Shown: positions 1 through 64,000 of the stretch, piece after piece
Numbering within the stretch: the stretch's first letter is position 1
How the letters are laid out: every line of letters starts with the position of its first letter
Assembly (NCBI GenBank): GCA_904395805.1
Contig: CAJFNV010000091.1
Span: 1-64,000 of the forward strand
Direction of reading: 5' to 3'
From: Candidatus Gallispira edinburgensis
GTDB lineage: Bacteria > Bacillota > Clostridia > Lachnospirales > CAG-274
DNA: 64,000 bases
Position numbers and translations under genes: made by a program
The notes under the pieces: generated by a model
What the model was told of the DNA's origin: nothing
Database searches by the model: none
The model's input: only the letters and a program-made list of their open reading frames with translations

Positions 1-120
1 GCTTGTTTACAGAAAAGTTCCTGTCCTCAGGTGAAATGCGATTTCACCTTGCGGATTAAAGTCTGCGACGCTAATTGCAAGTTAGCTATTCGAAAACTGC
101 AAATTTTTGTTTAAAAATAA
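1..120. other. Hairpin-rich non-coding sequence at the window edge
   Basis: No coding frame is supported here. The stretch holds a perfect 9-bp inverted repeat (aggtgaaat / atttcacct) around position 30-50 and a second hairpin (gctaa / ttagc) near 70-87, followed at 137 by an intrinsic terminator. It could be the 3' part of a structured RNA, the 3' UTR of a gene lying to the left, or another of the hairpin repeats found throughout the window. I could not match it to 6S, tmRNA, SRP or RNase P RNA. Confidence 0.4.
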
Positions 121-136
121 GTTTGTTGATACACTG

Positions 137-163
137 AAACGGGTTCTCATAAACCCGTTTTTT
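137..163 (+). terminator. Intrinsic terminator of a gene or RNA left of the window
   Basis: A 9-bp perfect stem (aaacgggtt / aacccgttt) is followed by a run of T, a typical rho-independent terminator. It ends whatever transcript enters from the left edge and insulates the moxR promoter downstream. Confidence 0.8.
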
Positions 164-238
164 CTTTGTTAAGATATCAATTCAGCCAACAAAACCCTTT
201 CTGTTTATTCTTCATAAAACTGTAATAACACCCCCTTA

Positions 239-267
239 TTTACAACAAAAAACATTTATGTTATACT
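239..267 (+). promoter_or_regulatory. Sigma-A promoter of the moxR operon
   Basis: TTTACA and TATACT are separated by exactly 17 bp. The expected start of transcription is about 25 nt upstream of the GGAGG ribosome-binding site at 287-291. Confidence 0.7.
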
Positions 268-298
268 GAATACAGCTATTTCTTTTGGAGGTATGTAT

Positions 299-1219
299 AT
301 GAACAAGCTTAAATCAATTACAAATGAAATAAGTAAAGTTGTTATAGGTAAAGAAGATGTAATAAAGCTTCTTATAGTTTCCATCACAGCAGGGGGACAT
401 ATTCTTCTTGAGGATATTCCCGGAGTAGGTAAGACGACCCTTGCCCTTGCTCTTTCAAAAACTCTCGGGCTTAAATACAACAGAGTACAGTTTACCCCTG
501 ACGTAATGCCTGCTGACATCATAGGCTTTAATATGTACAATCAGAAAAGCCAGACATTCGAATATGTAAAGGGTGCAGCTGTATGCAATCTTTTCCTTGC
601 CGATGAAATAAACAGAACATCTTCAAAAACTCAGTCTGCCCTTCTGGAACTTATGGAAGAAGGAAAATATACAGTTGAAGGTGTAACAAGAGAACTTCCC
701 AAGCCTTTTGTCACAATTGCAACACAAAATCCTTTCGGTTCTGCAGGAACACAGCGCCTGCCTCAGTCACAAATAGAAAGATTCATTGTAAGAATGTCAA
801 TGGGTTATCCTTCACCTGAGGCAGAAATCGAAATCTTAAAAGGTGCCAAAAGCAACAAGCTTGATATTCTCAACAACATAATGACAAGCGACGAACTCCT
901 TGAATATCAGCAGAAAGCAGAGGACTGCTTTGTAAAGGACAATATTTACAGATATGTTGTAGACATAGTAAATGCCACAAGAAACAATCCATATATTTCA
1001 ATAGGAATAAGTCCCAGAGGAAGTATTGCCATTCTTAAAATGGCTAAAGCCAATGCAGTATATAACGACAGAGATTATGTAATTCCCGAGGATATTACAG
1101 ATATAATAAAAGCAACAGCAAGCCACAGGATAGAATTAAGTGCAGAAGGTCATGCAAAAGGATTTACCGAAGAAGACCTTATTCTTTCAATTGTCAGTGA
1201 GATCAGAATAAAAGGGTGA
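299..1219 (+). CDS. MoxR-family AAA+ ATPase
   Basis: A MoxR-type AAA+ ATPase of about 306 residues. Such proteins act as chaperone-like ATPases, usually with DUF58/VWA partners. Visible motifs are the Walker A loop GVGKTT near residue 40, the Walker B stretch LFLADEINR near residue 95, and the sensor-1 ATQNPF segment near residue 138. The ATG at 299 is chosen because it lies 7 nt after GGAGG; an in-frame ATG at 293 is only 1 nt from it. The gene is followed by a DUF58 protein and a transglutaminase-fold membrane protein, the standard MoxR-DUF58-transglutaminase operon of unknown precise role, probably at the cell envelope. The family call is secure; the substrate is unknown. Confidence 0.92.
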   Translation: MNKLKSITNEISKVVIGKEDVIKLLIVSITAGGHILLEDIPGVGKTTLALALSKTLGLKYNRVQFTPDVMPADIIGFNMYNQKSQTFEYVKGAAVCNLFLADEINRTSSKTQSALLELMEEGKYTVEGVTRELPKPFVTIATQNPFGSAGTQRLPQSQIERFIVRMSMGYPSPEAEIEILKGAKSNKLDILNNIMTSDELLEYQQKAEDCFVKDNIYRYVVDIVNATRNNPYISIGISPRGSIAILKMAKANAVYNDRDYVIPEDITDIIKATASHRIELSAEGHAKGFTEEDLILSIVSEIRIKG

Positions 1220-1224
1220 AACCA

Positions 1225-2196
1225 ATGAGAATATTAAAAGCAGCAGTATATATACTTACACTGTTTGTTATGATTTTTATGTCTGTATATTTCAAAAGCT
1301 ATTATCTTCTTGTAGGTGCAGTACTTCTTTTTGCTGTTCCCTTGATTGATGTAATATTGTTTTTTATACCCTTCGGAAGTATAAAGGCTGAAATAAACAG
1401 CAGCAAAACAGACTATATAAAAGGAGAAAAGGCAGAAATATATATAAGCCTTAAAAGCACAAAACCTTTCCCCTTATGGGCAGTAAAAACAGATGTGATC
1501 ATCAAAAATAAATTTTATAATGAAGAAAAAATTACTGTTGAAACACCCCTGCCCGTATTTTTTGCAAGAAAAATAAAAGTCCCCTTTATCATAAATAAAT
1601 CGGGAATAATAGAGATTTCAGTCAAAAATACTGAATACCGGGACATGCTTGGCTTTCTTAAAAAGAGATCTAACCTGAACACTGCCTACAGAATAATAGC
1701 TATGCCTTTAAAGAAAAATATACAGCAAACAGACTTCGGAGCAGCAGACTCAGATGAAATACCTGCCGCCAATGTCTATTTAAGCGGCAGCGGAGATATA
1801 AGCGGATATAAGGAATATAACAGCGGTGACAGAAAAAACAGCATAAACTGGAAGCTTTTTGCCCGCACGGAAAAGCTTTTTGTCCGTGAATTTGAAAGAA
1901 CAAGTGCCGATGAAGCAGTTGTGCTTTTTGATATGTATATTAACAATCTTGATAAAGCTCTTGATATTTTGTACAGTATTGACTTCCGCAAAGGCTATAC
2001 TCTTTTATGGCTGCCAAAAGGCAGAGAGGAATTTGAAACAGCCTATGTTTCCGATGAAGAAACTCTCAGAAATGCTCTCTACAGAATATTTAATTCTGCC
2101 CCTGAAACAACAGAAAACAAAGCCCTTTCGGAATACAAAAGGCTTTACAGAGAAAACAGAGTTTTATACATCAGAGATAAAATGGAGTTATTGTAA
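1225..2196 (+). CDS. DUF58 domain membrane protein
   Basis: A protein of about 323 residues with two N-terminal membrane segments (roughly residues 4-47) and a cytoplasmic DUF58 region. The DUF58 signature appears as GDRKNSINWKLFART followed by LFVREFE near residues 200-225. DUF58 proteins are the usual partners of MoxR ATPases. The ATG at 1225 is preferred over the GTG at 1216: AAAGGGTG gives the ATG a proper spacing, while the GTG overlaps the moxR stop. The last base pair region overlaps the next gene's ATG, indicating translational coupling. No enzymatic function can be assigned. Confidence 0.88.
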   Translation: MRILKAAVYILTLFVMIFMSVYFKSYYLLVGAVLLFAVPLIDVILFFIPFGSIKAEINSSKTDYIKGEKAEIYISLKSTKPFPLWAVKTDVIIKNKFYNEEKITVETPLPVFFARKIKVPFIINKSGIIEISVKNTEYRDMLGFLKKRSNLNTAYRIIAMPLKKNIQQTDFGAADSDEIPAANVYLSGSGDISGYKEYNSGDRKNSINWKLFARTEKLFVREFERTSADEAVVLFDMYINNLDKALDILYSIDFRKGYTLLWLPKGREEFETAYVSDEETLRNALYRIFNSAPETTENKALSEYKRLYRENRVLYIRDKMELL

Positions 2197-4364
2197 TGGA
2201 TAATAAATTTATAACTTTAAAAACGGATACAGGACTTAATATTATGGGTCCTTCCTCAATAAGCGGGGGAGGTCTTGTTTTGTTGCTCATAAGAGCCCTT
2301 ATAAGCGGCTTAAGCTCTTTTGCTGTATGTGCCCTTATTTTCCATGGCTTTAATATTGACTGCGACTACAGCTTAATACTTAAAACGGTATTTGCCCTTA
2401 CATTTATATATTCACTTTTAAGCATAAATATAATTACATTTGTTCTAGGCTATTGTTATGGAATTTACAGACTTTATGAATATATAACCACAAATAAAGA
2501 GCTTCTTAAAAATGCCTTTAAAGTAATTGCCAATCAGAGCTATTCCGTATTTTCAAATGCCCTTAATCTGCCAAATGCAGATGGATTTGACGATGTAATA
2601 TCCGATACATATTTAGCTGTCAATTCAGTTTCAGTGCTTATAACTACCGTTATTACAGCTATTATGGTGATTATTGTCGTAAAGCTCTGCTCAAAGCTCC
2701 TTTATGCAATAGGTGCAGCAGTCCTTTTCTCTGCTCTCAGTTTTTTTGAATGCAGCATTGACTACAAATATGCCCTTTTTCTTTTAATATGTCTTGGTAT
2801 AGTTACTGTTCTGGGACTTAGCAACGCCAGACCTTTAAACTTAACCCCTCTTAAATCTTTATTGAAAAGAAAAGGCTTGTTTAAATTTAACGGTAACTGT
2901 ATTTATGCCTTGCAGCTTGGTATTATTTCATTTGTTTTTCTTGCTGCTGTTGCTTACAGTGTAAATACCTTCTACCCCTCCGATAAGTTTAATACTGATT
3001 TCAGCGACCAATACAGTGAAAACATAAAGGTCACGGCAAGAGATATAGCTTTTATGAAGTATGCCGAATACAAGAAATTTAATATTACTTCAAGTGTAAA
3101 CATGGGACAGCTGGGCTACATTGCCTATGTAAAGCCCGATGTCAAAACAAATGTGTTCAGATTTGTTACAGAGCCAATAAGTGAAGGAAAAATTTATTTT
3201 AAAACATTTACGGGACAGGACTATAACTACAGATATAACGGCTGGAGTGAAGCTTCAGACAATGACAGTATTATGATTGACGCTCTTAAAAATGCAGGAG
3301 CCGAAGAAAAAAATTATGAAATATATAACGGCAGTGATGAAATATTTTCACCATGTTATTCAGACACTGAAGGCAAAACATATAACGACAAAAATAAAAT
3401 GGAAGTCACAGCCTATGAATACACTCCAGTAGAAATAACCGATGAAGAATACAACAATTATGTAAATAACACATATTTAACAATTGACAGCGAAAATAAG
3501 GCTGTCATTGACAGGATATGCAGTGAACAGGGATTTTCCAAAGATGACCCTGACCTTGAAAATAAGCTTTCGGAATATTTAAAAAATAATTTTACATACT
3601 CAACAGAGGCAGTTACACTGCCCTATGGCAAGGATTTTGTAAATTATTTTCTTGAAGAAAGCAAAACTGGTAATTACACGCACTATGCCTCAGCCCTTAC
3701 ACTTATATACAGAGATTTAGGCATACCTGCAAGATATGTGGGAGGCTATGCCGTAGCCGCCGAACAGACTCTTGAAAATTACAAGCCGGGCAGAAGCACA
3801 ACAAGCACACAGGTCAAGAGAGCCAATATGTACAGCTGGGTTGAAATATACGATAGTTCAAAAGGCTGGCAGATAGTTGACATTATACCTGCCCCGTCTT
3901 TAGAAGAACTGGAAGAAAAGTACGGAGATGACAGTAAGAACACATATACTCCCGACACAAGCCTTGAAAATTATTTCAGCACAGTGGATAAGGAAAAGTA
4001 TTCTCCCGAAAATATTGCAAGATCAGCATCCCTTGGAATTGCCAAAATTATTGCGGTGATTTTATTAGTCTTTGTCATTATATCAGTCCTTGTTATCGCC
4101 TTTATTCTTCTTTATAAGTATATTATTTACATTAAAGCAGATAACAGCAAAAAGGCTTATATAATCATGGAAAGGCTCAAAAAGAAATATAAGTCCAAAA
4201 CTCCTGACTACAGGGATCTTGAAAATAAACTTTCTCAAAAATACGGTAACGAAAAAGCCGCAGAAATTGTTTCTCTTGGCGAAAAATGTATTTTCTCTCA
4301 AAAAACAGAAAATTCAGAAATTAAAAAACTTATTCATTTAATTAAATCAGGACCACTCTCTTAA
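2196..4364 (+). CDS. Transglutaminase-fold membrane protein with degenerate active site
   Basis: A 722-residue protein with about five to six N-terminal membrane segments (residues 25-255), a long extracytoplasmic region containing a transglutaminase-like core (about 425-570), another membrane segment near 616-642 and a cytoplasmic tail of about 80 residues. This is the TgpA/YebA-like architecture that follows MoxR and DUF58. The core motifs are recognisable but altered. The usual G-x-C is GNYTHYASA, with Tyr494 at the Cys position. The usual HAWVE is YSWVE, with Tyr546 at the His position. Asp562 is kept. If this alignment is right the domain cannot be a classical transglutaminase or protease and may be a binding or scaffolding module. 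Confidence 0.82.
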   Translation: MDNKFITLKTDTGLNIMGPSSISGGGLVLLLIRALISGLSSFAVCALIFHGFNIDCDYSLILKTVFALTFIYSLLSINIITFVLGYCYGIYRLYEYITTNKELLKNAFKVIANQSYSVFSNALNLPNADGFDDVISDTYLAVNSVSVLITTVITAIMVIIVVKLCSKLLYAIGAAVLFSALSFFECSIDYKYALFLLICLGIVTVLGLSNARPLNLTPLKSLLKRKGLFKFNGNCIYALQLGIISFVFLAAVAYSVNTFYPSDKFNTDFSDQYSENIKVTARDIAFMKYAEYKKFNITSSVNMGQLGYIAYVKPDVKTNVFRFVTEPISEGKIYFKTFTGQDYNYRYNGWSEASDNDSIMIDALKNAGAEEKNYEIYNGSDEIFSPCYSDTEGKTYNDKNKMEVTAYEYTPVEITDEEYNNYVNNTYLTIDSENKAVIDRICSEQGFSKDDPDLENKLSEYLKNNFTYSTEAVTLPYGKDFVNYFLEESKTGNYTHYASALTLIYRDLGIPARYVGGYAVAAEQTLENYKPGRSTTSTQVKRANMYSWVEIYDSSKGWQIVDIIPAPSLEELEEKYGDDSKNTYTPDTSLENYFSTVDKEKYSPENIARSASLGIAKIIAVILLVFVIISVLVIAFILLYKYIIYIKADNSKKAYIIMERLKKKYKSKTPDYRDLENKLSQKYGNEKAAEIVSLGEKCIFSQKTENSEIKKLIHLIKSGPLS

Positions 4365-4380
4365 GGAGTGGTCCTGATTT
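4344..4380. terminator. Terminator hairpin between convergent genes
   Basis: A perfect 15-bp stem (arms 4344-4358 and 4366-4380) with a 7-nt loop that contains the stop codon of the transglutaminase-fold gene. The T-rich flank favours the + strand. The stem also touches the end of the small - strand gene, so it may serve both directions. Confidence 0.75.
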
Positions 4381-4550
4381 TACAAATAGTATTTGCATAT
4401 AAATTCAGCATTTTTACGCAGCTCAAAGGCACTGTGTATATATTCCCCCTGACTGTTAAGTTTCATCTGCACACTTACAGGCAGTGACATAAAATACCTT
4501 CTGGAGCTTGAACTGCCATTAATCAAATCCCTTAAATTTTCATACTGCAC
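4380..4550 (-). CDS. Small conserved-looking hypothetical protein
   Basis: An open frame of 56 residues from a GTG start at 4550. It has AGAGGTGAT just upstream and the sequence RRYFMSLPVSVQ followed by a region rich in His, Glu and Arg. A longer version (69 residues) would start at a TTG at 4589 without a visible ribosome-binding site. It follows hemL by 60 bp on the same strand and ends at the shared terminator, so it is probably the last gene of the hem operon. The composition looks protein-like and it resembles short uncharacterised proteins of Clostridia, but I cannot name a family. The start region lies in a hairpin (see findings). Confidence 0.5.
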   Translation of the reverse strand: MQYENLRDLINGSSSSRRYFMSLPVSVQMKLNSQGEYIHSAFELRKNAEFICKYYL

Positions 4551-4574
4551 ACTAATCACCTCTGAATTAGTGTG
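4548..4574 (-). promoter_or_regulatory. Hairpin enclosing the ribosome-binding site of the small gene
   Basis: Arms cacactaat (4548-4556) and attagtgtg (4566-4574) are exactly complementary. The 9-nt loop carries the AGAGGT Shine-Dalgarno and the GTG start is within the stem. Such an arrangement can limit translation initiation. Function is inferred only. Confidence 0.45.
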
Positions 4575-4611
4575 CACAAATATGATCAATTCATCAACCC
4601 AATTTATGGCA

Positions 4612-5877
4612 TCAATTATTTTTAAACTCTCTTATAATACCGCATGTCTTTTCAATATCCTCATCACTGTGAGCAGCAGATATAAACATTGCCTCATACT
4701 GTGACGGTGCCACATAAATTCCCCTGTCTATAAGCCATGCAAAGAATTCAGCATATTTTTTTGTATCGGAACTTAAAGCATCATCGTAATTTTTTACCTC
4801 TCTGTCGGTAAAATAGCCGCATAGAAGTGACCCTGCCTGATTTACGCTAAGCCCAATATATTTAAGAGCTTCAGCTATTTTTGATGTTTTCTTTTCTATA
4901 TCACTGTATATATTTTTGTTTTCCATAAGTATTTTTATCGTAGCAATTCCCGCAGTTGTTGCCACAGGATTTCCCGAAAGTGTGCCTGCCTGATAAACCT
5001 TGCCCACAGGAGAAACAAAATCCATAATTTCCTTTCTTCCTCCGTAAACAGCCATAGGCATACCTCCGCCCACAATTTTACCGAGAGTTGTCATATCGGG
5101 CTTAATGCCGTAATATTCCTGAGCTCCGCCAAGTCCAAGTCTGAATCCTGTTATGACCTCATCAAAAATCAATACAGAATTGTATTTTTCAGTAATATCT
5201 CTTAAAAATTGTAAAAATCCCTTTTCAGGCAGCACAACACCCATATTTGCAGCAACAGGCTCCACAATCACACAGGCTATGTCATTGCCGTACTTTTCAA
5301 AAAGCTCCTTTACTGAATTTTCATCATTGTATAAGGCAACAAGTGTATTTTTAGTATATGACTCTGGCACACCTGCACTGTCGGGTACGGCAGATGTAAG
5401 AGCCGCTGAGCCAGCTTTTACCAGCAATCCATCTGAATGCCCGTGATAACAGCCCTTAAATTTCAATATCATATCTCTCCCTGTATATCCTCTTGCAGTT
5501 CTTATAGCTGACATTGTAGCCTCTGTTCCTGAATTTACCATTCTCATTACTTCCATTGACGGCATAATTGATTTTATAAGCTCTGCAAGCTCAACTTCAT
5601 TTCTTGTAGGAGCACCAAATGTAAGTCCTTTTTCACAAGCAGCCTTTACAGCCTCTATGACCTTTGGATGTGCATGTCCCAGTATTCCCGGGCCCCATGA
5701 ACACACATAGTCAATGTACTCATTTCCATCAACATCGTATATTTTATCACCCTTTGCTCTGTCTATAAATACAGGTGTTCTATCAACGTTCAGAAAAGCC
5801 CTTACCGGACTGTTCACTCCTCCGGGCATTAAATTTACTGCTTTATTGTAAAGTTCTTCCGAATTTTTATATCTCAT
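4612..5877 (-). CDS. hemL: Glutamate-1-semialdehyde 2,1-aminomutase
   Basis: Converts glutamate-1-semialdehyde to 5-aminolevulinate, the second step of the C5 route to tetrapyrroles. This is a 421-residue class III PLP aminotransferase, the normal length. Visible motifs are the N-terminal PGGVNSPVRAF, the GTEATM segment, the FDEVITGFR loop, and the PLP lysine in TLGKIVGGGMP. It is the most distal of the hem genes transcribed leftward, separated from hemB by about 280 bp that contain a palindromic repeat. It works with HemA and HemB encoded nearby. GGAG lies in good position before the ATG. Confidence 0.97.
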   Translation of the reverse strand: MRYKNSEELYNKAVNLMPGGVNSPVRAFLNVDRTPVFIDRAKGDKIYDVDGNEYIDYVCSWGPGILGHAHPKVIEAVKAACEKGLTFGAPTRNEVELAELIKSIMPSMEVMRMVNSGTEATMSAIRTARGYTGRDMILKFKGCYHGHSDGLLVKAGSAALTSAVPDSAGVPESYTKNTLVALYNDENSVKELFEKYGNDIACVIVEPVAANMGVVLPEKGFLQFLRDITEKYNSVLIFDEVITGFRLGLGGAQEYYGIKPDMTTLGKIVGGGMPMAVYGGRKEIMDFVSPVGKVYQAGTLSGNPVATTAGIATIKILMENKNIYSDIEKKTSKIAEALKYIGLSVNQAGSLLCGYFTDREVKNYDDALSSDTKKYAEFFAWLIDRGIYVAPSQYEAMFISAAHSDEDIEKTCGIIREFKNN

Positions 5878-5950
5878 ATTTTCACTCCAAGCCTTAACCG
5901 CTAATTATAATTTACTGTACAATCAAAATAAATTTTCTCAAATAACTTTT

Positions 5951-6114
5951 CAATCGACTCCCCGCCGCCGCATCGTAGCGATAAGCGAGGAAGCTAATAC
6001 CCTTTGTGCTCAATAACTCTATCGGACAAATACCTTTCAAGCACAAAGGTCGATAAGGGGTGTGGGGAATATCGAAAATTCCCCACGTCTTTGGTACTTT
6101 CTTCAAGAAAGTAC
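5951..6114. repeat. Composite palindromic intergenic element
   Basis: Three stacked inverted repeats lie between hemB and hemL: ctttgtgct / agcacaaag (6002-6010 with 6040-6048), gtggggaat / attccccac (6062-6070 with 6078-6086), and gtactttctt / aagaaagtac (6094-6114) around one base. It differs from the modular repeat family seen elsewhere in the window and occurs once here. A short reading frame across it is an artefact of the repeat. Confidence 0.6.
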
Positions 6115-6159
6115 ATAAAAATTTGCCTTACTTTTTAAAGTAAAAAACAAGTTGTATTT

Positions 6160-7125
6160 TCAATTTACCCTTATCCACCTTGCCACATCAAGAGCATGAT
6201 ATGTAATTATGATTTTAGCCCCCGCCCTCTTTATTGCGATCATATTTTCCATAACAATTCTCTCTTCATCTATCCAGCCCATTTTTGCCGCAGCCTTGAC
6301 CATTGAATACTCACCGCTTACATTATAGGCAGCGATCGTATAGTCAAATCTCTGGGAAGCTTCCTTTATTACATCAAGGTAAGCAAGAGCAGGCTTTACC
6401 ATAATAATGTCAGCCCCTTCATCAATATCATCCTGTAATTCCCTCATAGCCATTTTCACATTTGCCACATCCATCTGATATGACTTTCTGTCACCAAATT
6501 TAGGTGCGGAATCGGCTGCCTCTCTGAAAGGTCCGTAATATGCGGAGGCATACTTTGCACTGTAAGCCATAATAGGAGTATTTATGAAATTATTTTCATC
6601 AAGAGCCCCTCTTATTGCAGCCACTCTTCCGTCCATCATATCAGAAGGAGCTATAATATCCGCCCCTGCCTTTGCAAGACTTACAGACATTCTGCATAAA
6701 TACTCAAGGGTCTCATCGTTTAATATTTCATTTCCGCATATAAGTCCGCAGTGACCATGGGAAGTATATTCACATAAGCATACATCAGCTATAACTATTA
6801 TATCGGGATATTTTCCCTTAATGTGCCTTATAGCCCTTTGAGTAACTCCCTCATCATTGTATGCCTCACTTGCTTTTTCATCCTTGTGTTCCGGTATCCC
6901 GAATATAAGTATGGAAGATACACCGCTTTCATTTATTCTTTCAAGCTCTTCATCAATTCTGTCAACAGAATACTGATATATCCCTGGCATTGACTCAACG
7001 GGATTTTTAATATTTTCTCCCTCAATAACAAATATGGGATAAACCAGATCACTTATATCAATATGTGTTTCCCTCACAAGAGCCCTCATATTGGGGCTTG
7101 TTCTCAGTCGTCTCATTCTTTTCAT
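6160..7125 (-). CDS. hemB: Porphobilinogen synthase (delta-aminolevulinate dehydratase)
   Basis: Condenses two 5-aminolevulinate molecules to porphobilinogen. The protein is about 321 residues, the usual size. The zinc-binding cysteines are present in DVCLCEYTSHGHCG, and the Schiff-base lysines are in the RKSYQMD and MVKPALAYLD segments. The ATG at 7125 is chosen because GAGGTG sits 7 nt upstream; a TTG at 7131 is too close to it. The start lies inside the 3' end of the preceding cobA-hemD gene, a 68-bp overlap that implies coupled translation. Confidence 0.96.
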   Translation of the reverse strand: MKRMRRLRTSPNMRALVRETHIDISDLVYPIFVIEGENIKNPVESMPGIYQYSVDRIDEELERINESGVSSILIFGIPEHKDEKASEAYNDEGVTQRAIRHIKGKYPDIIVIADVCLCEYTSHGHCGLICGNEILNDETLEYLCRMSVSLAKAGADIIAPSDMMDGRVAAIRGALDENNFINTPIMAYSAKYASAYYGPFREAADSAPKFGDRKSYQMDVANVKMAMRELQDDIDEGADIIMVKPALAYLDVIKEASQRFDYTIAAYNVSGEYSMVKAAAKMGWIDEERIVMENMIAIKRAGAKIIITYHALDVARWIRVN

Positions 7126-8626
7126 TTTCAAGCACCTCTAATTTTCTTATTATACCATCTATACTGTATTCATCTGCAACAAAAGGCTTATATCCGTATT
7201 CCTCAAGCCTTTTTGCCGTAACATTTCCAATAGCAATAATATCAGCTTTCACATCAAACTTACTGCAATAATTATCCACAGCCGACGAACTTCCGAATAT
7301 GACATAATCAACATCAGCCTCTTTCATTTTATCTCCGTATACGTCATAAATTTTAACATCTTCGTAATTATCAATATATTTATACAAATCGGGAGACCCT
7401 TTTTCAGCCCTTAAAATAAGCTTTTTACCTTTACACTCTGATAAAGCCTTTGAAAGCTCCTCTGCCGTAAATTTTTCAGGCATAATATCGGCATAAATGC
7501 CATATTCCTTTAAAGCATCATATGTACCCCTGCCGATTACCGCAAATTTAATATTTCCAAGCCTTCTTATATCAATATTTTTATCCCTTAAATATTCCAT
7601 AAAAATATTAACACCATTCCTGCTTGTAAGTACAATGTATTCACAGTTCAGGTCTGTATCAAAATCATACTTTCTGATCTTAAGTGTTCCTATATCCACT
7701 GTTTCAAAATCTGTAAGCCTTTTTGAGAGCCTTTCTTTAAAACTTTCCGTGCCTGTTATCCCTACTTTCTTTTTAGGACACACAAGTTTCATTTCCGCCG
7801 TTTTACCTATTACTATAATTGACGGCGGCACAATATTGTTTTTAATTACACATTCTTCACTGTGTTCAAGGCTTGTTCTGAAAACCCTCTGTTCACTTCT
7901 GCCTCCATTTTCTATAAAAGCTACAGGTGTATTTTTATCCATACCCCCCTTAATAAGCTTATCAGCAATTCTTCCTGCATTTTTAACTCCCATTAAAAAC
8001 ACAAGAGTCCCCTTCATTTTTGCCAGAGCCTCATAATTTATATTATCAGAACCTTGTTCTGATTGCTGTGTCCCACAGCTGCCCTGCATAGCAGGGCTAA
8101 TATAATACCTCGGCTGATGCCTCGGTGACTTTTCACGCAAAATCGAAAGCAAGCTTTCATTTTGCTGTTCATAAGTCATGCTATCCTCTTCTGCCGTATG
8201 TCCTGTTATTATATGCAAATCCTGACTTACACCCCTGTGTGTCACAGGTATACCGCAAAGTTCAGGCACAGCAATTGCGGAAGTTATTCCCGGCACAAGC
8301 TCATAAGGAATATTCTGCTTTTCACATTCCAAAGCCTCTTCGCCCCCACGCCCGAACACAAAGGGGTCACCGCCCTTTAGTCTTACAACTTTATTGTACT
8401 TTTTTGCCATATCTGCAATAAGCTTATTTATTTCACTTTGCTTCATACTGTGACAGTCTGTGGATTTCCCCACATATATTTTGACACAGTCCTTTTTAGC
8501 ATAGTCGAGAAGTCTGTCATCTATAAGCCTGTCATAAATAAGCACATCACAATTTTTAATAAGCTCAAGTCCATACACACTTATGTATTTCAGACTTCCC
8601 GTGCCTGCACCTGTTATATAAACCAT
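7058..8626 (-). CDS. cobA-hemD: Uroporphyrinogen-III C-methyltransferase / uroporphyrinogen-III synthase fusion
   Basis: A 522-residue bifunctional protein. Residues 1-255 are a SUMT/CobA methyltransferase that makes precorrin-2 from uroporphyrinogen III; motifs are ITGAGTGS, VVRLKGGDPFVFGRGGEE and VPGITSAIAVP. Residues about 275-510 are a HemD-like uroporphyrinogen-III synthase that cyclises hydroxymethylbilane. Such fusions are known in Clostridia. Odd feature: about 50 residues rich in Gln, Ser and Arg (roughly 147-196) interrupt the CobA domain between ITGHTAE and NYEALAKMKG, where relatives have only a few residues. The DNA there is full of palindromes, so it looks like an in-frame repeat insertion. 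The gene starts one base inside the upstream gene's stop. Confidence 0.95.
   Translation of the reverse strand: MVYITGAGTGSLKYISVYGLELIKNCDVLIYDRLIDDRLLDYAKKDCVKIYVGKSTDCHSMKQSEINKLIADMAKKYNKVVRLKGGDPFVFGRGGEEALECEKQNIPYELVPGITSAIAVPELCGIPVTHRGVSQDLHIITGHTAEEDSMTYEQQNESLLSILREKSPRHQPRYYISPAMQGSCGTQQSEQGSDNINYEALAKMKGTLVFLMGVKNAGRIADKLIKGGMDKNTPVAFIENGGRSEQRVFRTSLEHSEECVIKNNIVPPSIIVIGKTAEMKLVCPKKKVGITGTESFKERLSKRLTDFETVDIGTLKIRKYDFDTDLNCEYIVLTSRNGVNIFMEYLRDKNIDIRRLGNIKFAVIGRGTYDALKEYGIYADIMPEKFTAEELSKALSECKGKKLILRAEKGSPDLYKYIDNYEDVKIYDVYGDKMKEADVDYVIFGSSSAVDNYCSKFDVKADIIAIGNVTAKRLEEYGYKPFVADEYSIDGIIRKLEVLENEKNETTENKPQYEGSCEGNTY
8039..8185. repeat. Palindromic element inserted in frame within cobA-hemD
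   Basis: This segment corresponds to the extra residues 148-196 of the CobA domain. It holds three perfect hairpins: tcagaac / gttctga (8046-8062), gccctgc / gcagggc (8081-8097) and gaaagc / gctttc (8145-8158), plus a direct repeat of cctcgg near 8108-8125. Its length is a multiple of three and it carries no stop in the coding frame. Confidence 0.65.
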
Positions 8627-9915
8627 TACAAAAACCTCTTTATTTCCAAAGCCAGCTCCTTTGCTGCCTTTTCAGCATTTTCTTTTTCGGTCACCTTTTC
8701 AAAATATTTCCTGTTTTCACCAAGATACATGACATTTAAATGTATTTTGTCACCTTCAACAAAGGAATATATCCCTACAGGAAAGTTACAGCCCATATCC
8801 GCCTCTGTCACGATTTTCCTTTCAGCAAGAAAAGATATATAAGTATTCTTATCATTTATATTTTCAATAAGCTTTCTGAATTTACAGTCTTTTCTGCCCT
8901 CTACGGCAATTATTCCCTGACATGGTGCAGGATACATTTCATCCGTTTTATATATTTTGTAGTCATATTTTTCGACATTATCAAGACCCAGCCTTTTAAG
9001 CCCTGCATATGCAAGTATGACACCGTCATACTCACCCTTTTCCATTTTCATAAGTCTTGTTTCAACATTTCCTCTGATGCTTTTTGTTTTATATGCTGTC
9101 TGCAATTTTCTTCTTTCACTTCCCGTGCCTATTACAGAATTTTCATCAAGCTTTTTGCCCCTCATTGTAACAAGCACGTCATTTGCCGCCTCTCTTTTTG
9201 GCGTTGCAATTATTTCAAGTCCTTCTCCAAGTTCTATGGGAAGATCTTTTCCGCTGTGAACAGCTATATCTATTTTCCCTTCAGCAAGAGCCCTTTCAAA
9301 TGTTCCCGTAAAAGCTCCCTTGCCTCCGAAATCCCTGAGATTTTTATTCAGATTTTCATCGCCATCTGTTGACAGTTCAACCACTTCACATATAATACTG
9401 CTGTCTGCATTTTTTATTGCATTAACAACTATATCTGTCTGTATTTTTGCCAGTCTGCTTTTTCTTGTACCTATTCTTATTGTATTATTGTCAATATAAT
9501 TCATAATCTTATTTTTAACTTCCTTTGATTTTGCAGGATCGTTTTCACCTGAATTTACTGCTATAGTCATATTATCCCTTTTAAATGAAGCTCCGAATAT
9601 AAAGCTGCTGCCTTCACCGCTGTCAGCCCTGTTTATATGTATACCTCTCTCACAGCAAAGCATGGCTGTTCTCTCATTTACATCCCTGCTGTCAGCAGCG
9701 GCAATTACCATAAAGCAGTTCTTTATATCATCGTCATTTACTTTCCTTTTAATTACACTGCATCCTTCAAATTCATATTTTATCTCGGGAGCAATTACAG
9801 TCACATCTGCTCCGTAGCTTAAAAGGGTATTTGCCTTCCTTTTGGCAACCTTTCCGCCGCCTATAATTATACATTTTTTATTTTCAAGTGATACAAACAT
9901 AGGAAAATATGCCAT
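8626..9915 (-). CDS. hemC: Precorrin-2 dehydrogenase / hydroxymethylbilane synthase fusion
   Basis: A 429-residue fusion. Residues 1-140 are a Rossmann NAD-binding precorrin-2 dehydrogenase (SirC/CysG N-terminal) module, with PMFVSLENKKCIIIGGGKVA and the conserved VIAAADSRDVN segment. It oxidises precorrin-2 to sirohydrochlorin. Residues 145-429 are HemC, which polymerises porphobilinogen; motifs are IRIGTRKSRLAKIQTD, the AVHSGKDLP catalytic Asp segment, and the dipyrromethane-cofactor cysteine in EADMGCNFPVG. The dehydrogenase part is shorter than free-standing SirC and seems to lack most of the C-terminal dimerisation/chelatase region; chelation is presumably done by CbiK. The gene lies 2 bp after hemA and overlaps cobA-hemD by one base. 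Confidence 0.94.
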   Translation of the reverse strand: MAYFPMFVSLENKKCIIIGGGKVAKRKANTLLSYGADVTVIAPEIKYEFEGCSVIKRKVNDDDIKNCFMVIAAADSRDVNERTAMLCCERGIHINRADSGEGSSFIFGASFKRDNMTIAVNSGENDPAKSKEVKNKIMNYIDNNTIRIGTRKSRLAKIQTDIVVNAIKNADSSIICEVVELSTDGDENLNKNLRDFGGKGAFTGTFERALAEGKIDIAVHSGKDLPIELGEGLEIIATPKREAANDVLVTMRGKKLDENSVIGTGSERRKLQTAYKTKSIRGNVETRLMKMEKGEYDGVILAYAGLKRLGLDNVEKYDYKIYKTDEMYPAPCQGIIAVEGRKDCKFRKLIENINDKNTYISFLAERKIVTEADMGCNFPVGIYSFVEGDKIHLNVMYLGENRKYFEKVTEKENAEKAAKELALEIKRFL

Positions 9916-9917
9916 AC

Positions 9918-10976
9918 TTACTCCTTCAATATATTTATAAACTTTTCAAATTCATTTGCCGTAAGCCCGTCTCTTACCTTGTAAATCATGTGTTCAAAAC
10001 TGTATTTGTTAAGGTCCTTTATATTCGGGGCGATCCTGTGAAAAAACATTTCCTTTTTAAGGTCATCGATCATACTTTCAATTATTGCCTCTATCCTGTC
10101 TTTTTCCCTTATTTTAATTTCGCTGTTGTTTTTTGATATTGTTTCAAAATAATCTATATTGTAAATCTCATTGTCCTTAATATCCTCATCAATATCTCTT
10201 GGCACAGCAAGGTCAATTAATATTTTATTTCTTATGTTACACCTTTCCATATCCTCTGCCCTTACCGTATAATGAGGGGATGTGGTGGCACTTATCAGAG
10301 CACCGCAATTTTTCATATATTCATATCTCTTTGAAAAAGGTATGTATTCTGCTCCCGTAACACTTATGTAATCAGCATTGTGTCCTCTTGCCGTTGCAAT
10401 TATGTTTATATCTCCGTAGGACAAAAGATTTTTGGCAAGTATCGTTCCCACCTTACCGCTTATACCTATGATCATTACATTTTTAATATTACGGCTGTGA
10501 ATAAATCCTGCCGTTATTGTGCCTATGGAAACTGCGGATTTTGACATAAGAGTTTCAGTCTTTATTTTCTTTGCGGCAGTTATTGCTCCCTTAAATATTG
10601 TATTCAATTCATAGGAAAGCTTTACATTATTATGGGCAAAATAATATGCGTCCTTGACCTGACCGAGTATTTCATCCTCGCCCAGTATTTTGGACTCCAG
10701 CCCGCAGGCAACCCTGTAAAGATGAAGTATTGCGCCCTCACCTCCGTATATGTTTACATAAGCCTTGTAATCCCTGTAGTCAATATTTTTAAATTTGCAT
10801 ATGTACTTTCCTACAGTTATTAGATCATAGTCTGTAAAATATATTTCCACTCTGTTGCATGTAGAAAGTATGATCATATTATCTTTTATAAATCTTTCCT
10901 GTTCTTCGGCACTGAAAGCAATTTTTTCTCTCACCGCCACATTTGCAGATTTGTAGCTGACACTTATACAATACAT
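9918..10976 (-). CDS. hemA: Glutamyl-tRNA reductase
   Basis: Reduces glutamyl-tRNA(Glu) to glutamate-1-semialdehyde with NADPH, the committed step of C5 tetrapyrrole synthesis. The catalytic cysteine is in IILSTCNRVEIYFT and the conserved GLESKILGEDEILGQVK follows. A Rossmann segment IMIGISGKVGTILAKN is near residue 165. At 352 residues it is shorter than the common 400-460, mainly in the C-terminal dimerisation helix. Within this segment it is the first gene of the hemA-hemC-cobA/hemD-hemB block. Upstream lies a repeat block rather than an obvious promoter, so it may still depend on the riboswitch-controlled transcript. Confidence 0.96.
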   Translation of the reverse strand: MYCISVSYKSANVAVREKIAFSAEEQERFIKDNMIILSTCNRVEIYFTDYDLITVGKYICKFKNIDYRDYKAYVNIYGGEGAILHLYRVACGLESKILGEDEILGQVKDAYYFAHNNVKLSYELNTIFKGAITAAKKIKTETLMSKSAVSIGTITAGFIHSRNIKNVMIIGISGKVGTILAKNLLSYGDINIIATARGHNADYISVTGAEYIPFSKRYEYMKNCGALISATTSPHYTVRAEDMERCNIRNKILIDLAVPRDIDEDIKDNEIYNIDYFETISKNNSEIKIREKDRIEAIIESMIDDLKKEMFFHRIAPNIKDLNKYSFEHMIYKVRDGLTANEFEKFINILKE

Positions 10977-11034
10977 TCAAATCATCCTAATTTTATAATT
11001 ATAATATAAAAATCAATATATGTCTTTCTTCCCT

Positions 11035-11290
11035 AAAGTGCTTCAACACTTCAGCTTTACTGAAAGCCGACACTTCATATCATCAGACATCTTTCTCTAC
11101 TTTAGTCCCATTACTTTACGAGTAACTAAGGCTCCCTTGCCTAAAGGGAGCTGTCAAGCGTAAGCTTGACTGAGGGATTCTCTCTTCGCAATACTGCTCG
11201 CCCAAGCATCCAGGGAGGAGGAGAAACGCTTGCGTTTCGGGGGGAGGGATTCCTTCTTCCCTTTCAAAATTCAGCTTCGCTGATTTTTAA
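11035..11290. repeat. Modular hairpin repeat block between cbiC and hemA
   Basis: Contains a copy of the GCTCCCTT / AAGGGAGC hairpin followed by tcaagc-gtaa-gcttga and tgagggattc (11130-11180). Next is a second module with aggaggagaaacgc-ttgcgtttc (11212-11252), and an aaaattcagc-ttcg-ctga hairpin at about 11264-11290. Upstream parts near 11040-11065 match the cacttcagc...ctgaaag module seen at 18765 and 52880. No gene is present. Confidence 0.8.
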
Positions 11291-11293
11291 GTC

Positions 11294-11932
11294 CTATCTC
11301 ATTGAATACAAAAGCCCGTTGCATATTGCCGCCGCAATATTACTTCCGCCCTTTCTTCCCTTTGCCACTATTAAGGGACAGCTTACCTCCATAATAAGTT
11401 CCTTTGCCTCAACAACATTCACAAAACCCACAGGAACACCGATTATACCTTCAGGCTCTATTTTTCCCTCATTAATAAGTTCATAAAGTCTTACAAGGGC
11501 AGTAGGTGCATTACCTATTGCAAATATAAGCTTTTTATTTAATTCAGCAGCCTTATCCATACTTGCAACTGCCCTTGTTGTTTTGTTTCTTTTTGCCCTT
11601 TCTGCAACATCCTCATCACTCATAAAGCAGTACACTTCACCGCCGTATTTTGCAAGTTCTTTTTTATTTATTCCCGACCTTGCCATTTGAGTATCTGTAA
11701 CAATTGAAGCACCCCTTCTTATGGCCTCCTGAAACTTTTCAACAGCATTTTCGGAAAAATATAAATTCTTTAAATAATCAAAATCAGCCGATGTGTGTAT
11801 TGCTCTTTTTATTATTGGCTCCTGCAAAGGGTCTAGTTTTACATCTCCAAGCTCTTCGGTTATAATTTCAAAGCTTCTCTTTTCTATATCCTGTGGCAAT
11901 ACTCTCTCAAGCTTTATTTTTTTATTCCTCAT
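11294..11932 (-). CDS. cbiC: Precorrin-8X methylmutase
   Basis: Moves a methyl group from C-11 to C-12 to form (hydrogeno)cobyrinic acid from precorrin-8X, a late corrin-ring step. The 212-residue length fits CbiC/CobH. Recognisable parts are KRSFEIITEEL near the start, the conserved catalytic His in AIHTSADFDY, TDTQMARSGI, and the GVPVGFVNVVEAKE segment close to the end. Its ATG overlaps the btuR stop (ATGA), so the two are translationally coupled. Confidence 0.96.
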   Translation of the reverse strand: MRNKKIKLERVLPQDIEKRSFEIITEELGDVKLDPLQEPIIKRAIHTSADFDYLKNLYFSENAVEKFQEAIRRGASIVTDTQMARSGINKKELAKYGGEVYCFMSDEDVAERAKRNKTTRAVASMDKAAELNKKLIFAIGNAPTALVRLYELINEGKIEPEGIIGVPVGFVNVVEAKELIMEVSCPLIVAKGRKGGSNIAAAICNGLLYSMR

Positions 11933-12450
11933 AGCTCAATACCCTCTCTTGCCATAATCCCTCTGTCAAAGGGGTGCTTTATCTTTTTCACTTCGGATAT
12001 ATAATCAGCTCTTTTAACAAGCTCATCGGAAGGATTTCTTCCTGTCAAAACAATTTCAATATTTTCAGGACAGCCGTCAATTAAATTTAAAAGCTCCTCT
12101 TCTTTAAGGAGTCCGTAATTACATGCGTGTATTACCTCGTCAAGTATAATGATCATTTTTTCACCATTGACATTTTTTATTTCCTCATAAGCCTTTTCAA
12201 TAAGTCTTGTGTAATGCCCCCGCATTTCCCATTTCTGTTCATCAGTCATATTTTTAACAAAGCCGTAAAATACAGGAGTATGATACACACTTACACATGG
12301 AATTTTCCTTAACACAGCAATTTCCCCGGAGCTGTCACCCTTCATAAACTGCATAAATATTACCTTAATAGTATGTCCTGCACCCCTTACAGCAAGTCCC
12401 ACTGATGCCGTGGTTTTTCCCTTGCCGTCACCGCAGTAAATCTCAATCAA
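11929..12450 (-). CDS. btuR: Cob(I)alamin / cobinamide adenosyltransferase, CobA/BtuR type
   Basis: Transfers the 5'-deoxyadenosyl group of ATP to cob(I)alamin or precursors to make the adenosylated form. The 173-residue protein has the P-loop GDGKGKTTASVGLAVRGAG at residue 5 and the IILDEVIHACNYGLL segment typical of the family. Translation starts at a TTG (12450), 8 nt after GGAGG. It lies between cbiP and cbiC and is part of the same leftward transcript. Confidence 0.95.
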   Translation of the reverse strand: MIEIYCGDGKGKTTASVGLAVRGAGHTIKVIFMQFMKGDSSGEIAVLRKIPCVSVYHTPVFYGFVKNMTDEQKWEMRGHYTRLIEKAYEEIKNVNGEKMIIILDEVIHACNYGLLKEEELLNLIDGCPENIEIVLTGRNPSDELVKRADYISEVKKIKHPFDRGIMAREGIEL

Positions 12451-12475
12451 TCCTTACACCTCCAAAGCATTTCCT

Positions 12476-13957
12476 TTATATGCCTTTCTCTATAATTTCA
12501 TACACTTTCTTCATATCTATATTTTCTCTCAATATATCCGCCAGCTTGTTATACTGGCTCTCTTTATATTCTTTAAAGGTAACATTACTGTTCCCGCTAT
12601 ATTCAATATTCTTTCTTCTGCACAGCATATTTATTAAAGCATCTCTGAATTCTTCTTCATCAAATATACCGTGTATATAACTGCCCATTACATTCTTTCC
12701 GTAACAGCCGTCATATTTTCCATCTGTTTCAATAAAATATTTTTCGGTATTCAAAACAGATTTACCCATATGTATTTCATATCCGGAAATTTTTTTACCT
12801 GAAAGGCATTCAAATTCTCCTTCCAGTTTAGCAATACGACCTTCCACCCTAGTTCTTGTCTTTTCATTTTCAAAATATGTAGATATTGGCAGAAGTCCCA
12901 TTCCTCTTATTCTTCCGTATCCTTCCGCACCACAGACATCCTCTATATGCTCACCAAGCATTTGATATCCGCCGCATATACCGAACACAAGTGTATTTTT
13001 AAGCTTTAAGATACCTGCCTCTATTCCCGATTCTCTGAGCCACTTCATATCACTTATTGTATTTTTAGTCCCGGGAATAATTACCATATCAGGTTCCTTA
13101 AGCTCCGAAACCCTTTCAACATATCTGACAGACACAAGGGGATCAAGCTCCAATGACATAAAATCAGTAAAATTTGATATTTTAGGCAGCCTTATTACAG
13201 CAATATCTATTAAACCTGCAGCAGTCTTTTTTTCAATTCTTTCGGCAAGAGAATCCTCTTCGTCAATATCAACATTCATATAAGGTACAACACCAAGGAC
13301 TTCCTTGCCTGATTTTTCAAAAAGCATTTCAAGTCCCGGTTCAAGTATCTTTTTGTCCCCTCTGAACTTATTTACAATAAGCCCCTTTATTCTCTCCTGT
13401 TCCCTTTTCTCAAGAAGAGCAACTGTGCCTATAAGCTGGGCAAACACGCCCCCTCTGTCAATATCTCCCACAAGTAGCACAGGAGAATTTGCTATTTCAG
13501 CCATTCCCATATTAACAATATCATCATCTTTAAGGTTTATTTCGGCAGGACTTCCAGCCCCTTCTATAACAACAATGTCATTTTCAGATGCAAGCTTTTC
13601 ATAGGCAGATTTAATTACGGGAATATAATCTTTTTTCTTTTTATAATAATCCATGGCCTTCATATTTCCCATGACCCTGCCCATTACTATTACCTGGGAA
13701 CCCATATCCGTAACAGGTTTTAAAAGTATGGGATTCATATACACAGAAGGCTCAATACCACAGGCTTCAGCCTGAACTACCTGAGCCCTGCCCATTTCCA
13801 GATTTTCATTTGTTATATATGAATTTAATGCCATATTCTGTGATTTAAAAGGAGCAACTCTGTAGCCGTCCTGCATAAATATCCTGCAAAGCCCGGCTGT
13901 AATTATACTTTTTCCCACATTTGACATTGTTCCCTGTATCATGATCGGTTTTGCCAT
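12476..13957 (-). CDS. cbiP: Cobyric acid synthase
   Basis: Amidates positions b, d, e and g of adenosyl-cobyrinic acid a,c-diamide using glutamine and ATP. The protein of about 493 residues has the N-terminal dethiobiotin-synthetase-like P-loop (GTMSNVGKS), then a C-terminal class I glutamine amidotransferase with nucleophile Cys in FGICGGYQMLG and catalytic His in GSYIHGIFDEE. The ATG at 13957 is preferred over one at 13972 because AAAGGA lies between them. It heads a three-gene group with btuR and cbiC, separated from cbiL by a repeat block. Confidence 0.95.
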   Translation of the reverse strand: MAKPIMIQGTMSNVGKSIITAGLCRIFMQDGYRVAPFKSQNMALNSYITNENLEMGRAQVVQAEACGIEPSVYMNPILLKPVTDMGSQVIVMGRVMGNMKAMDYYKKKKDYIPVIKSAYEKLASENDIVVIEGAGSPAEINLKDDDIVNMGMAEIANSPVLLVGDIDRGGVFAQLIGTVALLEKREQERIKGLIVNKFRGDKKILEPGLEMLFEKSGKEVLGVVPYMNVDIDEEDSLAERIEKKTAAGLIDIAVIRLPKISNFTDFMSLELDPLVSVRYVERVSELKEPDMVIIPGTKNTISDMKWLRESGIEAGILKLKNTLVFGICGGYQMLGEHIEDVCGAEGYGRIRGMGLLPISTYFENEKTRTRVEGRIAKLEGEFECLSGKKISGYEIHMGKSVLNTEKYFIETDGKYDGCYGKNVMGSYIHGIFDEEEFRDALINMLCRRKNIEYSGNSNVTFKEYKESQYNKLADILRENIDMKKVYEIIEKGI

Positions 13958-14019
13958 ACTTGATCCTTTCATACTCTGTAAATCAAATCATAAACTTTAT
14001 TTTTCTCATAAAAGCTTAT

Positions 14020-14272
14020 TGGATACACAGGCGGCGTGTCCGCCTTTCAGAACTTTTGACATTTGCACCGGCAAGATTAGCCGGACGACTATAGGTCGGC
14101 TTTCGCCAAAGGCGAAAGTGCTGAACAGTCAAAAGCGACACTTCGTGTCGGCAAATGTTCTTTTGCTTCAAACTTGGCTCCCTTTCAAGGGCTGGTCGCA
14201 TTGTTTCGCAAGTAACTAAGGCTCCCTTCTAAGGGAGCTGTCACCGTTAGGTGACTGAGGGTTTTATGCCTG
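14020..14272. repeat. Modular hairpin repeat block between cbiL and cbiP
   Basis: Several nested inverted repeats: ccggc...gccgg, ctttcgcc / ggcgaaag, cgacac / gtgtcg, and an outer catttgc...gcaaatg pair, followed by a core copy GCTCCCTT / AAGGGAGC with the stem tcacc-gtta-ggtga (14220-14272). The order suggests a branched RNA structure if transcribed. Short reading frames crossing it are artefacts. Confidence 0.75.
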
Positions 14273-14290
14273 ACTGTTTCCAAAAAATTT

Positions 14291-15004
14291 CTATTTTTTT
14301 TGAATTTTATTCTTTTCTTTAACAACAATAGTTGTAAAATACCCTGCATCCTCTCTCAGTTCTTCAATATTTCTGTAAATCATCTGACCTTCCATACCGC
14401 AGTTTGTAACGGCATAAGCCTTCACATTATTACTTTTCTCCATATCAATAAGCTTTTTCCTGACCTTATCGATTTTTCCTGCCGATTTCATAAGCACTGT
14501 TGTGCCCTTATATTTTTCAATTTCATCTGCATTGTAATATCCGGGAAGAATATGTATTTCCTCATTCCCCTGACCGAGAGGGATTCCTATCACGGCAGCA
14601 GTTGCACAGAAAGAAGGCACTCCACTTACAATTTCAGCGTTATACCCCATATCTGTTACTCCCTTGTGTATCTTCATATATGTACCATACACCACAGGGT
14701 CGCCGAGATTTAAAAAAGCTACATTATTCCCCTTTTCAAGCTCACTGGCTATTTTTTCACAGCCTTCATCATAAGCTGCTTTAAGCTTATTCCCGTCTGT
14801 TGTCATAGGCACAGGAACAGCTATTACAGGCTTTTCACCTATTTCATTAACAGCCTCAAGAGCTATTTTATAGGCAGTGCAGGACACTTTGTCTTTAGCA
14901 GGAATACCTATTATATCACTTTCCTTTAAAATTCTTACTGCCTTTAACGTCATAAGTTCCGGATCCCCTGGACCTATACCCACACCATACAAAGTTCCTG
15001 CCAT
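14291..15004 (-). CDS. cbiL: Precorrin-2 / cobalt-factor II C20-methyltransferase
   Basis: SAM-dependent methylation of C-20 of the corrin precursor, probably cobalt-factor II given the adjacent CbiK. The protein is 237 residues. Family motifs are LYGVGIGPGDPELMTLKA at the N-terminus, NLGDPVVYGTY and VSGVPSFCATAA. GGAGG is well placed before the ATG. It sits 13 bp after cbiK in the riboswitch-proximal part of the cobalamin cluster. Confidence 0.96.
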   Translation of the reverse strand: MAGTLYGVGIGPGDPELMTLKAVRILKESDIIGIPAKDKVSCTAYKIALEAVNEIGEKPVIAVPVPMTTDGNKLKAAYDEGCEKIASELEKGNNVAFLNLGDPVVYGTYMKIHKGVTDMGYNAEIVSGVPSFCATAAVIGIPLGQGNEEIHILPGYYNADEIEKYKGTTVLMKSAGKIDKVRKKLIDMEKSNNVKAYAVTNCGMEGQMIYRNIEELREDAGYFTTIVVKEKNKIQKK

Positions 15005-15017
15005 ATCTGCCTCCTGT

Positions 15018-15785
15018 TTAAATCAGTTTATTTAAATTATCAATGTAAATTTTTCTGAACCGGGGATATTCTCCAAGTCCTTTTATAACCGCCTCTGTAT
15101 TATACCCCAAATCTTTAAGCTTTGCAACATATGAATCCTCTTCCCCTGCCATATCATTTTTGGCATGATCCCCTGCCACAACCATAAAGGGATATAAAAT
15201 GACCTTTTCAACCTCATCAGGCTTTCTCATTTCATTCAGAGCATCATCAAGGTCAGGCTTTGCCTCTACAGAAGCAATATGCACATTTGTAAAGCCTGCA
15301 TTTTTAAAGGCTTCATTCATCTGTTCATATCTTATATTTGCATCAGCATCGCTCCCATGTCCCATAAGAATATATTCATATTTTTTATCAAATGATATAA
15401 TACTGTTTAAAACCGAAACAACCTTTTCACAATCCTCACGATTTTCAAGTACAGCAGGTGCAATTTTAATTTCATTGAATTTGTCACTGTATTTTTCGCA
15501 AATCATTGTTATTTTGTCATATTCATGACCGTGAATAATATGGGTAGGCACAATGTACAATATCTCTGCTCCCTTTTTTAAAGCTTCCTTTACAGCCTCA
15601 TCTGCACTGTATATTTTTATCCCCAGTGATAAAAGCTTTTTTATGATCATTCCGCTTGTATATGCCTGATACACATCCATATCACAGCACATTTTTTTAA
15701 TATCACCGTATATTGCATCAAGACTGTTTTCTCTTGCATCCCTGTGACTTGTACCAAAACTAACGAGTATTACTGCTTTCCTCAT
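15018..15785 (-). CDS. cbiK: Anaerobic sirohydrochlorin cobaltochelatase
   Basis: Inserts cobalt into sirohydrochlorin, opening the oxygen-independent cobalamin route. The 255-residue length and motifs match CbiK: N-terminal ILVSFGTSHRDAREN, metal-ligand histidines in PTHIIHGHEYDK, and the C-terminal PFMVVAGDHAKNDMAG. No signal peptide is seen, so it is cytoplasmic. The start overlaps the end of cbiN by 26 bp. Placement next to the cobalt transporter links metal import to use. Confidence 0.96.
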   Translation of the reverse strand: MRKAVILVSFGTSHRDARENSLDAIYGDIKKMCCDMDVYQAYTSGMIIKKLLSLGIKIYSADEAVKEALKKGAEILYIVPTHIIHGHEYDKITMICEKYSDKFNEIKIAPAVLENREDCEKVVSVLNSIISFDKKYEYILMGHGSDADANIRYEQMNEAFKNAGFTNVHIASVEAKPDLDDALNEMRKPDEVEKVILYPFMVVAGDHAKNDMAGEEDSYVAKLKDLGYNTEAVIKGLGEYPRFRKIYIDNLNKLI

Positions 15786-16077
15786 ACTTTTTCCTTTCTA
15801 CAAATCTGCCCATAAAGAAGGCAACAACACCTACTCCGATCCCTGTCTGCACACAGAACAAAAGGCTTTCTACCTCTCCCGGTATTTCACCCTTTAAGGC
15901 AGTTTCAAGCAGGGGAGTAAACCATGGCTCATACTCTCCCTCAATTTCTTCAACCTTCTGACTTCCCGCATCATCAGAACCGCCAAACTCCGCCCCTTTC
16001 AAAGCAAAAATAGGCACTGTAACTATAAACACTACAAGTATTAATAGAATTATTGCGATTTTTGTATCATTTTTCAT
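15760..16077 (-). CDS. cbiN: Cobalt transport protein CbiN
   Basis: The small membrane subunit of the CbiMNQO cobalt ECF-type transporter, thought to help load cobalt into CbiM. At 105 residues it has two membrane segments (about 6-26 and 73-92) separated by an acidic extracytoplasmic loop with GSDDAGSQKVEEIEGEYEPW, the typical CbiN layout. It is 13 bp after cbiM and overlaps cbiK. Confidence 0.95.
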   Translation of the reverse strand: MKNDTKIAIILLILVVFIVTVPIFALKGAEFGGSDDAGSQKVEEIEGEYEPWFTPLLETALKGEIPGEVESLLFCVQTGIGVGVVAFFMGRFVERKKYEESSNTR

Positions 16078-16090
16078 ATTACAACCTCCT

Positions 16091-16834
16091 TTAAGCCTTA
16101 CTGAAACCGATAGCCTTCAATTCAGGCTTAGCATAATTTTCAAGAGCCATAACAATTAAAACCGTAAGTATACCCTCCACAACAGCAAGAGGAAGCTGTG
16201 TAGGTGCAAACACACCTAAAAATTCAACTGCTGATGTCAGAACACCGCCGTTCTCACTGGGATAAGCCAAAGCAAGCTGAACACTTGTCACGCAATATGT
16301 AAACAGATCCCCTATAGCTGCCCCTAAAAATACTCCGAACCTTTTATTTACATTAATTTTTTTGCATAAGGCATATATCCCATAGGAAACAAAAGGTCCT
16401 GCTATTGCCATAGAAAACGTGTTGGCCCCAAGGGTCGTAAGTCCGCCGTGAGCAAGAAGTACAGCCTGGAATATAAGAACTATTATACCCAAAATACTTA
16501 CTGTACTTGGTCCGAAGAGTATAGCTCCAAATCCCGTACCGGTCATATGGGAACAGCTTCCTGTAACAGACGGGATTTTAAGTGCTGATATTACAAAAAT
16601 ATATGCACCTGCCATAGCAAGAAGTGTAATATTTTTTCTGTTCTCAGTAAATATTTTCTTTATTGTTATAAATCCTTTTACAAGGAAAGGCAGACATACC
16701 ACTCCCCACCCTATACAGTAGCTTGGAGGAAGATATCCCTCCATAATGTGCATTGCAAGTGCAGTAGGACATACAGAAAACATCATTGCAAATACAACGC
16801 TCAATTTAAATAAAACACTTTGTTTTTTGGTCAT
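16091..16834 (-). CDS. cbiM: Cobalt ECF transporter S component CbiM
   Basis: The substrate-binding membrane component of the cobalt importer. The 247-residue protein starts with a signal-like hydrophobic segment ending in [13 protein letters not shown]. Cleavage before Met-His would expose the N-terminal metal-binding Met-His of the mature protein, as known for CbiM/NikM. The conserved [13 protein letters not shown] and about six to seven membrane helices follow. It lies between cbiO and cbiN. Confidence 0.96.
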
Positions 16835-16855
16835 TTTATGACACTCCTTTCATTT

Positions 16856-17683
16856 TCATTTATTGCGGGCAATTATTGCCATTGCTGCCTCTTCCGGCGT
16901 TTTGGGACAATTCCCCTTTACTGCCCCACTCTTTTCAAGGGCTTCCCATATAGTCATTACGGCAGGCTTTTTAAGGTTAGCCTTTTTAAGAATTTCACTT
17001 TTTTTAAATATTTCCCATGGACCGCCATCAGCAATAATATTGCCATCACAAAATACAATTACCCTGTCTGCAAATCTGTAAGCAAAGTCCGCATCATGAG
17101 TTGCAGTTATTATGGTTTTTCCGTCACTGTGAAGTCTGCTTAATATTTTTTCAACATTTTCCGAATTAACGGGATCAAGAGCTGCCATTGGTTCGTCAAA
17201 TATAAGTATTTCAGTTTTCATTGCAAGAATATCCGCAATACTTACTCTTTTCTTTTCTCCGCCGCTTAAATAATGTGGCGCTCTGTCCTCAAAGCCCTTT
17301 AAGTCCATATATTCAACAGCCGACTCAACTCTTTTTATTACTTCATCTCTTTTAAGTCCCATATTCATAGGACCAAAGGATATTTCCGCCCTTACATTTG
17401 AGGCTATGATCTGACTGTCCGCATCCTGAAAGACAAAGCCCACTCTTTTTCTCAGCTCCTTGAGCTCCTTTTTACCTATTCTTTTTCCCTCCATTAAAAT
17501 TTCTCCCCTGTCGGGATAAAGAACACCGTTGAGATTAAGAAAAAAAGTAGACTTTCCTGCCCCGTTACTTCCCATAACAGCTATTTTTTCACCTTCATAC
17601 ACAGCTAAATTTATACCCTTTAATATTTCCTTTTCATCATAAGCAAAATGTATATCCCTTGCTTCGATCAATACCTTTTTCAT
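16856..17683 (-). CDS. cbiO: Cobalt ECF transporter ATPase CbiO
   Basis: The ATP-binding subunit that energises cobalt import. The 275-residue ABC ATPase shows Walker A (GSNGAGKSTFF) near residue 37, signature LSGGEKKRVSIADIL, Walker B ILIFDEPMAALDP and a switch His in ATHDADFAYR. It starts 6 bp after cbiQ. The C-terminus ends in a short tail with CPKTPEEAAMAII. Confidence 0.96.
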   Translation of the reverse strand: MKKVLIEARDIHFAYDEKEILKGINLAVYEGEKIAVMGSNGAGKSTFFLNLNGVLYPDRGEILMEGKRIGKKELKELRKRVGFVFQDADSQIIASNVRAEISFGPMNMGLKRDEVIKRVESAVEYMDLKGFEDRAPHYLSGGEKKRVSIADILAMKTEILIFDEPMAALDPVNSENVEKILSRLHSDGKTIITATHDADFAYRFADRVIVFCDGNIIADGGPWEIFKKSEILKKANLKKPAVMTIWEALEKSGAVKGNCPKTPEEAAMAIIARNK

Positions 17684-17689
17684 TTCATC

Positions 17690-18451
17690 CTACCTTATAA
17701 AAGCAATTAATATCAATATCATAAAATAAACTGCACTTGCTGTGACCTGCCATAGCTTTACGGGATATTCTTCATTTAAAAATTTAATTTCGCCCTCATA
17801 TCCTCTTGACAGCATTGCATCATAATAAGCATTTGCCCTTTTTAGAGATATAATGAACAAATTTCCTGCGATCTGCGAAAAGCTTCTGCATGATCTGATA
17901 AAGCCCTCATAGCCAAGTCTTGCTTTTGCTGCCGTCTGCATTGTATGAGCCGTATCAAGCAAAATAAATATATACCTGTATATGAGATTCATAAGCTCAC
18001 ATAAAATTCCCGGCAAATGAAGTCTTTCCATAACAACTATAATTTCATTTACGGGAGTAGAAAAAGCCAGCATATAAAGACAGCTCATACCTGCCATAGC
18101 CTTAAAAAACACATTCACGGCAGTCATAACACTCTTCACTGTAAAACAAATATAGAAAAATATTATGTGAACATTCATCTCACCTACAGGATTAAATGAA
18201 AATTCGGCAGCTATGGTAAAACCGCTTATTATCATAAAAGCCAGAGGTACAGTCATAAACCTTAAATAAACTCTCCACCCTGTCTTTCCCACAGCAACAG
18301 TAATTACAGCCATTGTAGCCACAGTAAAGAGAGAAACATATATACTGTTTAAAACAATAACAAGTATAAGAGTGACCATTGAAAACAGCATCTTTATACC
18401 ACTGTTCCATTTTCTCATTCCCGAATTATATGCATAGTAATCAATTTCCAT
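17690..18451 (-). CDS. cbiQ: Cobalt ECF transporter T component CbiQ
   Basis: The transmembrane coupling protein of the CbiMNQO importer. It has 253 residues, several membrane helices (for example residues 19-50 and 69-90), and the T-component coupling motif region with KARLGYEGF and MLSRGYEGE, both of the Ala-Arg-Gly class that contacts CbiO. It is the first gene of the cobalamin operon, but its start is about 700 nt downstream of the riboswitch because of repeat insertions. Confidence 0.94.
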   Translation of the reverse strand: MEIDYYAYNSGMRKWNSGIKMLFSMVTLILVIVLNSIYVSLFTVATMAVITVAVGKTGWRVYLRFMTVPLAFMIISGFTIAAEFSFNPVGEMNVHIIFFYICFTVKSVMTAVNVFFKAMAGMSCLYMLAFSTPVNEIIVVMERLHLPGILCELMNLIYRYIFILLDTAHTMQTAAKARLGYEGFIRSCRSFSQIAGNLFIISLKRANAYYDAMLSRGYEGEIKFLNEEYPVKLWQVTASAVYFMILILIAFIR

Positions 18452-18485
18452 ATTTCACCCACAGTATTAATGCAACAATAATTCT

Positions 18486-18522
18486 TATAATTCATAATGC
18501 ATAATGCACAATTCATAATTTT
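18486..18522. repeat. AT-rich tandem/palindromic repeat
   Basis: Short units of attcataatgca type repeat in tandem with partial dyad symmetry just upstream of cbiQ. It is a low-complexity interspersed repeat; nothing else supports a function. Confidence 0.5.
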
Positions 18523-18559
18523 CTACTATTCTCTAAATTCCAATTTATTGCATCATCAA

Positions 18560-18960
18560 CATATAGCCTCCCTTGCCTAAAGGGCTGGTCGTATTGCTTC
18601 GCAATACTGCTCGCCTAAGCAGCCAAGGAGGAGGAGAAACGCTTGCGTTTCGGAGGAGGGATTCCCTTAGATTCTGATTTAATGCACCAATACATTGACA
18701 ACTCAACCATTTGTAGGGGCGAGCATTGCTCGCCCGTGGCTCCCTTGCCTAAAGGGCTTCAACACTTTCAGCTTCGCTGAAAACCAGTCCTTCTAGCTGT
18801 CCAACTTCTTTCAGTGTAAAAGTTGCATTACTTTGCAAGTAACTAAGGCTCCCTTGCCTAAAGGGAGCTGTCAGCCGAAGGCTGACTGAGGGATTCCCCT
18901 AAATTCCTGTTTATCTCCCCTTTCTTTCAAAATTCACCTTCGCTGAATTTTACAAACCCG
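18560..18960. repeat. Long modular hairpin repeat block between the riboswitch and cbiQ
   Basis: At least five modules in series: CCTCCCTTGCC with a gtattgc-ttc-gcaatac hairpin and gaaacgc-ttgcgtttc (18568-18665), ggggcgagc-att-gctcgccc (18716-18736), cactttcagc-ttcg-ctgaaa (about 18762-18784), a GCTCCCTT / AAGGGAGC core with tcagcc-gaa-ggctga (18847-18897), and aaaattca-ccttcg-ctgaatttt (about 18935-18957). The remaining sequence to 19140 shows no gene. Confidence 0.8.
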
Positions 18961-19146
18961 CAATCTTTCCCACAAAAAAAGCCTGCTTGCTTTGCCAACT
19001 GCAAATACAAACAGACATCAAAATAAAACCCTTCCAAAGGCTCATATCAAAACTAACCTAAAGAGCAAATTTCATAAGTCCCTGTACACCGCAGTTTCTT
19101 ACATACATTCAAAAACAAGTTTCCCTTATTTTTGAAAACAATAAAA

Positions 19147-19316
19147 AGGCAGGTCTTCTGACTTTAGCCTCATCACATTTTTTCGTCTTCCCATTTTCAC
19201 AGTGACTGCCATACGGCTTGAAAAAATGCTCCGCTTACACAGCAACGGGATTGTTCGTGACTCTCACACGATTCCCTATTATCCTGACCCACAGCAAAAA
19301 CTGCATCAGGCACCTT
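19147..19316 (-). ncRNA. Cobalamin (AdoCbl) riboswitch
   Basis: Read on the - strand, the sequence has the conserved order of the cobalamin riboswitch. An initial ggtgcc is followed by an aggataatagggaa segment, gtgagagtcac, the core aagccgtatggcagtcactgtg with gggaagac, and the final aagtcagaagacctgcc that pairs with the 5' end. It should control the cbiQOMN-cbiK-cbiL cluster (and possibly genes further on) in response to adenosylcobalamin. The distance of roughly 700 nt to cbiQ is unusual. Confidence 0.93.
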
Positions 19317-19338
19317 TTTATTCCAAATTGTCAAATTA

Positions 19339-19367
19339 AGTATAACATAATTTTACACTACATACAA
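19339..19367 (-). promoter_or_regulatory. Promoter of the cobalamin operon leader
   Basis: On the - strand TTGTAT and TATACT are 17 bp apart. Transcription would start near 19332, about 15 nt before the first conserved base of the riboswitch. Confidence 0.7.
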
Positions 19368-19389
19368 CAATAAAATTTTAAATATTCAG

Positions 19390-19421
19390 AAAGGCTCCTG
19401 TCTTATCGACAAAGAGCCTTC
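19390..19421 (-). terminator. Probable terminator of valS
   Basis: An aaggctc / gagcctt stem with inner gtc / gac pairing lies 16 nt after the valS stop. The following T tract is interrupted, so it is a moderate terminator. Confidence 0.55.
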
Positions 19422-19436
19422 CTATACGGCATATAT

Positions 19437-22070
19437 TTATCCCTTTAACTTACCTATCTGTTCCTCAACGCTCTTAAGCATATTGCTGTACTTTTCAAGC
19501 TTAGCTCTTTCCTCGTTGATAACCTTTTCAGGAGCCTTGGAAACAAATCCCTGGTTTGAAAGTTTCTTTTCAACTCTCTCAACCTCTTTAACAAGCTTTT
19601 CTCTCTCCTTAGAAAGTCTTTCCTTTTCCTTGGCAATATCAACAAGCTCTGCAAAAGGCATATATATCATACCCTTGTGTATAGCAGTAGATACAGCATC
19701 GTCAGCTATACCTGTCTTGTCAGACTGTACGGCAACTTCACTTGCATAGGCAAGAGGAGCAAAGAATACCTTACCGTTTTCAAAAATATTTCTTACTTCC
19801 TCATCTTCACTTACAACAATAACCTTAGCCTTTTTGCTTGGAGCAACATTCATTTCAGCCCTTATATTTCTTATGGACTTGATAGCTTCCTTCATAAGCT
19901 CAATTGCCTTTTCATCATCTTCAAAGTTAAATTCATCGCTGTATTCAGGCCACTTTGAATACATAATTGTTTCTTCTTCACTCTGGATTGAAGTAAATAT
20001 TTCCTCGGTTACAAAAGGCATAAAGGGATGAAGCATTTTAAGAGCATTTATAAGAACTGTCTTTAATGTCCATAATGCTGCATTTCTTGTAGGATTTTCC
20101 TTGTCATAAAGTCTTGGCTTAACCATTTCAATATACCAGTCACAGTACTCATCCCATATAAAGTCATAAACATTCTGTACTGCAATACCAAGCTCATAAG
20201 CATCAAGATTAGCCGTTACATTCTTTGCAAGAGAATTTACCTTGCTTAATATCCATCTGTCGGCAGCAGTAAGCTCACTCATTTCACACTTAGGTTCTTC
20301 ATCACCAATGTGCATCATTACAAATCTTGAAGCGTTCCACAGCTTATTTGCAAAGTTTCTGCTGTTTTCAACTCTTTCGGTATAAAATCTCATATCGTTG
20401 CCCGGAGCATTTCCCGTAATAAGAGTAAGTCTTAATGCATCTGCACCGGATTCCTTGATAATTTCAAGAGGATCAATACCGTTACCTAAAGATTTACTCA
20501 TCTTTCTTCCCTGGCTGTCCCTTACAAGTCCGTGAATAAGAACAGTCTTAAATGGTACCTCACCCATCTGTTCCATTGCAGAAAATACCATTCTTACAAC
20601 CCAGAAGAAAATAATATCATATCCTGTTACAAGAACATCTGTAGGATAAAAATATTCAAGCTCGGGAGTCTTTTCAGGCCAGCCTAAAGTTGAAAAAGGC
20701 CATAATGCAGAAGAGAACCATGTATCAAGACAGTCCTCATCCTGTACAAAGTGAGTACCGCCGCACTTAGGGCAAACTTCAGGTGCAGTCTTAGATACAA
20801 TTACTTCACCGCAGTCACAGTAGTAAGCAGGTATTCTGTGTCCCCACCAGAGCTGTCTTGAGATACACCAGTCATGAATATCCTCAAGCCAGTGAGTATA
20901 TATCTTTCCGAATCTGTCGGGAACAAATTTTAAATCACCTTTATAATAAGCATCAAGAGCAGGCTTTGCAAGTTCATCCATCTTTACAAACCACTGCTTC
21001 TTGATAAGAGGCTCGATAACACTGCCGCATCTGTCATGAGTACCTACAGCATGAGTAATGTCTTCTTTCTTAATGAACAGACCCATTTCGTCAAGCTCTT
21101 TTACTATCTGCTTTCTCGCCTCATATCTGTCCATACCGGCAAATTTTCCGCCGTTTTCATTTATTGTACCGTCATCATTTAAAATATTTATTTTAGGCAG
21201 ATTATGTCTTTCACCTACTTCAAAATCGTTAGGGTCATGGGCAGGAGTAATCTTAACAACACCTGTACCAAATTCCATATCAACATAAGTATCTGCAATA
21301 ATAGGTATTTCCCTGTCAACAAAAGGTACAATACAAACCTTGCCTACAACATCCTTATATCTGTCATCATCAGGGTGTACGGCAATAGCAGTATCGCCAA
21401 GCATAGTTTCAGGTCTTGTTGTAGCAAACTCAAGAAATCTGTCAGTTCCCTTAATAGGGTACTTGATATGCCAGAAACCGCCCTGTTTTTCCTCATGCTC
21501 AACTTCCGCATCTGAAATAGTTGTCTGACACTCAGGACACCAGTTAATAAGCTTTTCACCCTGATAAATGTACCCCTTTTCATAGAGATTGCAGAAAACA
21601 GTAAGGACTGCATCTGAAAGACCTTCATCCATAGTAAATCTTTCTCTTTCCCAGTCACAGGAAGAACCCAGCTTCTTTAACTGATTAAGTATAGTTCCGC
21701 CGTATTCCTTCTTCCATTCCCAGGCTCTTTTAAGAAAGCCCTCTCTGCCAATATCTTCTTTTGTTACTCCCTCTTCACGCATCTGATTTACAATTTTAAC
21801 CTCTGTTGAAATTGCAGCGTGGTCTGTTCCGGGAACCCAGAGAGCATTATAACCCTGCATTCTCTTCCAGCGTATAAGAATATCCTGCATTGTTTCATCA
21901 AGAGCATGTCCCATGTGAAGATGACCTGTAATATTCGGAGGCGGAATTACAATTGTAAAAGGCTCCTTACTCTTATCAACTTCTGCATGGAAATATCCCT
22001 TGTCGAGCCAGTTCTGATATATTCTGTCCTCAATTGAGGGATCATAGCTTTTCGCCATTTCTTTCATCAT
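19437..22070 (-). CDS. valS: Valyl-tRNA synthetase
   Basis: Charges tRNA(Val) and edits misacylated Thr. The 877-residue class Ia enzyme has the HIGH motif as [10 protein letters not shown] near residue 51, the KMSKS signature in [11 protein letters not shown], the editing CP1 domain with [12 protein letters not shown], a zinc-like cluster (CDCGE...CPKCGG), and a C-terminal coiled-coil arm (about 805-877). GGAGG precedes the ATG by 9 nt. Expression should be governed by the T-box leader immediately upstream. Confidence 0.97.
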
Positions 22071-22111
22071 TTTTTGTTTCCTCCTGTTATTTAAAATATG
22101 CTTCTGTTAAA

Positions 22112-22345
22112 AGCTCATTTTTTAATAAAAAAAGATACTCTCATCCTAAGGACGAAAGTATCCGTGGTACCACCTTAATTCCCGTATATAACGGGCACTC
22201 AAAAACCTTATCGCAGCAAACGCTGTGCCTACACTATTCAGCACAGAGACTCCGAAGCTACCTTCAACAATCCTTACATCAAAGCACCTTTCAGCCTGTG
22301 AGTGCTTCTCTCTTTGAAGTGTAATTATTTACTCCTCTTCTTCTC
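22112..22345 (-). ncRNA. T-box leader of valS
   Basis: Read on the - strand it contains the AGAG-rich Stem I motif, the GGCTGAAAGGTG segment, the T-box sequence AATTAAGGTGGTACCACGG (around 22164-22182), and a terminator stem gatact..gtcc / ggatgagagtatc followed by seven T (about 22130-22165). Uncharged tRNA(Val) would be expected to favour antitermination. I could not place the specifier codon with certainty. Confidence 0.94.
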
Positions 22346-22375
22346 AGTCCTTATAAAAATATTTAAAAATATTTA

Positions 22376-22618
22376 TCAGCTTAAAAATTCCACAATAGCA
22401 TCCATTGCCTCATTTTCATCGCTGCCGTCAGCACATATTGTCACATCATGGCCTGTAAGAGTACCGATAGAAATAACACCCATAATACTTTTTAAATTGA
22501 TTTCCTTATTATCCATGATAAGCTTAAGACTGCTTGAAAACCTGCCCGCTGTCTGTACCAACATTGGTATGGGTCTTTCAATCATACTTGAACCTACTTT
22601 AATATTCTTTTTGATCAT
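22376..22618 (-). CDS. HPr-like / Crh-like protein lacking the phosphorylatable histidine
   Basis: An 80-residue HPr-fold protein. The regulatory Ser46 region is kept (NLKSIMGVISIG), as are RPIPMLVQTA and the C-terminal ADGSDENEAMDAIVEFL. The active-site loop normally reading GLHARPA is SMIERPI, with Ile at the position of His15. It therefore should not carry phosphate in the PTS chain. In Bacillus the whiA-linked paralog Crh also lacks this histidine, with Gln instead, and is phosphorylated on Ser46 by HprK. Here hprK is six genes upstream in the same transcript, so a Crh-type regulatory role is likely. It overlaps whiA by 4 bp. Confidence 0.85.
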   Translation of the reverse strand: MIKKNIKVGSSMIERPIPMLVQTAGRFSSSLKLIMDNKEINLKSIMGVISIGTLTGHDVTICADGSDENEAMDAIVEFLS

Positions 22619-23535
22619 TTTAAATAATCCCCCTTTAAGCTTTCTGCTATTTCATGAATTTTTTTTAATCTATGATTCACACCTGATTTACCTATTGGTG
22701 GCGTTAGGTATTCGCCTAATTCTTTAAGGCTCATATCAGGATATTTGAGTCTTACCTCTGCCACAGCCCTCAGATTTTCAGACAAAAAGCCAAGTCCTTT
22801 TTTATTAATTATATACTTTATATCCTCAATCTGCCTTACTGAAGTATTAACAATTTTGTTAATATTAGCCGTTTCACAGTTTACAATTCTGTTTACGTTG
22901 TTCCGCACTTCTTTTACTACTCTTAAATTTTCATATTCAAGAAGCGCTTTATAGGCTGACATAACATTAAGCAGATCAACGATCTGTTCTGCCTCTTTGC
23001 AGTAAATCACAAAATGATTTTTCCTCTCGACTATCTTCATATCTATACCAAAGTCACCTATAAGCTCAACAAGGGCTTCAGCATGATTATAGTCATTATC
23101 GGCAAATTCCAGATGATAATGCTTGCTTGGGTCATTTACAGAACCGCAGCATAAAAATGCAGTTCGTATATATGCCCTTTTACAGCAGTTTCTTTCTGCA
23201 ATTCCGTATTTGATCGGAGTTATACCGCTGAAATCATTGCTGTCTCTTAAGCCGAGAAGACTTATCATATTGTCAATAAGATCTTCATTTCTTATAACAA
23301 TCTCGGTTTTATTGCAACTTATTTCAGTATTAAATAAATTTTCAATAAGAGAAGCAGTCAAATTTATAATTTCACTGTTTTCGTTATGTATGGCAATAAA
23401 TTTATCATAGCTTTCAGTGCTGACAAATCCGCAGATATTTACAACAGCAAGTAACTGAGCAATTTTACAGTGTACAGCCTCAGTACCTTTCACATTTGTG
23501 AGCAATTCAGCCTTCACATCGGAAGAAAAAGACAC
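22615..23535 (-). CDS. whiA: Sporulation/cell-division DNA-binding protein WhiA
   Basis: A protein of about 306 residues with a LAGLIDADG-like N-terminal fold and a C-terminal helix-turn-helix (LKELGEYLTPPIGKSGVNHRLKKI). The GTG at 23535 gives MSFSSDVKAEL, matching the family N-terminus; the TTG at 23541 has poorer context. WhiA influences division and sporulation in Gram-positive bacteria. It lies 65 bp after rapZ and overlaps the HPr-like gene, the conserved rapZ-whiA-crh order. Confidence 0.94.
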   Translation of the reverse strand: MSFSSDVKAELLTNVKGTEAVHCKIAQLLAVVNICGFVSTESYDKFIAIHNENSEIINLTASLIENLFNTEISCNKTEIVIRNEDLIDNMISLLGLRDSNDFSGITPIKYGIAERNCCKRAYIRTAFLCCGSVNDPSKHYHLEFADNDYNHAEALVELIGDFGIDMKIVERKNHFVIYCKEAEQIVDLLNVMSAYKALLEYENLRVVKEVRNNVNRIVNCETANINKIVNTSVRQIEDIKYIINKKGLGFLSENLRAVAEVRLKYPDMSLKELGEYLTPPIGKSGVNHRLKKIHEIAESLKGDYLK

Positions 23536-23606
23536 GATCAATCACCATCCACACTGTAAACATCAGTAATATTCAGTCCTGAAAACCGCTTAATAAGTTA
23601 AGTATA

Positions 23607-24479
23607 CTACCTCTTTGCGTCTTTGTCAATATCTCTGTGGGCAATTATTACACTGTGTCCGTTTTTCTTAAGGCTGTTATGGAGTTCATTGGCTAAAGTG
23701 ACACTTCTATGCTTTCCTCCGGTGCATCCAATGGCAATAACTAACTGATTTTTTCCCTCTTTAATGTAATTTGGTATTAAAAATTCACATAAATCAATTA
23801 ATTTTTCCTTAAAAATTTTAGCTTCATCCCACTGCATAACATAATCTCTTACAGCCACATCATTTCCCGTAAGAGTTTTAAGCTCGTCAACATAAAATGG
23901 ATTTGGTATAAACCTTACATCAAAAACAAGATCTGCATCACTTGGTATACCGTATTTAAAACCAAAGCTTAAAACAGTTATCATAAGACTTTCAAAATTC
24001 TTGTCCTCAAGAAAAATTTCACTTAACTGAGCCCTCAGCTGCCTTGTAAGCATATGAGAAGTATCTATAATATAGTCAGCCATCTTTTTAATATTTTCAA
24101 GCTGTTTTCTTTCGCTTTTAATACCGTCAATAAGTCTTTCGCCTTTTAAATTAAGGGGATGCTGACGCCTTGACTCCTTATATCTTTTAAGAAGAACTTC
24201 ATTTTCACTGTCAAGATAAAGTATTTCAAAACTCTTGTTATCCTCATTTTTGATTTCTGAGAGAAAGTTTGCCAGATCACCGAAAAGCTTTCCACCCCTT
24301 ATATCAACACCAATAGCAACATTGTTCATATTTGAGCCCGGCGATGAACATAAATCTATAAACTTAGGTATAAGACTGGGAGGCAGATTATCAACACAAA
24401 AATACCCTACATCCTCAAGGAATTTTAAAACAGTACTCTTTCCTGCACCTGACATGCCTGTAACTATAACACATCTCAT
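23607..24479 (-). CDS. rapZ: RNase adapter / nucleotide-binding protein RapZ
   Basis: A 290-residue RapZ (YvcJ) family P-loop protein. The Walker A GMSGAGKSTVLKFLED is followed by GYFCVDNLPP. The C-terminal domain carries the conserved VAIGCTGGKHRSVT and the HRDI ending. In Gammaproteobacteria RapZ controls GlmS through small RNAs; in Firmicutes the role is less clear and connects to UDP-GlcNAc signalling and competence. The gene usually found next to it, yvcK, is absent here. Confidence 0.94.
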   Translation of the reverse strand: MRCVIVTGMSGAGKSTVLKFLEDVGYFCVDNLPPSLIPKFIDLCSSPGSNMNNVAIGVDIRGGKLFGDLANFLSEIKNEDNKSFEILYLDSENEVLLKRYKESRRQHPLNLKGERLIDGIKSERKQLENIKKMADYIIDTSHMLTRQLRAQLSEIFLEDKNFESLMITVLSFGFKYGIPSDADLVFDVRFIPNPFYVDELKTLTGNDVAVRDYVMQWDEAKIFKEKLIDLCEFLIPNYIKEGKNQLVIAIGCTGGKHRSVTLANELHNSLKKNGHSVIIAHRDIDKDAKR

Positions 24480-24500
24480 AATCTCACTCCCCGCTTTCTC

Positions 24501-25400
24501 TTACTCGCCTATTATTCTGATCTCAGGCTCAAGCTTTACTCCGAATTTTTCCATTACTATATCTGTTACCTTCTTCATAAGGGTAATAATATCATCGGCA
24601 GTTGCTCCCCCTGTGTTTACAACAAAACCACAGTGTTTTGTACTCACCTGAGCACCACCCACACTAAAACCTCTCAATCCGCTGTCATCTATGAGCTTTG
24701 CCGCAAAGTATCCCTCAGGTCTTTTGAAAGTACTTCCCGCACTTGGGAGCTCCACAGGCTGTTTTGAATTTCTCTGCTCCATAAGCTCTTTCATTTTTGC
24801 CTGTATATCCTCTTTATTTCCCTTTTCAAGCTTTATGACAGCTTCAAGAACGATCATATTTTCTCTCATTATTCTGCTTCCTCTGTAGCAGAATTCAGCA
24901 GAAGCATTGTCAATTGTTTCAATCTTTCCATTCTTTATTACCTTTACTTCGGTAACAATATCCTTTATCTCTCCTCCATAGGCTCCCGCATTCATACACA
25001 CTGCACCGCCTATGGTTCCGGGAATACCGCTTAAACACTCCATACCGCTGAGAGAATTATTCATGGCAGTTTTAGCAACGGCAGACAGGAGAGTACCTGC
25101 CTGAGCTCTTATTATACAGCCATCTGTTTCTATTTTGCTGAATTTTTTATAAAGCTGTATTATTACACCACGAAAGCCTTTGTCCTTTACAAGAAGATTG
25201 CTTCCGTTACCTATAATATAATAGGGAATATTATTTTTATTTACATACTCAAGAACCGCCCTTATTTCATCCACACTTGAAGGGGTCACAAACACATCTG
25301 CATTTCCGCCTGTTCTGAAAGTAGTATGCCTTGACATAGGCTCATTTTCCAGAACATTTTCTTCCCCAAGTATAATTTTCAAATTCTCAGCAATATTCAT
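24501..25400 (-). CDS. murB: UDP-N-acetylenolpyruvoylglucosamine reductase
   Basis: Reduces UDP-GlcNAc-enolpyruvate to UDP-MurNAc with NADPH and FAD, an early cytoplasmic step of peptidoglycan synthesis. The 299-residue length is of the short type IIb class. Motifs are RTGGNADV, GNGSNLLVKDKGFRG, SGIPGTIGGAVCMNAGAYGGE, and the catalytic-Ser segment SAGSTFKRPEG. It lies between the ROK kinase and rapZ in a tight operon. Confidence 0.96.
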   Translation of the reverse strand: MNIAENLKIILGEENVLENEPMSRHTTFRTGGNADVFVTPSSVDEIRAVLEYVNKNNIPYYIIGNGSNLLVKDKGFRGVIIQLYKKFSKIETDGCIIRAQAGTLLSAVAKTAMNNSLSGMECLSGIPGTIGGAVCMNAGAYGGEIKDIVTEVKVIKNGKIETIDNASAEFCYRGSRIMRENMIVLEAVIKLEKGNKEDIQAKMKELMEQRNSKQPVELPSAGSTFKRPEGYFAAKLIDDSGLRGFSVGGAQVSTKHCGFVVNTGGATADDIITLMKKVTDIVMEKFGVKLEPEIRIIGE

Positions 25401-25402
25401 TA

Positions 25403-26362
25403 TCAGATTTCCTCTCTGTTTATTTTGCCAAGCATGGCAGCGCCAACGATACCCGCATCATTTCCGAGTGTAGCAATACACAGCTTTGTCTTGAGCTGAC
25501 CGCCATAAACTCTTTTACTTAATATTTCTTTCAGAGGATTAATAAGCTTATCCCCCTGGGCGCAAACTCCGCCTCCTATAATAATAGCTTCAGGCTGGAA
25601 TATATTAACCAGATTTACAAGTCCAACTGCAAGATATTTTATATACATATCTATAATTTCAATTGCAACCTCATCTCCAAGATCAGCAGCATCAAACACA
25701 GTCTTTGCATCTATAAGCTTAATATTTCCGTCTACAAGATCATATATTTTACTGTTTGGATATTTAGCAGCAGCTATCCTTCCTTCACGTCTTAATGCAG
25801 ATGCTGAAGCATAAGCTTCCCAGCAGCCCTTTCTGCCGCATGTACACTCTTCACCTTCCGCAACAATAACCATATGTCCTGCCTCACCGCCGCCTCCGAA
25901 GGAGCCGTCAAATACCTTGCCGTTTATGATTATTCCTGCGCCCAATCCGGTACCAATTGTAATATATATAAGATTTTCGTTTCCGTAAGCCACGCCGCAT
26001 ACATTTTCGCCGATAGCAGCACAGTTGGCATCATTTTCAATATAGCATGGAAGATCAATTCTCTTCTGCATTTCTTCTACAATATTAGTATTGTTAAATT
26101 TAAGGTTATTTGCATAAATTGAAATTCCCTTTTTCTTGTCGATCATTCCCGGAAGACCAACACCTATAGCCTCAATATCTTTTTCTGTCACATTAAGCTC
26201 ATTCATAAGCTTTTTTGAAAGCTCTGCCATATCATCAAGTATATCTTCGGCATCTCTTCCTTTTATTGTAGGCGTAGACGCTTTAACAAGTATATTTCCG
26301 TTTTCATCCACTATACCTGTAGAAATATTTGTTCCACCCAGATCTATACCTAAATACAACAT
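25403..26362 (-). CDS. ROK-family glucokinase
   Basis: A 319-residue ROK kinase, most likely a glucose or related hexose kinase. The ATP-binding DLGGTNISTGIVDENG is at the N-terminus. The ROK zinc motif appears as GEECTCGRKGCWEAYAS, with GHM nearby, and IENDANCAAIGE is the sugar-binding/catalytic Asp segment. Its position directly after hprK (6 bp) ties it to carbon-status control. It has no DNA-binding N-terminal domain, so it is a kinase and not a ROK repressor. Confidence 0.9.
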   Translation of the reverse strand: MLYLGIDLGGTNISTGIVDENGNILVKASTPTIKGRDAEDILDDMAELSKKLMNELNVTEKDIEAIGVGLPGMIDKKKGISIYANNLKFNNTNIVEEMQKRIDLPCYIENDANCAAIGENVCGVAYGNENLIYITIGTGLGAGIIINGKVFDGSFGGGGEAGHMVIVAEGEECTCGRKGCWEAYASASALRREGRIAAAKYPNSKIYDLVDGNIKLIDAKTVFDAADLGDEVAIEIIDMYIKYLAVGLVNLVNIFQPEAIIIGGGVCAQGDKLINPLKEILSKRVYGGQLKTKLCIATLGNDAGIVGAAMLGKINREEI

Positions 26363-26368
26363 AACCGA

Positions 26369-27292
26369 TCACCCCTTCATAGCACTGTTCATAATTGCGT
26401 CATTAAGCGCCTTTGCAGCATTATAACCCATCTTCTTCTGTCTGCAGTTTACTGCTGCAGATTCGCATATAATAGCAAGATTTCTGCCCGGTCTCACAGG
26501 AATTGAATGACATATTACCTTATTCCCCAGTATGTCCATATATTCCTCTTTGATACCAAGTCTGTCATAAACCTTTCCCTTTTCCCAGTATTCAAGCTTG
26601 ATTATAAGGTCAATTTCCTGACTGTCCTTAACAGACTGAACACCAAACATCTGCTTTACATTAATTATACCTATACCTCTGACCTCAATAAAATATCTTA
26701 TAAGCTCAGGACAGGTACCTACAAGAGTAGTATGTGAAACTTTTTTGATTTCAACAGCATCATCGGCAACAAGTCTGTGACCTCTTTTTACAAGCTCAAG
26801 AGCAGCCTCGCTTTTACCTATACCGCTCTCACCTGTTATAAGCACACCTTCACCGTACACATCCACAAGAACGCCGTGTAATGTAGTTCTCGGTGCAAGC
26901 TGCACCTTAAGATATTTTGTAAGTTCTGCAGTAAATTCTGATGTAGTTTCCTCGGTCTGTAATATAGGAATTTTCCTTTCCTTAGCATAAAACATCATTT
27001 CCGGATGAGGTGTAAGTCCTCTTGATATAACAACTGCAGGCATATCGTATTTAAAAAGTTTTTCAAGGGTTTCCTGTCTGAACTCGGGAGTAAGCTTTGA
27101 CAGATAGCTGTATTCAACAAGTCCTATTACCTGTATTCTTTCACTGTCAAAATAGTCAAAAAATCCTGCAAGCTGTATTGCGGGTCTGTTCACTCCCGGT
27201 GTTTCTATATCTATTTTATCTATATCGATTTCACTTGTTAAATTTTTAAGATTAAATTCCTTTGCAATTTTCCCCAAACCTACTGAATACAT
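26369..27292 (-). CDS. hprK: HPr kinase/phosphorylase
   Basis: Phosphorylates HPr and Crh at Ser46 and removes the phosphate, coupling glycolytic state to carbon catabolite repression. The 307-residue protein has the P-loop GESGIGKSEAALELVKRGH, followed by VADDAVEI, and the signature EVRGIGIINVKQMFG. First gene of the leftward hprK-ROK-murB-rapZ-whiA-HPr-like operon. GGAGG precedes the ATG. Confidence 0.96.
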   Translation of the reverse strand: MYSVGLGKIAKEFNLKNLTSEIDIDKIDIETPGVNRPAIQLAGFFDYFDSERIQVIGLVEYSYLSKLTPEFRQETLEKLFKYDMPAVVISRGLTPHPEMMFYAKERKIPILQTEETTSEFTAELTKYLKVQLAPRTTLHGVLVDVYGEGVLITGESGIGKSEAALELVKRGHRLVADDAVEIKKVSHTTLVGTCPELIRYFIEVRGIGIINVKQMFGVQSVKDSQEIDLIIKLEYWEKGKVYDRLGIKEEYMDILGNKVICHSIPVRPGRNLAIICESAAVNCRQKKMGYNAAKALNDAIMNSAMKG

Positions 27293-27327
27293 ATTTCAGC
27301 CTCCTTTTATCTCACGAATATATACTC

Positions 27328-27356
27328 ATACAAAATAATTGTACCTCAAAAGTCAA
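27328..27356 (-). promoter_or_regulatory. Candidate promoter of the hprK operon
   Basis: On the - strand TTGACT and TTGTAT are separated by 17 bp, 36 nt before the hprK start. The -10 match is weak but nothing better lies in the gap. The remaining part of the interval up to 27527 shows only AT-rich sequence. Confidence 0.5.
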
Positions 27357-27527
27357 ATTTTTTCAATCTTTTTTATAGCAAAATTTGTAAATTTAAAGAA
27401 AAAAATATGCCTCGTTTTTCTATTACATTAAACCTATATTACATATAATTATTTGCCTCAGCTTAAGTTTATCAGAACTTCAAATATTTAATTTATGTTA
27501 CAATTTTCAAATTTATGCCTCAAACCC

Positions 27528-27556
27528 TTGACAAATACATAAAATTTATGTAAAAT
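27528..27556 (+). promoter_or_regulatory. Sigma-A promoter of the first NlpC/P60 gene
   Basis: TTGACA, 17-bp spacer and TAAAAT, 45 nt upstream of the start codon. A WalR-like box begins 4 bp downstream of the -10. Confidence 0.8.
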
Positions 27557-27560
27557 AGGT

Positions 27561-27577
27561 TGTAACATTTACGTAAC
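27561..27577 (+). promoter_or_regulatory. WalR (YycF)-box-like direct repeat, copy 1
   Basis: TGTAAC-N5-CGTAAC matches the WalR consensus TGTWAH-N5-TGTWAH at 11 of 12 positions. It overlaps the expected transcription start, which would suit repression more than activation. The same arrangement occurs upstream of the second NlpC/P60 gene. Confidence 0.55.
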
Positions 27578-27600
27578 AAATATAAGAAAGGAAGTCATTT

Positions 27601-28803
27601 ATGTTAAGGCTTAAACTATTAACTAAGACCATTACCGCAGGCTGTGTCCTTGCTATAGCTATGGCATCCACAGCATATGCGTCAAATCTGGCAAGGGTTA
27701 CAGCCACTTCCGTCAATCTTCGTTCATATAATTCAACAGAAGCCAGAATATTAGGTTCTGCCAATATGGGAGACACTCTTACAATTACCGGCAACGCAAA
27801 CAACGGCTGGTTTAAAATCAGCAAACCCGGTTTAAACGAGGCTTTTGTCAGCGCCGAATACATATCAATTTATCAGACTGACGCTACCTGTATAGATGAA
27901 AACGTCAATGTGCGTACAAGCCCCTCACCTACCGCAACAGTTATCGGTACAGCAAAAAAGGGACAGGTTTTTGTTACATCCGGTAAGAACGGTGATTGGT
28001 ATCAGATCAATTTCAATGGAAATACAGGCTATATTCATTCAGATTATATGCAGGGTTCTCTCCTTCAGTATCTTCCTGCTGTACAAGCTCCAACATCTTC
28101 AGATGAGGTTACAGCTAAAGCAACCGAAAGCAAAACAGCACAGGATGATATTTATGCAGTTGTAGAGGTTCCTACTCTTAATATGAGAGAAGATGCATCA
28201 ACTGATTCTGATATTATCAGAACTCTTCCAAGCGGATACAATTTAAGTGTTTCAGGTTATAAGGACGGCTGGGTAATTGTATCTGATGATGACGGCAATA
28301 CAGGCTATGTCAAAGCTGAATATATCAATCTTAAAAACGGAAGCAAACCCGATAACGTATCTTCAGACGATAACAGTGATTTCGATTTTGAATATGAAAA
28401 GAACTATACAAATGATGGTCCTGTAGACTGTCATGACGTTGTTGAATATTCAAAGCAGTATATAGGTACTCCTTATGTATGGGGCGGTACAGATTTAACT
28501 GCAGGTGTTGACTGCTCAGGTTTCATATACAGTGTATATGAACACTTCGGCATATCACTTAACAGAACATCAAGGGATATGTATACGGAAGGAACTCCTG
28601 TATCAAAATCAGAACTTGCACCGGGAGATCTCCTCTTCTTTAACACAGGCGGAGATTCAGTTATATCTCACGTTGGTATGTACATAGGAAACGGAGAATA
28701 TATTCACTCAACAAACGGATCCGATAATGGTGTCACAATTTCAAGTTTAAGCGACAGTTATTCAACATCAACATATGTTGGTGCCAGAAGAATACTTGAG
28801 TAA
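27601..28803 (+). CDS. Secreted SH3-domain NlpC/P60 peptidoglycan hydrolase (three SH3 domains)
   Basis: A 400-residue exported cell-wall endopeptidase. Residues 1-27 form a signal peptide ending TAYAS. Three bacterial SH3 domains follow (about 31-86, 97-150 and 181-238), recognisable by VNLRS/VNVRT/LNMRE and YV.AEYI motifs. An acidic linker leads to the NlpC/P60 domain (about 278-400), with nucleophile Cys305 in GVDCSGF and catalytic His357 in SHVGMYIGNGEY. It likely cleaves stem-peptide bonds. A WalR-like box at its promoter is consistent with control by the cell-wall two-component system. It is closely related to the gene at 30714. Confidence 0.95.
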   Translation: MLRLKLLTKTITAGCVLAIAMASTAYASNLARVTATSVNLRSYNSTEARILGSANMGDTLTITGNANNGWFKISKPGLNEAFVSAEYISIYQTDATCIDENVNVRTSPSPTATVIGTAKKGQVFVTSGKNGDWYQINFNGNTGYIHSDYMQGSLLQYLPAVQAPTSSDEVTAKATESKTAQDDIYAVVEVPTLNMREDASTDSDIIRTLPSGYNLSVSGYKDGWVIVSDDDGNTGYVKAEYINLKNGSKPDNVSSDDNSDFDFEYEKNYTNDGPVDCHDVVEYSKQYIGTPYVWGGTDLTAGVDCSGFIYSVYEHFGISLNRTSRDMYTEGTPVSKSELAPGDLLFFNTGGDSVISHVGMYIGNGEYIHSTNGSDNGVTISSLSDSYSTSTYVGARRILE

Positions 28804-28812
28804 ACATTTTTT

Positions 28813-28848
28813 CAGAGGGTATGCAAAAATACCCTCTGATTTTTTATT
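28813..28848 (+). terminator. Intrinsic terminator after the first NlpC/P60 gene
   Basis: A perfect 10-bp stem (cagagggtat / ataccctctg) and a T-rich tail, 10 nt after the stop codon. Confidence 0.9.
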
Positions 28849-28874
28849 TTTTATTGTTTTCTTATTATATGTAC

Positions 28875-28907
28875 AATCACCCCCTGCATATTTTGTAAGG
28901 GGTGATT
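28875..28907 (+). promoter_or_regulatory. Hairpin containing the dpaA ribosome-binding site
   Basis: aatcacccc (28876 region) pairs exactly with ggggtgatt (28899-28907). The right arm includes the GGGGTGA Shine-Dalgarno of dpaA and is followed by seven T, so it resembles both a terminator and a translation-blocking stem. It may be a terminator, an attenuator or a translational control element. Confidence 0.5.
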
Positions 28908-28910
28908 TTT

Positions 28911-29762
28911 TTGAGCAGAACAAAATTTGCAATTATCGGCGGTGACTACAGATATAAGCTTTTAAAGGACCTCTTTGAAAATGAAGGCTATATAGCTTCA
29001 ATATACGGAAATATTTATACAGAGAGCACCGACAGTCTTGACTCCTGTATACTGGATTCAAAGGCTGTGATCTGCCCTATTCCCATTACAAAAAATAATG
29101 ACACAATAAATATGAGCGAAAATTTCAAAATAACAATTGATGAACTCCTTAATTCAATGACAAATCACGGAGTCAAAATTCTGACAGCAGGCGTAATTCC
29201 CGATTCATTCATAAAAAAATCCGAATATATGGGTATTTCATCTACAGACCTTTTTTCAAGAGAAGATGTTGCTATCAATAACGCAATACCCACAGCAGAA
29301 GGCGCCATTATGACAGCTATACAGGAAAGCGACAGAGTCCTTTTCAGGAGCAAAATTCTTGTTATAGGTTACGGCAGATGCGGAAAGATACTGAGCAATA
29401 TGCTTAAAGGTATAGGGGCCGATGTCAGCATAACATACAGAAAAAAGAGCGACGAGGCATATATCAGTGCTTACGGCTGTTCACCTGTTGATATAAGATA
29501 TTTTGAAAGGCATCTTTCAGAATATGATTTTATATTCAACACTGCCCCCGCTCTTATTCTAAACAAGGAAAACCTTAAAAGAATACGCAAGGATACAGTA
29601 ATAATTGACATAGCCCAGGCTCCCGGAGGAATTGACTACAGCTATGCAAGAAAATTAAATTTAAAGGCACTTTACTGTCCCGGACTTCCCGGCAGAGTTG
29701 CGCCATACACTGCAGCCGAAATACTGAAGTCTGCAATTATAGATATTGTACTTGAAAGCTAG
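28911..29762 (+). CDS. dpaA: Dipicolinate synthase subunit A
   Basis: Makes dipicolinic acid from dihydrodipicolinate in the mother cell during sporulation, with DpaB. The protein of about 283 residues has an N-terminal FAIIGGDYRYKLL, a Rossmann NAD-binding segment LVIGYGRCGKILSNML near residue 150, and DIAQAPGGIDY near the C-terminus. The TTG at 28911 is preferred because AAGGGGTGA precedes it by about 6 nt; a GTG at 28902 falls within that site. Its presence indicates an endospore former. Confidence 0.95.
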   Translation: MSRTKFAIIGGDYRYKLLKDLFENEGYIASIYGNIYTESTDSLDSCILDSKAVICPIPITKNNDTINMSENFKITIDELLNSMTNHGVKILTAGVIPDSFIKKSEYMGISSTDLFSREDVAINNAIPTAEGAIMTAIQESDRVLFRSKILVIGYGRCGKILSNMLKGIGADVSITYRKKSDEAYISAYGCSPVDIRYFERHLSEYDFIFNTAPALILNKENLKRIRKDTVIIDIAQAPGGIDYSYARKLNLKALYCPGLPGRVAPYTAAEILKSAIIDIVLES

Positions 29763-29851
29763 CTCCACGGCAAATAAAATTTCAGTCATTACCCAAGTCA
29801 CGGCTCACCTAATCCCTTTTTTCATCATAGAATACAAAAGGAGGTGATACA

Positions 29852-30430
29852 ATGGACCTACAGGGAATAAATCTTGGTCTGTGTATGTGCGGTTCCTTTT
29901 GCACCTTCAGTGAGGTAATAAGGGAGACAGAGGCATTGAGCAGAAGAGGTATAAATATATACCCTATTTTAAGCTATAATGCAGATAGTATAAGCACAAG
30001 ATTTGGCGCTGTAGAGGATTTTAGAGATAAGCTGTATGATATTACCGGCAACAATATAATATCTACAATAAAAGAGGCTGAACCCATAGGTCCTCAAAAG
30101 CTCCTTGATATAATGCTTGTTGCCCCATGCACAGGCAACACTATGGCAAAGCTTAATAACGGTATAACAGATACTCCGGTTACAATGGCATGTAAGGCTC
30201 ATCTCAGAAATAACCGGCCTCTGGTTATAGCTCTTGCAACAAATGACGCCCTTGGCATAAGCCTTCAGAATATAGGAGGTCTTATGGTTCGCAAAAATAT
30301 ATATTTTGTCCCCTTCGGACAGGATAATCCCGAAAAAAAGCCATTGTCAATGATTGCGGATTTCAGTAAAATTTATGATACTCTTTCATATGCAATGGAA
30401 GGAAAACAAATACAGCCGGTTGTCTTTTAG
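29852..30430 (+). CDS. dpaB: Dipicolinate synthase subunit B
   Basis: A 192-residue flavoprotein-like partner of DpaA. Motifs are GLCMCGSFCTFSEVI at the N-terminus and the flavoprotein loop MLVAPCTGNTMAKLNNGITDTPVTMA in the middle. It starts 89 bp after dpaA with a strong AGGAGGTG site. Together the pair forms the spoVF-type locus, here placed between two wall hydrolases. Confidence 0.95.
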   Translation: MDLQGINLGLCMCGSFCTFSEVIRETEALSRRGINIYPILSYNADSISTRFGAVEDFRDKLYDITGNNIISTIKEAEPIGPQKLLDIMLVAPCTGNTMAKLNNGITDTPVTMACKAHLRNNRPLVIALATNDALGISLQNIGGLMVRKNIYFVPFGQDNPEKKPLSMIADFSKIYDTLSYAMEGKQIQPVVF

Positions 30431-30450
30431 TAAATTTATACAAAAATCAG

Positions 30451-30481
30451 AGTGTCTCGGATATGTCCGGGGCACTTTTTG
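30451..30481 (+). terminator. Intrinsic terminator of dpaAB
   Basis: An 11-bp stem with G-U pairs (agtgtctcgga / tccggggcact) followed by five T, about 20 nt after the dpaB stop. Confidence 0.8.
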
Positions 30482-30544
30482 CATATATAGATAAATTATT
30501 TTTTTCATATCCCTGCAATTTTCTTAACATTTTCAGCAGTTTTT

Positions 30545-30562
30545 CGCAACATATTTGTTGCG
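30545..30562. other. Perfect 7-bp palindromic hairpin
   Basis: cgcaaca-tatt-tgttgcg lies in the gap before the second NlpC/P60 promoter. A second terminator without T tract or a protein-binding site are both possible. Confidence 0.35.
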
Positions 30563-30610
30563 GAATTATTACATTATTCGCAAAAACTTTTACATATTTT
30601 AACTATATAC

Positions 30611-30639
30611 TTGACTTTTTATCTGATATGTTATAGAAT
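30611..30639 (+). promoter_or_regulatory. Sigma-A promoter of the second NlpC/P60 gene
   Basis: TTGACT, 17-bp spacer, TAGAAT, about 75 nt before the ATG. A WalR-like box follows within 7 bp. Confidence 0.7.
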
Positions 30640-30645
30640 ATCATT

Positions 30646-30662
30646 CGTAACATTTGCGTAAC
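30646..30662 (+). promoter_or_regulatory. WalR-box-like direct repeat, copy 2
   Basis: CGTAAC-N5-CGTAAC, 10 of 12 matches to the WalR consensus and nearly identical to copy 1 at 27561. The half-sites and the ATTT part of the spacer are the same. Confidence 0.55.
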
Positions 30663-30713
30663 AACTTTTAACATTTAACTAAAAACTGTGAAACAAATAT
30701 ATGGAGTGATATT

Positions 30714-31469
30714 ATGAATACAATAAACAAAATAAAAACAACATTGATTTTAAGCTGTATACTTACGTCTCTTTTCTCGGTATCAGCCTATGCAGATGAA
30801 TATTTATTTTCAAAACTTACCGCAAATTCAGACATTATAAACGTTACAACCAATTCCGTTGAAAACACTGATCCAAATATATATGTCACATGTAAAGCGA
30901 GCGTTGATATGAAGTCCGCCTCTTCAAATGATTCGGAACAAATCAGACTTTTACCTTCGGGATATAATTTAACTGTACTTGGTGCAGAACAGGGATGGGT
31001 CTATGTTCAGGACGACGATGAAAACAAAGGATATGTATATGCCTCAAATGTTACATTCAAAAACGGTACAAAGCCTGAAAATATTGATCCCATCGATGAA
31101 AAACGTACAGACATTGTAAATCTTTCAAAGCAGTATATAGGTACGCCTTATGTTTGGGGAGGTACCAGTCTTACATCAGGAGTTGACTGTTCCGGCTTTG
31201 TATACTGCCTTTATAAAAACTTCGGAATTACTCTTACCAGAAGCTCCGCAGGTATGTATGCCACAAACGGTGTATCCGTATCAAAGGATGAATTAAAACC
31301 GGGAGATCTGCTTTTCTTCAACACAGGAGGCGGCGGTGTATCTCATGTAGGTATGTATATAGGTAACGGAGAATATATCCATGCTGCCACTGTAGACGTA
31401 AAAATTTCTGACTTAAACGACAGTTACTCACAGAGAACATATGTGGGAGCCAAAAGAATATTTGTATAA
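30714..31469 (+). CDS. Secreted SH3-domain NlpC/P60 peptidoglycan hydrolase (one SH3 domain)
   Basis: A 251-residue paralog of the protein at 27601. It has a signal peptide (about 1-27, ending AYADE), one SH3 domain (about 58-115) and a C-terminal NlpC/P60 domain with Cys159 in GVDCSGF and His211 in SHVGMYIGNGEY. The SH3 and NlpC/P60 parts align closely with the last third of the longer paralog, suggesting duplication followed by loss or gain of SH3 units. The shared promoter motif points to common control. Confidence 0.95.
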   Translation: MNTINKIKTTLILSCILTSLFSVSAYADEYLFSKLTANSDIINVTTNSVENTDPNIYVTCKASVDMKSASSNDSEQIRLLPSGYNLTVLGAEQGWVYVQDDDENKGYVYASNVTFKNGTKPENIDPIDEKRTDIVNLSKQYIGTPYVWGGTSLTSGVDCSGFVYCLYKNFGITLTRSSAGMYATNGVSVSKDELKPGDLLFFNTGGGGVSHVGMYIGNGEYIHAATVDVKISDLNDSYSQRTYVGAKRIFV

Positions 31470-31476
31470 ACAGCCA

Positions 31477-31511
31477 CCCCCTGCATTGTTTCACCGATGC
31501 AGAGGATTTTT
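31477..31511 (+). terminator. Terminator of the second NlpC/P60 gene
   Basis: A cctgcat / atgcagagg stem with T tract just after the stop. Confidence 0.7.
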
Positions 31512-31516
31512 ACTCA

Positions 31517-31555
31517 TAAAAAATAAGCAGATATCCAATTCAAAGAATATCTGCT
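31517..31555 (-). terminator. Terminator of mreB
   Basis: On the - strand an 11-bp stem (agcagatattc / gatatctgct, one mismatch) followed by a T-rich run, 18 nt after the mreB stop. Confidence 0.8.
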
Positions 31556-31572
31556 CACTTCCATTATATTTA

Positions 31573-32613
31573 TCAGTCATTATTCTCCAGACTAAAGAAA
31601 TTTTTAATACTGCTAAAAAATCCCTTATCATCATCTGCCTGATATTCAATATACTTTCCTGTACCTATGGCAACACAGTTCACAGGATTTTCAGCTATAG
31701 TACATCTTATTCCTGTTTCATTTTCAATTACTCTGTCAAGACCTGATAACAGAGCTCCGCCTCCCGTTAACACAATTCCCCTGTCAAGAATATCTCCCGA
31801 AAGTTCGGGAGGAGTATTTTCAAGAACATATCTTACGGCGTCTATTACGGACCTTACAGGAACCCTTAAAGCCTCATACATCTCTCTTGATGTAATTTCA
31901 ACAGTCATAGGCATTCCTGATGTAGCATTTCTGCCCTTGACCTCAATTCTGCTGAGAGGCGTATCTTCGGCAGCCGTACCAATAATTATCTTAAGGTTTT
32001 CGGCAGTTCTTTCACCTATTACAAGCTGGTGCTCATCTCTCATGTATCTTACTATAGCATCATCGAACTTATCACCTGCAACCTTTATTGATGTGCTTAC
32101 AACAATTCCTCCCAGAGAAATAACGGCAACATCAGTTGTTCCTCCGCCAATATCCACAACCATACTTCCGCATGGTCTGAAAATATCAAGACCTGCACCA
32201 ATAGCCGCAGCAATAGGTTCTTCTATAATAAACACCTGGGCAGCACCGGCATTTCTCGTTGATTCTTCAACAGCTCTCTTTTCAACATCTGTGATTTTGC
32301 TTGGAACACAGACAGCAATTCTGGGTTTTTTGAGCCAGTGAGTGCCGACAGATTTATCAATAAAATATCTGATCATTCTTTCGGTTACTTCAAAGTCTGA
32401 AATAACTCCGTCACGCAGAGGTCTTACAGCTTCAATATTGGCAGGGGTTTTTCCGAGCATTTTTCTTGCCTCTTCACCAACTGCAACAATGGCATGCTTG
32501 CTGTTGTCAACAGCCACAACAGAAGGCTCCTGAAGCACAATGCCCTCCCCTTTACAATATACAATTACACTGGCAGTACCCAAATCAATGCCAATATCAT
32601 TGCCCATTACCAT
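31573..32613 (-). CDS. mreB: Rod-shape-determining protein MreB/Mbl
   Basis: Bacterial actin that organises lateral wall synthesis. The 346-residue protein begins GNDIGIDLGTASV, with later actin-fold signatures DIGGGTTDVAVISLGG and LTGGGALLSGLD. The usual mreC and mreD partners do not follow; instead the gene sits 3 bp after a CNNM transporter gene and ends at a terminator. It may be a second paralog of the MreB/Mbl/MreBH group, which sequence alone cannot separate. AGGAGA precedes the first ATG by about 9 nt. Confidence 0.94.
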   Translation of the reverse strand: MVMGNDIGIDLGTASVIVYCKGEGIVLQEPSVVAVDNSKHAIVAVGEEARKMLGKTPANIEAVRPLRDGVISDFEVTERMIRYFIDKSVGTHWLKKPRIAVCVPSKITDVEKRAVEESTRNAGAAQVFIIEEPIAAAIGAGLDIFRPCGSMVVDIGGGTTDVAVISLGGIVVSTSIKVAGDKFDDAIVRYMRDEHQLVIGERTAENLKIIIGTAAEDTPLSRIEVKGRNATSGMPMTVEITSREMYEALRVPVRSVIDAVRYVLENTPPELSGDILDRGIVLTGGGALLSGLDRVIENETGIRCTIAENPVNCVAIGTGKYIEYQADDDKGFFSSIKNFFSLENND

Positions 32614-32616
32614 ATA

Positions 32617-33909
32617 CTAGTTCTCCTTTTCTTCCTCTTCCTCACAAATCTCAGGCTTCAATATGATCCTGAGCTTTTCAATCCTGTTTTTATCTATTTT
32701 CTCTATAACGAAACTAGCCTTTTCATCATCAATGACTTCTCCCTTTTCAGGGAATCTTCCTATAATCGAAATGACATAGCCTCCTATAGACTCGATCTCA
32801 TCATTCTCAAAGTCAGTTTCAAGAATATCATTCACATCATCAAGCCTTGTGGCACCGTTTACGATAAATTCCTCATCCTTTATCTTAACTATATCTTCTT
32901 CATCATCTCTTGTATCGTCAATAATATTTCCAACGATTTCCTCAATAAGATCCTGAAGTGTAACAAGACCTGCCGTTCCGCCGTACTCATCAAGTACAAT
33001 AGCCATTGATATAGATTCTCTCTTCATGCTTGCAAAAAGCTTTGAACACTGCTTTGATTCATAAGTAAAGTAAGGTTCTTTCATATAGTCAGTAACCTTA
33101 AAATCGTCAATTTTCACATCATCAAGAAGCATAATATCCTTAAATGATAATGTACCCACAATATGGTCATTTGTTTCATTGTACACAGGCAGTCTTGTAA
33201 ATCTCTTTTCCTTAAATACTTTTACGGTTTCTTCATAGGACAGATCATCAGGGATCGCAACCATATCGATTCTCGGAACCATTACTTCTTCTGCAGTTGC
33301 ACTTTTAAAGTCCACCACATTTGTGATCATTTCTTTTTCTTCCCCTTCAAGAACGCCCTCCTCATGACTCACATCTACCATTGTTCTGAATTCATTTTCG
33401 GTCACAACAGGAGTACCGTCATTCTTGTTTCCAAGGAGTTTGAAAATAAATCCTGTAATTATGTTAAGTATAAATATAAAAGGTGTAAGTATAAACATAA
33501 AAAAAGCTATAGGCTTTGCACAAAGCTTACTTACGCTTTCTGCATTATCCCTTGCATAGCTTTTAGGCGTAACCTCACCGAAAATAAGCACAAGAATTGT
33601 CATAACACCTGTTGCTATACCTGCGCCCTTGCTCCCAAATACATCTGTAGCTATAACTGTAGCTATGGATGAAGCACCTATGTTTACAATGTTGTTTCCA
33701 ATAAGTATTGCACTCAAAAGCTTACTTGAATTGTCAGTAACCTTCTGAATAAGCTTGGCATTCTTACCCCCTTCATCAACCATTGCCCTTATCCTCAGCT
33801 TGCTCAAAGATGTCAGAGCTGTTTCTGAGCCGGAAAAAAAGGCAGAAAACACCAAACAAACAACAAGTACAATAATCTTAGGTAAATACTGCGAACCTCC
33901 TGAGTCCAC
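32617..33909 (-). CDS. CNNM/CorC (hemolysin C-type) transporter with CBS domains
   Basis: A membrane protein of about 430 residues with a DUF21/CNNM transmembrane domain (about 1-190, including SAFFSGSETALTSLSK), two CBS domains (about 210-335, with MVPRIDMVAI) and a C-terminal CorC_HlyC domain (about 350-430). Members of the family are linked to Mg/Co efflux or divalent-cation balance. The GTG at 33909 is used because AGGAG is about 10 nt upstream; the GTG at 33918 touches that site. It forms a two-gene unit with mreB. Confidence 0.92.
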   Translation of the reverse strand: MDSGGSQYLPKIIVLVVCLVFSAFFSGSETALTSLSKLRIRAMVDEGGKNAKLIQKVTDNSSKLLSAILIGNNIVNIGASSIATVIATDVFGSKGAGIATGVMTILVLIFGEVTPKSYARDNAESVSKLCAKPIAFFMFILTPFIFILNIITGFIFKLLGNKNDGTPVVTENEFRTMVDVSHEEGVLEGEEKEMITNVVDFKSATAEEVMVPRIDMVAIPDDLSYEETVKVFKEKRFTRLPVYNETNDHIVGTLSFKDIMLLDDVKIDDFKVTDYMKEPYFTYESKQCSKLFASMKRESISMAIVLDEYGGTAGLVTLQDLIEEIVGNIIDDTRDDEEDIVKIKDEEFIVNGATRLDDVNDILETDFENDEIESIGGYVISIIGRFPEKGEVIDDEKASFVIEKIDKNRIEKLRIILKPEICEEEEEKEN

Positions 33910-34034
33910 GAAAATCACACTCCTATAAATTAAAATTTTTTAAATGGTAATTTGTATTATATCACAAATCTCCTTATTTTCCAATATCTTTTTTGACTTT
34001 ATTTAAAAAAATAAAAATATTTAAAATTATCCTC

Positions 34035-34063
34035 TTTCATTTTATACCCATTAATGTTATACT
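34035..34063 (+). promoter_or_regulatory. Candidate promoter of the CobD/HisC-like gene
   Basis: TTTCAT, 17-bp spacer, TATACT; the -35 is poor. It lies 33 nt before the start codon. Confidence 0.45.
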
Positions 34064-34095
34064 GTTTATAGAGAAGGACAAAAGGAAGTGCAATT

Positions 34096-35190
34096 ATGAG
34101 TTTAAACGTAATTCATGGAGGAGATTTAGACGAAATTTCAAGAATTTACGGAATAAAAAAAGAAGAAATTTATAACTTTGGAGGCAATGTAAATCCTTTG
34201 GGGCTGCCCGAATCCGTAAAGGCTGCTATATCCGGAAATGCAGATGCCCCTACCAACTATCCGGATGTATCCTATGTAGCTCTCAGAGAAGCTATAGGTG
34301 ACTATACCGGTATTGATCCCAAACATATTATGGTAGGCAACGGCTCAACCGAACTGATATCAATGTGTATCAGAAGCATATGCCCACAAAAAGCAGTTAT
34401 TGTTTCTCCTGCCTATTCCGAATATTTAAAGGAGATCGAGCTTACAGGAGGCAGTGCAGAACTTTTCCCGTTAAAGGAACAGGATGAATTTATGCTTAAC
34501 ATATCTGAGCTAAAAAAAGTGCTTACTCCTGATATTGATATGCTTGTTATATGCAATCCAAATAACCCGACAGGTACATACGTCACCTGTGATGAGATCA
34601 GAGAAATACTTATACACTGTAAAAGCAGAAATATTAAGCTTATGATAGATGAAACATATGTTGAGTTTTCTGATATCAGCAAAAAGGTGTCAGCAATGCC
34701 CCTTATCGAAGAATTTGATAATCTCTTTATCATAAGAGGCACATCAAAATTTTTCGCCTGTCCGGGCCTCAGATTAGGCTACGGCGCTTGTTCAAACAAA
34801 GATATTATTGATTATATAAATACACATAAAGACCCGTGGTCAGTCAATATTTTTGCTGAACTCAGCGGTACTGTTATGTTCAGGGATAAAGCTTTTATAA
34901 ATAAAACCCGCAGCTTAATAAACACCGAAAGAGAAAAAATATTCAGAGAATTATTTAATATTGACTGTGTACACGTTTACGATACTCAGTCCAACTTTTT
35001 CCTTCTTCGTTTAAAAAGAGAGGATATAACCTCTACCGATGTTTTTAATAAACTTATTCAAAACAAAATTTTAATAAGAGACTGTGCGGATTTTCCTTAT
35101 CTGGACAATCATTTCATCCGCTTTTGTATCCTTGATGAAAAGAGCAATGATTTACTCCTTGAAAATCTTAAGGAAATACTGCATGTCTGA
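34096..35190 (+). CDS. Class I/II PLP aminotransferase fold, CobD/HisC-like
   Basis: A 364-residue PLP enzyme. The N-terminus HGGDLDEISRIYGIKKEEIYNF followed by NVNPLG resembles threonine-phosphate decarboxylase CobD, which makes aminopropanol phosphate for the cobalamin lower loop. The PLP lysine is in RGTSKFFACPGLRLGYG, and CNPNNPTGT and DETYVEF are typical of the wider HisC group. CobD is the more likely reading, because the HGG start is characteristic, but histidinol-phosphate aminotransferase cannot be excluded. It is followed 18 bp later by a GltD-like gene and is not next to the cobalamin cluster. Confidence 0.8.
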   Translation: MSLNVIHGGDLDEISRIYGIKKEEIYNFGGNVNPLGLPESVKAAISGNADAPTNYPDVSYVALREAIGDYTGIDPKHIMVGNGSTELISMCIRSICPQKAVIVSPAYSEYLKEIELTGGSAELFPLKEQDEFMLNISELKKVLTPDIDMLVICNPNNPTGTYVTCDEIREILIHCKSRNIKLMIDETYVEFSDISKKVSAMPLIEEFDNLFIIRGTSKFFACPGLRLGYGACSNKDIIDYINTHKDPWSVNIFAELSGTVMFRDKAFINKTRSLINTEREKIFRELFNIDCVHVYDTQSNFFLLRLKREDITSTDVFNKLIQNKILIRDCADFPYLDNHFIRFCILDEKSNDLLLENLKEILHV

Positions 35191-35208
35191 AACTATGAGG
35201 AGGTAAAT

Positions 35209-36513
35209 ATGAACAACAACGAACAATATGACATAACTCCATTTACAATGCAGGAGGCACTTGCAGAAGCTAAAAGATGCCTTAACTGTAAAAAGCCTAT
35301 GTGCAAAACAGGCTGTCCTATTGAAAACAATATTCCTGAATTTATACATCAGCTTTCAATGGGTAATTTTGGCGAAGCCCGCAGCCTTTTAGCTGAAAAG
35401 ACTAACCTTCCTGCTGTCTGCGGAAGAGTTTGCCCTCATGAAAAGCAGTGTGAAGGACATTGTGTAATGAATAAGGCACATAAGCCTATAAGAATAGGAA
35501 AACTTGAGCAGTTTGTTGCGGACTTTGATGCCGATATGGGACTTATAAGAGAAAAAATCCCTCCCAAGACAAGAGGAAATGTAGCTGTAATAGGTTCAGG
35601 TCCTGCAGGTCTTACTGTTGCAGGTGATCTTTCAATGATGGGCTTTAATGTTACTGTTTATGAAAGCGAAAACGAACCGGGTGGTGTTCTTCTTTACGGT
35701 ATTCCCGAATTCAGACTTCCAAAGGATGTTGTAAGACGTGAAACCAAGAGAATAGCAGAGCTTGGCGTTCAGTTTATTACAAACACAATAATAGGTAAAG
35801 ATATAACTATTGACCAGCTTTTTGAAAAAGGTTTCGACGCAATATTTATAGGCACAGGTACAGCCATTGCCAAGGAACTTAATATTCCGGGAAAAGAACT
35901 TGACGGTGTTATAAAATCCCATTATTTCCTCAGAATGGTAGCACTTTATAACAGTAAAAGTGTTGAAAGAAAAGAAGTACCTGTAAGCGAAGGCGATACA
36001 GTCCTTGTAATAGGAGCAGGAAACGTTGCAATGGATGCATCAAGAACAGCTTTAAGAATGGGTGCAAAAAAGGTAACTGTTGTATACAGAGGCAAGGCTG
36101 ATGATATGGCAGCAGATAAGCTTGAATATGACAGTGCCGTTGCAGACGGTGTTAAATTTATGTGGGAATCAACACCTAAGGAATATGTCGGAAGTGAAGA
36201 AGGCAAACTTAAAGGACTTCTTGTTGATGAGGGAGGCAATGACATTGTTATTCCATGCGACAAGGTTCTTGTAGCAATAGGCTCAAAGCCTGCAAAGCGT
36301 ATTATCTCTACCACTAAGGGTATTGAAGTCAATGACAACGGCTATCTCATTACAAAGGAAAAGCCATATGGTATGACAACTCTTAACGGTGTATTTGCAG
36401 GCGGCGATGTAGTTCATCAGCCGGCTACAGTAGTTCTTGCCATGAAAGAGGCAAAGAAGGTTGTTGCAGGTATAGCAAGCTATGTAGATGCTATTAAGCT
36501 TTTAGGACTTTAA
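35209..36513 (+). CDS. GltD-like NADPH-dependent FAD oxidoreductase
   Basis: A 434-residue flavoprotein of the glutamate synthase small-subunit family. The N-terminal Fe-S ligands are in CLNCKKPMCKTGCP and CGRVCPHEKQCEGHC. The FAD-binding GSGPAGLTVAGDLS is near residue 128, the NADPH loop GAGNVAMDASRTALRMGAK near 267, and GVFAGGDVV near the C-terminus. No GltB large subunit is adjacent. It could be a free-standing GltA/SudB-type electron carrier subunit or a NfnB-like partner. AGGAGG precedes the ATG. Confidence 0.9.
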   Translation: MNNNEQYDITPFTMQEALAEAKRCLNCKKPMCKTGCPIENNIPEFIHQLSMGNFGEARSLLAEKTNLPAVCGRVCPHEKQCEGHCVMNKAHKPIRIGKLEQFVADFDADMGLIREKIPPKTRGNVAVIGSGPAGLTVAGDLSMMGFNVTVYESENEPGGVLLYGIPEFRLPKDVVRRETKRIAELGVQFITNTIIGKDITIDQLFEKGFDAIFIGTGTAIAKELNIPGKELDGVIKSHYFLRMVALYNSKSVERKEVPVSEGDTVLVIGAGNVAMDASRTALRMGAKKVTVVYRGKADDMAADKLEYDSAVADGVKFMWESTPKEYVGSEEGKLKGLLVDEGGNDIVIPCDKVLVAIGSKPAKRIISTTKGIEVNDNGYLITKEKPYGMTTLNGVFAGGDVVHQPATVVLAMKEAKKVVAGIASYVDAIKLLGL

Positions 36514-36552
36514 GTCAAAAATCTGCCTCGTTGCTTTTTGAAAAATACAGGG

Positions 36553-36587
36553 TCTGCTGCTTTTGAAATAAAGGCAGCAGATTTTTT
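36553..36587 (+). terminator. Intrinsic terminator of the GltD-like operon
   Basis: An 8-bp stem (tctgctgc / gcagcaga) with six T, about 40 nt after the stop. Confidence 0.85.
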
Positions 36588-36595
36588 ATGTAAAA

Positions 36596-36625
36596 AAATA
36601 AAATGTACAAATGTACATTTTATTT
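36596..36625. other. Perfect 14-bp palindrome
   Basis: Arms 36596-36609 and 36612-36625 are exactly complementary around two bases (core tgtaca-aa-tgtaca). It is not followed by a T run on either strand and lies in a gap between convergent genes; it may be a protein-binding site or a weak bidirectional terminator. The rest of 36630-36750 is AT-rich without features. Confidence 0.5.
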
Positions 36626-36752
36626 AAAATTTACCCCTCAATACCTTCTCAATTTGTAAAATTATATAATTCTCTTCTCTTTATATTTATTATACTTCAC
36701 AAATATATTTTTGTCAAGATATTTCTTTTGTGCATTTTTTACACAAAATTAC

Positions 36753-36788
36753 AAAAAAAACAGGTACTGTGCACATGGCACAGCACCC
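36753..36788 (-). terminator. Terminator of the RpiB/LacA-family gene
   Basis: On the - strand ggtgctgtgc / gcacagtacc (one G-U) is followed by a run of eight T, 24 nt after the stop. Confidence 0.85.
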
Positions 36789-36811
36789 TAAAATACATCT
36801 CAACACACAAT

Positions 36812-37450
36812 TTAAGCTAAGATACCCTTTATATATTCAGCAATTTCATCATTCTTGCAGTTAGCAAAGAAATATTCGCTGAATTTTTCTCCGCTTACGG
36901 CACCCTTTAACAGATCCTGATCTATATTCTTAAGAACATACATGATATCTGTATGAGTAACCTTCTTAACCTCATCAAGTATCTTCTTGTTTCTCTGCTC
37001 AGGCACAACTCTTTCCTTTGGATAGCCCTGTCCGCTTTCGCCTGAGAACAACTGCTCAAATGTATACTTTAAGTTAAGCTCGGCACCCCAGCCAAATCCC
37101 TTTGCAAATGGGAATGCAGCACAGTTGCCGTCATTGATCTGTGCAAACATATATCCGTCAGAAGGATCTACGATATGACCGCATAAAACTCCGGGGAAAG
37201 CATTGCATGCAAGCATTGCACCCTCGCCTGTACCGCAGCCTGTTACAACAAAATCAGCAGCACCTGAATTTAATAAAATTGCAGCAAGAATACCGCACTG
37301 TACATATGTAAGCTGTGCATCATCCTCTGCAGTGTACATGCCGTAGTTAAATACTTCGTGTCCCTTAGGCTCTACAACACTTTTAAGTGTAGAACATATA
37401 AGTTCATTCTTTGCAGCCTGACTATTTTCGTTAATTAAAGCTATTTTCAT
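36812..37450 (-). CDS. RpiB/LacA/LacB-family sugar-phosphate isomerase
   Basis: A 212-residue member of the RpiB/LacAB fold. The catalytic-cysteine loop is TGCGTGEGAMLACN, followed by FPGVLCGHI. It is longer than classical RpiB (about 150) and has a C-terminal extension (residues 150-212) of charged residues. Substrate is unknown; ribose-5-phosphate or a related pentose/hexose phosphate is likely. Monocistronic, with its own promoter and terminator. Confidence 0.88.
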   Translation of the reverse strand: MKIALINENSQAAKNELICSTLKSVVEPKGHEVFNYGMYTAEDDAQLTYVQCGILAAILLNSGAADFVVTGCGTGEGAMLACNAFPGVLCGHIVDPSDGYMFAQINDGNCAAFPFAKGFGWGAELNLKYTFEQLFSGESGQGYPKERVVPEQRNKKILDEVKKVTHTDIMYVLKNIDQDLLKGAVSGEKFSEYFFANCKNDEIAEYIKGILA

Positions 37451-37488
37451 TTTATTATCACCTTTCCTGTAAAATATCTACATTTATA

Positions 37489-37517
37489 ACTATAAGATAA
37501 ATATACAGTTTTGTCAA
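37489..37517 (-). promoter_or_regulatory. Promoter of the RpiB/LacA-family gene
   Basis: On the - strand TTGACA, 17-bp spacer and TATAGT; the start would be about 30 nt upstream of the AAAGGTG site. Confidence 0.8.
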
Positions 37518-37532
37518 TGCAAAAATTTCAAT

Positions 37533-37853
37533 TTAAGAAAACAGTTCAAATTTAGGCACACTCTTTACAAGCACAATTTTATTTCTGTTTCTGTATGCTC
37601 TTTTAAGAACAAAAATTCGTTTTCTTTTTCTTATTTCCCTCTGCCTTTTTTCTTCAATACAGTCTGCCACAATACCAAAGGCAGCAACACATAATACACT
37701 TAGACCAATAAAGGGCAATGTAATAAACAGCATATCACTGTAACTTAAGTTATTTATCCAGCTTAAACCAAAATTCACACAATACATAACAATGAAAACA
37801 ACAACAGCTATAAGCAGATTTATACAAACCTTAGTAAGACCTTTAATATTCAT
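37533..37853 (-). CDS. Hypothetical membrane protein with basic tail
   Basis: A 106-residue protein with two predicted membrane segments (about 8-29 and 41-64) and a strongly basic C-terminal tail rich in Arg and Lys (QREIRKRKRIFVLKRAYRNR). GGGAGGT is well placed before the ATG and a near-consensus promoter lies upstream, so expression is likely. I do not recognise a family. The basic tail could contact nucleic acid or the acidic membrane surface, but this is only a guess. Confidence 0.7.
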   Translation of the reverse strand: MNIKGLTKVCINLLIAVVVFIVMYCVNFGLSWINNLSYSDMLFITLPFIGLSVLCVAAFGIVADCIEEKRQREIRKRKRIFVLKRAYRNRNKIVLVKSVPKFELFS

Positions 37854-37896
37854 AATCTAACCTCCCATTAATCGTTCATTTGTTTGTTATGTCATC

Positions 37897-37925
37897 ATTA
37901 TACAACAAATTTTCTAATTTGTCAA
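37897..37925 (-). promoter_or_regulatory. Near-consensus promoter of the hypothetical membrane protein
   Basis: On the - strand TTGACA and TATAAT are exactly 17 bp apart, 44 nt from the start codon. Both hexamers match consensus fully. Confidence 0.85.
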
Positions 37926-38024
37926 ATATTTGTTCTAATTTTTTCGAATTTTATTTTTAACTTTAATTTATACATTGTTTATGCTATAATTTAACTATAA
38001 AAACCTATGTTGGGAGGTATATTC

Positions 38025-38870
38025 ATGAAGCTTGTAACCTTTATTCATCAGGGAAAACAGTCTGTGGGAATTATTACAGACCGATATTTGTATCCTCTGC
38101 CCTTTAAGTCAATGAATCAGCTTATTGATTCGGATACATCCTTTGAAACCATGGCTGCAATGGCAGGCAATCCCATAGCCTTACAGGAGGTTGAAATTCT
38201 TTCCCCTATTCCTGAGCCAAAACAGGATATTATATGCCTTGGCATAAACTTTATGGAACATGCAGCTGAATCAGCCAGATACAAAAAGGAAGCTTTCGGC
38301 GGTGACAGACCCTATGCAGTTTATTTTTCAAAAAGGGTCAACGAAGCTGTTCCTCATAACGGAACAATTTCAAGATACAGCAAAATTGTAGACAGTCTTG
38401 ACTATGAATGTGAACTTGGTGTTGTTATAGGCAGGACCTGCAGAAATGTAAGCAAAGAAGATGCCTTTAAATATATATTCGGATACACGATTATAAATGA
38501 TATAAGCGCTAGAAATCTTCAGACACGTCATAAGCAGTGGTACTTCGGCAAAAGCCTTGACGGATTTACTCCTATGGGACCCGCCATTGTGACAGAGGAT
38601 GAATTTGAGCGCCCTCCTATTCTACAGTTAAGATCCTATGTAAACGGTGAGCTTCGTCAGGACAGTACTACTGATCTGTTTATATTTGATATACCTCATG
38701 TAATTTCAGAGCTTAGCTCAGGCATGACATTAAAGCCCGGAACAATTATTTCAATGGGAACTCCTGCCGGTGTAGGCATGGGTTTCCGCCCTCCGAAGTT
38801 TTTAAAACACGGCGATGTGGTAGAATGTTTCATTGAAAATATCGGTACTCTCAGAACCTATATAGATTAA
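38025..38870 (+). CDS. Fumarylacetoacetate hydrolase (FAH) family protein
   Basis: A protein of about 281 residues with the FAH fold. The metal-binding acidic residues lie in LDYECELGVVIGR and INDISARNLQ, with GKSLDGFTPMGPAIV, and GTPAGVGMG near the end. Such enzymes act as acylpyruvate hydrolases, oxaloacetate decarboxylases or related C-C bond-cleaving enzymes; which one is unclear. The ATG at 38025 is chosen because GGGAGG lies 7 nt upstream; the ATG at 38007 is before that site. A TATAAT at 37985 with a weak -35 may be its promoter. Confidence 0.9.
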   Translation: MKLVTFIHQGKQSVGIITDRYLYPLPFKSMNQLIDSDTSFETMAAMAGNPIALQEVEILSPIPEPKQDIICLGINFMEHAAESARYKKEAFGGDRPYAVYFSKRVNEAVPHNGTISRYSKIVDSLDYECELGVVIGRTCRNVSKEDAFKYIFGYTIINDISARNLQTRHKQWYFGKSLDGFTPMGPAIVTEDEFERPPILQLRSYVNGELRQDSTTDLFIFDIPHVISELSSGMTLKPGTIISMGTPAGVGMGFRPPKFLKHGDVVECFIENIGTLRTYID

Positions 38871-38882
38871 TGCTGCAATTTA

Positions 38883-38917
38883 TTAAGGGCTGCTACAGCA
38901 ATGTAACAGCCCCTTAG
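38883..38917. terminator. Hairpin between convergent FAH and anti-sigma genes
   Basis: ttaagggctg pairs with cagccccttag with one bulge; T-rich flank on the + side and an A/T-rich flank on the - side. Probably used in both directions. Confidence 0.6.
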
Positions 38918-38939
38918 ATTTAAAATTTTATTCTAAAAA

Positions 38940-39797
38940 TTACTTTGCATACTCACTCAGATCCACAGAGTTTACAATATCCTCCATTTCACTTTCATCA
39001 AAGCCCAAAAATACCATTGCATACTCATACTGTCCCACATTTGCTGTCATTATTTCGGCAGTTTTTCCGCTTTCCTCATCAGTATCACTTAACTTATCAA
39101 ATGTATAACCCTGCTCAGATACAAACTTATCCCCTGCTCCTTCCGCATCTGATCCTGATATATGTGTCACATCATCCGCATCAGAAAAATCATTTCTGGT
39201 AACAGTCAATGCAAAGGCTTTTTCATTAGTATCGCCATATGTTGCCCATATAGTGGATACACTGCTGTTTTCACCTGCATACATTTTTGTTCCGGTCACC
39301 TCTGAAAGCTTAAGCTCAGGCATCTTATCAGGCATAATGACATCCATATCATATTCCTTTTCAGCATCCTCAACTGTTTCAAACACATCCATCTTGGCTG
39401 TATTTGTATCATCGGGAACTGCATTTTCATTTACCGCATCATCAGCCAGCTTTTCAGCCTCTTCCTTACTTAATTCACCATTTGATGTAACAGTTACATA
39501 ATTATCGTCTTTCATAAAAGTAAACTGCTGCAAAAGAGTTGCTGCACCAACACTTACACCTGTAACAGCCACAACTGCTGCCACAACCGCTGCTGCCTTT
39601 ACTGATATTCTTTTTTTCATAGTATTTACCTCCCCGGCACATTTGTTCTTGATTTTTGCTGTAAATTCCCTGACATCAATTTCAGGCTCACAATCAGGAA
39701 TACTTTCCATAATGCTTTTGATTTCTTCCATATTTTCGTCCTCAATTGCTCTGTCAAGTTTTTTTCTTGTTTCAATATCATTGTTTTTGGCATTCAT
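38940..39797 (-). CDS. Probable anti-sigma factor, DUF4367-like
   Basis: A 285-residue single-pass membrane protein. A cytoplasmic N-terminal part of about 65 residues, rich in Glu and Lys, is followed by one membrane helix (about 66-89) and an acidic exported domain of about 195 residues with two similar patterns (MPDKMPELKLSEVTG and TIWATYGDTNEKAFALTVTR) that fits DUF4367. It lies directly after an ECF sigma factor gene on the same transcript, the usual place for a cognate anti-sigma protein. No zinc HxxxCxxC motif is seen. Confidence 0.8.
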   Translation of the reverse strand: MNAKNNDIETRKKLDRAIEDENMEEIKSIMESIPDCEPEIDVREFTAKIKNKCAGEVNTMKKRISVKAAAVVAAVVAVTGVSVGAATLLQQFTFMKDDNYVTVTSNGELSKEEAEKLADDAVNENAVPDDTNTAKMDVFETVEDAEKEYDMDVIMPDKMPELKLSEVTGTKMYAGENSSVSTIWATYGDTNEKAFALTVTRNDFSDADDVTHISGSDAEGAGDKFVSEQGYTFDKLSDTDEESGKTAEIMTANVGQYEYAMVFLGFDESEMEDIVNSVDLSEYAK

Positions 39798-39865
39798 ATT
39801 ATATCTACCTCCAACCGTAAGTTTAATCGATTAATCCTTACACTTATATATGGCTTATTCCGCTT

Positions 39866-40402
39866 TTATGTAACAAAATTATTTTCTGCAAATTCCCTGA
39901 CCCTGTTTTTTATCTCTTTTCTTAATCTTACATATTTCATTCTCAGGGCAGTATATTCAATTCCTTCGCTTTCCGCTATTTCTTTCATAGATTTCTTTTC
40001 AATATAATACATTTTATAGAACTTCTTTTTATCATCACTTAATGAATCTATTATATCGGTTATATATTCATATTCATTTATTTCAGCATTTAAACTGTTT
40101 TCAATGCTTGTACTAAGATCCCGAATATCCATAACGCCCTCATCTATATTTACTTCATTTATAAGTCTTTTGTATAACTCTTTCTTATAATTTTTAACCA
40201 GATTCTGAGCTGTTCTGAATACAAATCCTCCCGGATTTTCATGATTATATACCTTTTCAATATTTTTGTATACTACTATAAAAGTATCCTGAACAATATC
40301 ATTTGATATATCCCTGTCCTTTAACACAAATACAATATATTTGTATATATCTTTATAATATTTTTCACATATTTCTTCAAAAAAAGTGTCATATCTGTTC
40401 AC
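39866..40402 (-). CDS. ECF-type RNA polymerase sigma factor
   Basis: A protein of about 178 residues with sigma-70 region 2 (VQDTFIVVYKNIEKV) near residue 35 and region 4 helix-turn-helix (KSMKEIAESEGIEYTALRMKYVRLRK) near 140. The GTG at 40402 is preferred because AGGAGGTGG lies 4-5 nt upstream, whereas the longer frame from 40450 has no site. It is followed after 68 bp by the anti-sigma gene. The signal it reports is unknown. Confidence 0.9.
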   Translation of the reverse strand: MNRYDTFFEEICEKYYKDIYKYIVFVLKDRDISNDIVQDTFIVVYKNIEKVYNHENPGGFVFRTAQNLVKNYKKELYKRLINEVNIDEGVMDIRDLSTSIENSLNAEINEYEYITDIIDSLSDDKKKFYKMYYIEKKSMKEIAESEGIEYTALRMKYVRLRKEIKNRVREFAENNFVT

Positions 40403-40487
40403 AATTCCACCTCCTGTTATACAATGGAAGGTTTTCATTAATTGTAACATAAATTCTGATTTATCTTATCCCAAATCTGTGTAAATA

Positions 40488-40517
40488 CAAAAAGAGGACA
40501 GCTTATTTACTGTCCTC
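40488..40517 (-). terminator. Terminator of the TPR gene
   Basis: On the - strand gaggacag / ctgtcctc forms an 8-bp stem with the TPR gene's stop codon in its loop, then five T. Confidence 0.85.
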
Positions 40518-41805
40518 CCGTTGTTGTTTCTGTTGCCTCTGCAGCCTCATCAACATATCTCTGTGCCTCATTTTTTATACTGCTTACAGGGTGTTTTTCA
40601 GCAACTGTCTTAAAATAATTCAATGCAGCGGCACTATCCCCCTCTTCATCAGCGATCAGTCCAAGCTGATACATAGCACTGTATCTGACTTCGTCACCCT
40701 CATAGGTACACTGTATTGCCTTATTAAAATAATTCTTGGCACTTTCATTATCACCGTTATTTCTTGCTCTTCTGCCATCGCTGAAATACTCACTTGCAGC
40801 AGCAGGGAGCACAGTTTTACAAAGAGCAGAATACTGACTTAAAACCTCCTGATTAAAGCCTTCTGTACTCAGGGCAATAAGCTTGTCAGCCGCCTCCTCA
40901 ACACTGCCCTCATCATAATAATTCTGAATATCCGTAAGAAGCTTTACTCTCTGCTGGAGCTCCTGAGTATCGGCAGTATAAAGCTTTGATCTCAGATCCG
41001 CATTTTCATCCGTAAGTCTGTTTATTGTCTCATCTTTTTTTTCAATTTCGGAATTCATATTGTTTTCCAGAACACTGTATTCCGTCCGGAGCCTGTCATA
41101 ATCACTTCTGTAATTCCTGGCTATAGCAGGCAGTCCCATGCACCCTAGAATTACAGCCGTAACAGCAATGCCGCCAAAGAAATAAGCCACGTTTCCAGTC
41201 TTTTTTTCTCTGGGTCTTGAATCTGTGATCTTAGGCTTGAAAAAAAGCCTCTTTTCAGGTTTAAGCAGCTGATTATACCTTAATGCAATAGGATTTGAAC
41301 TGTCTATTTTAAGCACCTTTTCCGAAAGCTTAAAAGCCTCTGTTTCTCTCCCTCTTTCAATTAAGCAAAGTGAGAGCAGATTCATTGCATCCACAAGCCC
41401 CTTGTTTTTTTCAAGAGCCTTTTTAAGGTTTAATATTGCCATATCGGTGTTCCCCTGATTGGCATAGGATAAAGCCTCATTATATTGTTCTATTGCCTCA
41501 TACATTGCGGCAGACTCTCTCGCACTTTCAAGCTCCGCAATGTAATCAACTGCAATATTATCAGTTCTTTTGAGCTTATAGCTTATAGTCCACTGAATAA
41601 GGGCATCAGCCACCCTTCCCAGTCTGAAATAGCATAAGCCCAGAAGATTTCTGGCATCAATATTTTTTTTGTCAAATTCAAGGCTTCCCCTTAAAGCAGC
41701 CACAGCCTCTGTAATTCTGTCCTCATTACAGTACCCAAGTGCTTTATTGTAGCTTATATTGGACAAATTAGTAACCTTTTTCTGTAAAGAGCCGGTATAT
41801 AGCAT
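40507..41805 (-). CDS. TPR-repeat single-pass membrane protein
   Basis: A 432-residue protein. N-terminal TPR repeats occupy about 15-185 (for example NLLGLCYFRLGRVADAL and NLLSLCLIERGRETEAF). One membrane helix follows at about 205-229, a coiled coil at about 233-275, and two more TPR-like repeats near the C-terminus (about 345-420) with a Thr-rich end. It is the last gene of the hisS-aspS-small gene unit. Role unknown; the layout suggests a scaffold at the membrane, with the domains on opposite sides. Confidence 0.85.
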   Translation of the reverse strand: MLYTGSLQKKVTNLSNISYNKALGYCNEDRITEAVAALRGSLEFDKKNIDARNLLGLCYFRLGRVADALIQWTISYKLKRTDNIAVDYIAELESARESAAMYEAIEQYNEALSYANQGNTDMAILNLKKALEKNKGLVDAMNLLSLCLIERGRETEAFKLSEKVLKIDSSNPIALRYNQLLKPEKRLFFKPKITDSRPREKKTGNVAYFFGGIAVTAVILGCMGLPAIARNYRSDYDRLRTEYSVLENNMNSEIEKKDETINRLTDENADLRSKLYTADTQELQQRVKLLTDIQNYYDEGSVEEAADKLIALSTEGFNQEVLSQYSALCKTVLPAAASEYFSDGRRARNNGDNESAKNYFNKAIQCTYEGDEVRYSAMYQLGLIADEEGDSAAALNYFKTVAEKHPVSSIKNEAQRYVDEAAEATETTTGGQ

Positions 41806-41819
41806 ATGATCCCCTCTCC

Positions 41820-41951
41820 CTACATATTTTTTTTCATATCACGGAGGACATCCATAATATCCTCAATATTGTTAGTATCTACTGCCCTTGGAACATCCTT
41901 GTTTTCGGGCAGTGGTTTAAACTTAGTAAGCTCAGCCTTAAAATCCAACAT
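41820..41951 (-). CDS. 43-residue small protein between aspS and the TPR gene
   Basis: A short frame starting at ATG 41951, 6 nt after GAGGTG, and ending at TAG 41820. The product is hydrophilic, begins MLDFKAELTKFKPLP and ends with an amphipathic stretch (IEDIMDVLRDMKKNM). It starts 15 nt after the aspS stop and its stop overlaps the start of the ribosome-binding site of the TPR gene, so it fits the operon precisely. I do not recognise the family. The good spacing and composition support a real gene; conservation in relatives would decide it. Confidence 0.7.
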   Translation of the reverse strand: MLDFKAELTKFKPLPENKDVPRAVDTNNIEDIMDVLRDMKKNM

Positions 41952-41965
41952 TCTATTCACCTCAA

Positions 41966-43768
41966 TTATTCTTCGGAAGCTTCTGTTTCTGCAATTTCAA
42001 TGCCCAGCTCTTCAAGCTGAATTTTATCAACAACATCAGGTGCATTTGTTAAAAGACAGCTTGCATCCTTGACCTTAGGGAAGGCAATTACATCTCTTAT
42101 GCTTTCTGTATTGTTAAGAAGCATAACCATTCTGTCCAGACCAAAAGCAAGTCCGCCGTGTGGAGGTGCTCCAAACTTAAAGGCATCCAGAAGGAAACCG
42201 AATCTTTCCTGAGCATCTTCCTTAGTAAAGCCAAGAAGCTTGAACATCATATTCTGTATTTCCTGTGAATGTATTCTTATTGAACCTCCGCCAAGTTCAC
42301 AGCCGTTTAAAACCATATCATAAGCCTTAGCCCTTACTCTGCCCGGGTCAGACTCTACATACTGCAGATCCTCGTCCATAGGAGCAGTGAAAGGATGATG
42401 TACGGCAACGTATCTTTCTTCCTCCTCGCTGTATTCAAGGAGAGGGAATTCAGTTACCCATAAGAATTTGTAATCAAAGGGGTCAAGAATTTCAAGTCGC
42501 TTTGCAACTTCAAGTCTTAAAGCGCCTAAAGCATCAAATACGATCTTGTTTTTGTCTGCACAAAGGAGTATCAGATCTCCCGGCTTTGCTTCAAATCTTT
42601 CCGCAATTTCTTTTATCTTATCATCATCAAAGAACTTTGAAATAGTAGTCTTGTAGGTACCGTCATCATTGCATATGATCCATGCAAGTCCCTTTGCGCC
42701 ATATGTCTTTGCAACATCCACAAGGGAATCGATCTTCTTTCTTGGGAAATGACCGCAGCCTTCTGCATTTATACCTCTTACAGAACCGCCTGCATCAATG
42801 GCATTCTGGAACACACCAAACTCGGAACCCTTTACTATATCAGTTATATTCTTTAACTCCATGCCGAATCTTATGTCAGGCTTGTCTGAACCAAATCTTT
42901 CCATAGCCTCACAGTAAGGCATTCTCATAAATGGTGTTTCAATGTCAATACCCTTTAATTCCTTGAATACCTTTTTAATAAGTCTTTCATTTACACTCAT
43001 TACGTCCTCTTCCTCAACAAAGGAAAGCTCCATATCTATCTGTGTAAATTCAGGCTGTCTGTCAGCTCTCAGGTCCTCATCTCTGAAACACTTTGCAATC
43101 TGGAAATACTTGTCAAATCCTGATACCATTAAAAGCTGCTTGAAAAGCTGAGGGCTCTGTGGAAGTCCGTAAAATGTACCCGGATGCACTCTTGAAGGCA
43201 CAATATAATCTCTTGCACCCTCGGGAGTTGACTTTCCGAGTATAGGAGTTTCAATTTCGATAAAGCCTTCCTCACTTAAAAAGTTTCTCACGATCTGGCA
43301 AAGTTTATGTCTTAAAATAATATTTTCCGCAACGCTGGAACGTCTTAAATCAAGGTATCTGTACTTTAATCTCAGTTCAGTACTTACATTTACATTGTCC
43401 TCGATCTGGAAAGGAGGTGTATCTGACTCAGATAAAATTTTAATGCTTTCAACATTGACTTCAATTTTACCTGTTTTCATATTAGGGTTAATGTTTTCGG
43501 GAGTTCTTGCCTGCACCATACCTGTTACTGCAATTACATACTCACTCTTTATTTCCCCTTCTTTTGCAATAACTTCCTCACTGCTGTTATCTCTGTCGAC
43601 CACAACCTGAACAATACCTGTTCTGTCCCTTAAAAGTACAAATGAAAAGTGACCGAATTCTCTCTTACGGCTTACCCAGCCCATAAGTGTCACTTTCTGA
43701 CCCACCATTGCTTCGTTTACATCACCGCAATAGCAGCTTCTTTTTAATCCCTGCATTAATTCTGCCAT
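41966..43768 (-). CDS. aspS: Aspartyl-tRNA synthetase (bacterial type)
   Basis: Charges tRNA(Asp). The 600-residue length and inserted GAD domain mark the bacterial class IIb form. Visible are the OB-fold anticodon domain (about 10-110), motif 2 FRDEDLRADRQPEFTQIDME, the GAD region with INAEGCG, and motif 3 GGLAFGLDRMVMLL near the end. It follows hisS by 4 bp. Whether it also charges tRNA(Asn) cannot be judged from the sequence. Confidence 0.97.
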   Translation of the reverse strand: MAELMQGLKRSCYCGDVNEAMVGQKVTLMGWVSRKREFGHFSFVLLRDRTGIVQVVVDRDNSSEEVIAKEGEIKSEYVIAVTGMVQARTPENINPNMKTGKIEVNVESIKILSESDTPPFQIEDNVNVSTELRLKYRYLDLRRSSVAENIILRHKLCQIVRNFLSEEGFIEIETPILGKSTPEGARDYIVPSRVHPGTFYGLPQSPQLFKQLLMVSGFDKYFQIAKCFRDEDLRADRQPEFTQIDMELSFVEEEDVMSVNERLIKKVFKELKGIDIETPFMRMPYCEAMERFGSDKPDIRFGMELKNITDIVKGSEFGVFQNAIDAGGSVRGINAEGCGHFPRKKIDSLVDVAKTYGAKGLAWIICNDDGTYKTTISKFFDDDKIKEIAERFEAKPGDLILLCADKNKIVFDALGALRLEVAKRLEILDPFDYKFLWVTEFPLLEYSEEEERYVAVHHPFTAPMDEDLQYVESDPGRVRAKAYDMVLNGCELGGGSIRIHSQEIQNMMFKLLGFTKEDAQERFGFLLDAFKFGAPPHGGLAFGLDRMVMLLNNTESIRDVIAFPKVKDASCLLTNAPDVVDKIQLEELGIEIAETEASEE

Positions 43769-43772
43769 TTCT

Positions 43773-45101
43773 TTATTCTCCCATCTGTTTTTTTATTTCA
43801 TTTCCTATGTTATCAATACTTACAGTTATCTGTTCACCTGTAGCCATATTTTTAAGGGAAGCTGTATTTGCATTTACCTCATCCTCTCCTATTACGGCAA
43901 CAAAAGGTATCCCCAGCTTATTTGCATACTTCATTTTCTGCTTCATGCCCTTATTGGCATAGTACACATCAGTCACAAGTCCTGCATCTCTTACTGCCTT
44001 TGCCGTTTTCAAAACATAGCTCATGTCAACGCCCATAGGCACAACAAGGCAGTCTACAAGGCTGGACCTTTCAGCCTTTATGATACCTGCATCCTTAAGC
44101 TGCGAAAAAAGTCTTGTAAGTCCTATTGAAATACCTATTCCCGGAAGTTTTGTATTTGTATAGTACTCCGTAAGGTTGTCATATCTTCCTCCCGAACAAA
44201 CACTTCCAAGGCTTCTGTAGTCATCAAGAACAGTTTCATATACAGTACCTGTGTAATAATCAAGGCCTCTTGCTATTGTAAGGTCAATTGTGAAATAGTC
44301 CTCATCAATACCAAAGTCTTTCATATACTCCGTTACCTTTTCAAGCTCACAAACACCTTCTGTGAATTTTTCATTATCAATATTTAAAGCTCTTAAAGCA
44401 CTTATTTTTTCGCTTTCAGTACCTGAAATTGATATAAAGTCAATAATGCTATTTATCTTATCCTTTTCGATACCTAACTTTTCAAGTTCTTCAATAACAT
44501 TGTCCCTGCCTATTTTGTCAAGCTTATCAATGTTTCTTAAAATATCTGATATCTGGTTTTCAAGTCCCAGACTTTCAAAAAATCCGTTAAGGACCTTTCT
44601 GTTATTAAGCCTTATTGTAAACTTTCCAAAGTTAAGCTTTCTGAACACATTATAAATAACAGCAGGCATTTCAGCATCATAGGCAATGTCAAGTTCTTCA
44701 TTTCCTATAATATCTATATCACACTGATAAAATTCTCTGAATCTGCCCTTCTGAGGTCTTTCTCCCCTGTATACCTTGCTCATCTGGTATCTCTTAAAGG
44801 GGAAAGTAAGCTGTCCGCTGTGCTGTGCAACATATCTTGCAAGGGGCACGGTAAGGTCAAATCTCAAAGCAAGATCATTGTCGCCCTTTGTAAAGCGGTA
44901 GATCTGCTTTTCGGTTTCTCCCCCTGCCTTTGCAAGGAGCACCTCCGAAAGCTCTATAACAGGTGTATCAAGAGGCAGAAAGCCGAAGCTTTCATAAACC
45001 TCTCTTATAGTGTCATATATTTTGTTAAATAATATCTGATCCTCAGGCAAAAGTTCCATAAAGCCCGTAAGAATCCTTGGTTTTACCTTGTCCTTAGCCA
45101 T
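43773..45101 (-). CDS. hisS: Histidyl-tRNA synthetase
   Basis: Charges tRNA(His). The 442-residue class II enzyme has FDLTVPLARYVAQH, motif 2 RGERPQKGRFREFYQCDIDIIG, the His-specific RGLDYYTGTVYE and the C-terminal anticodon-binding domain (from about residue 345). First gene of the hisS-aspS-small gene-TPR unit. I see no T-box in its leader, which instead carries a modular hairpin repeat. Confidence 0.97.
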   Translation of the reverse strand: MAKDKVKPRILTGFMELLPEDQILFNKIYDTIREVYESFGFLPLDTPVIELSEVLLAKAGGETEKQIYRFTKGDNDLALRFDLTVPLARYVAQHSGQLTFPFKRYQMSKVYRGERPQKGRFREFYQCDIDIIGNEELDIAYDAEMPAVIYNVFRKLNFGKFTIRLNNRKVLNGFFESLGLENQISDILRNIDKLDKIGRDNVIEELEKLGIEKDKINSIIDFISISGTESEKISALRALNIDNEKFTEGVCELEKVTEYMKDFGIDEDYFTIDLTIARGLDYYTGTVYETVLDDYRSLGSVCSGGRYDNLTEYYTNTKLPGIGISIGLTRLFSQLKDAGIIKAERSSLVDCLVVPMGVDMSYVLKTAKAVRDAGLVTDVYYANKGMKQKMKYANKLGIPFVAVIGEDEVNANTASLKNMATGEQITVSIDNIGNEIKKQMGE

Positions 45102-45177
45102 AACATATCTCCTTTAATTATTTCGCAATTTACAATGCCTTAACATTTGCCATAGTTTATCTTTACTGCACTGTTCA

Positions 45178-45226
45178 GGCTCCCTTTTAAGGGAGCTGTC
45201 AGCCGTAGGCTGACTGAGGGTTTCCT
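45178..45226. repeat. Modular hairpin repeat copy upstream of hisS
   Basis: A single core copy: GCTCCCTT / AAGGGAGC with the stem tcagcc-gta-ggctga and the tail tgagggttt. It lies between hemZ and hisS. Confidence 0.8.
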
Positions 45227-45264
45227 CAGATGCTCAGCTGATAAAGAACCCCCAACCAAAAATC

Positions 45265-46698
45265 TCAAGTACTAAAACATTTAAGAATTAATGCGTTTTT
45301 TCTTTCAAGCATTTCATCTATTCTGCTAATATAGTCGTCAACACTCTTAACATTAAACACTCTCTCGATTTTATTAAGCTCATTGTCAACTATTTTAGTA
45401 GACCCTCCTGCCCCAAGGGCAATGATAGTCTGCTTTTCTTCCATGATCGCCACATTGTAAATACACTGACATCCCGGCTTGCAGTAGCCTACGTTTTCAA
45501 AGTTACCCACCATATTTTTCTGTCTGTACATATAGTAAGGGAACATACCCATTTTTTCCGTATATTCTCTGGAAATTCCTATAAGTCTGTCCATTTTTTC
45601 GGAATCTGTCATAGTATATTTATCAAGGGTTTCTTTAAGTCTTGATGCCCTCTTTACAGCAAGCGTATGTACCGTAATGCTTTCAGGGTCAAGCCTCATC
45701 AAGCCCTCCATTGTATTGGTGACCTCAGCTTCACCTTCTCCGGGAAGCCCAAGTATAATATCTGTGTTAATATGCTTATGCCCTGTCTTTCTTGCCATTT
45801 CAAAGGCATTGTAAAACATTTCAACACTGTGTTCCCTTCCGATAAGCCTTAATGTGCTTTCATTCAGTGTCTGTGGATTTATTGAAATTCTCGAAACATT
45901 GTGTTCCTTTAAAATTCTCAATTTTTCTTCTGTAACTGTATCGGGGCGTCCTGCCTCCACAGTGAATTCACAAGGTATTTTAAAACATTTTTCCACAGCA
46001 GTCAATAGCTTTTCAAGCTGTTTTTCATTTAATGACGTTGGGGTACCTCCCCCTATATATATACTTTCGATTTCATTGTTTTCAAAATAAGGCTTTACAT
46101 ATTCCATTTCCTTAATAAGTGCATCAATATAATCATCGACCCTGCCACTGTACTGCTTAAGGGGATATGATGTAAAAGAGCAGTAAAGACACCTTGTAGG
46201 GCAAAATGGAATACCGATATACAATCCTGTTTTGCCTATACCGCCTTCAACGATCTTTTTTTCCTCTTCGGCAACCTTTATCATAAGGTCAAGCTTTTCA
46301 TCACTTACAAGATATTTTTCCTTAAATGTTTTTCTTATTTCATCTGTAGTCTGACCTTCCGCCCACGCCTCAGACACAAGCTTTGCAGGTCTTACTCCCG
46401 TAAGTATGCCCCATGGCAGAGAAATATTGAGCAGGGAATTTACAGCCTTTGCTATTGAAAGCCCTATAACTCTTTTAATTTCTCTCTGACTGTCATTTTC
46501 TGCTACAGCACAGGCTTCTGCCCTGAGCTCCCCGTCAATATAAAGAAGTCCTCCTGCCTTCATATTTTCAAGTTCACTTACAACAGTTACTCTTCCCGTA
46601 ACTTCTGCTGTCTGTATATATTTGTCATTTGGATAAAACATCATAATTATGGACACAACGTCATCAACATAATTGTGTCCCCTTAAAACATAATTCAT
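45265..46698 (-). CDS. hemZ: Radical-SAM coproporphyrinogen dehydrogenase HemZ
   Basis: A radical-SAM protein of about 477 residues with an N-terminal domain of about 160 residues typical of HemZ. The Fe-S ligands are in PFCPTRCLYCSFTS; the SAM-binding GGGTPTSL follows. The family is annotated as oxygen-independent coproporphyrinogen-III oxidase, but the true activity in Clostridia is uncertain, and no later heme genes are in the window. The ATG at 46698 is preferred over the GTG at 46707, which is part of the AGGTG site. It follows the MBL hydrolase gene directly. Confidence 0.9.
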   Translation of the reverse strand: MNYVLRGHNYVDDVVSIIMMFYPNDKYIQTAEVTGRVTVVSELENMKAGGLLYIDGELRAEACAVAENDSQREIKRVIGLSIAKAVNSLLNISLPWGILTGVRPAKLVSEAWAEGQTTDEIRKTFKEKYLVSDEKLDLMIKVAEEEKKIVEGGIGKTGLYIGIPFCPTRCLYCSFTSYPLKQYSGRVDDYIDALIKEMEYVKPYFENNEIESIYIGGGTPTSLNEKQLEKLLTAVEKCFKIPCEFTVEAGRPDTVTEEKLRILKEHNVSRISINPQTLNESTLRLIGREHSVEMFYNAFEMARKTGHKHINTDIILGLPGEGEAEVTNTMEGLMRLDPESITVHTLAVKRASRLKETLDKYTMTDSEKMDRLIGISREYTEKMGMFPYYMYRQKNMVGNFENVGYCKPGCQCIYNVAIMEEKQTIIALGAGGSTKIVDNELNKIERVFNVKSVDDYISRIDEMLERKNALILKCFST

Positions 46699-46707
46699 AA
46701 TATACAC

Positions 46708-47331
46708 CTAATTTATAAAACCATTGTTTTCTTTTTCATATCCAATGGTAGTATTCTTACCATGTCCCGAGCATACTTCCGTACTTTCAGGCAGTATAAA
46801 CAATTTGTTTCTTATGCTTTCAATCAAAGCATCACTGTCCCCTCCAGGGAAATCGGTCCTTCCCACACTCATAAAAAAGAGAGTATCACCGCTGAAAAGC
46901 ACGCCCTCTTTTTCAAAATAAAAGCAGCCTCCTCCCGGTGTATGCCCCGGTGTGGATATTGCCTTAAATGTAAGGGAGCCAAAGGAATACTCCTCACCAT
47001 CTTTTAAAACCCTGTCATAATTTACGGTAAAAGGCTCACCGAACATTTTGGAAAGATTGTAAACAGGTGACTCTGCCACAATTTCCTCACCTTCGCATAT
47101 AAGCACAGGTGCCTTTGTATGCTCCGCCAGCTCACCTGCTGCTCCCGCATGGTCAAAATGAGCATGTGTAAGACATATAGCCACAATTTTTAACTCTTCC
47201 TTATCTATAACAGAACAAAGCTTATCACCCATAGCACCCGGGTCAATAATGATAGCTTCATTAGTATTTTCATCTATAACAAAATAACAGTTCTCACCCA
47301 TATCAGGTGACACAAATAACTTTAATCTCAT
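46708..47331 (-). CDS. MBL-fold metallo-hydrolase (glyoxalase II-like)
   Basis: A 207-residue single-domain metallo-beta-lactamase fold. Metal ligands are in THAHFDHAGA, STPGHTPGG, LFSGDTLFF and SGHGKNTTIG. Such short forms next to hemZ or rel are common in Firmicutes (YqgX/GloC group), with hydroxyacylglutathione-hydrolase-like activity. No glutathione-binding C-terminal domain is present. Confidence 0.88.
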   Translation of the reverse strand: MRLKLFVSPDMGENCYFVIDENTNEAIIIDPGAMGDKLCSVIDKEELKIVAICLTHAHFDHAGAAGELAEHTKAPVLICEGEEIVAESPVYNLSKMFGEPFTVNYDRVLKDGEEYSFGSLTFKAISTPGHTPGGGCFYFEKEGVLFSGDTLFFMSVGRTDFPGGDSDALIESIRNKLFILPESTEVCSGHGKNTTIGYEKENNGFIN

Positions 47332-47384
47332 AAAAACTCCCTTTGTAATCTAAATTCCTGTTTATCTTACTGACACTTGCAGAT

Positions 47385-47660
47385 AACTAAAAGCCTCCCT
47401 TGCCTAAAGCAATACTGTCAACTTAAAGGATTAACATAATCCAAACTGTTCAAAAAGGCGGCATGCCCGCCACTTGGCTCCTTTGCCTAAAGGAAGCTGT
47501 CAAGCGTAAGCTTGACTGATGGATTCAACTCCTCACTCATCCCTCCTCACTCCACACTTTGTCAAATTCCAGTTTACCATAGCATCAACATATAGCCTCC
47601 CTTGCCTAAAGGGAGGGGGAGAAACGCTTGCGTTTCGGAGGAGGGATTCCCTTAAAATCC
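47385..47660. repeat. Modular hairpin repeat block upstream of the MBL gene
   Basis: A core copy with GGCTCCTTT / AAAGGAAGC and tcaagc-gtaa-gcttga (47475-47526), then CCTCCCTT / AAGGGAGG with gaaacgc-ttgcgtttc and ggagggattcc (47595-47650). The rest of the gap to 47776 is AT-rich without features. Confidence 0.8.
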
Positions 47661-47776
47661 AATTTATTCCACTAAACACTTTTACAAATCAACACTCCAA
47701 CTTTTGGTAATTTTAAAAAGTATACAAATTCAATTATTTAAAACAATAATAATTTTGTATTACTTTTTTAAAGTAA

Positions 47777-48226
47777 TTAAAACAACTTATCACTATCTAG
47801 CAATATGGTTATAGGTCCGTCATTTAAAAGCTCTACCTTCATATCAGCCTGAAATATCCCGCATTCCACCTTATCATAATTCTTTTTAGCATATTCCACA
47901 AAGGCGTTAAAGCTCTCCCTTGCCTCATCAGGCTTGGCACCCATAGCAAAGCTTGGTCTGTTTCCCTTTCTGGCATCTGCATATACCGTAAAATTAGGTA
48001 TAAGCAGCAGTCCATAGCCCTTATCGGCTATGGACAGATTCATTTTACCTTCATCATCTTCAAATATTCTTATATTTTTAAGCTTGTTAAACATCCATTC
48101 AAAGGTCTTTTCATTGTCACCTGTATTCATTCCAACAAGGGCAGCGATACCCTTGTCAATACTTCCCACAATCTCACCATCAACTTTAACGGATGCGTAA
48201 GCAACTCTCTGCAATACAACACGCAT
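47777..48226 (-). CDS. dtd: D-aminoacyl-tRNA deacylase
   Basis: Removes D-amino acids (and Gly from tRNA-Ala) from tRNAs. The 149-residue protein begins MRVVLQRVAYASVKVDGE and retains the Gly-Pro motif in LLNDGPITILLDS. The usual SQFTL motif reads PNFTV here, a change at two positions close to the active site; activity is still likely since the GP motif is intact. It overlaps the end of rel by 1 bp, the usual rel-dtd arrangement. Confidence 0.93.
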   Translation of the reverse strand: MRVVLQRVAYASVKVDGEIVGSIDKGIAALVGMNTGDNEKTFEWMFNKLKNIRIFEDDEGKMNLSIADKGYGLLLIPNFTVYADARKGNRPSFAMGAKPDEARESFNAFVEYAKKNYDKVECGIFQADMKVELLNDGPITILLDSDKLF

Positions 48227-50490
48227 TATGAATTCACTCTTTCGATATTATCTATTCCGCTTATATTCATTATTTTTTTACAGAGGATCTCAAGCTGTTC
48301 AACACCGCTTATTTTAAGTGACAGATCCACAACAGCGGTACCGTTTTTAAGGCTTCGTCCGTTTACATTGAGAACAGAAAGTCCCTCATCTATTACGACC
48401 TTTAATATATCAAGAGTAAGCCCGTCTCTGTCCTCGGCAAATATTCTTATATCAGCCTTGAATCTTCCGCCGCTGTCAGCCCTGTCAATAGTCCATTCAG
48501 CCTCAAGAAGTCTTGCCCTTTCCTCTTCGGTCAGGTTTATAATATTTATACAGTCTGTTCTGTGTATTGAAACACCTCGTCCTCTTGTAACAAAGCCCAC
48601 AATTTCATCACCTGGCACAGGTGAACAGCACTTTGAAAATCTTACTTCTATATCACCTACACCATGAACGTAAATACCACTCTTACTTCTCTTCTTCTGT
48701 ATCTGAGGAGCAGCACTGTCAGCCTCAATTTTGGCTTTTATAGCCTCCTCCTGTTCCTTCAAAAGTTCCTGAGCAGTCTTGTTTCTCTTGAGTTCTGCCT
48801 GATATTCCTCATGGAGCTTGTTTATGACCTGACCTTCCTTAAGTCCGCCATGACCCACAGCAGCACATACTGAATCCCAGTCCTTAAAGCTGTATCTTAT
48901 CTGTACAGCCTCCATAGCCTTAGGGGTCAGAAGGTCAGTGATATTATAGCCCTTTCTCTTTGCTTCCTTTTCAAGAAGCTCCTTGCCTCTTACAATATTT
49001 TCTTCCTTGTTTATCTTCTTATACCACTGGTTGATTTTAGACTTTGCCTGACTTGTTTTAACAAACTTAAGCCAGTCACGGCTGGGACCTCTTGAATTCT
49101 GTGATGTAACGATCTCAACTCTGTCACCGTTTTTAATAACATAGTCAAAGTTTACAATTCTGCCGTTTACTCTTGCACCTACCATTGTATTACCTACAGC
49201 AGAATGTATAGCATAGGCAAAGTCAACGGGAGTAGAGCCTTCCGCAAGTGAAATGACTTCACCGCTTGGGCTGAAACAGAATACATTTTCGCTGAAAGCA
49301 TCAAGGTCAGTCTTTATTGTATCCATAAACTCATGATTATCAGACATATCCTTCTGCCATTCAAGTATCTGTCTTAACCATGACAGCTTAGCATCCTCTG
49401 AATTATCTTCAACACCCTCTGTAATACCCTTTTTGTATTTCCAGTGAGCAGCAATACCATACTCAGCCGTTCTGTGCATCTCATAGGTTCTTATCTGTAT
49501 TTCAAATATCATACCATCGGGCCCTATAAGTGTATTATGAAGTGACTGATACATATTGGCCTTAGGCATTGCAATATAATCTTTAAATCGGTTCGGCATA
49601 GGTGTATATGCCTCATGAACAACACCAAGTACGGCATAACAGTCCTTGACACTGTCAACAAGAACTCTTACCGCAAAAAGGTCAAATATCTGGTCAAGAG
49701 TCTTGTTCTTTGTATGCATTTTTTTGTAAATACTAAAGAAATGCTTCGGCCTGCCGTATACAGTACAGTTTTTTATTCCTGCTTCCTCACACTTCTCCTT
49801 TATTTCCTCAACAATTTTATTTACAAACTCTTCTCTTTCGGACTGTTTTCTGTTTATCTTGTCAACAAGGTCATAGTATGCCTCAGGCTCAAGATATCTT
49901 AAGCATAAGTCCTCAAGCTCCGTCTTTATTTTAGAAATACCCAGTCTGTCGGCAAGAGGAGCGTAAATATCCAGAGTTTCCTGTGCTATTTCCTTTTGCT
50001 TTTCGGGGCGCATATATTTAAGAGTTCTCATATTGTGAAGCCTGTCGGCAATTTTAATAAGAATAACTCTTATATCCTTAGCCATAGACAAAAACATTTT
50101 TCTGTAGTTTTCTGCCTGCATTTCTTCCCTTGAAGAATATTCAATATTTGAAAGCTTTGTAACACCGTCTACAAGAAGGGCCACATCGGGATTAAACATT
50201 TCAGAGATCTGGTCAAGGGTATACTTCGTATCCTCAACTACATCGTGAAGAAGTCCCGCTGTAATACTTTCAAGATCAAGCTCAAGCTCCGCAAGTATTT
50301 TTGCAACACAGAGAGGATGTATAATATAAGGCTCTCCTGATTTTCTTTTCTGTTCCCCGTGAGCCTCACGAGCCAGCTTGTATGCCCTTTCCACCAAAGA
50401 CAGATCCTTTGAGGGATGGTATCTTTTTATTTCAGCTATAAGCTCATCATATAGCTGTTCAACATGTTTCATATCATCTGACTGACTCAT
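48226..50490 (-). CDS. rel: Bifunctional (p)ppGpp synthetase/hydrolase
   Basis: Makes and degrades the stringent-response alarmone. The 754-residue protein has an HD hydrolase domain (HDVVEDT near residue 85), a synthetase domain (about 230-350, with RFKDYIAMPKANMYQSLH), TGS (about 395-455), and a C-terminal ACT domain (about 675-750). The RFKD motif, in place of the ExDD type, fits a bifunctional Rel enzyme. It has its own promoter and is followed by dtd. Confidence 0.96.
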   Translation of the reverse strand: MSQSDDMKHVEQLYDELIAEIKRYHPSKDLSLVERAYKLAREAHGEQKRKSGEPYIIHPLCVAKILAELELDLESITAGLLHDVVEDTKYTLDQISEMFNPDVALLVDGVTKLSNIEYSSREEMQAENYRKMFLSMAKDIRVILIKIADRLHNMRTLKYMRPEKQKEIAQETLDIYAPLADRLGISKIKTELEDLCLRYLEPEAYYDLVDKINRKQSEREEFVNKIVEEIKEKCEEAGIKNCTVYGRPKHFFSIYKKMHTKNKTLDQIFDLFAVRVLVDSVKDCYAVLGVVHEAYTPMPNRFKDYIAMPKANMYQSLHNTLIGPDGMIFEIQIRTYEMHRTAEYGIAAHWKYKKGITEGVEDNSEDAKLSWLRQILEWQKDMSDNHEFMDTIKTDLDAFSENVFCFSPSGEVISLAEGSTPVDFAYAIHSAVGNTMVGARVNGRIVNFDYVIKNGDRVEIVTSQNSRGPSRDWLKFVKTSQAKSKINQWYKKINKEENIVRGKELLEKEAKRKGYNITDLLTPKAMEAVQIRYSFKDWDSVCAAVGHGGLKEGQVINKLHEEYQAELKRNKTAQELLKEQEEAIKAKIEADSAAPQIQKKRSKSGIYVHGVGDIEVRFSKCCSPVPGDEIVGFVTRGRGVSIHRTDCINIINLTEEERARLLEAEWTIDRADSGGRFKADIRIFAEDRDGLTLDILKVVIDEGLSVLNVNGRSLKNGTAVVDLSLKISGVEQLEILCKKIMNISGIDNIERVNS

Positions 50491-50530
50491 AATCTCACCT
50501 CTAACAAAATTACAACATTAAATAAGAATA

Positions 50531-50559
50531 ATTATATACCCTGTTACAGCATTTTTCAA
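50531..50559 (-). promoter_or_regulatory. Promoter of rel-dtd
   Basis: On the - strand TTGAAA, 17-bp spacer, TATAAT, about 40 nt before the ATG. Confidence 0.8.
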
Positions 50560-50642
50560 GCAAAATTTACAATTTACGGCACCAATCCTTAATTTTAATT
50601 CATGGTACACTATTCAAACCCTCACTCATTCCTCACTTCTGC

Positions 50643-50666
50643 AAAATTAAGCTTCGCAGAATTTTA
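50643..50666. repeat. Short aaaatt-aagc-ttcg-c-agaatttt hairpin overlapping the luxS stop
   Basis: A copy of the small hairpin with a TTCG-type loop also seen at 11264 and 18935. It covers the luxS stop codon and may act as its terminator. Confidence 0.55.
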
Positions 50667-51140
50667 CAATGGGTATACCATATTTTCCTCTTTAATATCC
50701 TTCAAAACCTCATTATAAAACTTCTCGCATTCCCACTTGGCATAAGCAAGGTTGTGGTCTAAATAATTACCGCATTCCTTTGAAGTTGTAGCAGGGATTT
50801 TGCCTTCAAAATTCATAACATACTTAACGGCATTTGTTATAGGCTCAACGACATCCCTTGACTCAAGGTCGCCCTTGAAAATAATGTACATGCCTGTTCT
50901 GCAGCCCATAGGCCCAACATATATTATGCTGTCAGCCCACTTTTCGTCCTCTCTGAGGTATACAGCCATAAGATGTTCAAGAGTGTGTATAGCCGCAATA
51001 TCCATACAAGGCTCAATGTTAGGTCTTTTAAATCTTACATCAAATGTTGTAACGGTTTCATTTCCGACCTTGTCCTTTCTTGAAACATATATACCTCTTA
51101 ACAGTCTGTCATGGTCAATAGTAAAACTTGCAACTTTCAT
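50664..51140 (-). CDS. luxS: S-ribosylhomocysteine lyase
   Basis: Cleaves S-ribosylhomocysteine to homocysteine and DPD, the AI-2 precursor. The 158-residue protein has the metal-binding HTLEHLMA motif, the catalytic cysteine in GPMGCRTGMY, and the third metal ligand in ECGNYLDHNL. Own promoter; no SAM riboswitch is visible. Monocistronic. Confidence 0.96.
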   Translation of the reverse strand: MKVASFTIDHDRLLRGIYVSRKDKVGNETVTTFDVRFKRPNIEPCMDIAAIHTLEHLMAVYLREDEKWADSIIYVGPMGCRTGMYIIFKGDLESRDVVEPITNAVKYVMNFEGKIPATTSKECGNYLDHNLAYAKWECEKFYNEVLKDIKEENMVYPL

Positions 51141-51181
51141 ATAAGTACTCTCCTTTTTTAATAATTTAATCTTTTTATATT

Positions 51182-51210
51182 ATTTTATTATAAAATACCT
51201 CAAATTACAA
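51182..51210 (-). promoter_or_regulatory. Candidate promoter of luxS
   Basis: On the - strand TTGTAA, 17-bp spacer, TAAAAT, 42 nt before the ATG. The leader is very AT-rich. Confidence 0.55.
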
Positions 51211-51318
51211 GAGCCTGTATAACAAAAGTAAATTTTTGTTTTCATTAAAATTTTATTAAAAATAAGCATATCTGGAAATATCTTTTATATATTTAAGCCA
51301 AAAAAAATATTCAAGCCC

Positions 51319-51347
51319 TTGTGTTTTTATGAAAAATATTGTATTAT
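51319..51347 (+). promoter_or_regulatory. Candidate promoter of the rnf operon
   Basis: TTGTGT, 17-bp spacer, TATTAT, 38 nt before the rnfC start. Both hexamers deviate from consensus at two positions or fewer. Confidence 0.55.
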
Positions 51348-51385
51348 TTATATATGGTAAAATCTAAGTAAGGAGGAAATAGAAT

Positions 51386-52717
51386 ATGAATCTTAAAACA
51401 TTTAAGATTGGTGGTATTCATCCACCTGAGGGCAAAAAGGCAACTGAAAACAAGCCTATAGAGATTATTATGCCCAAAACAGGTGCTCTTATGGTTTATC
51501 CCATGAGCCAGCACATAGGAGCTCCTGCCACTCCTCTTGTCAAGAAAGGCGACAGAGTTCTTATGGGACAGAAGATAGGAGAAGCAGAAGCTTTTATGTG
51601 TTCTCCCATTCACGCTTCAGTATCAGGTACTGTCAAGGATATAAAGCCTATGCTTACTCCCGGCGGAACTATGGTACTTTCCGTTATTGTTGAAAATGAC
51701 GGACTTTACGAAGAGTATCCATCTCTCGGTCAGAATAAGGACTGGGAAAGTCTTTCAAGAGATGAAATTCTTAATAAGATCAAAAATGCAGGTGTAGTTG
51801 GTCTGGGTGGTGCAGGATTCCCTACACACATTAAGCTTAATCCCCCACCGACAGATAAGATCGACACAATAATCGTCAACGGTGCGGAATGTGAACCATA
51901 TCTTACAACAGACCACCGTATTATGCTTGAGAAAACAGACAGGCTTGTAAAAGGCCTTGCAGTCATGCTTTCTCTTCATCCCGGTGCAAAGGGTTACATA
52001 GCTATTGAAAATAACAAGCCTGATGCGATCAAGGCAGTATCTGCTGAATGCGAAAAGTATCCAAACATTTCAGTAGTTGCACTTTTGACAAAATACCCCC
52101 AGGGTTCAGAAAAACAGCTTATATACGCTGTTACGGGAAGAGAAGTAAAATCAGGCAAGCTTCCTGCTTCTGAAGGCTGTATAGTAGATAATGTTGATAC
52201 AGTTCTTGCTGTTGAAAGAGCCTGCTGTCAGGACAGACCTCTCATGAGAAGAGTTGTTACATTTACAGGGGATGCCGTTAAAAACCCCGGCAACTATCAG
52301 GTCAGAATAGGTATGAACATGAATGAATTCATTGAGCAGGTAGGAGGTTTTACGGAAGAACCGGGCAAGATCATTGCAGGCGGTCCTATGATGGGTAAGG
52401 CAATATATTCTACAGATGTTCCTTTTGTAAAGACATCTTCAGCTCTTTTATGCCTTACAAGAAAGTCAGCAGAGCAGCCTCCCGAAAGCAACTGTATAAG
52501 ATGCGGCAAGTGTGTAAGTGCCTGTCCTATGGGACTTATGCCTTTAACACTTAATCAGGATGCTCTTGCAGGTGATATGGCAGCCTTTGAGGCTCACGAC
52601 GGACTTGACTGTATAATGTGCGGTTCATGTTCCTTTGTCTGTCCTGCAAAACGTCATCTGGCACAGACAATAATTGCATACAGAGGCGAAGTAATGGCTT
52701 CTAAGAGAAAGAAATAG
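51386..52717 (+). CDS. rnfC: Rnf complex subunit RnfC
   Basis: The NADH-binding peripheral subunit of the Rnf ferredoxin:NAD+ oxidoreductase, which couples electron flow to Na+ or H+ export. The 443-residue protein has the nucleotide/FMN-binding GLGGAGFPTHIKL and a SLBB-like region. Two 4Fe-4S clusters are in CIRCGKCVSACPMGL and CIMCGSCSFVCPAKR. It is separated from rnfD by 540 bp that hold hairpin repeats, an unusual break in this normally tight operon. Confidence 0.96.
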   Translation: MNLKTFKIGGIHPPEGKKATENKPIEIIMPKTGALMVYPMSQHIGAPATPLVKKGDRVLMGQKIGEAEAFMCSPIHASVSGTVKDIKPMLTPGGTMVLSVIVENDGLYEEYPSLGQNKDWESLSRDEILNKIKNAGVVGLGGAGFPTHIKLNPPPTDKIDTIIVNGAECEPYLTTDHRIMLEKTDRLVKGLAVMLSLHPGAKGYIAIENNKPDAIKAVSAECEKYPNISVVALLTKYPQGSEKQLIYAVTGREVKSGKLPASEGCIVDNVDTVLAVERACCQDRPLMRRVVTFTGDAVKNPGNYQVRIGMNMNEFIEQVGGFTEEPGKIIAGGPMMGKAIYSTDVPFVKTSSALLCLTRKSAEQPPESNCIRCGKCVSACPMGLMPLTLNQDALAGDMAAFEAHDGLDCIMCGSCSFVCPAKRHLAQTIIAYRGEVMASKRKK

Positions 52718-52809
52718 AACATTGAAAATAATAATGAATTCAGACACACTTTATTTGCATTTAAGTATCAAATGTTACATTTGCTTTTGTATTTAAAATG
52801 GTTGTATAA

Positions 52810-53170
52810 AGCCTCCCTTGCCTAAAGGGCTGGTCGTATTTTCACAGCAATCCTTTCTAATTTTAGGTGCTACTCAACACTTTCAGCTTCGCTGAAAGCC
52901 ACACCTACGGTGTGTCCGCATACTTCTTGCGGTGCAAAGCACCGTGGCTCCCTTGCCTAAAGGGAGCTGTCAAGCGTAAGCTTGACTGAGGGATTCCTGT
53001 TCGAATACTGCTCGCCATTGAATCGGAAGAATATCCGACAGGACGTAGTCCTGCTTATGACGCAGTCAAAAGTTCTGAATAAGCAGCCAAGTCGGAAAGA
53101 TTAATCCGACAAGGCGTAGCCTTGCTTTTGATGCAATCAAAAGTTCTGAACGGGGGAGGAATTCCTCTGT
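52810..53170. repeat. Modular hairpin repeat block inside the rnf operon
   Basis: From left to right: CCTCCCTTGCC module, cactttcagc-ttcg-ctgaaag (about 52878-52898), ggtgc-aaa-gcacc (52931-52943), GCTCCCTT / AAGGGAGC core with tcaagc-gtaa-gcttga (52946-52997), then two tandem modules of a tcgg...ccga, acaag(g)...cttgc and gtcaaaag type (about 53018-53150), ending gaggaattcc. No coding frame is supported in 52718-53257. Confidence 0.8.
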
Positions 53171-53257
53171 GAGATTTAGTACTTTTACATTTAACTTTGT
53201 GTTTTGAATTTCATTACGCAAGATCAGATAAATTGATTTTGCAAAGGAGGTAAAATA

Positions 53258-54262
53258 ATGAACAACAATTTAATGGTTTCATCATCACCTCATATTCGCT
53301 CTGAAGAAACCGTTTCAAGCGTTATGAGAGATGTTATTATTGCCCTTCTGCCGGCGACGGTCATGGGTATAATTTTCTTTGGCATTTCTGCTGCGATCAT
53401 AATTGCTGTGTCAATAGCAGCAGCACTTGCATGGGAAACAATTTACAATAAAATAGCTAAAAAGCCAAACACAATAAAAGACTTTTCAGCAGTAATCACA
53501 GGCTTGCTTCTTGCACTTAATATGCCCGCATTTTCTTTAAGCGAGCATCCTTTTGCGGTTTTTGTGCTTCCTATAGTGGGCACAGGAGTTGCAATAATTA
53601 TAGCAAAGCAGCTTTTCGGAGGTCTGGGACAGAACTTCATTAACCCTGCCCTTGCAGGAAGAGCTTTCCTTGTAGCTTCTTATCCTACATTAATGACAGG
53701 TACAATATTCAAGCCTACAAACTTCCTTGATGTAGATGCTGCCACATATGCAACACCTCTTTCAGCTATGAAAGAAGGGGGAGCATACGGAGCAGACCTT
53801 ATTCAGGGACTTATAGGCAACACAGGCGGTACAATAGGTGAAACCTGTGCCATCGCCCTTATTATAGGCGGTATATACCTTATTTATAAAAAGGTCATTT
53901 CATGGAGAATTCCTGTTGTATACATAGCTACAGTTCTTGTATTCACATATATTTTTAAATTCTGCGGAGTTGAAGGAGCCGCAAACAGAGACTTTACAGA
54001 GCTTTTCTACGGCGGACTTATGTTAGGTGCCTTCTTTATGGCAACTGATTATGCGTCCTCACCTGTAACTCCTTTAGGTCAGCTCATTATGGGCTTTGGC
54101 TGCGGATTTATCACAGTTCTCATCAGAGTGATAGGCGGATATCCGGAGGGTGTATCCTATTCAATACTTCTTATGAACCTTTGTGTTCCTCTTATTGACA
54201 GATGGACAACACCTAAGAAGTTCGGATATGTTAAGCCTGTTAAAGTTAAGGAGGTGAAGTAA
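53258..54262 (+). CDS. rnfD: Rnf complex subunit RnfD
   Basis: A 334-residue integral membrane subunit with about nine helices and a covalently bound FMN expected on Thr in the DAATYATPLSAMK segment. Other family segments are GGLGQNFINPALAGRAFL and MATDYASSPVTPLGQ. It starts after a strong AAAGGAGG site. It carries electrons across the membrane together with RnfG. Confidence 0.95.
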   Translation: MNNNLMVSSSPHIRSEETVSSVMRDVIIALLPATVMGIIFFGISAAIIIAVSIAAALAWETIYNKIAKKPNTIKDFSAVITGLLLALNMPAFSLSEHPFAVFVLPIVGTGVAIIIAKQLFGGLGQNFINPALAGRAFLVASYPTLMTGTIFKPTNFLDVDAATYATPLSAMKEGGAYGADLIQGLIGNTGGTIGETCAIALIIGGIYLIYKKVISWRIPVVYIATVLVFTYIFKFCGVEGAANRDFTELFYGGLMLGAFFMATDYASSPVTPLGQLIMGFGCGFITVLIRVIGGYPEGVSYSILLMNLCVPLIDRWTTPKKFGYVKPVKVKEVK

Positions 54263-54263
54263 T

Positions 54264-54821
54264 ATGTCAGACATTATCAAACCGGCAGCAGTGCTTCTTA
54301 TCATATGTGTTGTTGCCGCAGGACTTTTAGGTTATGTTAATCAGATCACAGCCGCTCCTATTGCAGCCCAGCAGGAACTTGCAAAACAGGAAAGTATGAC
54401 AGCAGTTCTTCCTGATGCAGACTCATTCGGAGAAGAGCAGGAAATAAATGAAGGCAATATTACTACTATCACACCTGCCCTTGATTCTGAAGGAAATGAA
54501 ACAGGCTATGCTGTAGCTATTACAACAAAGGGCTTTTCAGCAGGCTTACAGCTTATGTTCGGCATTGACACAGAAGGTGTTATAACAGGACTTTCAGTAG
54601 TTGACTGTTCAAATGAAACACCGGGACTTGGTGCCAATGCAGCAAACGAAGACTTCTATGGTCAGTTTACAGGCAAGAGCGGTGAAGTAGCCGTTACAAA
54701 GGACGGCGGAGACATCGAGGCTCTTACGGGCGCTACAATTACTTCAAGAGCAGTAGCAAATGCCGCAACAGAAGCTATCAATTATGTAACAGAAAATTAT
54801 CTGGAAGGAGGGGCTAATTAA
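54264..54821 (+). CDS. rnfG: Rnf complex subunit RnfG
   Basis: A 185-residue protein with an N-terminal membrane anchor (about 8-26) and an extracytoplasmic FMN-binding domain. The covalent flavin motif is ALTGATITSRAV near the C-terminus, with Thr as attachment site. Its ATG lies 1 bp after the rnfD stop, and its stop overlaps the rnfE start. Confidence 0.95.
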   Translation: MSDIIKPAAVLLIICVVAAGLLGYVNQITAAPIAAQQELAKQESMTAVLPDADSFGEEQEINEGNITTITPALDSEGNETGYAVAITTKGFSAGLQLMFGIDTEGVITGLSVVDCSNETPGLGANAANEDFYGQFTGKSGEVAVTKDGGDIEALTGATITSRAVANAATEAINYVTENYLEGGAN

Positions 54822-55423
54822 TGAATCCTATTAAGATATTAAAAAATGGTATAATTGATGAAAACCCTACTTTTGTACAGGTTATAGGTATGTGTCCTAC
54901 TCTTGCCGTTACATCATCAGCTATCAACGGTGTAGGTATGGGACTTTCAACAGCAGCGGTTCTTGCCTGCTCCAACTTTGTTATTTCATTGATAAGAAAG
55001 ATCATTCCGGACTCAGTAAGAATACCATGCTATATTGTAGTTATTGCATCTTTCGTAACAATTGTACAGATGCTTTTACAGGGTTTTGTTCCCGCACTTA
55101 ATGACAGTCTGGGTGTGTACATCCCCCTTATTGTTGTTAACTGTATCATACTTGCAAGAGCGGAAGCCTTTGCAGGCAAGAACGGACCTGTTGCCTCATT
55201 ATTTGACGGTATCGGTATGGGTTTAGGCTTTACACTGGCTTTAACTCTTCTGGGTACTGTAAGAGAATTTTTAGGCAGCGGCAGTGTTTTCGGTATCACA
55301 ATTTTACCTGAAACATGCAATACAATACTTATGATCTTACCACCGGGAGCATTCTTTACATTAGCCTTCCTTATGGTAATAGTTAATTTGGTAAAGAACA
55401 GAAAGCAGGAGGTGGGTAAATAA
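54821..55423 (+). CDS. rnfE: Rnf complex subunit RnfE
   Basis: A 200-residue membrane subunit of the RnfA/RnfE family, six helices, starting with NPTFVQVIGMCPTLAVT; the cysteine there is a ligand of the intramembrane 2Fe-2S cluster shared with RnfA. TAATG overlaps join it to rnfG and rnfA. Confidence 0.95.
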   Translation: MNPIKILKNGIIDENPTFVQVIGMCPTLAVTSSAINGVGMGLSTAAVLACSNFVISLIRKIIPDSVRIPCYIVVIASFVTIVQMLLQGFVPALNDSLGVYIPLIVVNCIILARAEAFAGKNGPVASLFDGIGMGLGFTLALTLLGTVREFLGSGSVFGITILPETCNTILMILPPGAFFTLAFLMVIVNLVKNRKQEVGK

Positions 55424-55995
55424 TGAGTTTATTCGTAGTATTAATGGCGGCTATTTTCGTCAATAACTTCATCTTCTGCCAGTTCCTTGGTCTCTGCCCT
55501 TTCCTTGGTGTATCCAAGAAAGTAGAAACAGCAGCAGGTATGGGTATAGCTGTTATATTCGTTATCGCCCTTGCATCAGCTGCAACATGGCTTGTATATA
55601 ACTTTATACTTGTTCCTTTAGAACTTAATTATTTATATAACATAGCTTTCATTCTTATAATTGCAACTCTTGTTCAGTTTGTTGAAATGTTCATCAAGAA
55701 GAGCTCACCTTCCCTTTATCAGGCATTAGGTGTTTACCTTCCTCTTATTACAACAAACTGTGCCGTTTTAGGTGTTGCCGTTACAAATATGGAAAGCGGC
55801 TATGACTTTATAACATCTATTGTAAACGGTGTAGGCGGTGCCGTAGGTTTTGCCCTTGCAATAATTCTTTTTGCAGGTGTAAGAGAAAGAATTGAAAAAT
55901 GTGCTATTCCAAAGCCATTTCAGGGATTCCCTATTGCACTTATTTCAGCAGGACTTATGTCTATAGCCTTTTTAGGCTTCTCAGGCATGCTTTAA
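55423..55995 (+). CDS. rnfA: Rnf complex subunit RnfA
   Basis: A 190-residue membrane subunit, homologous to RnfE, with six helices. NNFIFCQFLGLCPFLGVSKK holds the cluster cysteine region, and ITTNCAVLGVAV holds the second conserved Cys. Overlaps rnfE by one base and precedes rnfB by 15 bp. Confidence 0.96.
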   Translation: MSLFVVLMAAIFVNNFIFCQFLGLCPFLGVSKKVETAAGMGIAVIFVIALASAATWLVYNFILVPLELNYLYNIAFILIIATLVQFVEMFIKKSSPSLYQALGVYLPLITTNCAVLGVAVTNMESGYDFITSIVNGVGGAVGFALAIILFAGVRERIEKCAIPKPFQGFPIALISAGLMSIAFLGFSGML

Positions 55996-56010
55996 TAAGG
56001 AGGGGTTAAA

Positions 56011-56829
56011 ATGGATATTAATGCAATTTTATTTCCCATACTTGTTTTAGGATGTATGGGTGTGATTTTCGGTGCAATACTTGGTTTTGCCTCTATTATA
56101 TTCAGAGTTGAGCAGGACCCGAAGGTACCTCTTGTAAGAGAGTGTCTCCCGGGAGCTAACTGCGGCGGCTGCGGATTTGCAGGCTGTGATGCTCTTTCAG
56201 AAGCTATTGCAAAAGGTGAGGCTCCCGTTAATGCCTGTCCTGTTGGCGGTGCTGCCGTTGCTGAAAAGGTAGCTGCCGTTATGGGCGTAGAGGCAGGTTC
56301 TTCAGAAAAGATGACAGCCTTTGTAAAATGTCAGGGGGACTGTGACAAGGCTAAGTCAAAGTTTGAATACTATGGTGTTGACAGCTGTAATTTTGAGGCA
56401 AGTGTTTCAGGCGGACACAAAGCCTGTGCCCATGGCTGTATCGGTGACGGAAGCTGTGTTGATGCCTGTGCTTTTGACGCTATCCATGTTGTAAACGGTG
56501 TAGCCGTTGTTGATATGGAAAAATGTGTTGCCTGCGGTGCTTGTATAAAGGCTTGTCCAAAGAAGCTTATTGAACTTGTACCTTATAACAAGAGAGTAAG
56601 AGTTGTATGTAACTCTCTCGATCAGGCGGCAGCTGCAATGAAGGTGTGTGATACATCATGTATCGGCTGCGGCAAGTGTGCTAAGGGCTGTCCTGTTGAG
56701 GCAATTGAAATGACAACTATCGGCAATCTTGTACCGCCTGCAAAGATAGCAAAGATCGATTACAGCAAGTGTGTACAGTGCGGTAAGTGTATAAAGGAAT
56801 GCCCAAGAGGAGCTATACTTAAAGTCTGA
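56011..56829 (+). CDS. rnfB: Rnf complex ferredoxin subunit RnfB
   Basis: A 272-residue iron-sulfur subunit and likely entry point for electrons from reduced ferredoxin. It has an N-terminal membrane anchor (about 5-27), the Fe4S domain (CLPGANCGGCGFAGCDAL), and a series of cysteine clusters including CIGDGSCVDACAFDAI, CVACGACIKACPKK, CIGCGKCAKGCPVEAI and CVQCGKCIKECPRGAI. Its last codons are repeated in decayed form three times immediately downstream (see the tandem repeat entry). Confidence 0.96.
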   Translation: MDINAILFPILVLGCMGVIFGAILGFASIIFRVEQDPKVPLVRECLPGANCGGCGFAGCDALSEAIAKGEAPVNACPVGGAAVAEKVAAVMGVEAGSSEKMTAFVKCQGDCDKAKSKFEYYGVDSCNFEASVSGGHKACAHGCIGDGSCVDACAFDAIHVVNGVAVVDMEKCVACGACIKACPKKLIELVPYNKRVRVVCNSLDQAAAAMKVCDTSCIGCGKCAKGCPVEAIEMTTIGNLVPPAKIAKIDYSKCVQCGKCIKECPRGAILKV

Positions 56830-56966
56830 TATGTATATGTATCGTCACCCAAAGGGTGCTATACTCAAAGTCTGATATGTATATGTATCGCCACCCAAAG
56901 GGTGCCATTCTTAAACTGTAATATGTTCATACGTCGTCACCCAAAGGGTGCTATTTTTAAAATATA
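56800..56966 (+). repeat. 46-bp tandem repeats derived from the rnfB 3' end
   Basis: The last bases of rnfB and its stop (aaagtctgatatgtatatg) recur with a period of exactly 46 bp at 56821, 56867, 56913 and 56959, with increasing divergence. Each unit after the first carries the hairpin caccc-aaa-gggtg (56846-56858, 56892-56904, 56938-56950). Frames read HPKGAILK followed by stop in each unit, echoing the true C-terminus PRGAILKV. The hairpins may stabilise or end the rnf transcript. Confidence 0.85.
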
Positions 56967-57041
56967 ATATTGTTAATAATTTAGGGATTACTGTAAACAC
57001 AGTGATCCCTGTTTTTTTTCTCAGTATATTTTTAAAAAGTA

Positions 57042-57070
57042 TTGACATTTTAGCTAAAATTAATTATAAT
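57042..57070 (+). promoter_or_regulatory. Promoter with internal palindromic operator, toxin-antitoxin operon
   Basis: TTGACA, 17-bp spacer and TATAAT match consensus fully. A perfect 14-bp palindrome attttag-ctaaaat (57047-57060) fills the spacer, and a half copy aattttagc lies just after the -10. This fits autorepression by the antitoxin. Confidence 0.75.
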
Positions 57071-57100
57071 AATTTTAGCGATAATATTGGAGGTGTTATT

Positions 57101-57352
57101 ATGATTACTGCTACTGCAACCGATATTCAAAATAATTTCGGAAAATATTTGCAAGCTGTTCAAATGGGAGATGAAATTATTATTTTAAAAAATGGTATTG
57201 AAGTTGCCAGATTAATTTCAAAAGAAAGCAGTGTTTCTTTTCTTACAGATGCTCTCACAGGTGTTTTAAAACAGGATTATAATGATAAGACAATAAGAGC
57301 AGAAAGGGCAAAAAAATATGAAAGTTCTGATAGATACAAATGTAATTCTTGA
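57101..57352 (+). CDS. Phd/YefM-type antitoxin
   Basis: An 83-residue antitoxin. The N-terminal fold ATATDIQNNFGKYLQAV followed by DEIIILKNGIEVARLI is typical of Phd/YefM DNA-binding antitoxins. The C-terminal half (QDYNDKTIRAERAKKYE) would wrap the toxin. The ATG at 57101 with GGAGGTG upstream is used; a much longer upstream frame extends into non-coding sequence. It overlaps the PIN toxin gene by 35 bp and likely represses its own promoter. Confidence 0.9.
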   Translation: MITATATDIQNNFGKYLQAVQMGDEIIILKNGIEVARLISKESSVSFLTDALTGVLKQDYNDKTIRAERAKKYESSDRYKCNS

Positions 57353-57725
57353 TGTCCTGTGTGCAAGAAAAGATTTTCTGAAAGAATCTTCAAAAGTTTG
57401 GAAATATTGCGAAATTAACAAACTCGATGGATATATTTCTGCAATTTCAGTTCCTAATATTGTTTATATTTTAAGAAAAGAATTAACCCCTGAAAAAACA
57501 CAGCAAATTATTGAGCAGCTTTTTTTGATTTTTGGCGTTGTTGACTTAAAAGCCGATGATTTAAAGAAAGCTGCTGCTATGAAAATGTTTGATTATGAAG
57601 ATGCGTTACAGGTAGCTAGTGCTGCTAGAATTAAAGCTGACTTTATTATTACACGAAATATTAAGGATTTTGTTAATAGCAAAATTACTGCTATTAAACC
57701 ATCCGAATTGCTTGATAGGATTTGA
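57318..57725 (+). CDS. PIN-domain (VapC-like) ribonuclease toxin
   Basis: A 135-residue PIN domain. Catalytic acidic residues are seen in LIDTNVILD at the start, in the middle Glu near the RKEL segment, and in DYEDALQVASA, followed by IITRNIKDF. Members cleave RNA, often tRNA, when released from the antitoxin. The pairing of a Phd/YefM antitoxin with a PIN toxin is common. Base composition is more AT-rich than the rnf genes, suggesting acquisition. Confidence 0.9.
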   Translation: MKVLIDTNVILDVLCARKDFLKESSKVWKYCEINKLDGYISAISVPNIVYILRKELTPEKTQQIIEQLFLIFGVVDLKADDLKKAAAMKMFDYEDALQVASAARIKADFIITRNIKDFVNSKITAIKPSELLDRI

Positions 57726-57797
57726 TAAACTTATACTGTCCAATTAATATTGCTTACACAATACTACTCTTACCTAGGAACCCAAGGAGGAATTAAT

Positions 57798-58025
57798 ATG
57801 TGTGTATTTTGCAAAGGCGATTTAAAACCATCAACCACAACATATACAGTCAATATTAATGATAATATTATTATAATTAAAAATGTACCTTGTGAAGAGT
57901 GCCAGCAATGCGGTGAACAATATTTCTCCACCGAGGTAATAAAGCGGCTGGAAAAATTAGTCAATCAGGTTAAAAACACTTTAAGTGAAGTAACTATTGT
58001 AGATTATAATAAACAAGTTGCATAG
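57798..58025 (+). CDS. YgiT-type zinc-finger protein (MqsA N-domain-like)
   Basis: A 75-residue protein with two CxxC pairs (CVFC near the N-terminus and CEEC-QQCG in the middle) and the YFSTEVIKRLEKLV helix typical of the YgiT zinc-finger family. Related proteins are antitoxins, usually beside a DUF4258 or MqsR-like toxin. No such toxin is adjacent here: the upstream neighbour is the PIN toxin and downstream is a terminator. The ATG at 57798 follows AAGGAGG. It may be an orphan antitoxin or a third component of the upstream module. Confidence 0.82.
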   Translation: MCVFCKGDLKPSTTTYTVNINDNIIIIKNVPCEECQQCGEQYFSTEVIKRLEKLVNQVKNTLSEVTIVDYNKQVA

Positions 58026-58056
58026 TTTATAATACAAACCACAACTTCGGTCAGCA

Positions 58057-58096
58057 AAAAAGATATAAAGTCTGCCTAAAGACTTTATATCTTTTT
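58057..58096. terminator. Long terminator hairpin, probably bidirectional
   Basis: A perfect 16-bp stem (58057-58072 and 58081-58096) with an 8-nt loop. A runs on one side and T runs on the other give T tracts on both strands. It ends the YgiT-type gene on the + strand and the candidate small RNA on the - strand. Confidence 0.9.
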
Positions 58097-58187
58097 ATAT
58101 AGCATAAAAATAATTGCCCTATACTCTCACCTATAGGACGATTAAACTAATTAACCATAGCGAGAAACAACCTTTCGGTCATTTCCT
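58057..58187 (-). ncRNA. Candidate small RNA of about 130 nt
   Basis: On the - strand a promoter (TTGACT at 58216-58221, 16-bp spacer, TATTAT at 58194-58199) would start transcription near 58187. The transcript begins with a hairpin gagg-aaatgacc-gaaa-ggttgttt-ctc, closed by a GAAA tetraloop with G-U pairs that form only in RNA of this strand, and finishes at the 16-bp terminator. No coding potential beyond an 11-codon frame is present. It may act on a neighbouring toxin or be a trans-acting regulator; both are inference. Confidence 0.45.
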
Positions 58188-58253
58188 CTTTTTATAATAA
58201 CAAATTACCATACAAAGTCAAGAAATCATAATAAAATTAAAATATTCTTAATT

Positions 58254-58517
58254 TTAATTAATCAAATCTTTTCCCTCACCACATAACCATTCCATAGAAA
58301 CTCCAAGTGCTTTAGACATAAGCATAAGTTCTGCATCACACACATGTCGCTGATTTTTCTCTATTCTGGATATGATCAATGGCGTAATATTATACCCCAT
58401 CAAATTTATTTTCATTGCCAGTTCTTCCTGAGTAATCGGTGGTTTTTGTAGTGCTCTTCCCAGTCTGATTCGTTCTCCGCATATATTACCCTTTATTAAA
58501 AATGACTTTTTTGACAA
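58254..58517 (-). CDS. XRE-family transcriptional regulator
   Basis: A protein of about 87 residues with a helix-turn-helix of the lambda-repressor/Cro class: QEELAMKINLMGYNITPLIISRIEKNQRHVCDAELMLMSKALGVSMEWLC. The TTG at 58517 is chosen because AAAGGTG precedes it by about 8 nt; a GTG at 58526 touches that site. It is divergent from the gene at 58685, and palindromes in the shared gap are likely its operators. Confidence 0.85.
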   Translation of the reverse strand: MSKKSFLIKGNICGERIRLGRALQKPPITQEELAMKINLMGYNITPLIISRIEKNQRHVCDAELMLMSKALGVSMEWLCGEGKDLIN

Positions 58518-58542
58518 TAAAATCACACCTTTTCATATGTAT

Positions 58543-58555
58543 ATCTAATTTAGAT
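58543..58555. promoter_or_regulatory. Palindromic operator, copy 1
   Basis: atctaa-t-ttagat, a 6-bp dyad around one base, located just upstream of the XRE start. The identical arms recur at 58625. Confidence 0.65.
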
Positions 58556-58572
58556 TAAAATTATCTTTTTTA

Positions 58573-58601
58573 TTGAATTTTATACTAATTTATGTTATAA
58601 T
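58573..58601 (+). promoter_or_regulatory. Promoter of the HTH protein at 58685
   Basis: TTGAAT, 17-bp spacer, TATAAT. The palindromic operator copy 2 lies about 24 bp after the -10. Confidence 0.7.
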
Positions 58602-58624
58602 TCAGAATAAAAAAGATATAAATT

Positions 58625-58637
58625 ATCTAAATTAGAT
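58625..58637. promoter_or_regulatory. Palindromic operator, copy 2
   Basis: atctaa-a-ttagat, same arms as copy 1 with the central base complemented. It sits in the leader of the rightward gene, a place where a bound repressor would block transcription. Confidence 0.65.
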
Positions 58638-58684
58638 ATAAAATCGAATTTTAATAAATAAAATTCAGAAACGGAGATTACAAT

Positions 58685-59071
58685 ATGGACAAAGATATAT
58701 CACTTCTCACTGAAAAACAAAAATCAGCTTATATATTAAGAAGCTGTGGTATGAAATTCAGCGAAATCAGTAAATTAATGAAAATATCAGAAAATTCGGC
58801 AAGACAGCATTTTTTAATTGCAGAGAAAAAGATAAAAGAATATGAAAATAGTAACGGCATTAAAGAAAAGGATCTTATGCCCTTAACAATAGATATAAAC
58901 CTTGGAGAATTAAAGGTTATTATTTCCGGATTAAAAAATCTCAAACTTTTTATGTGGGAAAATTTAATACGCAAATTCAAATCACACTGGAACGAAGAAC
59001 TCCCCTATGAATATACTGTTGCAGAAAAATTGCTTGAACGTCTGCAGGATATTTGTAAAGAAAATGATTAA
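58685..59071 (+). CDS. Sigma-70 region 4-like HTH protein
   Basis: A 128-residue protein whose N-terminal 60 residues form a sigma region 4 / LuxR-like helix-turn-helix (LTEKQKSAYILRSCGMKFSEISKLMK followed by ARQHFLIAEKKIKEYE). The C-terminal half is helical and of unknown family. It has no region 2, so it is not a complete sigma factor. It could be a phage- or element-type regulator. Divergent transcription and shared palindromes link it to the XRE repressor. Confidence 0.75.
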   Translation: MDKDISLLTEKQKSAYILRSCGMKFSEISKLMKISENSARQHFLIAEKKIKEYENSNGIKEKDLMPLTIDINLGELKVIISGLKNLKLFMWENLIRKFKSHWNEELPYEYTVAEKLLERLQDICKEND

Positions 59072-59104
59072 AATTCCTGTTTACCTCACCAACCAAAAAT
59101 ATCC

Positions 59105-59500
59105 AAACCAACGACCATTGTAGGGGCGATCATTGATCGCCCGCAATTAGCCTCCCTTGCCTAAAGGGCTGGTCGCATTCTCACAGTAATCCCTATCAAA
59201 ATTTAGCCCGTAGGGTGTGCCTCCCTTGCCTAAAGGGAGGAGGAGAAACGCTTGCGTTTATTGAATCGGAAAGACTTATCCGACAAGGCATAGCCTTGCT
59301 TTTGACGTAGTCAAAAGTTCTGATGGGGGAGGGATTCCTGCTCGAATGCTGCTCGCCATTGAATCGGAAGAATATCCGACAGGACACAGTCCTGCTTTTG
59401 ACGCAGTCAAAAGTTCTTGAACGGTCGTCCGGCTGTGCAAATGTCAAAAGTTCTGAATAAGCAGCCAAGGAGCTGTCAGCGCTAGCTGACTGAGGATTTT
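59105..59500. repeat. Modular hairpin repeat block upstream of dinB terminus
   Basis: Contains ggggcgatc-att-gatcgccc (59122-59142), CCTCCCTTGCC modules, gaaacgc-ttgcgttt, two modules with tcgg...ccga and agtcaaaag (59258-59325 and 59358-59415), and a partial core with tcagc-gcta-gctga (59467-59500). No gene. Confidence 0.8.
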
Positions 59501-59538
59501 CACTCCTCACTGAGCACTCCTCCCTGCGCCCTATTTAT

Positions 59539-60774
59539 CTACCCCTTAAAAAAGGCGATTTTCTGCAATGTATTGTCATCTGTAGGATTAAGTCCCGAAA
59601 GCCTTCTGTTTTCAAGCATGATCCCCCTCTGAATTATACCCCAGCCATACTTGTTTCTGAGTTCCTCACTCATTACATCAAGTCTTTCATTTTCCTCCCT
59701 GTATCCTCCAAAAAGACTTTCCTGCCACAAAGGCTCCCTTACAAGATTACAAGCCCTTACACTCAACGCTCTTACAGGCAGGCTTACTCTTTCCCCTACA
59801 AATATACAGAGAGCTTGTCTGAATATATCTTCAACACTTCTTGTTGCATTATTTAAAGGTGCCTGTCTGTCAATACTTTCAAGAGTATTGAACTTTATAC
59901 CAAGCTGTATAGTCGTAGCATAAAAGTTCTTTTCCCTGAGCCTTTTTGACACACTTTCGCTTAAAAGCATAAGCACAATCTTAACATCCTCAATATCCGT
60001 AACATCAAAAGGCATTGTAGTGCCGTTGCCTATACTCTTTACTTCCCTTGAGTATTCAATATTTCTCACAGGACTTTCATCATTTCCCCTTGCATATTGC
60101 TGAAGCATAATACCGTTTTTCCCTAAATGCCTGCTTATAATTGCCTCATCAGACTGTGCCAGATCACCTATTGTAAATATATTAAGCTTTTCAAGCTTTT
60201 TTGTTGTTGCCCTGCCTGCATACAGCAGTTCATTTACAGGAAGATTCCATACCTTCTTTTTATAATTTTCCCTGTTTATTATTGTAATTGCATCAGGCTT
60301 TTTCATATCAGAGCCAAGCTTTGCAAATATTTTGTTAAATGAAACCCCAATTGAAACAGTAACGCCTATTTCTTCCTTCACCCTCTGTCTTATTTCCTCT
60401 GCAATACTTTCTCCCGATTGAAACAATGGTACACTGTCTGTAACATCAAGCCAGCATTCGTCAATCCCAAAAGGCTCGATCAGATCCGTATAGTCATAAT
60501 ATATACTTCTCACTGTTTTTGATATTTCAATATATCTGTCAAATCTGGGCGGCACAAATATTATACCGGGACATTTCTGCATAGCCTCCCACATTGTATC
60601 TCCTGTTTTAACACCTTTTTTCTTTGCAAGCATATTTTTAGCAAGTACTATTCCGTGCCTGTTTTCGGGATTACCGCTTACAGCCACAGGAGAATTTCTT
60701 ATTTCCTCATTATCCCTGCATTCAACAGAAGCATAAAAATTGTTAAGGTCAGAATGTAATATAATTCTGTCCAT
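59539..60774 (-). CDS. dinB: Y-family DNA polymerase IV
   Basis: An error-prone translesion polymerase of about 411 residues. Catalytic residues are in ILHSDLNNFYASVEC and in the Asp-Glu pair of GIDECWLDVT. The helix-hairpin-helix thumb (LEKLNIFTIGDLAQ) and little-finger domain follow. The ATG at 60774 follows GGGGTGG; a more upstream ATG precedes the site. The promoter carries two LexA-like dyads, consistent with SOS induction. Confidence 0.94.
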   Translation of the reverse strand: MDRIILHSDLNNFYASVECRDNEEIRNSPVAVSGNPENRHGIVLAKNMLAKKKGVKTGDTMWEAMQKCPGIIFVPPRFDRYIEISKTVRSIYYDYTDLIEPFGIDECWLDVTDSVPLFQSGESIAEEIRQRVKEEIGVTVSIGVSFNKIFAKLGSDMKKPDAITIINRENYKKKVWNLPVNELLYAGRATTKKLEKLNIFTIGDLAQSDEAIISRHLGKNGIMLQQYARGNDESPVRNIEYSREVKSIGNGTTMPFDVTDIEDVKIVLMLLSESVSKRLREKNFYATTIQLGIKFNTLESIDRQAPLNNATRSVEDIFRQALCIFVGERVSLPVRALSVRACNLVREPLWQESLFGGYREENERLDVMSEELRNKYGWGIIQRGIMLENRRLSGLNPTDDNTLQKIAFFKG

Positions 60775-60790
60775 AATACCACCCCTTTTC

Positions 60791-60836
60791 AAACATTTGT
60801 TTTATATATTATAACACATATGTTTGAATATTTCAA
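60791..60836 (-). promoter_or_regulatory. dinB promoter with two LexA-like operators
   Basis: On the - strand TTGAAA (60831-60836), 17-bp spacer, TATAAT (60808-60813). Dyads aaaca-tt-tgttt (60791-60802) and acaca-ta-tgttt (60814-60825) resemble the Gram-positive LexA box core gaaca-N2-tgttc, one near the start site and one inside the spacer. Confidence 0.6.
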
Positions 60837-60849
60837 TGTAAATTAATAC

Positions 60850-60878
60850 AAAAAATCCCCGGGCATTAATACCCGGGG
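60850..60878 (-). terminator. Terminator of the purine permease gene
   Basis: On the - strand ccccggg / cccgggg forms a strong 7-bp GC stem followed by a T run, about 20 nt after the stop. Confidence 0.9.
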
Positions 60879-60895
60879 CAAAGTAACTTTTTCAA

Positions 60896-62290
60896 TTATA
60901 ATACAATATACTTAATAATAAACAGTATTGACAATACAACCATCAACAGGCTTAATTTCTTATTCTTATCAGGATTTATAAAGTATAAAACAGTGTAAGA
61001 AATAATACCCATTGAAATACCTTCCGAAATACTTGAGAAGAAAGGCATAGCGATCATACATATATATGCGGGAATTGCTTCAAAAGCATTGTTAAAGTTG
61101 ATATTTGCAATATTTGTTACCATATAGAAACCTACAATAATAAGAGCAGGTGCAGTAGCAAATGAAGGAATTGCTAAGAATATCGGTGAGAAGAATAATG
61201 CCAGTGCAAATAATATTGCAGTAACAAGAGCAGTAAGACCTGTTCTTCCGCCTTCGGTTACGCCTGAAGCACTTTCGATATATGTAGTTGTAGTTGATGT
61301 ACCGAGAAGAGCACCAACAGTTGTTGCAATAGCATCAGCCAGTAATGCACCCTTAACTCTTGGCAGCTTACCGTCTTTGTCAAGGAGTCCTGCCTTTGAT
61401 GACACACCTATAAGTGTTCCAATAGTGTCAAATATATCAACAAATAAGAATGCAAACATAACAACAATAAAGTTTACAAAAGAGCCTCTGCTCACAAAAA
61501 CCTCACTGAAATCAATTGCAAATGCAACTTCCTTAAGATCACCTAAAGAAAAGCTTATAATACCGCTTGGAACAAGTGAATAGAAACCTGCATCGGGATT
61601 AGGAACATATAAGCCTGCGATCTGGCAGATAATGCCTAATATCCATGTAGTAATAATACCAAGAAGAATATTTCCCTTAATATTTCTTGCAACAAATACG
61701 GCAGTAATAATTGTACCTATTACTGCAAGAAGCACAGATATACCAACATCATGCATACCTACAGCCCCTGCCTCAAGACCGTTTGCTGTTGTATATGCAT
61801 CAATACTGAACAGTGATAAACCATTTGTAACAATATTTGCATTCTGTAAACCTATAATAGCAATATAAAGACCAATACCTACTGACACAGCAGTTTTAAG
61901 ATTCATAGGTATTGCATTGAAAATTGCAGTTCTTACATTAGTTAAAGATAAAAGAATGAAAATAATACCTTCCACAAAAACTGCAGTTAAAGCTGTCTGC
62001 CATGTATAACCCATACCAAGAACAACGGTATATGCAAAGTAGGCATTAAGTCCCATACCAGGTGCCAGTGCAAAAGGATAATTTGCAAGGACAGCCATTA
62101 ACAATGTACCTACAAAAGACGCAAGAGCCGTAGCTATGAATACACCGTTGGCATTCATTCCCGTTTCGCTTAATATACTTGGGTTTACGGCAAGTATATA
62201 GGCCATTGTCATAAAAATTGTAATACCCGCAAGAATTTCAGTCTTGACATCGGTATTGTGCTCTTTTAGCTTGAATAACTTTTCCAGCAT
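60896..62290 (-). CDS. NCS2-family purine permease
   Basis: A 464-residue permease with about 13-14 membrane helices, resembling the AdeP/PbuG group that imports adenine, guanine or hypoxanthine by proton symport. Family signatures are LKEHNTDVKTEILAGITIFMTM near the N-terminus, LAPGMGLNAYFAYTVV and STTTTYIESASGVTEGGRTG. Monocistronic, with a promoter, an operator-like inverted repeat and a terminator. No purine riboswitch was found. Confidence 0.93.
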   Translation of the reverse strand: MLEKLFKLKEHNTDVKTEILAGITIFMTMAYILAVNPSILSETGMNANGVFIATALASFVGTLLMAVLANYPFALAPGMGLNAYFAYTVVLGMGYTWQTALTAVFVEGIIFILLSLTNVRTAIFNAIPMNLKTAVSVGIGLYIAIIGLQNANIVTNGLSLFSIDAYTTANGLEAGAVGMHDVGISVLLAVIGTIITAVFVARNIKGNILLGIITTWILGIICQIAGLYVPNPDAGFYSLVPSGIISFSLGDLKEVAFAIDFSEVFVSRGSFVNFIVVMFAFLFVDIFDTIGTLIGVSSKAGLLDKDGKLPRVKGALLADAIATTVGALLGTSTTTTYIESASGVTEGGRTGLTALVTAILFALALFFSPIFLAIPSFATAPALIIVGFYMVTNIANINFNNAFEAIPAYICMIAMPFFSSISEGISMGIISYTVLYFINPDKNKKLSLLMVVLSILFIIKYIVL

Positions 62291-62306
62291 AAAAGTACCT
62301 CCTTAA

Positions 62307-62361
62307 ATATAATTATTTTTACTTACCTAATAATTATATCTGTTAATCTGTCAAAGGTCAA
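62307..62361 (-). promoter_or_regulatory. Promoter and inverted repeat of the purine permease gene
   Basis: On the - strand TTGACC (62356-62361), 17-bp spacer, TATAAT (62333-62338). An 11-bp perfect inverted repeat (62307-62317 and 62329-62339) covers the -10 and the expected start site, placing a likely repressor site or leader hairpin just before the ribosome-binding site. The sequence from 62362 to 62532 shows nothing recognisable. Confidence 0.6.
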
Positions 62362-62532
62362 CAATATTTTCATAAATATTTCATTTTTCCTTAATAAATT
62401 TTACCTATTCTTTACAATATGTGTTGATTTATTTTTCTCACACAAATCAAATCCTATAATCTGTATTTTTATTGAGTCCAAATTAATAATATTGTCCCAT
62501 ATATATTAACTATGTTAATCTATATTTGATTA

Positions 62533-64000
62533 ATTTCAATCCGCACTCCCACGCAGGGAGTGACTTAAGGCGCAGCAAACCGTTCTGAGAAATAAAATTT
62601 CAATCCACACTCCCGTGTAGGAGTGACGCTATAGTCCAAAGGTTGTAAGTACAGATACAACAATTTCAATCCACACTCCCACGCAGGGAGTGACAATCAT
62701 GCACATACTTTCAGGCACTGCAACAAGGGATTTCAATCCACACTCCCACGCAGGGAGTGACCACGTTTGCGGCATGAATGCCTGTTTCCATATTGTTATT
62801 TCAATCCACACTCCCGTGCAGGGAGTGACGAAGTGGGACGGTAAAGATTTTGTGCCGTACAGAATTTCAATCCACACTCCCGTGCAGGGAGTGACCCCAC
62901 AGCCTGAGCTTCACTCAACAGATCAAGAGGATTTCAATCCACACTCCCGTGCAGGGAGTTACGTATTTGATCCTGCAGGCAATCAGGTCGAGCTTGATTT
63001 CAATCCACACTCCCGTGCAGGGAGTGACTGCCACTGTTGAAGACTATAAGCTTATACTTAAAATTTCAATCCACACTCCCGTGCAGGGAGTGACTGGTAA
63101 TATCATATACTTCTTCTTTATCTTGCTATTTCAATCCACACTCCCGTGCAGGGAGTGACTCAGCACTTTGTTCATCATATACGAATGGAGTTATTTCAAT
63201 CCACACTCCCGTGCAGGGAGTGACCTGATACTCTCTCATTCTCGGTATTCACAGCAGATTTCAATCCACACTCCCGTGCAGGGAGTGACAGTAGATGGTG
63301 GAACAATTACTAGTTCAGTTGGTATTTCAATCCACACTCCCGTGCAGGGAGTGACATAGCTTATAGGTGTTTCTTTTAACCCTCCGCCTATTTCAATCCA
63401 CACTCCCGTGCAGGGAGTGACTGTGATATGTTTCAATTAATTTTTCTGTGTTGGATTTCAATCCACACTCCCGTGCAGGGAGTGACCGTAGATATTTACC
63501 AAAAGGGCATTACATTTTGATTTCAATCCACACTCCCGTGCAGGGAGTGACCGTCTGCATTACATCTAATTCAAATTCAATTTCGATTTCAATCCACACT
63601 CCCGTGCAGGGAGTGACCATATAGTAAGCCATAAAAAAACAAGCACAAATTGATTTCAATCCACACTCCCGTGCAGGGAGTGACCATACAAGGGAGGCTG
63701 GTGTTATTTAGTTAAGGGTATTTCAATCCACACTCCCGTGCAGGGAGTGACCTTGCCCTCTTGCAACGCTGGTGTGAATTGATATATTTCAATCCACACT
63801 CCCGTGCAGGGAGTGACGCTTTAGATATGCGGGCTGTAACATTACTGAAGAAATTTCAATCCACACTCCCGTGCAGGGAGTGACAAATGCTAAACAACAC
63901 ATTTAAATATAGTATTAGTATTTCAATCCACACTCCCGTGCAGGGAGTGACACAAAGATTGTGCCAGCCATACGGTGATGATCAAAATTTCAATCCACAC
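62533..64000 (-). CRISPR. CRISPR array, type I-C-like repeats, truncated by the window
   Basis: At least 23 repeats and 22 spacers. The repeat is 32 bp; on the - strand it begins GTCACTCCCTGCACGGGAGT and ends GTGGATTGAAAT, the pattern of type I-C repeats. Spacers are 32-36 bp and I saw no duplicated one. Left-end copies are degenerate: at 62533 (two changes plus loop variant), 62597 (31 bp, one base lost), 62663 and 62730 (loop acgca instead of gtgca); a single change is also at 62931. From 62997 on, repeats are uniform. This places the old, leader-distal end at the left; the leader and cas genes are expected to the right, outside the window. Confidence 0.98.

Follow-up and report, generated by a model that had tools for sequence, protein, structure and literature searches.

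Within the 64-kb window, by which we mean the whole stretch of DNA analysed from a gut Clostridia genome, two paralogous cell wall hydrolase genes each carry a direct repeat of WalR/MtrA type (boxes A and B) just past a predicted promoter. These boxes are probably operators through which the genome's own WalR-type (YycF) response regulator would repress both hydrolase genes, with both the identity of the regulator and the sign of regulation inferred. The boxes, the regulator, and the position rule are of kinds already known, and what seems undescribed within the literature searched is a box held in a fixed repressor position on NlpC/P60, Hydrolase_2, and mreB genes across Clostridia lineages. 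In addition, the usual sign of Wal control over hydrolases appears to be inverted here.

Hydrolase gene A (27601..28803, plus strand) encodes a protein of 400 amino acids with domain matches to three SH3_3 domains and NlpC/P60, and hydrolase gene B (30714..31469, plus strand) encodes one of 251 amino acids with matches to a single SH3_3 domain and NlpC/P60. Gene A is preceded by a predicted sigma-A-type promoter, TTGACA-17-TAAAAT (27528..27556, plus strand), with -35, 17-nt spacer, and -10 all conserved among orthologues, and gene B by a predicted promoter of the same type, TTGACT-17-TAGAAT (30611..30639, plus strand); the transcription starts at both boxes are likewise sequence predictions. 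On the plus strand, box A reads TGTAACATTTACGTAAC (27561-27577) and consists of two GTNAC half-sites, 11 bp apart, lying over the expected transcription start, while box B reads CGTAACATTTGCGTAAC (30646-30662), again a GTNAC direct repeat. The GTNAC half-site is a palindrome, which allows both boxes to be read from either strand. The minus strand gives TGTTAC-GTAAA-TGTTAC for box A (27562-27578) and TGTTAC-GCAAA-TGTTAC for box B (30647-30663), both perfect instances of TGTWAH-N5-TGTWAH, and the plus strand gives one and two mismatches, respectively. The better WalR reading is thus antisense to the gene, and the boxes are annotated on the minus strand (27561..27578 and 30646..30663). A preliminary description of this DNA had reported TGTAAC-N5-CGTAAC at 27561 and CGTAAC-N5-CGTAAC at 30646, lying 4-6 bp after the -10 of two paralogous wall hydrolases. 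Both sequences and coordinates are exact, the boxes start 4 nt (A) and 6 nt (B) past the -10, and the two proteins are 53% identical over their aligned part. It had also noted a close match to the WalR consensus, which we locate on the minus strand with no mismatch at either box, and an equal spacing in differing surroundings, which is borne out by the N5 of both boxes and the dissimilar sequence flanking them in the two paralogues.

From approximately 60 loci that were fetched by protein similarity alone, we examined 62 upstream regions in which the promoter is strong. YGTAAY-N5-YGTAAY occurs 2 to 8 nt after the -10 in 38 of the 62 as an exact match and in 43 of the 62 with at most one mismatch. 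In the same regions the reversed motif gives no match, ten other spacers give 0 to 1 match each, and a 4-nt spacer gives four, three of which come from one genus. When the box is sought at other offsets from the -10, 0 to 2 matches are found, except for 7 at about -10 to -4. Four further promoters keep the first half-site together with a weaker second one in the same place. Among aligned promoters of gene B orthologues, the invariant columns lie nearly all inside the box. Across 31 representative promoters the box stands 3 to 6 nt after the -10, and information content peaks at the -35, at the -10, and at both half-sites; as this profile mixes ten motif-selected class-wide loci with homology-selected ones, it describes the signature and is no test of it. 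The repeat holds this place behind near-consensus promoters of SH3-NlpC/P60 hydrolase genes in many genera. We also observe that in genus g4 (L066, L067, and L068) the half-sites are 10 bp apart instead of 11, at the same promoter position. A single half-site, TGTTACA (27496..27502, plus strand), lies approximately 64 bp before box A, with a similar TTAC half-site in nine of ten orthologous A promoters, in most orthologues at a distance of approximately 60 bp from the box, and a degenerate TGTTGC-N5-TATTAC (30556-30573) precedes gene B.

Beyond these homologous promoters, the motif is strongly enriched near genes of the cell wall; an absence of such enrichment had been considered in the preliminary description as an outcome against WalR. 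Allowing up to one mismatch, the extended box YGTAACAWTTRYGTAAYA is found in 45 of the 48 family genomes, compared with around ten matches in all for the reversed control, and most of the family matches inspected lie upstream of NlpC/P60, G5-3D, CAP, GHL10, or other exported-protein genes. At the level of the class, a scan of 391 genomes for TTGACA-N16-18-TAnnAT-N3-7-YGTAAY-N5-YGTAAY recovers 20 promoter-plus-box loci from 19 genomes and 7 families, with no match for the reversed control; five other spacers combined give 3 loci in 382 class genomes. The genes downstream of the 20 loci comprise 13 NLPC_P60 genes, gene A of the window among them, 3 Hydrolase_2 genes for wall hydrolases, and 3 MreB_Mbl genes as well as 1 unassigned gene. 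The exact pattern is present in approximately 5% of class genomes, so that the strict signature is scattered, not universal. The three mreB loci (L246, L247, and L248) belong to one family of the class. Two scans of the genome itself were set aside: a regulon scan with three mismatches (101 matches versus 104 for the reversed control) is uninformative, and a scan for activator geometry, with the box 8 to 30 nt before TATAAT, gives one match with no same-strand gene start just downstream.

Another conserved box is located in the interval separating tatD from a G5-3D gene (YabE/Sps type; Pfam G5 and 3D). The gene is at L138:4137-4919 on the minus strand and the box at L138:5095-5123, just past the tatD stop codon. 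On the gene strand it reads TGTTGC-N5-TGTTAC-N5-TGTTAA, giving three half-sites in 11-bp steps. A long hairpin whose tail is rich in T comes after the triple site, which is kept in 20 fetched relatives. Genus g7 of the same family (L092 and L095-L098) has strong hydrolase promoters without the box, with WalR present and the box of the G5-3D gene kept.

The genome encodes nine OmpR-type regulators. For the one at C85:16061-16744, the best match is the NCBIfam family YycF at 339.3 bits, 0.7 short of the cut-off of 340, followed by MtrA at 271. The adjoining kinase gene has WalK as its best match (473 bits, well short of the cut-off of 725) and contains HAMP, PAS, HisKA, and HATPase domains; a YycF-like regulator next to a WalK-like kinase speaks against an organism lacking WalRK, which had been raised as a possibility. 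The best PDB matches of the candidate's DNA-binding domain are the VicR, WalR, and YycF domains, and its reading helix, GDVRxVDVTxRRLREKIED, is near-identical to those of solved WalR/VicR domains. Orthologues of at least 70% identity are present in 46 of the 48 family genomes, the remaining two assemblies being incomplete or highly fragmented. As almost every family genome thus has WalR, those of genus g7 with its box-less hydrolase promoters included, presence and absence cannot identify the regulator. Inspection by eye of the region upstream of walR itself revealed no box.

The boxes share their half-site, 11-bp period, and wall-hydrolase targets with the WalR (YycF) boxes of Bacillus subtilis and Staphylococcus aureus. 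They also resemble the box of MtrA in Corynebacterium glutamicum, with the consensus (A/G)TAACAATttn(A/G)TAACAAT and targets that include nlpC, mepA, mepB, and rpf2 (PMC3353115). That box is nearly identical to YGTAACAWTTRYGTAACAWTT and its target types are similar, but it is read by an actinobacterial regulator, whereas the candidate here is closer to YycF than to MtrA. Firmicute WalR is in this way linked to actinobacterial MtrA, since consensus and target types (NlpC peptidases and resuscitation factors) agree almost letter by letter.

It is unlikely, yet the foremost alternative, that the boxes are real repressor operators read by another OmpR-type regulator, either a WalR-like paralogue or one of PhoP type. 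The paralogue at C11:81211 is 54% identical to the WalR candidate, its best family match is again YycF, and in two genomes a box lies approximately 160 bp before its gene; however, at 266 bits it scores far under the candidate itself. For a regulator of PhoP type, the pstS promoter of the same genome (L263) offers a direct comparison: its Pho-type direct repeat, TTTACA-N5-TTTACA, has the 5-nt spacer in common with the hydrolase boxes, but its half-site differs from their TGTTAC or TGTAAC. Position 6 of the half-site is C or T in all 31 representative promoters and never A, and we therefore reject a Pho-box identity. The targets, moreover, are wall hydrolases, the classic WalR/MtrA set, which argues against another regulator in general.

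As to the sign of regulation, WalR sites upstream of the -35 activate in S. aureus, whereas sites between or downstream of the -35 and -10 repress, whatever their orientation (PMC10746227), and in C. glutamicum MtrA represses from sites near the -10 (PMC3353115). On the predicted promoters, boxes A and B both lie downstream of the -35 and -10. In the clostridium Clostridioides difficile, expression of the NlpC/P60 gene cd630_27680 falls approximately 4-fold when WalR is overexpressed, and two WalR sites are predicted for it (PMC9210968); predicted sites in that report are placed relative to the start codon, approximately 100 nt upstream of it. Taken together, the position rule of S. aureus and C. 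glutamicum and the repression in C. difficile suggest that WalR~P bound as a dimer over +1 to +17 of a near-consensus promoter would most simply act as a repressor, which lends support to the repression proposed in the preliminary description. In such a mechanism a phosphorylated WalR dimer would bind the repeat in tandem, cover about +1 to +17, and stop RNA polymerase either from forming the open complex or from escaping the promoter. High levels of WalR~P would then mean less of both D,L-endopeptidases, and low levels would release the two strong promoters. With another geometry, this regulator would probably also act on the G5-3D (YabE/Sps-like) wall gene and on a small number of further wall proteins that are secreted.

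That WalR binds the boxes but activates from them, for example by helping RNA polymerase to open or escape the promoter, we consider improbable. Activation of hydrolase genes has precedent in B. subtilis, where WalR~P activates the D,L-endopeptidase genes lytE and cwlO and represses iseA (PMC7299342), and the half-site kept upstream in most A promoters would be in keeping with it. However, the known activator sites of WalR and MtrA sit upstream of the -35, the near-consensus -35 and -10 elements already present would need no activator, and the leader between box and start codon is too short to accommodate a second promoter.

A near-fixed distance from the -10 might also be expected if no regulator were involved and the repeat belonged to the promoter, as an initially transcribed sequence or a discriminator, or acted as a 5' RNA element. 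This we regard as very improbable, because the distance to the -10 ranges from 3 to 6 nt while the half-sites stay 11 bp, or one helical turn, apart, and because a related box is placed differently relative to the promoter at other wall genes. With transcription expected to begin within or close to the first half-site, the transcript would include the repeat only in part, but conservation is equal for the two half-sites.

The boxes are not a chance similarity in AT-rich sequence: although the WalR consensus with two mismatches matches everywhere (288 times in the window), this is already refuted by the conservation among orthologues and by class-wide scans whose control gave no match. Such loose matching is uninformative because the DNA is AT-rich. 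A stricter search for YGTAAC-N5-CGTAAC with at most two mismatches gives 11 matches in the window, compared with 3.5 expected from shuffles, and exact matches are confined to boxes A and B, both in the window and in the whole 2.5-Mb genome. The two 1-mismatch genome matches inspected, at C72 and C29, both fall within coding sequence, and a perfect TGTWAH repeat at 45129-45145, upstream of a histidyl-tRNA synthetase gene, resembles chance.

In B. subtilis, low cleavage prompts WalRK to activate hydrolase genes, which keeps D,L-endopeptidase activity steady. Whereas lytE and cwlO are activated there, the hydrolase boxes described here stand after the -10, in repressor position. We consider it an even proposition that in several Clostridia lineages the Wal circuit has a sign opposite to that of B. 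subtilis, WalR directly repressing D,L-endopeptidase genes (and mreB in one lineage) via an operator fixed just past the -10, such that either the signal polarity of WalK is inverted or Wal serves to shut off wall hydrolysis, not to maintain it. With an unchanged WalK polarity, this arrangement would give positive feedback, and hence a difference would be required, either in the polarity or in the role that these hydrolases play. If true, the sign with which the same regulator acts on its principal class of targets would be reversed, and the feedback, signal polarity, and essentiality known from Bacillus would not be transferable. For use across the class we offer the signature TTGACA-17-TATAAT-N3-6-YGTAAY-N5-YGTAAY, together with a short list of promoters.

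Finally, the two hydrolase genes are separated by dpaA and a flavoprotein-family gene (28902-30430), which would together encode the dipicolinate synthase subunits; the latter gene is likely dpaB, a name based on its place after dpaA. An intrinsic-terminator-like hairpin (28812..28839, plus strand) lies between gene A and dpaA. The two hydrolase genes lie about as near to each other in genome G005, and elsewhere they are apart. On its other side, hydrolase gene B adjoins an mreB/mbl gene (31573-32613, minus strand) in the window. Among named relatives, the closest are assemblies of uncultured Clostridia, with isolate names pointing to rabbit gut ("Lapin"), sheep rumen, and similar samples.
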